Positions 1-34,686 of a stretch of 34,686 nucleotides of DNA are shown here, one piece after another. Source of the stretch: an uncultured Erysipelotrichaceae bacterium (GTDB lineage: Bacteria > Bacillota_I > Bacilli_A > Erysipelotrichales > Erysipelotrichaceae); assembly GCA_900314905.1 (NCBI GenBank), contig OMXA01000020.1, positions 1-34,686 of the forward strand, read 5' to 3'. The translations under genes and the position numbers were made by a program. Under the pieces are notes generated by a model. It searched no databases and was not told the origin of the DNA. It worked only from the letters and a program-made list of their open reading frames with translations. The stretch's first letter is position 1. Each line of letters begins with the position of its first letter.

Positions 1-9
1 GGAATCACT

Positions 10-276
10 ATGATCAACATTCGCCCTGTCTCCGACCTCAGAAACAAGTTCCCGGAGCTTGAAAAAACTGTCATTGAATCAAATGAACCTGTCTTTCTCA
101 CAAAGAACGGCTATGGCACCATGGTTCTTTTAAGTATCGAACAGTACTCCGCACTCACTGACGACACAGAACGCAAGCTCGATGAAGCCGATGCAGCAGC
201 AGCGAAATCGGACGAACGATACTCCGCAGATGAAGTCTTCACCAGAGTAAGGAGCCACATCCGTGAAAAAGTATAA
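10..276 (+). CDS. Type II antitoxin, Phd/YefM (RelB-like) family
   Basis: This 88-residue acidic protein is probably the DNA-binding antitoxin that neutralises the downstream toxin and represses the pair. The N-terminal half has the Phd/YefM pattern: a short first strand (MINIRPVSDLR), a helix, then a PVFLTKNGYGTMVLLS strand pair and an EQYSAL helix. The C-terminal half (about residues 50-88) is charged and alanine-rich, as expected for the toxin-neutralising tail. Its stop overlaps the next start by 14 bases, the usual translational coupling of these pairs. Only nine bases lie upstream, so the promoter and operator are outside the window. The family call rests on pattern and on the toxin partner. 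Confidence 0.85.
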   Translation: MINIRPVSDLRNKFPELEKTVIESNEPVFLTKNGYGTMVLLSIEQYSALTDDTERKLDEADAAAAKSDERYSADEVFTRVRSHIREKV

Positions 277-577
277 GCTGTCATTTCTTCTCCTTTTTGA
301 GGAAGATCTGAATGAGATCGTGGACTACATCTCAACTGATCTTCAGAACCCAAGCGCCGCAGATCATCTGATTGACGATATCGAATCTGCAATATACAAG
401 CGCCTGGAAGCGCCGTTGTCGTTTGCTCCGTATCCTTCGTCAAAAAAACGACCACATCCCTATTACAGAATCAAGGTCAGAAACTTTTCTGTATTCTATG
501 TTGTCATCGAGGACACCATGGAGGTACGCCGCGTTATGTATTCCAAGAGAGATCTGGATAAACTGCTCAGCGATTGA
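263..577 (+). CDS. Type II toxin, RelE/ParE superfamily
   Basis: This 104-residue protein is probably the toxin of the pair. It has the RelE/ParE layout: strand 1 (YKLSFLLLFEEDL), two helices (DLNEIVDYISTDL and AADHLIDDIESAIYKRLE), then the strand run YYRIKVRNFSVFYVVIE and EVRRVMYSKRDLDKLL. RelE members cut mRNA at the ribosome and ParE members poison gyrase, and the sequence alone does not decide between them. The start codon lies inside the antitoxin gene. The gene converges on the HNH gene with four bases between the two stop codons. Confidence 0.85.
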   Translation: MKKYKLSFLLLFEEDLNEIVDYISTDLQNPSAADHLIDDIESAIYKRLEAPLSFAPYPSSKKRPHPYYRIKVRNFSVFYVVIEDTMEVRRVMYSKRDLDKLLSD

Positions 578-581
578 TCGC

Positions 582-941
582 TTAATAATGGTATACCGGA
601 TGGGAGTCATCCCGTCTGGTCTTCTTATCGTGGCATCTCTTATACAGTGCCTGCCAGTTCGAACGATCCCAGAAGAGCTTCGGGTCTCCTTGGTGTGGAA
701 CGATATGGTCCACAACCGTCGCCGGTGTTGCTTTTCCTACCTTCAGGCACTCCTCGCAGAGTGGATGAAGTGCCAGGAACTTCTTGCTCTCCCGTCTCCA
801 TCTCACACCGCATCCTTTCGTTGCAGCCGAGCGGCTCTCTTCCGGATGCAAAGCTTTGTGTTCCTCGCAGTACTTCTGTCCGGCGGGCACGAGGTTCGGA
901 CAGCAGGGATGCCTGCACGGAACCTTCGGTTTGTATGGCAT
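582..941 (-). CDS. HNH endonuclease, small zinc-finger type
   Basis: A protein of 119 residues starting with MPYKPKVPC. The start at 941 is chosen because GGAGGTGA lies six bases upstream on the minus strand; the frame stays open a further 27 codons without a better site. A zinc-binding segment (CRHPCC, later YCEEH, CEEC) precedes the HNH core: VVDHIVPHQGD, then RSNWQALYKRCHDKKT. This architecture is typical of the HNH enzymes next to phage terminase genes, which nick or cut DNA during packaging, but no phage genes flank it here. It may be a phage remnant or a stand-alone nuclease. The bottom-strand gene converges on the toxin gene. Confidence 0.85.
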   Translation of the reverse strand: MPYKPKVPCRHPCCPNLVPAGQKYCEEHKALHPEESRSAATKGCGVRWRRESKKFLALHPLCEECLKVGKATPATVVDHIVPHQGDPKLFWDRSNWQALYKRCHDKKTRRDDSHPVYHY

Positions 942-1072
942 GTCCGTCACCTCCGTTCCTGATTTCTCCCACGTAAAAATCCTGGAAATTCGGTCAGATA
1001 TCTGGTTCCCCTGGAAGCGCATACGAGGTATGATATTCGGGAAAGTTGTTGGAAGCTTTCGCGGGGGTAGAG

Positions 1073-1801
1073 ATGAAGAGATATCATGGCTGGTTATTGC
1101 GCGTTTTCCTGGTGGCAGCGATGGCGGTCCTGGCAGACTGGCTGTTCATGGGCAGAATTTCCGGAGTGATCACCGTAAAAGCAGAGGGTGATGACTGCGG
1201 CTGGGTTGTGGACTGGAATCATCCGGATGGGGGCTACTGCAGCTATTATGTCAATGGCTCTCCGGCTGATACGTATTCTTCTGCGGAAGATAGCTATTCT
1301 TATGGGACAGAGCCTCGCAGCATGACCTGGTATGGTCAGTACAGCAATCCGGATGTGCAGATCGGGGTCGGAACGATGAAGGGCAATGGCTGCGTGCCTA
1401 CGGCTGGTTCCATTCTGCTTTCCGGTTATGGGATTTATATCTCTCCGACAGATCTTGGCTGGTATCTGTATGGAACCGGAAACTTCAATAATTACTATGG
1501 TCATGGCGGAACGGATCTTTGCTGGTATGATATCGCTGCTTATGCGGGCCTCGGGGCATGGGGGATCTATGACTATGATTCCTTCGTGTCGGCTCTTCAG
1601 GGAGGTGCGAGTGTTGCCTGCCATATCTATTACGGAAGCAGCACGCATGCGGTGGTTGCGACTGGCTACAATAATGGCAGAACCACAGTTTATGATCCGA
1701 TCAGCGGCTGTTACAGCAAGGATGTCAGCTCACTCTGGAATGGGCGTTCCTTTGAGTGGGTTGACTGCATGAGCGGAACGTCAATCACGGCGATTCAGTA
1801 A
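1073..1801 (+). CDS. Secreted C39-like (papain-fold) cysteine protease
   Basis: A 242-residue exported protein. GGGGGTAG just before the ATG at 1073 supports this start over an ATG at 1046. Residues about 8-32 are hydrophobic and precede TVKAEGDD, a likely signal-peptidase site. The Peptidase_C39_2 pattern is visible: Cys107 in NGCVPTAGS, His192 in STHAVVATGY and Asp208 in VYDP. The N-terminal mature part is rich in Tyr, Ser and Gly. Substrates could be cell-wall or host peptides; nothing in the sequence identifies them. It lies 56 bases upstream of the diguanylate cyclase and may share its transcript. Confidence 0.8.
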   Translation: MKRYHGWLLRVFLVAAMAVLADWLFMGRISGVITVKAEGDDCGWVVDWNHPDGGYCSYYVNGSPADTYSSAEDSYSYGTEPRSMTWYGQYSNPDVQIGVGTMKGNGCVPTAGSILLSGYGIYISPTDLGWYLYGTGNFNNYYGHGGTDLCWYDIAAYAGLGAWGIYDYDSFVSALQGGASVACHIYYGSSTHAVVATGYNNGRTTVYDPISGCYSKDVSSLWNGRSFEWVDCMSGTSITAIQ

Positions 1802-1857
1802 GGATCATTTCAGATGAAGTCTCAGGAAACCATCTGATTCAGGGGTAACAGGAAATC

Positions 1858-3330
1858 ATGGAGGAGAAATTCCGGAAAATACAGGTTAGGACTTTGCTGC
1901 TGTCGACAGTATTTTTCCTGTTTCTCTCCTTTTTTCTTACGGTGATTCTGAACTGGCAGTCTGATGTTCTCGTGAAGAAGACGGCTTCTCAGCTGATTGC
2001 GGCGCATAATCAGCAGATGGAGATGAATCTGAATTCCTATCTGAGCAAGGTTGAGAAGGCTGCTTCGCTGCTTTATTCGGAAGAGGAGTATTACACATTC
2101 GATCCTGGTGATGAGAACATGGATCCGTATGAGAAGCAGGAAATCACCTCGGATATGACGGACCGGATCAATGATCTCGGCATCCTGGATAATTATACGG
2201 ACTTCAGCGTCGTCTATCGCAACGATGACCGGATCGGCTGGCTTTCCAAGGTAACGAGGGCAATGTATTCCGACAAGCAGATGTATGCAGACTTCGATTC
2301 GATTCTGAATGCCGGAAATGGGGATTATGCCTGGGTGTTCGGCCTGAATGGAAATACAGATCATCTGTACTATCTGAAGCGATACAACGAACAGGCGATC
2401 ATCATGATTTCATTCTATTCGCTGGAACTGAAGCAGTATTTTGTGATTCCGGAAGAGCTGAATGGAATGAATGTCACGCTCGTGGATGAAGAGAACCATA
2501 TTCTCTATGCCAATGACGAGAGCAGGATCGGGGAACAGCTGCCGGAAGAAATCATCAAGACTCTCGGAGAGGTCTCAAATGGCTCGGCTGCCACAAAAGA
2601 TATGCTGGTGACCAGCAATATGTGCGCAAATGGCTGGCGGATTGTGTGCACCATGTCGTATGACTTCATCAATCGCGAAAATGAAGCGGCAAGCCGGGAT
2701 TCTCTTGTCTATGTGCTGGCAATGATTGGATTGCTGCTGTGGCTGGAGCTGCGGCAGGCAAGGGCGATGAACCTTTCGGCTGCCGGAATTGTGGAAACGC
2801 TTCAGGAGAGAGCAGAACACGATCTCATGACAGGTCTTTACAACAAGACGGAATTCGAACAGGATGCTGGCGGGAAACTGGCGCATCAGAAGAAAGGATC
2901 TGTGTATTCTTATACGATTATCGATCTGGACCGGTTCAAAGAGATCAATGATACTTATGGGCACAGTGCCGGTGATGAGGTGCTGATTGAGTTTGCAGGA
3001 ATCATCCGGAAGCACTTTCCAGAGGGACAGTATATTGCCGGGAGGCTCGGAGGCGATGAGTTCGGTATTTTTGCAGAGACGAATTCAGGCAGAGAAGAAG
3101 TCCGCAGGATTATCACAGAGAAGCTTCAGGCAATGCATGAGGAGCTGTCAGAAACAAAGTTCCGGTCCGGAGATATGAAAGTATCATTTTCGAGCGGTAC
3201 TGTGATTGCGGAAGAGCAGGATACTTCTTTTCAGAAGCTGAACAGAAGGGCGGATGCGCTGCTTTACCATGGTAAGCGGAACGGCCGGGGCAGAGATGAA
3301 TCGGAGGCGGCAGATGAAGAAGCAGAATAA
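1858..3330 (+). CDS. Membrane diguanylate cyclase with extracytoplasmic sensor
   Basis: A 490-residue protein that should make cyclic di-GMP from two GTP. Residues about 11-33 form a first membrane helix. A region of about 240 residues outside the membrane follows, then a second helix near 281-297. A short linker leads into the GGDEF domain from about 315. The signature GGDEF is at 398-402, and the DLDRF motif and the DTYGHSAGDE metal/GTP segment are intact. No RxxD inhibitory site occurs five residues upstream, where the sequence is EGQY, so classical product inhibition looks absent. AGGAAATC precedes the ATG. The next gene starts 17 bases before its stop. The outer region looks Cache-like in size, but I cannot assign the fold from sequence alone. 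Confidence 0.9.
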   Translation: MEEKFRKIQVRTLLLSTVFFLFLSFFLTVILNWQSDVLVKKTASQLIAAHNQQMEMNLNSYLSKVEKAASLLYSEEEYYTFDPGDENMDPYEKQEITSDMTDRINDLGILDNYTDFSVVYRNDDRIGWLSKVTRAMYSDKQMYADFDSILNAGNGDYAWVFGLNGNTDHLYYLKRYNEQAIIMISFYSLELKQYFVIPEELNGMNVTLVDEENHILYANDESRIGEQLPEEIIKTLGEVSNGSAATKDMLVTSNMCANGWRIVCTMSYDFINRENEAASRDSLVYVLAMIGLLLWLELRQARAMNLSAAGIVETLQERAEHDLMTGLYNKTEFEQDAGGKLAHQKKGSVYSYTIIDLDRFKEINDTYGHSAGDEVLIEFAGIIRKHFPEGQYIAGRLGGDEFGIFAETNSGREEVRRIITEKLQAMHEELSETKFRSGDMKVSFSSGTVIAEEQDTSFQKLNRRADALLYHGKRNGRGRDESEAADEEAE

Positions 3331-4606
3331 ATGGGTCGATATTCTGATTGTTTCAGTGATTGCCGCAATGACAATTCTGCAGGTTTATGATTCGGACCTG
3401 AGTCAGTCTTCCAGAAAGATTGTCAGCCAGTATGATGACAGCACGAAGATCTCTCTTGGCTGGTGGGGCAATGATGAGCGTCATGTGTATACGCTGCAGG
3501 GAGTCGATCTGTTTGAGCAGAAGCATCCTGATATTTCTGTTTCCAGTCAGTACAGTGTGTGGTCTGGCTATGAAAGACGGTATCGGATCTATATGATGTC
3601 GGGGACCGAGCCGGATGTGATGCTGGTGAATTACAACTGGCTGCAGGAGTATTCTCCGGATGGAACGGGATATTATGATCTCAATGATCTCAGCAGCTGG
3701 ATTGATCTTTCTGCCTTCACGGAAGAAGAGAAGAAGAGCGGCATGGTGAATGGGCATCTGAATGCCTTGCCGACTGCGTACAATGCGGTGGTTTTCTATT
3801 ATAACCAGGATATTCTGGATCATTACGGGCTTGAGGTGCCGAAGACCTGGGAGGATCTGGAGAAGGCTGCTGAAGTGATGTATCCGGATGGGATCTATCC
3901 TCTGTATATCAACGAGAAGCATCTCTTTCTGACGATCAATGCTTATTACGAACAGAGAAGCGGAGCATATGCATTTGCGGAGGACGGAACCTATATCGGA
4001 GGGACGAATTGCGCAGAGGCCTTTCTTTCCTTTTATGAAGAACTGGTTGATCGGCATGTGATCAAACCGATGGAAGAGAATGATTCCGATGACTTCCAGA
4101 ATGGAAAGACTGCTGGTGCGGCATTCTGGGCAAGCGATGCAGATCGCTATTGCGGCGGGCTGGAGAAGAATGGCTATCGCGTAACGATGGGCAGTCCGCT
4201 CAGATTGGATGATGCAGATCATTCCGGCTGGTATGTGAAGCCTGCGACGATGTTTGCAATCAAGGCAGATACGGCTCATCCCGAAGAGGCAGCAGAACTG
4301 CTCGATTTTCTGCTGAATGATCCGGATATGGCCCGGCTGACGGGCATGGAAAGAGGGGTTCCGGTCTCTGCGGATGCCCGGGCTGCACTTTCTGAGTCCG
4401 AGCTTCACGATGGCTATTCTGCTCAGGCAGGCAATGAGATCATTGAGAATCTGAACAGCCTTCAGTTCATGAATCCTGTGCTGGAGAATGAAGCTGTCAT
4501 CAAGTCTTTCCGGGATATATGTGCAAAATACCGGTATGGGAAGGAAGACCTGAACGCTGCTGCAGAGGAACTCGCAGAGAGGTGGTCTCAGGCATCCCAA
4601 TCCTGA
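3314..4606 (+). CDS. Membrane-anchored extracellular solute-binding protein (family 1, sugar type)
   Basis: A 430-residue protein of the family 1 solute-binding type, as used by carbohydrate ABC importers. Family features include the LGWWGND opening, FEQKHPDISV, GTEPDVMLVNYNWLQEY, the central AYNAVVFYYNQDIL with VPKTWEDLEKAAE, and the late HPEEAAELLDFLL. The ATG at 3314 is chosen because GGAGG ends six bases upstream; an in-frame ATG at 3296 has a poorer site. The N-terminus (MKKQNKWVDILIVSVIAAM) is a membrane helix without a lipobox cysteine, so the protein may stay anchored by it. No permease or ATPase gene follows. The coding overlap with the diguanylate cyclase suggests a shared signalling role. 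Confidence 0.85.
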   Translation: MKKQNKWVDILIVSVIAAMTILQVYDSDLSQSSRKIVSQYDDSTKISLGWWGNDERHVYTLQGVDLFEQKHPDISVSSQYSVWSGYERRYRIYMMSGTEPDVMLVNYNWLQEYSPDGTGYYDLNDLSSWIDLSAFTEEEKKSGMVNGHLNALPTAYNAVVFYYNQDILDHYGLEVPKTWEDLEKAAEVMYPDGIYPLYINEKHLFLTINAYYEQRSGAYAFAEDGTYIGGTNCAEAFLSFYEELVDRHVIKPMEENDSDDFQNGKTAGAAFWASDADRYCGGLEKNGYRVTMGSPLRLDDADHSGWYVKPATMFAIKADTAHPEEAAELLDFLLNDPDMARLTGMERGVPVSADARAALSESELHDGYSAQAGNEIIENLNSLQFMNPVLENEAVIKSFRDICAKYRYGKEDLNAAAEELAERWSQASQS

Positions 4607-4754
4607 TCAATGCTGATGAATCGGAATTTCTTCATCATTGAAGGTGCAGGAAAAGAGGGCGGCTTCAGACTTCATGAAATCATCCGCGATGAAGGATCTG
4701 AAATGCCTTTATGGTTCAGGAGATCGGCAAGCAGAATGCTGAGCATTGAACTTC

Positions 4755-4788
4755 GATCTGCAGAGAGAGATTCTATGCAGGTCTTTTT
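4755..4788 (+). terminator. Rho-independent terminator after the solute-binding protein gene
   Basis: Stem GATCTGCA (4755-4762) pairs with TGCAGGTC (4776-4783), with one G-U pair and a 13-base loop, followed by five T. It ends the cyclase/binding-protein unit. The rest of 4607-4916 holds only a 61-codon open frame without a recognisable product, and a TACAAT box at 4903-4908 that sits very close to the chrA start. Confidence 0.6.
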
Positions 4789-4916
4789 GATGTGAAAACT
4801 CTGGAGCATTGGTGCAGATTCTTGTACTTTCGCAGAAGGAATTGCAGATCAGACGAAGATCAGAGGAATGGAATCATCCGTTTTGTCTGGCAGACCGGGT
4901 GATACAATGGTCAGGT

Positions 4917-5483
4917 ATGCAGAAACGGGAAAATAGAGATCAGACACTGGAGCTATTCAGAACCTTCTTCAAGATCGGGGCGTTCACGTTCGGGGGCGGT
5001 TATGCCATGATCGAACTGATCAAGCAGGAGACCGTCTTCGAGCATCATTGGATCAGCGAGGAAGATATTCTGGATGTTGTGGCGATTGCAGAATCTACAC
5101 CAGGACCGATTGCGATTAACAGTGCGACGTTTATCGGATATAAGGTTGCGGGAATCAGAGGAAGTCTGGCGGCTACGGCCGGGGTGGTGCTTCCTTCTTT
5201 TGTCATTATCTATGTGATTTCATTTGTGCTGAAGCAGTTTGAGCAGCTTCTGGCAGTCAGGTATGCGTTCTTCGGAATCCGTGCGGCAGTGCTTGCGCTG
5301 ATTCTGCAGGCGCTTCTTTCGATGTATCGTGCATGTCCGAAAGGAAAGATGGAATACCTCGTGATGGCGGCTGCGTTTCTGGCGGTTGCGGTATTTGACG
5401 GGAATGTGCTGATTGTGATTGTATGTGCGGCATGTATCGGGCTTGCTTATACGCATCTTGTCCGGAGAAAGGAGCAGGCATGA
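4917..5483 (+). CDS. chrA: Chromate transporter, half-size subunit 1
   Basis: A 188-residue membrane protein of the short-chain CHR family. The conserved FFKIGAFTFGGGYAMI motif is near residue 16, and AESTPGPIAINSATFIGYK with GSLAATAGVVLPSFVII follow. About six hydrophobic segments are visible. The frame is open upstream to 4809, but family proteins begin just before the FFKIG motif, so the ATG at 4917 is preferred although its ribosome site is weak. Short CHR proteins work as pairs, and the partner follows with a four-base overlap. They export chromate in tested cases; the natural substrate in an anaerobe is uncertain. Confidence 0.85.
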   Translation: MQKRENRDQTLELFRTFFKIGAFTFGGGYAMIELIKQETVFEHHWISEEDILDVVAIAESTPGPIAINSATFIGYKVAGIRGSLAATAGVVLPSFVIIYVISFVLKQFEQLLAVRYAFFGIRAAVLALILQALLSMYRACPKGKMEYLVMAAAFLAVAVFDGNVLIVIVCAACIGLAYTHLVRRKEQA

Positions 5484-6043
5484 ATCTTTATCTGGATCTG
5501 TTTCTGACGTTTTTCCGGATCGGCGCATTCACCTTCGGAGGCGGTTATGCAATGCTGCCGATGGTGGAGCAGGAGGTCATGGCACATCAGTGGATGAGCT
5601 TGGATGAACTGGTCAATTTCATCGCGGTCAGTGAATCGACGCCTGGTTCTTTTGCAGTCAATGTCTCCACGTATATCGGAACGGTGACGGGTGGTATTGC
5701 CGGGGCAATCTGTGCGACGCTTGGGGTGGTCACGCCTTCGTTTCTGATTATTCTGATCGTTGCGAAGTCCTATGAAGCATTCCGGAAAAGCACTGCAGTG
5801 CAGGGCGTGATGGCAGGGCTGAGGCCGGCGGTGGTCGGATTGATCGGGGCTGCGCTGATCTCAGTCGGGAAGACGGTGTTCTTTCCGGATTCTTCGCTGA
5901 AGCTGGATTCGTTTCTGCTGTCTGCGGGGATCTTCGGATTAAGCGTTTATCTGATCCGGAAGAAGAAAGTGAGTCCGATTCCGGTGATTCTGATCGGTGC
6001 TGTGATCGGAATCATCGCCGGATATGGAGGACTTGTTTCATGA
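5480..6043 (+). CDS. chrA: Chromate transporter, half-size subunit 2
   Basis: A 187-residue partner of the preceding gene. It starts at the ATG at 5480 after AAAGGAG and overlaps the upstream stop by four bases (ATGA). The CHR signature recurs as FFRIGAFTFGGGYAML, then AVSESTPGSFAVNVSTYIG and GVVTPSFLIILIV. In the two-gene form the halves insert in opposite orientations to make one transporter, which is known for the family and not shown here. The upstream frame to 5423 lacks a ribosome site. The MATE gene start overlaps its stop by four bases, so all three genes are probably co-translated. Confidence 0.88.
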   Translation: MNLYLDLFLTFFRIGAFTFGGGYAMLPMVEQEVMAHQWMSLDELVNFIAVSESTPGSFAVNVSTYIGTVTGGIAGAICATLGVVTPSFLIILIVAKSYEAFRKSTAVQGVMAGLRPAVVGLIGAALISVGKTVFFPDSSLKLDSFLLSAGIFGLSVYLIRKKKVSPIPVILIGAVIGIIAGYGGLVS

Positions 6044-7407
6044 GCAGGCCGGAGAGGTATGAGAAATTCGGATCCGAGAAGATGGCTCCGCTTCTGTTCC
6101 GGATGGCAATGCCGATGGTGGCAGCGCAGCTTGTGAATCTGCTGTACAGCATTGTGGATCGGATCTATATCGGCCATCTGCCTGAGGTCGGCACGGCAGC
6201 CCTTGCCGGAGTCGGTCTCTGCAATACGATCATCATTCTGATTTCTTCGTTTGCCAATATTCCTGGCGGAGGAGGTGCTCCACTCTGCTCGATTGCCCTC
6301 GGAAAAGGCAGGAAAGAGGAAGCGGAAGCGATTCTGAATCATGGCATGTTTCTATTGATTGTGTTTTCGGCGGTGCTGATGGTTCTGTTCTACGGGACCA
6401 TGGACCCGTTTCTGAAAGCCTGCGGGGCAAGCGAAGGAACGCTTCCTTATGCGCACCAGTACCTCAGCATCTATCTGCTTGGCACATTCTTTGTGATGGT
6501 TTCTGTCGGTCTGAATCCGTTCATCAGCAGCCAGGGATATCCGCGGGTTGCGATGCTTTCCGTCATTATCGGGGCAGTGATCAATATCGTGCTTGATCCG
6601 ATTCTGATGTTTTCGCTTGAAATGGGAATCGCCGGTGCGGCAGCTGCAACGGTTGCGTCGCAGGCAGTCAGTGCATGGATCGTGCTGAAGTTTCTGACGA
6701 AGAAAGAGGCCGCCATCCGGCTGAGCCTGAAGCATTTTCGGCTGGATACGGGAGTCATCAGGGAAATGACTGCCCTTGGAATTTCTCCATTTGTCATGGG
6801 CAGCACGGAGGCGCTCATCGGGTTTGTGCTGAATGGCCAGCTTTCCCGCTATGGCGGAGATATCTTTGTCAGTGCGCTGACGATCATGCAGTCGGGCATG
6901 CAGTTCATCAGCATTCCTCTGCAGGGATTCGGCCAGGGGTGCATTCCGGTATTGAGCTACAACTACGGAAATGGAAAGACAGATCGTGTGAAAGAAGGGT
7001 TCCGGATTCTTCTTGCAGTTTCCTTCCTGTTCAATCTGGCAATGGTGCTGTGGATGGTGTTCTTCCCCGAGATGGAAGCAGGCATGTTCACGAATGATCC
7101 GGCCCTGATCGCTGCGGTGAAGAAGGCAATGCCGTTATTCATGAGCGGCTTCTGCATCTTCGGCCTGCAGAGAGCCTGCCAGAATCTGCTGGTGGCGCTG
7201 AATCAGCCGAAGACTTCGCTGTTTATTGCGTTTCTGAGAAAAGTATTCCTGCTGGTTCCGCTGGCATATATCCTGCCTCACTTCATCACGCCTGCTTATA
7301 ATGGCGTGTATCTTGCGGAGTCATTTGCGGATGCGAGTGCTGCAATTGTCTGCACGTGCATCTGCATGCGCCTGTTTCCGAAAATTCTGAATCAGATTCA
7401 GGCCTGA
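6040..7407 (+). CDS. MATE family efflux transporter
   Basis: A 455-residue multidrug and toxin extrusion family exporter with about twelve hydrophobic helices in two halves. Family marks near the N-terminus are PLLFRMAMPMVAAQLVNLLY, SIVDRIYIGHLPEVGTAALAGVGL and the GGGGAPLCSIALGKG segment. The second half shows MQSGMQFISIPLQGFGQGCIPVLSYNYG. These proteins use a sodium or proton gradient to push out cationic drugs or metabolites. The start codon is fused to the stop of the chromate gene (ATGA). The 3' end overlaps the convergent YdcZ-type gene by ten bases. The substrate cannot be read from the sequence. Confidence 0.9.
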   Translation: MSRPERYEKFGSEKMAPLLFRMAMPMVAAQLVNLLYSIVDRIYIGHLPEVGTAALAGVGLCNTIIILISSFANIPGGGGAPLCSIALGKGRKEEAEAILNHGMFLLIVFSAVLMVLFYGTMDPFLKACGASEGTLPYAHQYLSIYLLGTFFVMVSVGLNPFISSQGYPRVAMLSVIIGAVINIVLDPILMFSLEMGIAGAAAATVASQAVSAWIVLKFLTKKEAAIRLSLKHFRLDTGVIREMTALGISPFVMGSTEALIGFVLNGQLSRYGGDIFVSALTIMQSGMQFISIPLQGFGQGCIPVLSYNYGNGKTDRVKEGFRILLAVSFLFNLAMVLWMVFFPEMEAGMFTNDPALIAAVKKAMPLFMSGFCIFGLQRACQNLLVALNQPKTSLFIAFLRKVFLLVPLAYILPHFITPAYNGVYLAESFADASAAIVCTCICMRLFPKILNQIQA

Positions 7408-8279
7408 GCTTCTTTCTTCCTGCTCAGCAGCATATTCAGGATCATGCCGGCTGCAATCAGCAGACCGCCGTATACGGAACGTATGTTGGCTGCAGTTCCG
7501 AAGGCAAGATCAATCAGAATGGAAGTTGCCATCTGGCCTAGGAAAGAAAGCAATGTGAAGTGAAAGGCGCTGATCTTCGGAACGACGACATTGTTGCAGG
7601 CAATGGCGACAACACCGATGGCACCGCCGAAGTAAGTCCACACCGGAGCGGAAAACAGAAGACTTGCCTGCTGCAGTTTCAGCCCGTCAAGCAGAAAGGC
7701 TAGCACGATCGTGATCGGCAGACCTGCCAGATGATTGATGAAAGATCCCTGCAGCGCACCGATTGAATTGCTCAGGACGGCATTGACCGTTCTGGAAATG
7801 ACAATGACGACCCCGGCGGTCAGGGACAGGATTACCGGAATGACTGAGGATTTCTCATTGAAATCCATCATGACCAGAATGCCTGCGATGGAAAAGGCAA
7901 AGCCGATCAGTGTGGAACGGTTGAAGGGCCTTTTCTCCATGCCCATGAGACCGAAACTATCCAGAAACAGAGAAGCCATAGTTCCGCCGAGCAGGGTAAG
8001 GGAAGAGATGCTGATCATCGAAATCCTTCCGAAGGCCAGAGCCTGGAAGATTACCGTCAGAACGCCGATGCATCCGCCAAGATAAGCCCAGAAGGGAAGC
8101 GAACGGTCCAGCACCAGCTTCTTATGAGACGCTTTCAGGAAAAGCCATGCGAAGAACACTCCTACCGCATGGACGATCATTGCCTCATTATAGACGCCGA
8201 TTGCATTTCCGAGACTTCCGTTGAACAGAACCTGAAAGGCAACCAGTGCTCCGATTCCGAATGCATAAAGCAGATACAT
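7398..8279 (-). CDS. DMT family transporter, YdcZ (DUF606) type
   Basis: A 293-residue membrane protein made of two repeated DUF606 halves of about 145 residues, beginning MYLLYAFGIGALVAFQVLFNGSLG and, in the second half, IVISRTVNAVLSNSIGALQGSFINH. About ten hydrophobic segments are visible. The ATG at 8279 follows GGAGGGAAAGCGCAT on the minus strand; the frame runs open to 8384 but through the leader hairpin. The family belongs to the drug/metabolite transporter superfamily and its substrates are largely unknown. The leader is unusual, with two operator-like palindromes, inverted repeats and a terminator-like hairpin between the probable promoter and the start, suggesting controlled readthrough. 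Confidence 0.85.
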   Translation of the reverse strand: MYLLYAFGIGALVAFQVLFNGSLGNAIGVYNEAMIVHAVGVFFAWLFLKASHKKLVLDRSLPFWAYLGGCIGVLTVIFQALAFGRISMISISSLTLLGGTMASLFLDSFGLMGMEKRPFNRSTLIGFAFSIAGILVMMDFNEKSSVIPVILSLTAGVVIVISRTVNAVLSNSIGALQGSFINHLAGLPITIVLAFLLDGLKLQQASLLFSAPVWTYFGGAIGVVAIACNNVVVPKISAFHFTLLSFLGQMATSILIDLAFGTAANIRSVYGGLLIAAGMILNMLLSRKKEAQA

Positions 8280-8325
8280 ATGCGCTTTCCCTCCGACTTG
8301 CTCAAGCATTATATACGCGCAATCA

Positions 8326-8364
8326 GAAAAGAAAAAGAATCGCAGACGGGAAGAACTGCGATTC
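8326..8364 (-). terminator. Terminator-like hairpin in the leader of the YdcZ-type gene
   Basis: Perfect nine-base stem GAATCGCAG (8337-8345) with CTGCGATTC (8356-8364) and a ten-base loop. Read leftward, the stem is followed by TTTTTC and TTTT. On the plus strand only four T follow, so it works best on the minus strand, 47 bases before the gene's ATG. It may be an attenuator for that gene, or it may insulate a second start: a minus-strand TATAAT lies at 8308-8313 with only a T-rich stretch at the -35 position. Confidence 0.6.
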
Positions 8365-8377
8365 TTTTCATACACTC

Positions 8378-8481
8378 CAGGCATTGTGCGAGATGCCTGT
8401 CATCAGAGAATCCAGACAAATGGAAGGGGTGAGATCTCAGTACAGGAGAACAATCAGGTGAAGGAGTGAATACTGAGATCT
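8378..8481. repeat. Two inverted repeats in the csoR / YdcZ-type intergenic region
   Basis: AGATCTCAGTA (8432-8442) is matched perfectly by TACTGAGATCT (8471-8481) across 28 bases. CAGGCAT (8378-8384) is matched by ATGCCTG (8393-8399). On the minus strand these come before the terminator-like hairpin and would form a three-stem leader RNA for the YdcZ-type gene. I do not recognise a known riboswitch class in the sequence. Confidence 0.5.
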
Positions 8482-8497
8482 GGTTGTCTGTTTCTGA

Positions 8498-8600
8498 AGG
8501 TTAGAGTTAACTAACTGGTAATATAATACCATGTATTTTTTTCTTTGCAATAAGAAAATGCGAAAAACATGCGGAGTTTTTGGTTAGAGTTATCTAATCC
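8498..8600. promoter_or_regulatory. Paired palindromic operators and leftward promoter
   Basis: Two related imperfect palindromes occur: GGTTAGAGTTAACTAAC (about 8499-8515) and GGTTAGAGTTATCTAATCC (about 8581-8599). They share GGTTAGAGTTA, and each has a TTAG / CTAA arm pair separated by six bases. Between them on the minus strand is TTGCAA (8545-8550), a 16-base spacer and TATTAT (8523-8528), which would start transcription at the first palindrome. TTAG/CTAA arms recall metal-responsive DtxR-family sites, but the spacing differs from the IdeR/DtxR consensus, so the regulator is unknown. Confidence 0.5.
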
Positions 8601-8641
8601 GTTTCCCTGGCGATGTCGAGAAAAAAAGAGCTGCAGAAGGG

Positions 8642-8696
8642 TTGACAGATACCCTGCCCCGGTATATAACAAACGTGCAATACCCGGATGGGGTAT
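8642..8696 (+). promoter_or_regulatory. csoR-copA promoter with two CsoR-type operators
   Basis: TTGACA (8642-8647), a 17-base spacer and TATAAC (8665-8670) make a near-consensus sigma-A promoter. The spacer is itself a palindrome with arms ATACC and GGTAT (8649-8665). A second copy, ATACCCGGATGGGGTAT (8680-8696), lies over the start of the transcript. Both match the known CsoR operator pattern (ATACC...GGTAT with C/G-rich centres). Copper binding to CsoR would release both and turn on the module. Confidence 0.85.
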
Positions 8697-8708
8697 GCGG
8701 AGGAAACA

Positions 8709-9020
8709 ATGGAAGAAGAAAAGGAAACATGTCCTGCCTGTGCAAGGCATACGATGAGATCTGAAGAAACGAAGAAGGATCTGATGGTACGGCTGAAGCG
8801 GGCAGAAGGACAGATCCGCGGCATTGAGAAGATGGTCGAGGATGATCTCTACTGTCCGGATATCCTGATTCAGGTATCAGCGGTGACGAGTGCTCTGAAC
8901 AGTTTCAACAAGGTGCTCATGGCAGAGCACATCAGGGGCTGCGTGGCGGAAGACCTGAAAGAAGGCAAGACGGAGTCCATTGATGAATTCGTGAAAGTAG
9001 TGCAGAAGCTGATGAAGTGA
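8709..9020 (+). CDS. csoR: Copper-sensing transcriptional repressor CsoR
   Basis: A 103-residue all-helical DNA-binding repressor of the CsoR/RcnR family (DUF156). The copper site residues are in place: Cys49 in DDLYCPDIL, and His74 and Cys78 in MAEHIRGC. The LKRAEGQIRGIEKM helix carries the conserved DNA-contact residues. The start at 8709 follows GGAGGAAACA; the longer frame from 8688 would begin inside the operator. An N-terminal CPAC...H (Cys8, Cys11, His14) is an additional possible metal-binding tail. Two CsoR-type operators overlap its own promoter, so it should repress itself and copA, which begins 33 bases downstream. Confidence 0.93.
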   Translation: MEEEKETCPACARHTMRSEETKKDLMVRLKRAEGQIRGIEKMVEDDLYCPDILIQVSAVTSALNSFNKVLMAEHIRGCVAEDLKEGKTESIDEFVKVVQKLMK

Positions 9021-9053
9021 TCAGCAATTGGAAAAGAGGCAAGGTTCAGCAAT

Positions 9054-11843
9054 ATGGAACAGTTTGTTGTGACAGGCATGAGCTGTGCAGCATGCCAGGC
9101 TCGGGTAGAGAAAGCAGTCTCAAAGGTGCCGGGAGTGACTTCATGCTCGGTATCCCTTCTGACCAATTCGATGGGAGTAGAAGGAACTGCAGATGAAAAA
9201 GCGATTATCCAGGCAGTTGAGCATGCCGGATACGGTGCTGCTCTGAAAGGAGAAGAAACTGCTGCGAAGAAGAGTGCAAGCAGCCGGCTTGCGGCAGAAG
9301 AAGATGCACTGAAAGACCGGGAGACGCCGAAGCTGAAGAAGCGGCTGAAGTATTCCGTGATCTTCCTGGTGCTGCTGATGTATATCACGATGGGGCATAA
9401 CATGTGGAACTGGCCGCTGCCTTCGTTCCTCGTGCATAACCATCTCGGACTGGCGCTTACGCAGATGCTGCTGGCGTTAGTGGTGATGATGATCAACCGG
9501 AAGTTCTTCACGAGCGGTTTCCGTTCGCTGATTGAGGGCGCACCGAATATGGACACGCTGGTGGCGCTTGGTTCTTCCGTGAGCTTCGGCTGGTCTCTGG
9601 TGGTGCTCTATCAGATGACGGTGGCGGTGACGAATGGAGTTTCGAACATGGATCTGATGTCCATGTATCACAATGAGCTCTATTTCGAGAGTGCTGCGAT
9701 GATTCCTGCACTGATCACGGTCGGCAAGATGCTTGAGGCAATGTCCAAGGGCAGAACGACGGATGCACTGAAGAGCCTGATGAAGCTGGCTCCGAAGACC
9801 GCGAATGTGATCCGGAATGGCAGAGAAGAAACCGTCGGAATTGATGAGGTGCGGACAGGGGATATCTTCGTGGTCCGTCCTGGCGAAAGCATTCCGGTAG
9901 ATGGCGTGATTGAAGAGGGAACCAGTGCAGTGAATGAATCTGCTCTGACGGGCGAAAGCATTCCCGTAGATAAATCAGAAGGAGATGCGGTCTCTGCTGC
10001 TACGATCAATCAGAGCGGCTTCATCCGCTGCCGGGCGACCAGAGTCGGCGAGGATACGACGCTTTCTCAGATCATCCGGATGGTGAGCGATGCGGCAGCC
10101 ACCAAGGCGCCGATTGCGAAGATTGCTGATCGGGTATCCGGGGTGTTTGTTCCGGCCGTCATCGTCATTGCGGCTATCACTACGGTCGGATGGCTGATTG
10201 CAGGTCAGTCGCTTGCGTTTGCCTTGGCAAGAGGAATTTCCGTGCTTGTGATTTCCTGCCCTTGTGCATTAGGACTTGCAACCCCGGTTGCGATCATGGT
10301 AGGCAATGGCTTAGGAGCGAAGAACGGGGTTCTGTTCAAGACCTCCGAGTCGCTTGAAGAGGCTGGCAAGGTGCAGATTGCTGCCCTGGATAAGACGGGC
10401 ACGATCACGAGCGGTCAGCCGGTTGTCACGGATCTATTGCCATATGGAAGAAGTGAGGAAGAACTGCTGAAGCTGGCAGATTCTCTGGAACAGAAGTCTG
10501 AGCATCCGCTTGCGAAAGCAATTGTAGAAGAAGCTGAGAAGCGTTCCATGAAGGCAGAAGAGGTCACAGATTTCAAGGCTCTGCCTGGCAATGGGCTCAG
10601 TGCGGTATGGAATGGCAAGGTCATTCATGGCGGCAGCAGGAAGTTCATCAGTTCTCTGGTGGAGGTTCCTGAAGAGCTGCTTCAGAAGTCTGATGAACTG
10701 GCGAATGAAGGAAAAACGCCGCTCTTCTTTGAAGAGGATGGCAGGCTGGCTGGCATCATTGCGGTTGCAGATACCATCAAGGAAGACTCTGCAGACGCGG
10801 TAAGGCAATTGCAGAATATGGGCATTGAGGTCGTCATGTTAACGGGCGATAATGCCCGCACTGCGCAGGCAATCGGAAAACAGGCCGGGGTGGATCGGGT
10901 CATTGCCGGAGTATTGCCGGATGGCAAGGAGGCAGTGATCCGCAAGCTTCAGAAGCGCGGCAAGGTAGCGATGGTCGGCGATGGCATCAATGATGCGCCT
11001 GCTCTCACCGCTGCTGATACCGGAATCGCCATCGGAGCAGGAACGGATGTCGCCATCGATTCGGCAGATATCGTGCTGATGAACAGCCGGCTGAGCGATG
11101 TGGCTGCGGCGGTCCGCCTGAGCCGGGCAACCTTGCGCAATATTCATGAGAATCTGTTCTGGGCATTCTTTTATAACGCGATCTGCATTCCGCTGGCGGC
11201 TGGATTATTCAGCTGGAAGATGAATCCGATGATCGGAGCAGCAGCAATGTCCTTATCGAGTTTCACCGTATGCATGAACGCGCTGAGACTGAATCTGTTC
11301 CGTATGCATGATGCTTCAAAGGATCGGCCTCTGAAACATCGTGCCCTTGCGGAAACGGAAGAAGCTTCACCTGAAGCAGCAGAACCTGCAGCAGTCAGTA
11401 CTGAGACTGCAGTGATCAGCGGCATGATGTGCGAGCATTGCGAGAACCGGATTCAGAAGGCGCTCGTAAGCCTTCCCGGGGTCATTTCCGTCAAGGCTGA
11501 CCATGTGAAGGGAACGGCAGTGATGCAGGTTTCAGGACCGGTTTCGGAAGCAGAAGTAAAGAAAGCAGTAGAAGAACAGGACTATCAATTCATTCGTCTG
11601 GAAGAAAACAAGGAGGAGAATAGAACGATGAAGAAGATTCTGAATGTAGAAGGCATGATGTGCGAGCATTGCGAGGCAACGGTTCAGAAGGCACTGGAAA
11701 GCGTTGATGGAGTGGTTTCTGCCAAGGCAGATCATAATGCGAAGACAGCAGTGGTAGAACTGAGCAAGGATGTAGATGACGCGGTTCTGAAAAAGGCAGT
11801 CGAAGACAAGGATTACAAGGTCACTGGCGTGACTGCTGCCTGA
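9054..11843 (+). CDS. copA: Copper-exporting P1B-type ATPase CopA with C-terminal CopZ fusion
   Basis: This 929-residue Cu(I) exporter has an N-terminal metal-binding domain with Cys11 and Cys14 (GMSCAAC). Membrane helices, the TGES actuator loop and the CPC metal site at 402-404 follow. The phosphorylated Asp446 lies in DKTGT, with SEHPLAKA in the nucleotide-binding domain and GDGINDAPA at 642-650. The ATPase ends near residue 755. An acidic linker and two more heavy-metal domains follow, with Cys793/Cys796 and Cys870/Cys873, both in GMMCEHCE. Most family members end after the last membrane helices, so the C-terminal pair is unusual. The last 71 residues look like a whole CopZ chaperone with its own ribosome site. 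Confidence 0.93.
11628..11843 (+). CDS. copZ: CopZ-like copper chaperone, possible internal translation product of copA
   Basis: The last 71 codons of copA read as a free-standing Cop[17 protein letters not shown], two metal-binding cysteines, and the length of ordinary chaperones. AAGGAGGAG lies 9-11 bases before the in-frame ATG at 11628, as strong as the sites of separate genes here. A fused domain needs no such site. This suggests either a former separate gene joined to copA by loss of the intervening stop, or a nested start that still makes free CopZ. That the short product is made is inference. Confidence 0.5.
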
Positions 11844-11865
11844 ACAGGAAGAACAGATGATCAGG

Positions 11866-11919
11866 GCTGCTGCGGACGAGGGGAAGTGATAGAACTGCCC
11901 CTTGCCGCTGCAGCTTTTT
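11866..11919 (+). terminator. Rho-independent terminator of the copper module
   Basis: GCTGC, GCGG and GGGG on the left pair with CCCC, CCGC and GCAGC on the right, with a small internal bulge, followed by TTTTTC. It lies 22 bases after the copA stop. Confidence 0.8.
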
Positions 11920-12019
11920 CTGTTGCAGAAGAATGCCGATCGGAAGCAGGCTGAGATCTAGGATGGCATTCGGGCATCGATATCGATTCCGCTATGGAGG
12001 CTGAAAAAGCAGTACTCAG

Positions 12020-12064
12020 TTCTTCTGGAAACGCTTCCTTCAGAAGAAATCATGAAAATTCATG
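12020..12064. repeat. Inverted repeats upstream of the V-ATPase operon
   Basis: TTCTTCTG (12020-12027) is matched by CAGAAGAA (12041-12048), and CATGAA (12051-12056) by TTCATG (12059-12064). They lie directly before the 25-base direct repeats and may be part of the same control region. No T run follows, so they are not terminators. Confidence 0.4.
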
Positions 12065-12067
12065 AAT

Positions 12068-12121
12068 TGTGCAGGGATATCACGCATCCGAACACATGTG
12101 CAGGGATATCACGCATCCGAA
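12068..12121. repeat. Two 25-base direct repeats before the V-ATPase promoter
   Basis: The same 25 bases (beginning TGTGCAGGGATATC and ending GCATCCGAA) occur at 12068-12092 and 12097-12121 with no mismatch, a period of 29 bases. The second copy ends four bases before the -35 box. Each contains GATATC. The position suits an activator or repressor binding twice, about three helical turns apart. Confidence 0.75.
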
Positions 12122-12124
12122 GAA

Positions 12125-12152
12125 TTGAGTTTGGCAGAAAAAGGAATATAAT
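12125..12152 (+). promoter_or_regulatory. Promoter of the V-type ATPase operon
   Basis: TTGAGT (12125-12130), a 16-base spacer and TATAAT (12147-12152) lie 35 bases before the first ATPase gene and directly after the direct repeats. Confidence 0.65.
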
Positions 12153-12187
12153 TTGAACGCTTAAGAAAAAGAAGCAGGGAAGAACTT

Positions 12188-12511
12188 ATGGAAATTGAAG
12201 CGATTCAGGATCTGATCAGCGATGATGAAGAGACAAGGAAACGCATTGCTGACCTTCACGAAAAGCGGTTCCGCATGAAGCAGGAAATCGAGGCTGAGAA
12301 GAAGCGGCTGACCGAGGAATCCAGGGCGGCAGTCAATGCCCAGGTAGAGGCGACCAGGAAGGAACTGGATGAGAAGATCCGGAAGGATGAAGAAGCCAGC
12401 AAGGCTTACTTCGACCGGGAATCGGAAAAGCTCCGTTCGTCCTTTGCCGGGAATAAAGAACGATGGAGAAAAGAACTGGTAGAACGGATCCTGTCCGGGG
12501 AGGGTGAATGA
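12188..12511 (+). CDS. V-type ATPase subunit G/H-like coiled-coil protein
   Basis: A 107-residue, almost wholly helical and highly charged protein. The long Glu/Lys/Arg run with small alanines (residues about 12-90) is the coiled coil expected of the G/H (NtpF/AhaH-type) subunit. That subunit pairs with subunit E in the peripheral stalk that holds the catalytic head still. It is first in the operon, and its stop overlaps the next start by four bases (ATGA). Sequence identity within this family is low, so the assignment leans on the operon position and coiled-coil character. Confidence 0.75.
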   Translation: MEIEAIQDLISDDEETRKRIADLHEKRFRMKQEIEAEKKRLTEESRAAVNAQVEATRKELDEKIRKDEEASKAYFDRESEKLRSSFAGNKERWRKELVERILSGEGE

Positions 12512-13539
12512 GCTCTGATATGGCAATGGCCGCAAAGGCCAGGGCAATGTTCGGGGAGCGCATGAAGGAACCGGATTATCTCGCGCTGATGCAGAAGAAG
12601 AGCGTGGCAGAGATTGCCGGGGCGCTGAAGCGGGGATCGGTATTTTCGGAAGCACTTGCAGGGGTCAATGAGAAAGCAGTCCATGCCGGACAGCTGGAAA
12701 CATTGGTGCGGATGGATGTGTACCGGAGACTGCAGAAGCTTCTGAGATACAGCGAAGGTGATTACGGCAGATTCATCTATGCCGCCGTGGAGACGGAAGA
12801 GATCGATCTGATTCTCAGCAGTATCCGCTGGTTCACGCAGAAGGACAGCGAAGCCCGCAGCTCGATGATTGCGGACATGCCGATCTATATCGGCCATTAC
12901 CTCTCCTTCGATGTGAAGAAGCTTCCTGAAGTCACGAACTTCAGCGATCTGATCAAGGTTCTGAAAGGAACCAGATATGAGCGGATCGTGCGGAAGTACG
13001 AGACGAAAGACATGGCCCAGATCAATTACATCGGCCTTGAGCATGAGCTGAGGCTGAACTACTACGAGACTGTCATGGAGGTTGTTTCCGGCTACGGGCG
13101 GGCTGGAAATGACATGATGGAGATTGTGAAGGCGCGGATCGAACTGGATAATATCGCGCTGATCTACCGTCTGAAGAAATATTTCCATGCCCCGCCTGAT
13201 CAGATCCGGCCGTTAGTCACGCATACGACGAATCTGTTCAATGACCGGGAGATGGAAGATCTGATCAGTTCGAGCACGGCTGAGCAGGTCATTGAGAAAC
13301 TGCAGAAGAAGTATCACCGGTATGTGAAGAATGTGAAGTTCACGAGCATTGAGCATTATACCGGGATGATTCGCTATCACATGAATTATCACTTCATGGA
13401 GCTGAGCACGGAGCCTAAGCTGGTTCTTCTGAGCTATCTGCTGCTGTCGCGCATCGAGATCCAGAATGTGGTGAATATCATCGAAGGCGTATCATATGGC
13501 ATCGGCATTGATCACATGAAACCGATGCTGGTGTATTAG
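12508..13539 (+). CDS. ntpC: V-type ATPase subunit C (NtpC / d-type)
   Basis: A 343-residue soluble helical subunit of the vATP-synt_AC39 family. It forms the socket linking the central stalk to the membrane ring. Family features include an N-terminal KARAMFGERMKEPDYLALM, the repeated helical bundle with DYGRFIYAAVETEEIDLIL, and the late ELDNIALIYRLKKYF, where a charged helix introduces the last repeat. Its length fits the family (about 320-350). The start overlaps the preceding stop. It sits early in the operon, before I and K, whereas in Enterococcus hirae ntpC follows ntpE. Confidence 0.85.
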   Translation: MSSDMAMAAKARAMFGERMKEPDYLALMQKKSVAEIAGALKRGSVFSEALAGVNEKAVHAGQLETLVRMDVYRRLQKLLRYSEGDYGRFIYAAVETEEIDLILSSIRWFTQKDSEARSSMIADMPIYIGHYLSFDVKKLPEVTNFSDLIKVLKGTRYERIVRKYETKDMAQINYIGLEHELRLNYYETVMEVVSGYGRAGNDMMEIVKARIELDNIALIYRLKKYFHAPPDQIRPLVTHTTNLFNDREMEDLISSSTAEQVIEKLQKKYHRYVKNVKFTSIEHYTGMIRYHMNYHFMELSTEPKLVLLSYLLLSRIEIQNVVNIIEGVSYGIGIDHMKPMLVY

Positions 13540-13556
13540 GAAAGGAGTTCGGCACA

Positions 13557-15371
13557 ATGGCAATTGTACCAATGAAATTCGTCAGTGCCTGCACGGATCG
13601 GGAACATCTCGATGAGATGCTGATGAAGACAAGAACCTGCGGTCTTCTGCATCCGGTCAGTGCATCAGAGATCGTGACGGAAGACAACGGCGGCCAGCTG
13701 CTCAATGAGGACAATCCTTATTCCGGCTACCGGCAGACGATCCGCAATCTTGCCCACAGCATCGGCTGCGAGATCAGGGAGAATGCCGCCCCGTCCAAGG
13801 CATATGCAAAAGAAGAGATTGAGGCGTTCATCGCAGAGATCACAGACAAGTTCGGAATCAATTCAGATTCGAGCGAGGTGCTGCTGACTCCGGATGATGA
13901 AGCGGCACTGAAGGAACTGAGCAAGTGCGGGTTCGAGCGGATTCATGCATGCAGATATCTGAACTTCGGATTCGGAAGACTGCCGGCTGACAGCTTCCCG
14001 AAGCTGTCCATGTACGGGCAGGAGAACTTCGTGCATCATCGCTGCCATGCCACGGATCAGTACATCTGGATGGTATACGTGACTTCTGATTCCTATGCGC
14101 AGAAAGTCAGGAAGATCTTCCAGGATCTGTACTTCGAGCCGATTGAGATTCCAGCCGTTGATGTCCATCGGCTGATGGAGGAATACCGCGAGCGGATCAA
14201 TGATGTGTATGCATACTGCGAACAGGAAGATGGAGTCTGCTCGATGTATCCGGATGTCGCGGTGCTCGATTCCAAGATGATTGTCTCCGGCTTCATCCAG
14301 GCGGATCAGCAGCAGAAATTCCAGAATGTGTTTACCGGAATGCCGGTGGACTTCCGGTTCAAGGAGCCTTCGGAAATGCCGCAGTGCAAATGCCCTACGG
14401 TACTCAGGAATAACTGGTTTGCAAGACCATTCGAACTGTTCGTGGAGATGTATTCCCTGCCGCAGTACGGAAACTTCGATCCGACCTTCTTCATGGCGCT
14501 GACATACTGTCTTCTGTTCGGCATCATGTTCGGAGATATGGGTCAGGGCCTGGCGCTGATGGTGATCGGCTTGGCGTTTGAAAAGAAAGGAAAGCTGTTC
14601 GGGGTGATCGGCAGGGTCGGCATTACTTCGACGATCTTCGGATTCCTGTTCGGCTCTCTGTTCGGCTATGAGGATGCGCTGAATCCGATTCATCAGAAGC
14701 TGTTCCATGTCAGAGAGAAGCTGTTTGATGTCATGGCAAACTCGAATACGATGTTCCTGCTGATCTCAGCAATTGCGATCGGCGCCGTGCTCATCATGAT
14801 CACCCAGATCATCAACATCGTGAACAATGCAAAGAAGAAGAGATACGGAGAAGTGCTGTTCTCGCAGAATGGCGTGGCGGGTCTCCTGTTCTATGGCTCG
14901 ATCATGTTTGCGATTGTATCCAGCCGGCTTAATGGTGTGAATCCAGCAAAGAATCCGCTGTATATCATCATCTGCTTCGTGCTTCCGGTCATCTGCTTCG
15001 TCATGAAAGAACCGTTCACGAATGCGGTGGAACATAAGCCGATGAAGCCGAAAGAGGGCTGGGGCGGCTATGTGACGCAGTCGATCTTCGAGATGATCGA
15101 GATCCTGCTGTCCTTCGTCACGAACTCGATGTCTTATCTGCGTGTCGGCGGCTTCGTGCTGTCGCATGCAGGCATGATGCTGGTTGTCATGACTCTGGTG
15201 AAGATGACTGGCAATGCTGGTCCGGTGGTGCTGATCATCGGCAACGCATTCGTCATGATTCTCGAGGGCCTGATCGTCGGCATTCAGACGCTGCGTCTGG
15301 AATATTATGAGATGTTCAGCCGGTACTATGCCGGCGGCGGTGTCCGCTTCAAGGCCCTGGAGGCTGACTGA
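13557..15371 (+). CDS. ntpI: V-type ATPase subunit I (NtpI / a-type)
   Basis: A 604-residue membrane stator subunit with the half-channels for ions. The first 300 or so residues are the soluble arm. The membrane part starts near residue 302 with SLPQYGNFDPTFFMALTYCLLFGIMFGD in the family pattern and has about seven or eight helices. Arg529, in SYLRVGGFVLSHAGMM, fits the essential arginine that faces the ring glutamate. A clear AAAGGAG ribosome site lies ahead of the start, 17 bases after ntpC. The length is slightly under the usual 620-660. Confidence 0.92.
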   Translation: MAIVPMKFVSACTDREHLDEMLMKTRTCGLLHPVSASEIVTEDNGGQLLNEDNPYSGYRQTIRNLAHSIGCEIRENAAPSKAYAKEEIEAFIAEITDKFGINSDSSEVLLTPDDEAALKELSKCGFERIHACRYLNFGFGRLPADSFPKLSMYGQENFVHHRCHATDQYIWMVYVTSDSYAQKVRKIFQDLYFEPIEIPAVDVHRLMEEYRERINDVYAYCEQEDGVCSMYPDVAVLDSKMIVSGFIQADQQQKFQNVFTGMPVDFRFKEPSEMPQCKCPTVLRNNWFARPFELFVEMYSLPQYGNFDPTFFMALTYCLLFGIMFGDMGQGLALMVIGLAFEKKGKLFGVIGRVGITSTIFGFLFGSLFGYEDALNPIHQKLFHVREKLFDVMANSNTMFLLISAIAIGAVLIMITQIINIVNNAKKKRYGEVLFSQNGVAGLLFYGSIMFAIVSSRLNGVNPAKNPLYIIICFVLPVICFVMKEPFTNAVEHKPMKPKEGWGGYVTQSIFEMIEILLSFVTNSMSYLRVGGFVLSHAGMMLVVMTLVKMTGNAGPVVLIIGNAFVMILEGLIVGIQTLRLEYYEMFSRYYAGGGVRFKALEAD

Positions 15372-15424
15372 ACAGTCCAGTGAAGATAGACCGGAATATC
15401 CGGAAAAAATAAAGGAGAAAACTT

Positions 15425-15853
15425 ATGCTTACATTGAAAGAAATGATTCTGCCGCTCATTGCCGTTGTACTGATTGTCGGACCGATTGCGCTGATCTTCA
15501 GCGGAAAGATTTCCGCAAAGAATGCCAGGACGAAGATGCTCGCTCAGATTTCGATCTTCGCGGGAGTATTTGCCGTCATGATGATTTTCCAGATGCATCA
15601 GTTCACGGTTCTTGCTGAAGATGGTGCTGCTGTGGATCCTTCGAAGTCCATGGGCTTCCTGTCTGCTGCCCTGGCTGTGGCTGCTTCCTCGCTTGGTGCA
15701 GCATGGGCTGTTGCAAAGGCTGCTCCGGCTGCTCTCGGCGCAATTTCCGAGAATCCTGATAACTTCGGTAAGGCAATCATCTTCGTCGCACTTGGTGAAG
15801 GTATTGCAATTTACGGACTGCTGATTTCCATCCTGATCCTGAACAACCTCTGA
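15425..15853 (+). CDS. ntpK: V-type ATPase subunit K (rotor ring proteolipid)
   Basis: A 142-residue ring subunit with four hydrophobic helices. The second pair (about 75-98 and 115-140) is the real c-type hairpin: a glycine/alanine-rich helix, the polar loop SENPDNFGKA, and Glu125 in ALGEGIAIYG as the ion-binding carboxylate. The first pair (about 7-26 and 39-57) lacks a carboxylate and looks like an extension. A four-helix subunit with one carboxylate halves the ions per turn relative to two-helix rings. AAAGGAG precedes the ATG. Whether the ion is H+ or Na+ cannot be settled by eye. Confidence 0.9.
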   Translation: MLTLKEMILPLIAVVLIVGPIALIFSGKISAKNARTKMLAQISIFAGVFAVMMIFQMHQFTVLAEDGAAVDPSKSMGFLSAALAVAASSLGAAWAVAKAAPAALGAISENPDNFGKAIIFVALGEGIAIYGLLISILILNNL

Positions 15854-15856
15854 GTT

Positions 15857-16165
15857 ATGAAGGCTTACGTCATCAGTGACAGTACGGATACCGTGACCGG
15901 CATGCGGCTTGCCGGTTTTGAGGGAGAAGTCATTTCCAGCCGCGATGCGGTTCTGAAACGGCTGAAAGAGCTGATTCAGGAACCGGACATCGCGATGATT
16001 CTGATGACGACTGGAGTGATCTCCTTATGCAGCGATGTGGTATCGGATTACAAGATGAATCTCGCAAAGCCGCTGATTGTTGAGATTCCGGACCGCGATG
16101 GAGGCGGAGAGATCGGCGAGTCGATCAACCGCAGCATCAGCGAGGCCATTGGCATCAAGTTGTAA
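15857..16165 (+). CDS. ntpG: V-type ATPase subunit F (NtpG)
   Basis: A 102-residue central-stalk subunit with the small alpha/beta fold of the family: MKAYVISDSTDTVTGMRLAGFEG, DIAMILMTTGVIS and LIVEIPDRDGG are the characteristic strands and loops. It binds subunit D and transmits rotation to the head. The start is three bases after the K stop, with a poor separate ribosome site, so translation is probably coupled. Confidence 0.9.
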   Translation: MKAYVISDSTDTVTGMRLAGFEGEVISSRDAVLKRLKELIQEPDIAMILMTTGVISLCSDVVSDYKMNLAKPLIVEIPDRDGGGEIGESINRSISEAIGIKL

Positions 16166-16178
16166 GAAGAGGTAGTTC

Positions 16179-16784
16179 ATGGAAGAAGAAGAGAAGAAAA
16201 TCCTGGAAGCCATCAAAGCAGACGTTCGGGCCAATGCAGATCTGGTCGAAGAGCGTGTGAATGCGGAGACCAAGGCAATGCAGGAAGATCAGATCGAGTT
16301 CTTCCGGAAAGGTCTTGAGAAAGAGAACGAGACGTATCTGGAAGGGGAGCTGCAGGATCTGAGACAGTATGCGGCAACCAAGAGCTCGACGGACAGGATG
16401 AATACCAGAAAGCAGCTTCTTGAGCTGCGGCACCAGCTGGTTTCGGAGCTGTTTGATGAGGTGCGCAGCGATCTGAAAGCCTTCACGGAAACGCCTGCTT
16501 ATGAAGAATATCTCCGGAAGAACATAAAGCAGCTGAAGACGACCGAGTCCGGCTATTTCGTTGTCCGGGTGCAGGATGAAGCTCTGATGAAGAAGATTCT
16601 GAAAGAAGAAGGGCTTTCCAATCCGCTGAAGGCGGTCTATATGCCGATCGGCGGTTTCCAGTATGTGGATGCGGATGCACGCATGGAATATACCTGCATG
16701 CTGAAGGATCGTCTTCAGGATGCTGAGCAGTGGTTCCGTGAACATTCCGGATTCAATCTGGACGAAAGCGAGGAACAGGCATGA
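16179..16784 (+). CDS. ntpE: V-type ATPase subunit E
   Basis: A 201-residue peripheral-stalk subunit. The first 90 or so residues are a charged coiled coil that pairs with the G/H-like protein. The C-terminal half is a globular domain that clamps to the catalytic head, and VYMPIGGFQYVDADARMEYT is in its usual place. GAAGAGGTAG precedes the ATG. Its stop overlaps the ntpA start by four bases (ATGA). Confidence 0.82.
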   Translation: MEEEEKKILEAIKADVRANADLVEERVNAETKAMQEDQIEFFRKGLEKENETYLEGELQDLRQYAATKSSTDRMNTRKQLLELRHQLVSELFDEVRSDLKAFTETPAYEEYLRKNIKQLKTTESGYFVVRVQDEALMKKILKEEGLSNPLKAVYMPIGGFQYVDADARMEYTCMLKDRLQDAEQWFREHSGFNLDESEEQA

Positions 16785-18532
16785 GCGATGTCATCTATTC
16801 CATCAACGGACCAGTTGTGACCGTCCGCAATACGCAGTCCTTTTCCATGCGGGAAATGGTATACGTCGGAACGAAGCAGCTGCTTGGCGAAGTGATCCGG
16901 ATCAATGATCAGGTGACGACGATCCAGGTTTATGAATCCACGACCGGTCTGATGCCGGGCGAAGAAGTAAAGGGGACCGGTTCGCTGCTGAATGCGGTGC
17001 TCGGCCCGGGCATGCTCAGAAATATCTATGATGGCATTGAGCGGCCGCTGGAAAAGATTCATGAGCAGCAGGGTGCGTTCATCTCAGAAGGAAAGTCTGT
17101 TCCTTCTCTTGATGAAGAGAAGAAATGGGACGTGCACATGGTCCTGAAGAAGGGCGATCAGGTCAATGGCGGGGAGATTTTTGCAACGTGTCAGGAAACT
17201 CCTGTCGTTGAGCATCGTTCGATGATTCCGGTTCATGTCAGAGGCACCATCACAGAAGCAGTACCGGATGGTTCCTATACCGTGGATGACGTTCTGCTGA
17301 AAGTCAGAAATGAAGAGACCGGCGAAGAGATTCCGGTAACCCTGGCTCAGAAGTGGCCGGTCCGGGTTCCGCGTCCGATCAAGGCAAGAGAACCGCTCTC
17401 GATTCCGCTGATTACCGGTCAGCGGGTTCTTGATACGATGTTCCCGATTGCCAAAGGCGGATCGGCTGCGATTCCAGGCGGATTCGGAGCTGGCAAGACG
17501 ATGCTGCAGCATTCCATCGCAAAGTTCTGCGATGCGGACATCATCATTTATGTCGGCTGCGGAGAGCGCGGCAACGAGATGACGCAGGTGCTCGAAGAAT
17601 TCAGTGAACTGAAGGATCCCAAGACCGGCAATTCCCTGCTGGACCGCACCGTGCTGATTGCCAATACCTCGAATATGCCGGTGGCGGCTCGTGAGGCATC
17701 CATCTATACCGGAGTCACGATTGCCGAATACTATCGTGACATGGGTTATCATGTGGCACTGATGGCAGACTCCACATCCCGCTGGGCGGAGGCTCTGAGA
17801 GAAATCTCCGGACGACTGGAAGAGATGCCGGCGGAAGAAGGCTTCCCGGCTTATCTGCCTTCCAGAATTGCCCAGTTCTATGAGCGGGCTGGCTATGCTG
17901 ATACGCTGTCCGGAAATAAGGGCAGTGTCACGCTGATCGGTGCAGTATCTCCGCAGGGCGGCGATTTCTCGGAGCCGGTGACGCAGAATACGAGACGGTT
18001 CGTGCGCTGCTTCTGGGCACTGGATAAGTCTCTGGCTTATGCGCGTCATTATCCGGCAGTGAACTGGAATGAGAGCTCTTCCGACTATGCGGATGATCTG
18101 TCCCATTATTACGGGCAGAATGTCGCTCGTGATTTCATGAGTCTGCGGGCAGAGATGCGGGAAATCCTGCATGAGGAAGATACGCTGATGGAAGTCGTCA
18201 AGCTGATCGGCTCAGATGTGCTTCCGGAAGATCAGAAGCTGACGCTTGAGATTGCAAGAGTCGTAAGAGTCGGATATCTGCAGCAGAATGCATTCCATCC
18301 GGATGATGCGTCGGTTCCGCTAAGCAAGCAGTACAAGATGCTGAAAGTGATTTCGTATCTCAGAAGAGCCTGCCAGGATAAAGTCGCTAAGAAGATCCCG
18401 GTCTCTCTGATTGTGAAGACGGGCATCTTCGAGACGGTCATCAAGATGAAATATGATGTACCTAACAGCAACATCGAGCTTCTCGATTCCTATGATGCGA
18501 AGATCGATGAGGCACTGAATTCGATTCTGTAG
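16781..18532 (+). CDS. ntpA: V-type ATPase catalytic subunit A
   Basis: A 583-residue catalytic subunit that hydrolyses (or makes) ATP. The P-loop is GGFGAGKT at 233-240 with Lys239; the more common form is GAFGSGKT. The catalytic-glutamate segment [11 protein letters not shown] follows, and [32 protein letters not shown] is the classic family signature. The V-type non-homologous insertion lies between residues about 110 and 190. The length matches the family (about 580-600). It overlaps ntpE by four bases and is followed after 16 bases by ntpB with a GGGAGG site. Confidence 0.96.
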
Positions 18533-18548
18533 AAAGGGAGGACCTGAA

Positions 18549-19970
18549 ATGAGCTTGAAATATCTCGGACTCGATCGGATCGAGGGCTCACTAGTCGCCC
18601 TGGACCATGTGACAGGGGTTTCCAATGAAGAGATGGTGGAACTGACTCTGGAAGATGGATCGGTCAGAACCGGAAGAGTCACGATGATTGAAGGAGAGAG
18701 AGCCGTGATCCAGGTATTCCAGGGCACGGATGGCCTCTCGCTGACGAATACCAAGACCAGACTGCTCGGACACCCGATGGAACTTGGTCTGTCGAAGGAA
18801 ATCCTCGGCCGTACGTTCAATGGCATCGGGGAGCCGATTGACGGCATGGGGCCGGTGTATGCCAGCAAGTTCGCCGATGTCAACGGCAGACCGCTGAATC
18901 CGGTTTCCAGAGAATATCCGCGCAACTATATTCAGACTGGCATTTCTGCCATCGATGGCCTGAATACGCTGATCCGCGGTCAGAAGCTTCCGATTTTCTC
19001 GGGCTCCGGTCTGCCGCATGATCAGCTGGCAGTGCAGATTGTGCGTCAGGCAAAGCTGACAGGCGAAGATGCAGGAATCTTCTGCATCGTGTTCGGCACA
19101 ATGGGAGTCAAGAATGACGTTGCGGAGATGTTCCGCCGTTCGTTTGAAGAGACCGGTGTCATGGAGAAGGTTGCGATGTATGTCAATCTTTCTGATGATC
19201 CGATCATCGAGCGTATCCTGACGCCGCGGTGTGCTCTGACAGCTGCCGAATACCTTGCCTATGAATGCGGCATGAATGTGCTTGTGATCCTGACGGATAT
19301 GACTGCGTATTGCGAAGCAGTCCGTGAGTTCTCTTCTTCCAACGGAGAGATTCCTTCCCGCAAGGGCTATCCGGGCTATCTGTATTCCGATCTGGCATCA
19401 CTGTACGAAAGAGCCGGAATCGTCAAGGGCGGCAAGGGTTCTGTGACGCAGCTGCCGATTCTGACGATGCCGAATGATGACATCACGCATCCGGTTCCTG
19501 ACCTGACGGGCTATATCACCGAAGGTCAGATCGTTCTGGATCGCGATCTGTTCATGAACGGCATCATGCCGCCGATCGGCGTGCTGTCTTCTCTGTCCCG
19601 TCTGATGAAAGACGGCATCGGCGAGGGCTATACGAGGAAGGATCACCAGGACGTTGCCAACCAGCTATTTGCCTGCTATGCAAAGGTGCAGGATGCACGC
19701 TCCCTGGCTTCTGTCATCGGTGAAGATGAATTGTCCGAAATGGACCAGCAGTATATGAAGTTCGGCCGTCGCTTTGAGCAGATCTTCATCGGCCAGGGCT
19801 TCCATACGAATCGTTCGATGCAGGAGACGCTGAATCTTGGCTGGGCGCTGCTTTCCACGCTCCCGGAGGCTGCTCTGGATCGCCTGGATCCGCAGCTGAT
19901 CAAGGAGAATTATCATCCGGAACATGCGGAGGAAACGATTAAGCTCGTCTTGCAGGGAGAGCAGAGATGA
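18549..19970 (+). CDS. ntpB: V-type ATPase regulatory subunit B
   Basis: A 473-residue non-catalytic head subunit that alternates with A in the hexamer. The P-loop position is replaced by [13 protein letters not shown] near residue 152, which marks B rather than A. Other family segments are [45 protein letters not shown] and the later [12 protein letters not shown]. The ribosome site is AAAGGGAGG. The stop overlaps the ntpD start by four bases. Confidence 0.96.
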
Positions 19971-20593
19971 GCACGCAGATTGCGGCTACCAAAGGAAATC
20001 TGATCCGCCTGAAGAGAGCTCTGAAGCTGTCTCAGAGCGGCTATGAGCTGATGGACCGCAAACGGAACATTCTGATCGGCGAGATGATGAAGCAGGCCGA
20101 TCAGGTCAGACTGGTCCGTGACCAGATCTCAGAAGCGTACAGGCTTGGGTATTATCTGCTGGAGCAGGCGAATCTGTATACCGGTCAGCTGGGCAGCGTG
20201 CTGGATGAGATCCCGGTGGAAAACGGCATTCAGATGACGTACCGCTCGGTTATGGGGGTGGAAGTTCCGCATGTCATCTGGAAGAGCCCCGAAGAAGTAA
20301 CGGTACCTTATGGTCTTGAGTCAACGAACTCCCGGATTGATGAAGCGTATCTTCAGTTTCAGAAAGTCAAAGAGCTCACCATGGTGCTGGCGGAAGTAGA
20401 CAGCAGTGTCTACCGTCTGGCAGATGCGATCTCCAAGACCCAGAAACGGGCCAATGCGCTAAAGAATATTGTCATTCCGAGATACCAGGCACAGATCCGT
20501 GAGATCTCGGACCAGCTGGAAGAAAAGGAACGGGAAGAATTCTCCCGCATGAAGGTCATCAAGGCTTCCAAGAACGAAGCTCGTGCATCATAA
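19967..20593 (+). CDS. ntpD: V-type ATPase subunit D (central rotor stalk)
   Basis: A 208-residue rotor-shaft subunit made of two long helices. The N-terminal family signature is [30 protein letters not shown]. The C-terminal helix has [28 protein letters not shown], again as in the family. It is the last gene of the operon and overlaps ntpB by four bases. A strong terminator follows 72 bases later. Confidence 0.94.
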
Positions 20594-20665
20594 AGCAGAC
20601 CTTTATCAGGAGCTGTATTCTGACAAGAAGGCTTCTGAAAAATCCATGCATGAATCAGAACGGAA

Positions 20666-20689
20666 GGCAGCGGAATCGCTGTCTTTTTT
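20666..20689 (+). terminator. Rho-independent terminator of the V-ATPase operon
   Basis: GGCAGCG (20666-20672), a GAAT loop, CGCTGTC (20677-20683) and six T. Two further A-T pairs can extend the stem. Confidence 0.85.
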
Positions 20690-20909
20690 CTGTATTCGGC
20701 GGCGGAAGGGGTGTTCGGTTTTCCCTAAGATACAGGCTGGCAGCAAGCTGCAGAAGTTTAAGAATTTACCAGTTTTGAGAAGAAACCATGATGTTTATCC
20801 GATAGACCTCATCTTCTCAATCAACTGCTCCGGTATCGCGGGAAAGATCTTGTAAAAATCCTGACTGGAATCCGAAGATGCAAGATTCATAGGCACTCTG
20901 CTATCGCTG

Positions 20910-20945
20910 ATTCCAGGTCGTTTCAGAAAAAGGACCTGGAATTTT
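20910..20945. other. Ten-base perfect hairpin upstream of hypB
   Basis: ATTCCAGGTC (20910-20919) pairs perfectly with GACCTGGAAT (20933-20942) around a 13-base loop, with only four T across its end. It may be a second terminator for ATPase readthrough or a leader element for the hypB operon. Nothing else coding was seen in 20690-21067. Confidence 0.45.
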
Positions 20946-21028
20946 CATATGAATCAGCAGAAAATGTGCAGATTACATGGAAACTGATAAAAATTCAGTG
21001 GTTTCCAGTGAGCTTTATCGTGTATCAT

Positions 21029-21034
21029 TATAAT
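21029..21034 (+). promoter_or_regulatory. Possible -10 box of the hypB operon
   Basis: TATAAT lies 34 bases before the hypB ATG. No good -35 box stands 16-18 bases upstream, so an activator may be needed, or the true promoter may be elsewhere. Confidence 0.35.
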
Positions 21035-21067
21035 ATCTTGTGAATTTAGCGCACAAATGGAGGGGTT

Positions 21068-21751
21068 ATGGAAGATCGGGCTTTTGAGATCTTTGAAACA
21101 AAAGAACGAGTTCAGGCAGACAATGCGAAAGAGGCTGCTAAGGTCAGAGATCTGCTGAAGCAGCATCAGATATTCCTGGTAAATCTGATGTCTTCGCCTG
21201 GTGCCGGAAAGACCACGACTCTGGTCAGAACGATCCGGGAGCTGAAGAAAGACTATCGGATCGGAGTCATGGAAGCAGACGTGGACTCGGATGTTGATGC
21301 AAGGACGATCGCAGCAGAGGGTGTGAAGGTGATTCAGCTTCATACCGGCGGCAGCTGCCACATGGATGCTGACATGACGAAGCGCGGCCTGGAAGAAATG
21401 GGACTGGATGGACTGGATCTTGTATTTCTGGAGAATGTCGGAAATCTGGTCTGCCCGGCAGAGTTTGATGTCGGGGCGGATGTGAGAGTCATGATTCTGT
21501 CAATTCCGGAGGGAGATGACAAGCCGCTGAAGTATCCGCTGATGTTCACGGTCAGCGACTGCCTGTTAGTGAACAAGACCGATGCCATGGAAGTATTCGA
21601 CTTTGACATGGGAGCTCTGGAAGAGCGGGTGAAGAAGCTGAATCCGAAAGAGGTGATCCTGCCGGTGTCTTCGCTGAACGGAACGGGCTTTGAGGCTTGG
21701 ATTGCCTGGCTCAGAAATCAGATCAGGGAGGCAGGACATGAAGATCATTGA
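21068..21751 (+). CDS. hypB: HypB-type nickel-insertion GTPase, copy 1
   Basis: A 227-residue SIMIBI-class GTPase. In known systems HypB works with HypA to load nickel into [NiFe] hydrogenase. The P-loop is SSPGAGKT with Lys48 and Thr49. The G-domain metal site is intact: Cys97-His98 (GGSCHMD) and Cys129 (NVGNLVCPAEFD). The nucleotide-specificity motif is NKTD in CLLVNKTDAME. There is no histidine-rich nickel-storage stretch and no N-terminal CxxC of the E. coli type. TGGAGGGG precedes the ATG. A second hypB follows with a 14-base overlap. Confidence 0.92.
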   Translation: MEDRAFEIFETKERVQADNAKEAAKVRDLLKQHQIFLVNLMSSPGAGKTTTLVRTIRELKKDYRIGVMEADVDSDVDARTIAAEGVKVIQLHTGGSCHMDADMTKRGLEEMGLDGLDLVFLENVGNLVCPAEFDVGADVRVMILSIPEGDDKPLKYPLMFTVSDCLLVNKTDAMEVFDFDMGALEERVKKLNPKEVILPVSSLNGTGFEAWIAWLRNQIREAGHEDH

Positions 21752-22406
21752 GCTGAAGGAGAGCGTGACGGCCTCCAATGACAGAGATGCAGAGGAGCTC
21801 AGAAAGGAACTGAATGAGAAGGGAGTACTGCTTCTCAATCTGATGTCTTCGCCAGGATCCGGCAAGACGACGCTGCTGAAGCGGACGGTCATGGACATGC
21901 CAGATCAGCGGATTGCAGTGCTGGAAGCAGATATTGATTCATCAGTGGATGCGGAGCGCATGGAGGCGGCTGGTGCGAAGTCGATCCAGGTCCATACGGA
22001 TGGCATGTGCCATATGGATGCAGGCATGACCAGAAGAGGCCTGGAAGAGATGGGCATCGAAGACGTGGATCTGGCGTTCCTGGAGAATGTCGGCAATCTG
22101 ATCTGCCCGGCAGAGTTTGATACCGGGGCGCAGAGAAATGTCATGATCCTGTCGGTTCCGGAAGGAGATGACAAGCCGCTGAAGTATCCGCTGATGTTTC
22201 AGAAGAGCGATGTGCTTCTGATCACGAAGATCGATACGATGGGATTCTTCACTTTCTCCATGGAGAAATGCATGGAAAGAGTGAAGAGGCTGAATCCGGA
22301 AATCAGGATCTTCCCGGTGAGTGCGAAGACCGGGGAAGGCATGAAGGAATGGGAAAGATGGCTGCGTGAGGAGACAGCAGGAATAAGGGAGGAGAACAGG
22401 AAATGA
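21738..22406 (+). CDS. hypB: HypB-type nickel-insertion GTPase, copy 2
   Basis: A 222-residue paralogue of the preceding protein. The ATG at 21738 is chosen because GGGAGG lies just upstream; the frame is open to 21690. The P-loop is SSPGSGKT with Lys43. The metal-site residues Cys91-His92 (DGMCHMD) and Cys123 (NVGNLICPAEFD) are kept, and the specificity motif is TKID. The two copies share long identical blocks, such as RRGLEEMG against KRGLEEMG and EGDDKPLKYPLMF, yet differ throughout, so the duplication is not recent. HypB acts as a dimer, so these two may form a heterodimer. The next gene starts four bases before its stop. Confidence 0.92.
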   Translation: MKIIELKESVTASNDRDAEELRKELNEKGVLLLNLMSSPGSGKTTLLKRTVMDMPDQRIAVLEADIDSSVDAERMEAAGAKSIQVHTDGMCHMDAGMTRRGLEEMGIEDVDLAFLENVGNLICPAEFDTGAQRNVMILSVPEGDDKPLKYPLMFQKSDVLLITKIDTMGFFTFSMEKCMERVKRLNPEIRIFPVSAKTGEGMKEWERWLREETAGIREENRK

Positions 22407-25186
22407 AGGACCAGAAGAATCGGATGACCAATGAACGGGATTACAAGCAGGATCCCAACTACGTCGCACCGGACAAGGAAAAGGAAAAGGCCATCAAGCG
22501 GCTTGGCGAGATGATCACGGATCGCTATGCGGTGAAGTTCACGCATACGATGAAGACGGATGATCCGGAGTACTGGGCGCTGGATGAAGTGCTGACCAAG
22601 GAAGAAGCGAAGTTCCTGCTCAGCTTCAAGAAGACCAGAGTCAACTATGATCTGGAACAGCTGGCTGAGATGAACCATATGAGCATCGAGGATACCCGCA
22701 AGATGATCGATCATCTGCTGTGGATCGGCGTGCTGGAGACGAATCGTGAGAATGCAGATCATCATCTGCAGTATGATGTGCCGGTATTTGTTCCGGGCTC
22801 GGCAGAGTTCATGATGATGCAGGATAAGCTGACGGAAGAACATCCGAACCTGGCTTCATTCTTCAACCTGATGACCCAGATGCCGCTGGAAGGTGTCACG
22901 CCGATGGTTCCGCTGGGCGGAGCTGGTGTCGGCATGCATGTGCTTCCGGTGGAAAAGGCAATTGATTCATGCAGCGAGAGTGTTTCGGTCGAGCATCTGA
23001 GCCACTGGCTGAACAAGTATGACAAGTATTCTGTCGGTCAGTGCACGTGCCGCAAGCAGCAGACGATGCGCGGAGAAGGTTCCGGCGAGATCAATGGCGA
23101 ATTCTGCGTGGGTGTCGGCGACATGGCCGAATACTGCGTGGAACGCGGAACCGGACGCTATATCACCTATGATGAGGCAATGGAGATCTTCAAGCGCGCT
23201 GAGCGTCATGGCTTCGTGCACCAGATCACCAATATTGACGGAGAAGACAAGATCGTCGGCATCTGCAATTGCGCTCCGGGCGTCTGCAATGCGCTCCGTA
23301 CCTCACAGCTGTATAACACCCCGAATATGAGCCGTTCGGCTTATCGTGCGCATGTTGAGAAAGACAAGTGCGTTGCCTGCGGCAAGTGCGTGGAAGTCTG
23401 CCCGGTCGGGGCTGCCAAGCTTGGTCAGAAGCTCTGCACGAAGCATGGTGCGATGACCTATCCGATGACGCTGCTTCCGGATGAGACGAAGTGGACTGCA
23501 GATAACTGGAATCCGAATTACCGGGAAGATGCGAAGATCAACTGCTATGAGACTGGTACTGCACCATGCAAGACTGCTTGTCCTGCCCATCTTGCAGTTC
23601 AGGGCTATGTGCACATGGCTGGCGAGGGCAGATATCTTGATGCGCTGAAGCTGATCAAGCAGGATAATCCGTTCCCGGCAGTCTGCGGTGCAATCTGCAA
23701 CCGCCGGTGCGAAGATGAGTGCACCCGCGGCACGATTGATCAGCCGATTGCCATTGATGAAATCAAGAAGTTCATCGCTGCTCAGGAGCTCAAGGCAGAG
23801 AATCGCTTTGTGCCGATCTGTGAGAAGGATGATGGCGGCATGTGGGGTCCGGATTATAAGATGGCGGTCATCGGTGCCGGTCCTGCCGGTCTGTCCTGTG
23901 CATATTACCTCAGAACCAGAGGCTATGATGTCACCGTCTTCGAGAAGGAAGAGAACCTGGGCGGAATGCTGATGAACGGCATCCCGAGCTTCCGTCTTGA
24001 GAAAGATGTCATTGCTGCAGAAATCGATGTTCTGAAGCAGATGGGCGTGGAATTCCGTACTGGCGTGGAGGTCGGAAAAGATGTTACGATTCCGGAACTG
24101 AAGGCAGAAGGCTATAAGGCATTCTATCTTGCCATCGGTTGCCAGGGCGGCAGAAAGGCTGGCGTTCCGGGCGAAGATGCAGAGGGAGTTCAGACCGGTG
24201 TCGAGTTCCTTCGCAAAGAGAACCAGGGCCAGGGCAGCCGCCTTAGCGGTGACGTCGTTGTCGTAGGCGGCGGCAATGTCGCAGTGGACGTCGCCCGTAC
24301 TGCATTAAGAGTCACGGATGGCAAGGTCACGATGGTCTGCCTGGAAGGTGCGCTGGAAATGCCTGCTGCACCGGATGAAGTAGCAGAAGCTAAGGGTGAA
24401 GGCATTGCGATCCGCAATGGCTGGGGACCTAAGGAAGTGCTGACGGAGAATGGCAAGGTGGCCGGAATCGTGTTCAAGAAGTGCACGCAGGTCAAGGATG
24501 CAAACGGCAGATTCAATCCTCAGTATGATGAGAATGAGACAATTACGATTTCCTGCAGCAATGTTCTGATGAGCATCGGCCAGTCGGTGGTGCTTGGCGA
24601 TCTTCTGAAGGGAACAAAGGTAGAGACGAGAAAGAATGGCGGCATCCTTGCAGATCCGGTTACGTATCAGACCGCGGATCCGGATATCTTCACGGGCGGC
24701 GATGTCTATACTGGTCCGAAGTTTGCGATTGATGCGATTGCGGCTGGCAAGATGGCTTGCGAGTCCATGCATCGCCATGTTCATCCGGGTCAGTCTCAGA
24801 CCATTGCCAGAGATCTGCGCAAGTTCATCGAGCTCAACAAGGAAGATATCGTGGTTGAGTCCTATGACAATGCGAAGCGTCAGGTTCCGCATAAGGTGAA
24901 GGAACTGGAAGGAACGTTCCATGATGAGCGTCTGCCGTTTACCGAAGAGCAGGTGCAGGCAGAGGCGAAGAGATGCCTTGGCTGCGGTGCGACCTATGTG
25001 GATCTGAATCGCTGCATCGGATGCGGTCTGTGCACGACGAGGTGCGAGTTCGATGCAATTCATCTGAGCAGAGATCTGCCGGATGCGTCGAAGATGTACA
25101 AGGCTGAAGACAAGTTCAAGGCGATTGCACCGTATGCGGCAAAGCGTGAGATGAAGATTCTCTTCGGCAAGAAGAAAGATGCATGA
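22403..25186 (+). CDS. Large iron-sulfur FAD/NAD(P)-dependent oxidoreductase (GltD-like core)
   Basis: A 927-residue multidomain electron-transfer protein. Residues about 70-115 look like a small winged-helix segment. A cysteine-rich block follows (CTCRKQQ, EFCVGVGDMAEYC, GICNCAPGVCN). A ferredoxin motif has Cys323, 326, 329 and 333. Next is a GltD/DPD-type cluster domain (CKTACPAHLAVQGYV, CGAICNRRCEDECTRG). The FAD site is G491-A-G493-P-A-G496, and the pyridine-nucleotide site is GGGN at 622-625. The C-terminus has a further ferredoxin-like set (Cys858, 861, 871, 874, 877, 881). It is cytoplasmic and probably moves electrons between NAD(P)H and an iron-sulfur partner. It lies between hypB and hypA with overlapping ends. 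The substrate is unknown. Confidence 0.85.
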   Translation: MKDQKNRMTNERDYKQDPNYVAPDKEKEKAIKRLGEMITDRYAVKFTHTMKTDDPEYWALDEVLTKEEAKFLLSFKKTRVNYDLEQLAEMNHMSIEDTRKMIDHLLWIGVLETNRENADHHLQYDVPVFVPGSAEFMMMQDKLTEEHPNLASFFNLMTQMPLEGVTPMVPLGGAGVGMHVLPVEKAIDSCSESVSVEHLSHWLNKYDKYSVGQCTCRKQQTMRGEGSGEINGEFCVGVGDMAEYCVERGTGRYITYDEAMEIFKRAERHGFVHQITNIDGEDKIVGICNCAPGVCNALRTSQLYNTPNMSRSAYRAHVEKDKCVACGKCVEVCPVGAAKLGQKLCTKHGAMTYPMTLLPDETKWTADNWNPNYREDAKINCYETGTAPCKTACPAHLAVQGYVHMAGEGRYLDALKLIKQDNPFPAVCGAICNRRCEDECTRGTIDQPIAIDEIKKFIAAQELKAENRFVPICEKDDGGMWGPDYKMAVIGAGPAGLSCAYYLRTRGYDVTVFEKEENLGGMLMNGIPSFRLEKDVIAAEIDVLKQMGVEFRTGVEVGKDVTIPELKAEGYKAFYLAIGCQGGRKAGVPGEDAEGVQTGVEFLRKENQGQGSRLSGDVVVVGGGNVAVDVARTALRVTDGKVTMVCLEGALEMPAAPDEVAEAKGEGIAIRNGWGPKEVLTENGKVAGIVFKKCTQVKDANGRFNPQYDENETITISCSNVLMSIGQSVVLGDLLKGTKVETRKNGGILADPVTYQTADPDIFTGGDVYTGPKFAIDAIAAGKMACESMHRHVHPGQSQTIARDLRKFIELNKEDIVVESYDNAKRQVPHKVKELEGTFHDERLPFTEEQVQAEAKRCLGCGATYVDLNRCIGCGLCTTRCEFDAIHLSRDLPDASKMYKAEDKFKAIAPYAAKREMKILFGKKKDA

Positions 25187-25568
25187 AATGGGCATTGTCA
25201 CTCATCTGGCGAAGACGCTGGATGAGCTGGCAGAAGAACAGCATATCACCCGGATCGGTTCGGTGACGCTGCAGGTCGGAGAGGTATCCGGCATCATGAC
25301 GGATTACTTTGTCGACTGCTGGAATTACTTCAAGGTGCGCCATCCGGTGCTGAAGGACTCTGAGCTGAAGCTGGAGATATTGCCGGCGGTGACGATCTGC
25401 GAGCATTGCGGAAAGACATACGAGACGGTGAAGTACGGAAGAACGTGTCCGTACTGCCAGAGTGAAGAAACCTATCTTCTGACTGGCAATGAGTGCATCA
25501 TCAAGGAAATAGAAGCCGAGACGGAAGACGATCGGCAGGGAGAGGAGTCAGTTCCGATCAGGGACTGA
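25179..25568 (+). CDS. hypA: HypA-type nickel metallochaperone
   Basis: A 129-residue protein of the HypA/HybF family that delivers nickel. The N-terminal MHEMG carries the family's nickel-binding His2. The zinc site is complete, with Cys74/Cys77 (CEHC) and Cys90/Cys93 (CPYC). The last 20 or so residues are a charged tail. Its start lies eight bases inside the flavoprotein gene, so it belongs to the same operon. HypC, HypD, HypE and HypF and any hydrogenase subunit are absent from the window. The start is fixed by the required MHE. Confidence 0.92.
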   Translation: MHEMGIVTHLAKTLDELAEEQHITRIGSVTLQVGEVSGIMTDYFVDCWNYFKVRHPVLKDSELKLEILPAVTICEHCGKTYETVKYGRTCPYCQSEETYLLTGNECIIKEIEAETEDDRQGEESVPIRD

Positions 25569-25581
25569 TTCTTTTCTTTTT
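25546..25581 (+). terminator. Rho-independent terminator overlapping the end of hypA
   Basis: AGTCAGTTCC (25546-25555) pairs with GGGACTGATT (25561-25570) with two G-U pairs and a five-base loop, followed by CTTTTCTTTTT. The stem includes the last hypA codons. No convincing gene was seen in the remaining 25582-25852. Confidence 0.75.
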
Positions 25582-25852
25582 CAGCCTGTAATTTAATACA
25601 GCAGCAGGAAATCCGGTCAAGTATATCGAGAAGTGTGACAAGGGGACCCGGAGGAAATACAGAAAACTGCGGACCGGAGGGAACTGCTTATGAGGACAGA
25701 GATGAGTTTGATGACCTTGATCAGCACCATACAAGAACCAATCAGCAGAAAATGCTGGCTGTTCTGCATGATCCGTCATCAGGTTCTTCTGAAAAGCGTT
25801 TGTTCAGATATCTCTGCTTCGGAATACAATAATGCTGAAAAGGGAGAACAGA

Positions 25853-28444
25853 ATGGAGCAGACGGAATCATTGCGATTTGTATTTACTCCGGATGGCTTT
25901 CATCCGGATGCGTCCGGGTACAGTGAAGAGAACCGGAAATGGTTTGAGCAGGGAGGGATTTCTGCGCTTTATGCGTTCGGAGCGGGAAGGAGGCCGGAGA
26001 ATCTTTCTCCTTCAGCTGCGTTTCTGTATCAGGTTTCTTCTTCTTTCTTTCAATGCCTGACCGATTCGCCGCAGCTGGAACTGGATCGTTCCAAGGCAAA
26101 AGTGAAGATCAGTGAGACACGGATGAATGCATTGCTGAATTCCGTTCCGTTCACGATCGGTGCAGAGAATGTCACTGCTTCATGGATCAAGGCAATTTAT
26201 AAGGAACTGCTGAAGATTTTCCGAAGTGAGATAAAAAAGTATGATGGCACGGTGCAAATGTATCTAGCCGAGAAGAATCAGAATCTGCATGTGCCGGAGA
26301 GAATCTTCTTTCATCTGGTGGAAAACCGGAATGAGGAGGAAGGATATCCCTTTGCGTTCATGGCAACGTATGCTTCGGCAGGAGAAGATGGCAAGGTGCA
26401 CCATTACCCATTGAAGTATGCATTGACGCAGTATAGGGATGACCGGAAGAAGCTGATCTCGCTGCTGTCATGTCTGAATCGTGCTTCTGAGGTGTCGCCT
26501 TCGGTGAAGGCTATGGTGGAGAGCGGAGAACTGTTTCATCCGCTTCGCTTTACTGCAGAAGAGGCGTTTTCGTTTCTGCAGCAGGTGGAAGAGATTGAGA
26601 AGTGCGGAATCTTATGCCGGATACCGGACTGGTGGCGCAAGAAGCTGATGAATGTGTCGCTGCAGATGGTGGTTGGTGAGAAGCAGCCTTCTCTGCTTGG
26701 CTTTGATTCGATCATGGAGACGACACCGGAACTGACCGTAGATGGCATGATGCTCAGCAAAGCGGATATCAAGAAACTGCTGGAACAGTCGGATGGGCTG
26801 GCGATGATCAAGGGAAGATGGGTTCATGTGGATCATGCCAGATTGAAGGAACTTCTGAAGAAGATGGATCAAGCCCAGGATACGGTCACCTTGATGCAGG
26901 CTCTGCGCATGCAGATGGAACAGGATGACCGGGATCCGGATAATGGTGAGATCATCACGAATGGCAGGTGGCTGAGCGGTCTGCTGAATCAGATGCGTCA
27001 TCCGGAGAAGATCAGAGATCTGCCGGTTCCTGAAAGTGTTCATGCGGTTCTGCGGCCGTATCAGAAGACCGGCTATGAGTGGCTGAGCTATATGGGTGCA
27101 TTAGGATTCGGGGCATGCCTGGCAGATGATATGGGGCTTGGCAAGACACTGCAGGTTCTGACGTATCTGGAACAGCTCAGGACGAGCAATGGCGAAGCGA
27201 AGGTATTGCTGGTGGTGCCTGCTTCGCTGATCGGCAACTGGGTCAAGGAGGCAGGCAAGTTCACTCCGGATATGGATGTGAATGTGCTGCATGGAAAGAC
27301 AAAGAAGCAATTGGAGCAGGAGATCCGGGAGCCTCATTTTCTGAATCTTACGACTTATGGAATGGTGAATCGTCTGGAGGGTCTTGCAGATCGTACGTGG
27401 GATTGTCTGATTCTGGATGAAGCTCAGGCAATCAAGAATCCGCTGACGCGTCAGACCAAGGCGGTCAAGAAGATTCCATCAAAGATGCGGCTGGCACTCA
27501 CGGGTACGCCGATTGAGAATGATCTTGGCAATCTCTGGAGTCTGTTTGATTTCCTGGACAAGGGTCTGCTTGGAAGTGCAGACAGTTTCCGGAAATTCTG
27601 CAGCAGCATGGATGCGTCAGATGGCATGGAATATGCAAAGCTCAAGGGCATGATCAGTCCGTTCCTGTTACGAAGGATGAAGACGGATAAGACGATCATC
27701 CATGATCTGCCGGATAAGATCGAGATGGTGGATTATGCTTCGCTTTCTGCCAAGCAGACGGTGCTGTACCGGCAGATCACGGATCATCTTGCCGAGAGTG
27801 TCAAAGGTCTTTCAGGCATGGAGCGCAGAGGTCTGGTGCTCGCTTCTCTGACGAAGCTGAAGCAAGTGTGCAATCATCCGGATCAGTATCTTGGCGACAG
27901 CGGGTTCAGCCCGGAAGAAAGCGGCAAGTTCCAGATGCTGAGAGATCTCTGCGAGACGATCCGGGATAAGCGGGAACGGGTTCTGGTGTTCACGCAGTTC
28001 CGGGAAATCACGGGTCCGCTGGCAGCGTATCTGTCGGAGATCTTCGGAGCAGAAGGATATGTGATTCATGGCGGAGTTCCGGCAAAGAAGAGAACGGAGA
28101 TCGTCAATGCGTTCCAGTCTGATCTGTATGTGCCGTTTATTGTCTGCTCACTGAAGGCGGCTGGAACGGGATTGAATCTGACGAGGGCAAATCATGTGAT
28201 TCACTTTGATCGCTGGTGGAACCCGGCAGTGGAGAATCAGGCAACCGACCGGGCGTTCCGGATCGGCCAGGATAAGAATGTCATGGTCCATAAGCTGGTC
28301 TCTAGGGGAACGATTGAAGAGAAGATTGATACCTTGATCAATTCCAAGAAGGAACTGGCTGAGAATGTGATCGGTGCTTCTGAGACAAGCTGGATCACGG
28401 AAATGAGCAATGAAGATCTGATGAATCTTCTGAGGCTGGAATAG
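25853..28444 (+). CDS. SNF2-family DNA-dependent ATPase / helicase (YwqA-like)
   Basis: An 863-residue SWI2/SNF2 ATPase that moves along or remodels protein-DNA complexes. The N-terminal 380 or so residues are the bacterial SNF2-associated region. The ATPase core starts at LRPYQKTGYEWL: the Walker A motif is DDMGLGKT with Lys431, and the DEAQ box is at 522-525. LALTGTPIENDLGNLWSLFDFL follows. The second lobe has VLVFTQFREI, KAAGTGLNLTRANHVIHFDRWWNPAVENQATDRAFRIGQ. The start at 25853 has GGGAGA upstream; an ATG seven codons earlier has none. A SWIM-protein gene follows after one base, the pairing seen in Bacillus ywqA-ywqB. Confidence 0.92.
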   Translation: MEQTESLRFVFTPDGFHPDASGYSEENRKWFEQGGISALYAFGAGRRPENLSPSAAFLYQVSSSFFQCLTDSPQLELDRSKAKVKISETRMNALLNSVPFTIGAENVTASWIKAIYKELLKIFRSEIKKYDGTVQMYLAEKNQNLHVPERIFFHLVENRNEEEGYPFAFMATYASAGEDGKVHHYPLKYALTQYRDDRKKLISLLSCLNRASEVSPSVKAMVESGELFHPLRFTAEEAFSFLQQVEEIEKCGILCRIPDWWRKKLMNVSLQMVVGEKQPSLLGFDSIMETTPELTVDGMMLSKADIKKLLEQSDGLAMIKGRWVHVDHARLKELLKKMDQAQDTVTLMQALRMQMEQDDRDPDNGEIITNGRWLSGLLNQMRHPEKIRDLPVPESVHAVLRPYQKTGYEWLSYMGALGFGACLADDMGLGKTLQVLTYLEQLRTSNGEAKVLLVVPASLIGNWVKEAGKFTPDMDVNVLHGKTKKQLEQEIREPHFLNLTTYGMVNRLEGLADRTWDCLILDEAQAIKNPLTRQTKAVKKIPSKMRLALTGTPIENDLGNLWSLFDFLDKGLLGSADSFRKFCSSMDASDGMEYAKLKGMISPFLLRRMKTDKTIIHDLPDKIEMVDYASLSAKQTVLYRQITDHLAESVKGLSGMERRGLVLASLTKLKQVCNHPDQYLGDSGFSPEESGKFQMLRDLCETIRDKRERVLVFTQFREITGPLAAYLSEIFGAEGYVIHGGVPAKKRTEIVNAFQSDLYVPFIVCSLKAAGTGLNLTRANHVIHFDRWWNPAVENQATDRAFRIGQDKNVMVHKLVSRGTIEEKIDTLINSKKELAENVIGASETSWITEMSNEDLMNLLRLE

Positions 28445-28445
28445 C

Positions 28446-29168
28446 ATGGCACGATATTATGACACAAAATACTATAGTCAGCCGACTGCAGAGGAACTGA
28501 AGAAGCGTGCAGACGAGAGCACAAAGAAGGCGAAGCGCAAGGGAGTGGTCTATCATCCGGTGCTGATCAGCGGCAGAAAGATCTGCACGTCCTGGTGGGG
28601 AATTGCCTGGTGCGAGAATCTGGAGCGCTATGCGGACTATGAAAATCGGATTGAACGGGGCAAGCGCTATGTGCGCAATGGCTCGGTCATCGATCTGCAG
28701 ATTGAGAAGGGAAGGGTTCATGCCCGAGTGCAGGGCAGCCGCAAGGCTCCTTATAAGGTTGAGATCAAGGTGAGCCCGCTTTCCGAAGAGAAATGCCAGG
28801 CAATCCTGAATCGCTGCGGCAAGCTGGATGACCTTGAGACTCTTCTGTCCGGGAAGTTTCCGGATGACATGAAAGAACTGTTCTTCGAGAAGAACGGATT
28901 GTTCCCGAGTCCGGCTGAGATCAGTCTTTCGTGCAGCTGTCCGGATTATGCCATCATGTGCAAGCATGTGGCAGCAGTGCTGTATGGGGTCGGGGCGCGT
29001 TTCGATGAAGATCCGATGCTGTTCTTCGTGCTGAGAGGAGTAGAAGTGAGCCGCTTCATCGATGTCTCATTGAAGGATCATGTCGATACGCTTCTCGAAC
29101 ATGCCGATAACCATACTTCCAGAATGATGGATGATGCTGAGATCGATCAGGTATTCGGAAGGATCTGA
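28446..29168 (+). CDS. SWIM zinc-finger protein (YwqB-like)
   Basis: A 240-residue partner of the SNF2 ATPase. The SWIM motif CxC...CxH is complete: Cys163, Cys165, Cys172 and His174 in CSCPDYAIMCKH. Upstream, TSWWGIAWCENLERYADYENRIERGKRYVRNG is the conserved region of bacterial SWIM proteins. The finger should bind zinc and probably DNA or the ATPase. The start lies one base after the SNF2 stop, with GAGG ten bases ahead. A terminator follows directly, closing a two-gene operon. The biological role, perhaps in DNA repair or defence, is not settled. Confidence 0.9.
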   Translation: MARYYDTKYYSQPTAEELKKRADESTKKAKRKGVVYHPVLISGRKICTSWWGIAWCENLERYADYENRIERGKRYVRNGSVIDLQIEKGRVHARVQGSRKAPYKVEIKVSPLSEEKCQAILNRCGKLDDLETLLSGKFPDDMKELFFEKNGLFPSPAEISLSCSCPDYAIMCKHVAAVLYGVGARFDEDPMLFFVLRGVEVSRFIDVSLKDHVDTLLEHADNHTSRMMDDAEIDQVFGRI

Positions 29169-29177
29169 GGCAGAAAT

Positions 29178-29208
29178 GACTTTCTGATGTGTGTCAGAAG
29201 GTCTTTTT
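29178..29208 (+). terminator. Rho-independent terminator of the SNF2/SWIM operon
   Basis: GACTTTCTGA (29178-29187) pairs with TCAGAAGGTC (29194-29203) with one G-U pair around a TGTGTG loop, followed by five T. Confidence 0.88.
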
Positions 29209-29453
29209 CTGATTCAGGGCAGGCTCCGGATCCGGACGAATGATCCGCCGATGAGCTGCAGAATCATCTCTATGCGCGGCATGACATGGAGCACATTGCA
29301 CATGAACGTCTGCATGGGTAACAAACTTCTTTCTCATTATGAACGCCACATGCAAGGTTCAGATAGGAGGACAAGCACGGAAATACATGATTTTTCAGGA
29401 ACAGACAATCAGAGACTGAATCAGCAGCTGAAGTTCACTGCCAGATCGATCAG

Positions 29454-29990
29454 ATGACAGAAATCCACCGGCATACGTTTCTGATCAGCGGATCAAGGAG
29501 AGAGAATGATGCAGAGCATTCGTGGCACATTGCGGTCATGGCGATGCTGTCTGCCGAATATGCCGCAGAACCGGTCGATGTCGGAAGAGCGGTTCAGATG
29601 TGTCTGATTCATGATCTCATTGAGATCAGAGCAGGGGATACCTTTGCATATGATCCGGAAGGAATCCGGGCACAGGCGGAACGGGAGAAGAAAGCTGCGG
29701 ATCTGGTGTTTGCACAGCTGCCCGAGGATCAGGGGAAGATGACGCGCAGGCTGTGGGAAGAGTTTGATGCAATGCAGACTGCTGATGCGAAATATGCCGC
29801 TTGCATGGATCGTCTTCAGCCATTTCTGAACAGCATTCTGCCGCATGGATCTTCCTGGGAACCAGGGAAAGTACATCGAAAAGATGTCGAAAGAAGAAAT
29901 AGAATCATTCAGGAGTTAAGGCCGGAAGTCTATGACTGGAACATGAAAAACCTGGATCGTGCAGTCGAAGCAGGCTGGCTGGAACCTTAA
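29454..29990 (+). CDS. HD-domain phosphohydrolase (YfbR/HD_3 type), 5' end damaged
   Basis: A readable 178-residue frame with an intact HD set: His22 in NDAEHSWH, His53-Asp54 in LIHDLIE and Asp119 in MDRLQPFL. YfbR-type members release phosphate from deoxynucleotides. Homologues usually carry about 25 residues before the TFLISGSRREND block. Those residues are visible here in the previous frame (QRLNQQLKFTAR), ending at 29442-29445 and rejoining this frame after a one-base shift. That upstream frame also begins after AGGAGG (29365-29370) at ACG (29377) where ATG is expected. The ATG at 29454 has no ribosome site. The gene is therefore probably decayed, or it is translated poorly from 29454. 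Confidence 0.7.
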   Translation: MTEIHRHTFLISGSRRENDAEHSWHIAVMAMLSAEYAAEPVDVGRAVQMCLIHDLIEIRAGDTFAYDPEGIRAQAEREKKAADLVFAQLPEDQGKMTRRLWEEFDAMQTADAKYAACMDRLQPFLNSILPHGSSWEPGKVHRKDVERRNRIIQELRPEVYDWNMKNLDRAVEAGWLEP

Positions 29991-30004
29991 GCAGAAACTG
30001 GAAA

Positions 30005-30021
30005 CCTGAAACAGTTTCAGG
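30005..30021. repeat. 17-base palindrome, operator-like
   Basis: CCTGAAAC (30005-30012) and GTTTCAGG (30014-30021) are perfect inverted arms around one central A. GAAACTG at 29994-30000 can also pair with CAGTTTC at 30012-30018, giving an alternative hairpin. No T run follows. It resembles a repressor site more than a terminator. Confidence 0.5.
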
Positions 30022-30342
30022 AATAGATGGGATCACCTGGCTGAGAAACGGAAGAAATCATGTTCAGCAATAGATGGGATGAATTGTGAAATCAAAATAA
30101 CGATTCAATCTGTAAAATGACTGAAAAAAGAGCATTGCGGTGCTTCTGTAAACGTTTCCGGCATAAGAGAAGGGTTTCAGCCGAAGACTGAAAACTTTTC
30201 GGGGAAGCTTTATTTTCATTGACAATGATGCGGAATATTGGCTCAGAATATGGATTCTCTGCCTGATTGTGCTACAATGTCAACGAAAGCTGACCAAAGG
30301 TTGATAAATGCATCGCAACCTTGAATAGATAGGATGACTTGG
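30022..30342. repeat. Three dispersed copies of an AATAGATGGGAT element
   Basis: AATAGATGGGAT is exact at 30022-30033 and 30069-30080, and is AATAGATAGGAT at 30324-30335. The bases after it are also partly alike (GATGACTTGG in the third copy, GATCACCTGG in the first). The region 29991-30405 has no open frame of note, so these copies sit in the control region of the signal-peptidase-like gene. Confidence 0.5.
30219..30278 (+). promoter_or_regulatory. Possible promoter elements before the signal-peptidase-like gene
   Basis: TTGACA occurs at 30219-30224 and TACAAT at 30273-30278, but they are too far apart to work together. Neither has a good partner at normal spacing. A start within this stretch is likely but cannot be fixed. 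Confidence 0.25.
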
Positions 30343-30405
30343 AATCAATTCAGGATCCTGTCTGGTTTTGCGGGATGACTGAGATCCCAGCGTATTCGGA
30401 AACTG

Positions 30406-30996
30406 ATGGGGAAGAAAAACGTGCGAGTACCAGAGAAAAAGGAGTCTTCTGATCAGAGGCCTGAAGAGAAACAGAAGGTGTCCCGGAAGCAGTATCTTCG
30501 AGAACTGCGGAAGACGATTCTGATTCTGGCAGCCACGTTTGCCGGTGTGCTTCTGCTGGCATGGCTGGTGCTTCCGGTGTTCCGGATTACCGGGGATGCG
30601 ATGGATCCGACCTTGCAGGAAGGAAACATCGTGCTGTCCATAAAAAGCAGGGATCTGAGGGAAGGCGATCTGGCAGCTATCAGATACAGTGACAAGATTC
30701 TCGTGCGGCGGATCATCGGTCTGCCGGGCGATCGGATCGAAATGGATGAGTCCGGAACAGTCCGTGTCAACGGAGAGGTTGTTCCGGAAGCATATGTGAG
30801 CAATCCGGGAACCGGACAGGCGGATATCGGATTTCCGCTTGAGGTACCGGAAGGAAAGTATTTTGTATTAGGAGACAATCGCAGCGTCTCCATCGATTCA
30901 CGCAGTTCTGCAATCGGATGCATTCCGGAAGAAATGATTGCAGGAAAACTGGTATTGCGCATCTTCCCGCTGGATGAAATGGAAGCGCTGAGCTGA
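30406..30996 (+). CDS. Signal peptidase I homologue lacking catalytic Ser and Lys
   Basis: A 196-residue type I signal peptidase fold. A basic N-terminus precedes a membrane helix at about 37-57 and then the S26 domain. Box B reads ITGDAMDPTL, so Ala65 stands where the nucleophile serine of GDSM is expected. Box D reads LVRRIIGLPGD, with Arg101 at the general-base lysine. Box E, LGDNRSVSIDSR, is intact. Loss of both catalytic residues with a kept fold argues against peptide cleavage. Streptococcus pyogenes SipA, a pilus-assembly helper, lacks the same two residues. The next gene, 40 bases on, encodes a large surface protein. Upstream ribosome signals are only moderate. Confidence 0.85.
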   Translation: MGKKNVRVPEKKESSDQRPEEKQKVSRKQYLRELRKTILILAATFAGVLLLAWLVLPVFRITGDAMDPTLQEGNIVLSIKSRDLREGDLAAIRYSDKILVRRIIGLPGDRIEMDESGTVRVNGEVVPEAYVSNPGTGQADIGFPLEVPEGKYFVLGDNRSVSIDSRSSAIGCIPEEMIAGKLVLRIFPLDEMEALS

Positions 30997-31036
30997 CGCA
31001 GCAGCAAAGCGGTTCAGAAGCTTGAGGGGTAGCAGC

Positions 31037-34000
31037 ATGAATAGAAATTTTGAACGTGGCGGAAGCCGGAAAACCGGAACACGCAGACTCAGAAAATTCT
31101 GGAAGGTCTGTGCCTGGGAATTGAGCATTTCGATGATCCTTGGTACGGGCAATATCGGCAGTTATATTGTTACCGCAGATGACGGGGAAGTTCAGGTTAC
31201 AGAGATCCCTGCGGAAACATCAGAGCCGGAAACTGAGACTTCGGAAGAGCCGGTTTTTTCTGTATCTCCGGAGAGCACTCCTTCTCCTGAAGCAGCTGCT
31301 TATGCAGTGACTGAAATGACACCTGCTCCTTCTGAAAGCACGCAGCCTTCAGAATCTCCGGCTTGGACCGCTGCACCAGAGCCGTCCGCAATCAGCACTT
31401 TGATTCCCGAAACAGCAGCTCCGGAGCCATCTGCAGCAAGCACGGTTCTTCCTGAAACGGCGGAACCGGTTTCTTCGCCAGTCGCCGCCGAAGCACCTGC
31501 AAGCATGCCTGAGATGTCTTTCGAGCAGAAAGAAGAGACTACTGGCATCACCGTATCGGTGAAAGCAGAAGCAGGCACCTTCCCGGAAGGAACTACCATG
31601 AAGCTTTCTCAGGTAGAGGATCAGAGCATTCTGGAAGATGCCAAGCAGGCGTCTGAGCTGCAGAATCCTTCTGCAGTAGCAGTGGACATTACCTTCAGAG
31701 ACCCTGATGGAAACATCATTGAACCTCAGAAGCAGATCCGTGTGACGATGACTTCTGATGTCATCCGCCAGGCCGAGAGTGTTGATGTCGTGCATGTGCC
31801 GGATCAGGCTGAAGATACCTCTACTGCAGTCGTAGATCAGGTTCCGGATCAGAATCTCTCAGAAGAAGAAAAGCCTGCTGAAGACCAGGTGGTATTTGAT
31901 GCAGATCAGTTCTCAGTGTATGCGATTGTATATACGGTAGACTTCACCTTCAGCGGCTATACGTATTCCATGGAAGGCGGCAGCTCTATTCTGCTTTCTT
32001 CTCTGGCAAGTCAGCTTGGTCTGCATGACAGCGAACATGATAAAGACTTTGACATCAATGAAGTAGCTGGTGTCTCTTTCTCTGATCCAAGTCTTGTCAG
32101 CATTGAGCAGCGGGATAATGACTATATGCTGACAAGCCTTCAGCCTTTTACTTCTGATGAGACACTGACCATTGCTATGAATGATGGCAGCAAGTATCTG
32201 GTAGATGTGACAGATGCGCAAGTCAATCAGGGAACAACATGCGAAGCGTATTTTCTTGATGATAATGGAAACCGTGCTTCCAGCGCATCAACACTTTCTG
32301 GTAATGAATTAAATGCGAGAATCAGGCTGACCAATTCAAGTGCAAATACTGGCGAGTTTTCCTATGTTAAAGTTGGGATTGAAGGTTTAGGAACATTTGT
32401 CAAGCTTAAGAACCAAATCAGTAACGAACCCTGGGATACTATTACAATTGAAGATAGTAATACTCATCAGAGCATTGAAATTGGTGTTTACTTTAATCAA
32501 TCTTCTCAGTCTATCATTTATCGTGTCCCTGCAGGTGCAACAGCGATTGTGCCCCTTGATTTCAGAACAGAAAATGGAACGACACCTAATGGCACAGCTG
32601 TGACACTGACACCTGCAAAATGTGATGAATCTGGCAACAATGTAACACCATCAAGTAATGATCAGATTGGTGGCCCGGCGAGTGGAACCTGGACATCGCA
32701 ATTTAAATGGGACCCGATTGCTAAGACAGTAAACGGGAAAAAAAATAATACCATTTCTATTGATGATGGCGTGAAGGGAAAACCGATATTGACAGGGGAC
32801 CTTCTGTATATATATTCGGCGGATTCAGGTAATCGTAAGACAAGCGGAACGCGGTGGACCGCATCGGCAACGGTGTCAGATCAGATCTCTTTGCCGGATG
32901 GCGTTACTCTGCCGGAAGGGTATCTTATCAATAAGGAAAATGGAAAGATAACGACCAGCAGTGAAGAGACAATCTGGCAGCTAGATCTGAAAGAGAATAT
33001 GAAGGTTTCGGAGCTTCAGGTCTCTAGTGATAGGAAGACAATTTCATATAAGCTGGATATTACCAATCCCAACCAGGATACCAGCGGAAAACTGACAGGC
33101 GAAATGGAGAATCTCTCGTGGTCGGGAACACTCAGTGCGGACGAACTGGTCCTTGCTTCGGATTATATTGACAAAGTACAGAAGAACAATGGTGGTAAGA
33201 TTGATAACCACGTTGTAATCGAAGAGCGTCCGGTTGTAGGAAATGAAGTTGAACAGTCGAATGCCGATGTTTATACAGAGCCGAAATACACCAGTTATCA
33301 GCTGGATAAGACGAGCGATAAAGTAGATAAAGTTCTGCATCCCGGTGATTCGATTGAGTATGAGATAAAAGTGACGAATAAGAGCTCAATGGATATTACG
33401 GGCGATGACTCGGTGATCAACGATACGCTTCCGAAGGCATTGACATTAAGTCAACAGGAGATTGATCGTCTGAAGTCAATCAGCGGCGTAACTGTCAATG
33501 AAAATAATGACGGAACCTATACGATCAGTTATAAGACAGGTATTACGGCGAATAGCTCAGTTAAGTTGAATATTAATGCTACAGTTAAAGATACAAAACA
33601 GCTTAAGAAAGATAATGTCATAACCGATCAGGTAACCAACACTGCTACTTATAAAGATGTCAGCAGCACAGTTATCAATCGTGTCGATTACGGTTATCTG
33701 ACTGTAGAAAAAACAGGTGACAACTTGGAGGGGGGAAATCTGAAGCCCACGAAAAACGGAGAGACCGTTAACTTTACGGTCACCGTTAGAAACGATACGA
33801 ATAATCCCGCTGACAAGGATTATACCTTGATAGACAAGCTTCCAGCTTATCTTCAGCTAAAGCTGTACAGTGATGCAGAATGCAAGAATCTAATCCCGAT
33901 GAAAGAGCTATATGCTGGTAGTGCAGTTAATAAGGAAAAAGTCTATGTGAAGGATAAAAAGGGAACAGGACATTTAGTAGATGTATCGATAGATGCGAAC

Positions 34001-34630
34001 GGAGAGGCAATACTAACAAAGATAATTCACTATGATGAAGGTTTCCGGGCTCATACATCAGAAGAACTTGGGTATGAAGTTGTTTTTAATGCATCCAAGG
34101 TGTCCAATCCAAATGGTGGCGAAGTTTATTATCAAAACATTGCAAAGCTCGATGATGGAACGCAGGATGAAAGTGGATTCAGAGGACAGATGGGGAATGT
34201 TTCTCTTTCCAAGGATGTGACTTCTGCAGAGCTAGGCGGGAAGATGGTTACGGAAGAACCCTATGACGACAAAACCATTGTATCCTACAAGATTACTGTG
34301 ACGAATGACAAAGATAATCCGGCAGCCGGGGACATTATCGTCAATGATGATCTGCCGGCTGGTCTGATGCCCTATGGTCTGAAGGATAACTACGGACAAG
34401 AGGTTACAGATTTCAACAAGCTGGTTCAATTTGCGAATGGCAGCACGATACTAAAGGATGAAGCTGGGCGGGAAGTCAAGATATCGTATCCTGCCAGTGA
34501 TGGAAGTAATCATTTCCGTCTGACATGGACAATTTCTAACGTTGATGAGAGTTTTGAAAGTACGGATATCAACTATCGCGCACAGGTGCTGTTATGTAAA
34601 AGCCAATGTCAAGTGTTAGTTTCAGATTGA
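31037..34630 (+). CDS. Large DUF11/isopeptide-type surface protein, C-terminus truncated or interrupted
   Basis: A 1197-residue exported protein. The start at 31037 (ATG after GAGGGG) is preferred to a TTG at 31022. A basic run and hydrophobic stretch (residues about 15-45) form a long signal peptide. A Pro/Ser/Thr/Glu stalk (about 55-160) includes two 15-residue repeats. A ZU5-like domain (about 168-300, ending ADQFSVYAIVYTVDF) and poorly conserved regions follow. Three DUF11-type domains start near 752, 886 and 1054, each with KxTxxV/xVTN and DxLPxxL patterns. No LPxTG motif, membrane anchor or charged tail follows the third domain; the frame ends in CKSQCQVLVSD. It is probably an adhesin or pilin cut short at the window edge. 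Confidence 0.8.
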   Translation: MNRNFERGGSRKTGTRRLRKFWKVCAWELSISMILGTGNIGSYIVTADDGEVQVTEIPAETSEPETETSEEPVFSVSPESTPSPEAAAYAVTEMTPAPSESTQPSESPAWTAAPEPSAISTLIPETAAPEPSAASTVLPETAEPVSSPVAAEAPASMPEMSFEQKEETTGITVSVKAEAGTFPEGTTMKLSQVEDQSILEDAKQASELQNPSAVAVDITFRDPDGNIIEPQKQIRVTMTSDVIRQAESVDVVHVPDQAEDTSTAVVDQVPDQNLSEEEKPAEDQVVFDADQFSVYAIVYTVDFTFSGYTYSMEGGSSILLSSLASQLGLHDSEHDKDFDINEVAGVSFSDPSLVSIEQRDNDYMLTSLQPFTSDETLTIAMNDGSKYLVDVTDAQVNQGTTCEAYFLDDNGNRASSASTLSGNELNARIRLTNSSANTGEFSYVKVGIEGLGTFVKLKNQISNEPWDTITIEDSNTHQSIEIGVYFNQSSQSIIYRVPAGATAIVPLDFRTENGTTPNGTAVTLTPAKCDESGNNVTPSSNDQIGGPASGTWTSQFKWDPIAKTVNGKKNNTISIDDGVKGKPILTGDLLYIYSADSGNRKTSGTRWTASATVSDQISLPDGVTLPEGYLINKENGKITTSSEETIWQLDLKENMKVSELQVSSDRKTISYKLDITNPNQDTSGKLTGEMENLSWSGTLSADELVLASDYIDKVQKNNGGKIDNHVVIEERPVVGNEVEQSNADVYTEPKYTSYQLDKTSDKVDKVLHPGDSIEYEIKVTNKSSMDITGDDSVINDTLPKALTLSQQEIDRLKSISGVTVNENNDGTYTISYKTGITANSSVKLNINATVKDTKQLKKDNVITDQVTNTATYKDVSSTVINRVDYGYLTVEKTGDNLEGGNLKPTKNGETVNFTVTVRNDTNNPADKDYTLIDKLPAYLQLKLYSDAECKNLIPMKELYAGSAVNKEKVYVKDKKGTGHLVDVSIDANGEAILTKIIHYDEGFRAHTSEELGYEVVFNASKVSNPNGGEVYYQNIAKLDDGTQDESGFRGQMGNVSLSKDVTSAELGGKMVTEEPYDDKTIVSYKITVTNDKDNPAAGDIIVNDDLPAGLMPYGLKDNYGQEVTDFNKLVQFANGSTILKDEAGREVKISYPASDGSNHFRLTWTISNVDESFESTDINYRAQVLLCKSQCQVLVSD
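31367..31456 (+). repeat. Tandem 45-base repeat coding TAAPEPSAxSTxxPE
   Basis: Two adjacent 45-base units (31367-31411 and 31412-31456) encode TAAPEPSAISTLIPE and TAAPEPSAASTVLPE, and a partial third unit (TAEP) follows. Such stalk repeats change copy number by slippage and set the length of the wall-spanning region. Confidence 0.75.
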
Positions 34631-34686
34631 TTCAATATTTTTCCTTTGCTGTTGAAGGCATGAGGAAAGAGTCTCGGATTTTCAAC
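34590..34686. other. Anomalous AT-rich tail after the surface protein breakpoint
   Basis: From about 34590 the translation stops resembling a DUF11 domain, and the text to the window end has no coding signal I recognise. It could be the edge of a mobile element, a recombination joint or an assembly end. Confidence 0.4.

Follow-up and report, generated by a model that had tools for sequence, protein, structure and literature searches.

Four overlapping genes from an uncultured Erysipelotrichaceae bacterium appear to encode an IsrA-type reductase together with the proteins that would mature it. Across genomes, the maturation proteins HypA and HypB track this reductase, and neither hydrogenase nor the lactate racemase LarA. 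It is very probably the flavoprotein enzyme that they serve. For the enzyme itself we infer, at about even chances, a HypAB-matured and probably nickel-dependent reductase that is driven by NAD(P)H and acts on conjugated double bonds, likeliest those of fatty acids.

The window, that is the whole stretch of 34,686 nucleotides analysed here, is contig C37 of a 76-contig genome of 2.14 Mb (G000, 94.6% complete). Within it the four genes (21068 to 25568) overlap by 14 bases (hypB1/hypB2), 4 bases (hypB2/flavoprotein) and 8 bases (flavoprotein/hypA); these overlaps and the coordinates, as given in an initial annotation made from the sequence alone, proved exact on recheck. The features are as follows:

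21068 to 21751, forward strand: hypB1, HypB-type GTPase, first copy, 227 amino acids, NKxD at G4, TIGR00073 238.7 bits
21738 to 22406, forward strand: hypB2, HypB-type GTPase, second copy, 222 amino acids, TKxD at G4, TIGR00073 250.3 bits
22403 to 25186, forward strand: putative IsrA-type NAD(P)H/FAD/iron-sulfur oxidoreductase, 927 amino acids, AlphaFold model with pLDDT 80.8 and pTM 0.84
22598 to 22777, forward strand: winged-helix-like segment (residues 66-125), from secondary structure and weak fold matches, mostly to winged-helix proteins
23042 to 23287, forward strand: Cys6 site ('cluster V' of IsrA) with C214, C216, C235, C288, C290 and C295, each conserved in all 127 homologue rows
23219 to 23221, forward strand: codon of H273, a histidine that lies close to the Cys6 site and is present in all 127 rows
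23369 to 23401, forward strand: 4Fe-4S ferredoxin motif C323-C333, PF00037, invariant
23540 to 24775, forward strand: Fer4_20 and FAD/NAD(P) module of the Nfn/DPD type, residues 380-791
24974 to 25045, forward strand: C-terminal iron-sulfur region C858-C881, with C858, C871, C874, C877 and C881 invariant in alignment A2
25179 to 25568, forward strand: hypA, HypA-type nickel/zinc metallochaperone, 129 amino acids, PF01155 100.7 bits

For hypB2 the ATG at 21738 was taken as start; the mechanical list of open reading frames begins upstream, at TTG 21690. A V-type ATPase gene set lies upstream of the operon and an SNF2-type helicase gene downstream (names read from the translations), and no lipid gene adjoins the operon itself. 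The V-ATPase genes and hypB1 are separated by a terminator-like hairpin (20662-20687), of a kind whose number is near chance (5 versus a mean of 3.9). The window gave no match in Rfam and tRNA scans.

The product of the third gene had been described as a 927-residue FAD/NAD(P) protein with multiple iron-sulfur regions, and profile matches to Fer4, Fer4_20 and Pyr_redox_2 together with invariant C-terminal Fer4-type cysteines bear this out. Fold matches to the full-length model cover residues 363-883. The winged-helix-like N-terminus of the same description survives as a faint likeness: the best Foldseek matches listed are mostly winged-helix proteins, but none has an E value below 0.001. By sequence profile, the N-terminal part matched SNF8 (E 0.0017), and with this exception the best 60 of the 97 matches fall on the ferredoxin motif. 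Modelled alone, the N-terminal domain reached a mean pLDDT of 68.9; values fell to 50-60 in blocks around C288-C295 and below 50 from about residue 298 onward.

By signature and published description, this protein fits the IsrA family (clade 9), a match that the initial annotation had not recognised, any more than the fatty-acid isomerase link described below. IsrA is the 'putative isoprene reductase' of Acetobacterium wieringae (Kronen et al. 2023, PMC10134865); its isr operon is induced by isoprene and includes hypA and hypB, and among 988 IsrA homologues 73% are near hypA and 56% near hypB; IsrA was proposed as a nickel target (PMC10134865). The window's flavoprotein shares the tested architecture (about 900 amino acids, with an unassigned N-terminal region, Fer4, DPD domain II, an FAD/NAD module and a C-terminal Fer4), the six cysteines with two CxC motifs and the hypA/hypB neighbours.

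HypA and HypB are best known from hydrogenase maturation (PMC10134865), and the hypAB genes of the window could accordingly be left over from a lost NiFe hydrogenase. HypD and hydrogenase had been noted as missing beside the operon. A search of the 94.6% complete genome, as initially proposed, found neither HypD nor a NiFe large subunit nor urease alpha (0 each), and did find a gene for the nickel-dependent lactate racemase LarA on contig C12 (NF033504, 583.6 versus 460 bits). We then compared 145 genomes of the family, 32 of which carry the flavoprotein (150 bits or more for the best match to the N-terminal part, the lowest carrier scoring 185; at least 350 bits in a set of 392 genomes; weak Fer4-only and FAD-only matches excluded). 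HypB scoring above its cut-off is encoded by 31 of the 32 carriers versus 9 of the 113 other genomes (Fisher p 2e-22), HypA by 31 of 32 versus 8 of 113. Six of the nine HypB genomes that lack the flavoprotein have a NiFe hydrogenase and HypD, one has HypD (G124), one a stand-alone Cys6 protein (G010) and one a divergent HypB (G039). Outside the family, in a class-level set of 60 genomes, HypB was present in 19 of 19 carriers versus 2 of 41 non-carriers, the latter hand-picked and non-random out of 392.

The initial annotation had named a complete NiFe hydrogenase with hypCDEF elsewhere in the genome, and a gene order confined to hydrogenase-bearing genomes, as the outcome that would speak against its reading. 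The comparison did not refute it: the NiFe large subunit occurs in 1 of the 32 carriers versus 6 of the 113 other family genomes, and HypD in 2 of the 32. Since moreover both HypB paralogues have, with rare exceptions, undamaged metal sites, and hypAB go together with the flavoprotein gene in different families of the class, we rejected the hydrogenase relic as barely credible. Nickel supply to another enzyme of the cell is very improbable as well. LarA would be the obvious recipient, given the gene in this genome and a co-occurrence with the flavoprotein slightly above expectation (7 of 32 versus 7 of 113, p 0.015, from 14 LarA matches of which those in G004 and G038 are partial or marginal). 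But HypB is found in none of the seven LarA genomes without flavoprotein (among them G038 with its marginal match) and in 24 of the 25 flavoprotein genomes without LarA; therefore the racemase is not what HypAB follow. Urease, present in 0 of the 32 carriers, was rejected too. As an association, the co-occurrence thus supports the early suggestion that the client of HypA and HypB is an enzyme other than hydrogenase, plausibly the flavoprotein.

The coupling is also seen in gene order, which was tallied for loci of the family, of the class and of GTDB genomes. The GTDB set, the best 80 of at least 592 pattern matches, comes for the most part from gut-type Firmicutes, and 49 of these best 80 carry a ruminant tag in the record title (base rate not computed). 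HypB lies within 5 kb in 23 of 38 family loci, 27 of the best 80 GTDB loci and 14 of 16 class loci, and HypA in 29 of 38, 31 of 80 and 15 of 16, respectively; these adjacency counts are lower bounds because many contigs are short. Four records (L088, L089, L129 and L146) that repeat family records were counted here and omitted from the order tally and the trees. Co-directional hypB-enzyme-hypA arrangements were found for 10 of 35 family, 7 of 72 GTDB (from the best 80 of at least 592) and 11 of 16 class enzyme genes. The four-gene order of the window, whose recurrence the initial annotation had left to be counted, does recur: with the window included it occurs at 15 loci (7 of 35 family, 8 of the 72 GTDB and 0 of 16 class enzyme genes). 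Without a mapped same-strand partner nearby were 11 of the 35 family and 28 of the 72 GTDB enzyme genes.

Both HypB proteins score above the TIGR00073 cut-off of 121.2 bits and possess the P-loop and the CH...C metal site, and HypA, above the PF01155 cut-off of 28.9 bits, has His2 and two CxxC motifs, all as first read from the translations. HypA falls below the cut-off of TIGR00100, the curated equivalog for hydrogenase maturation (68.4 versus 88.1 bits). The two different HypB copies turned out to be separate conserved lineages. In a tree of tandem HypBs, 27 of 30 first copies, including hypB1 of the window, form one clade (support 100), and 27 of 30 second copies form a separate one together with three single copies (support 99). 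At G4, 30 of 33 first copies have N, and 31 of 33 second copies have T or S. A search for a metal-site difference between HypB1 and HypB2 found none: apart from rare exceptions both retain the P-loop and CH...C, and they differ at G4 and at a few further alignment columns. Separate clades, distinct G4 motifs and kept metal sites therefore point to an old, maintained division of labour, and a HypB1/HypB2 heterodimer is plausible.

If HypAB serve the flavoprotein, nickel would probably sit at its Cys6 site. In an alignment of 127 rows (homologues of at least 600 amino acids, the four repeat records counted twice), C214, C216, R217, C235, G270, H273, C288, C290 and C295 are identical throughout. 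Eight stand-alone Cys6 proteins allow a comparison. Seven of them (G007, G025, G062, G137, G168, G226 and G238) keep the six cysteines without the histidine (six have Q, one an alignment gap), and neither hypA nor hypB was found in the stretches fetched around them; G007 and G168 have HypB elsewhere in the genome, along with a full-length flavoprotein homologue. In the eighth, from G010, the histidine is retained, and its gene has hypB and a short hypA as neighbours. H273 may thus go with HypAB, as a nickel ligand or a proton donor, although this contrast is drawn from few and similar proteins: because the seven look alike, they amount to far fewer than seven independent cases, and not all full-length rows with H273 have hypAB nearby.

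The same proteins bear on another reading, in which HypA and HypB carry a different metal, or build or gate a nickel-free iron-sulfur centre in the flavoprotein. Since the cysteines are kept in seven proteins without local hypAB, they can be filled without these helpers, and Cys6 alone need not hold nickel; the low TIGR00100 score of HypA would fit as well. Yet both HypBs retain their CH...C nickel site and HypA its His2, and the histidine is present in all 127 full-length rows and in the G010 protein beside hypAB but missing from the seven. We therefore consider a nickel-free centre unlikely and keep to nickel at Cys6.

A candidate substrate came from the neighbours of related reductases. Clustering revealed an FAD protein that recurs among these neighbours and is a homologue of 2b9w (E 5e-107 and 2e-137), which we take to be the Cutibacterium acnes linoleate/PUFA isomerase. 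Its homologues are encoded no more than 5 kb from the reductase gene at 3 of 38 family loci, 18 of the best 80 of at least 592 GTDB loci and 1 of 16 class loci. In 21 of these 22 loci isomerase and reductase share a strand, and in 19 the isomerase is upstream, six times at a distance of 58 bases or less. An alternative row consists of isomerase, a CrtI-like flavoprotein, an FNR-2Fe2S protein and the reductase; AMP-ligase and acyl-ACP thioesterase genes diverge from it in some loci. Isomerase homologues (matches of at least 350 bits) are confined to reductase-bearing genomes in both sets searched: all 12 among the 145 family genomes belong to the 32 carriers (p 2e-9; by genus 8 of 16 versus 0 of 43, p 6e-6), and all 9 among 392 phylum genomes to the 22 carriers (p 9e-13), where a first look had scored up to 5 flavoprotein and up to 4 isomerase candidates per genome. 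G000 and G002 belong to both sets.

Two genes in the window's own genome encode homologues of the isomerase, with E values to 2b9w of 3e-141 and 2.5e-116. They are located on contig C52, not beside the operon on C37, and adjoin genes for an AMP-ligase, an acyl carrier protein and an acyl-ACP-thioesterase-like protein; lipid-type genes of this sort also flank several of the isomerase-CrtI-FNR-reductase rows. A tree of 122 reductases needs 11 changes to account for isomerase adjacency, which is found in several subclades, the window's own among them. The nearest reductase by tree path (L079) is isomerase-adjacent; the most identical one (L078, 79%) is not. Because relatives adjoin fatty-acid isomerase homologues, the enzyme may hydrogenate conjugated plant fats in animal guts, and we put a conjugated fatty acid as substrate just short of even chances.

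Reports on Butyrivibrio touch on the same reaction. According to a passage of a 2015 genome study, rumenate reduction there has a 1:1 NADH stoichiometry (PMC4478896), which fits a pyridine-nucleotide enzyme. The same study relates that, although Fukuda 2007 (cited in PMC4478896) had described the sequence of a B. fibrisolvens CLA reductase, the reductase was not traceable in protein databases; a linoleate isomerase gene was not found, by the relevant passage of the 2018 Butyrivibrio genome paper (PMC6249431). In our data the reductase is present in Butyrivibrio, the classic hydrogenators, but with neither hypAB nor isomerase nearby in their 8 loci, which speaks against the fatty-acid reading.

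As many as 20 of the 32 family carriers have no isomerase homologue, and therefore other substrates must exist. The same enzyme with the same maturation could act on another conjugated or activated alkene, such as terpenes, carotenoid fragments or plant phenylpropanoids, as an electron sink, and the isomerase link would then hold in sister lineages only. Isoprene is the compound linked to IsrA itself, butadiene is also reduced by strain Y, and terpenes have been proposed as substrates of IsrA homologues (PMC10134865); the operon of the window, moreover, has no lipid gene beside it. What tells against such a substrate is that the isomerase homologue was not found without the reductase in either genome set, that isomerase-adjacent reductases include the window's own subclade, and that this genome has two isomerase homologues. 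We regard another alkene as a considerable minority chance and a conjugated fatty acid as the preferred substrate.

For the preferred reading we propose the following course. The operon would produce the reductase together with its own maturation proteins. HypB1 and HypB2, presumably paired as specialised GTPases, would with HypA load nickel at the Cys6 site, with H273 as nickel ligand or proton donor. NAD(P)H would reduce FAD in the Nfn/DPD-like module, electrons would presumably run via 4Fe-4S clusters to the N-terminal Cys6 site, and the nickel-loaded Cys6/His centre would reduce a conjugated carbon-carbon double bond. The linoleate-isomerase homologue would make the conjugated diene from which the reductase then removes one double bond, that is, an isomerise-then-reduce biohydrogenation. 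The most specific form of this proposal, a nickel-dependent conjugated dienoic fatty-acid reductase that acts after linoleate isomerase and is widespread in rumen and gut Firmicutes, with a Cys6 plus His nickel-iron-sulfur centre of a structurally unsolved type that is loaded by an obligate HypB1/HypB2 heterodimer, is possible but doubtful.

The recurrent isomerase-reductase set with its dedicated nickel chaperones offers concrete candidates for gut fatty-acid hydrogenation and predicts that this process depends on nickel; the substrate proposal would make an old question testable. If true, the few known nickel enzymes would be joined by an ene-reductase, and there would be an explanation for many of the hypAB pairs that occur where a NiFe hydrogenase is lacking.

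Among known systems, NiFe hydrogenase maturation shares with the operon the HypA and HypB families and their metal-site residues. It differs in that the window's genome has neither HypD nor the large subunit and has two HypB lineages with differing G4 motifs. In dihydropyrimidine dehydrogenase (DPD), the reducing site is an FMN domain. Where DPD (1gte and others) has this FMN domain, a cysteine-rich N-terminal domain is proposed for the window's enzyme. By sequence profile, NfnABC and StnABC (9bov, 8oh5, 9n5u) match the enzyme from about residue 377 or 382 onward, and no counterpart of the N-terminal Cys6 part was found among their subunits; the NAD(P)H/FAD/iron-sulfur module is common to both, and the operon holds no partner subunits. 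Homologues of the C. acnes PUFA isomerase (2b9w), with putative activity, stand beside related reductases and twice in this genome, and not in the window. IsrA is the closest parallel: in both cases a protein of about 900 residues binds NAD(P), FAD and iron-sulfur clusters by prediction, hypA and hypB are in the operon, a NiFe hydrogenase is missing and two CxC motifs lie 74 residues apart (180/182 and 254/256 in IsrA, 214/216 and 288/290 here). The isr operon reads isrA-hypA-hypB-ferredoxin-hypA, whereas the window has hypB1-hypB2-enzyme-hypA, with two HypB lineages and no ferredoxin gene. A literature search returned no report of nickel shown in any IsrA-type protein, and a limited one none that mentions H273, the division into hypB1 and hypB2, a co-occurrence argument against LarA or the fatty-acid/isomerase link; the words linole-, isomerase and rumen are absent from the main text of PMC10134865. 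With the IsrA signature and the published hypA/hypB neighbourhood, the core of the system is therefore of an already published kind, HypAB with an IsrA-type enzyme in the absence of hydrogenase, to which our analysis adds the HypB1/HypB2 split, H273, the exclusion of LarA and the isomerase link.

The genome from which the window derives (G000) encodes a second reductase of the IsrA type and a nickel-dependent lactate racemase, and one compared genome (G039) a divergent HypB:

G000, contig C67 (locus L031), 4191-7022, minus strand: second IsrA-type reductase gene, by sequence match
G000, contig C12 (locus L153), 235-1518: nickel-dependent LarA racemase gene
G039, contig C223, 45608-46228, plus strand: divergent HypB (E 1.3e-48)

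In the sequence search, the N-terminal part of the second reductase was 57% identical to the window enzyme, and no hypA or hypB was found near its gene in the 12 kb fetched. Beside the reductase gene lie two ABC transporter genes and, in divergent orientation, a gene for a LysR-type regulator. After the LarA gene come short genes that, on our reading, are SAF/UxaA-like and permease genes. Searches of G039 for the reductase, NiFe hydrogenase and HypD found none.

The six-cysteine N-terminal site of the reductase (Cys6) also occurs in stand-alone proteins. Those of G025, G062, G137, G226, G238, G007 and G168 (L069, L182-L187) comprise about 420-430 residues, carry extra cysteines (CNCCxCCC) and have no hypA or hypB beside them in the stretch fetched. 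They form a separate, candidate iron-sulfur family, which is not known to have been characterised. One further stand-alone protein adjoins chaperone genes:

G010 (locus L067), 6385-8451: hypB, short hypA-like gene and stand-alone Cys6 protein gene

It keeps H273, the invariant histidine near Cys6, and this set may represent the system reduced to a minimum, with no flavin module.

Genes for an isomerase (homologue of 2b9w), a CrtI-like flavoprotein and an FNR-2Fe2S protein are consecutive in L133, L136, L139, L144, L145, L147, L149, L150, L151 and L156, and in all of these except L156 the reductase gene comes next. In some of these loci, genes for an AMP-ligase, an acyl carrier protein and an acyl-ACP thioesterase lie in divergent orientation. 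The rows look like a fatty-acid modification locus.

Two related membrane genes lie side by side in the window (4809-6043) and look like a split chromate-transporter pair. Immediately 3' of hypA in L061, L062 and L063, a small membrane protein matching PF13386 is encoded, for example:

L062, 4659-5360, minus strand: PF13386 small membrane protein, directly after hypA

In all three loci it contains the motif HxxxxxDH, as seen in nickel/cobalt transporters, and it is possibly a nickel transporter of the reductase operon. A DUF5692 membrane protein is encoded close to the reductase in L049, L060-L065, L132, L134, L143, L173 and L175, as Kronen et al. likewise record near reductase homologues (PMC10134865).
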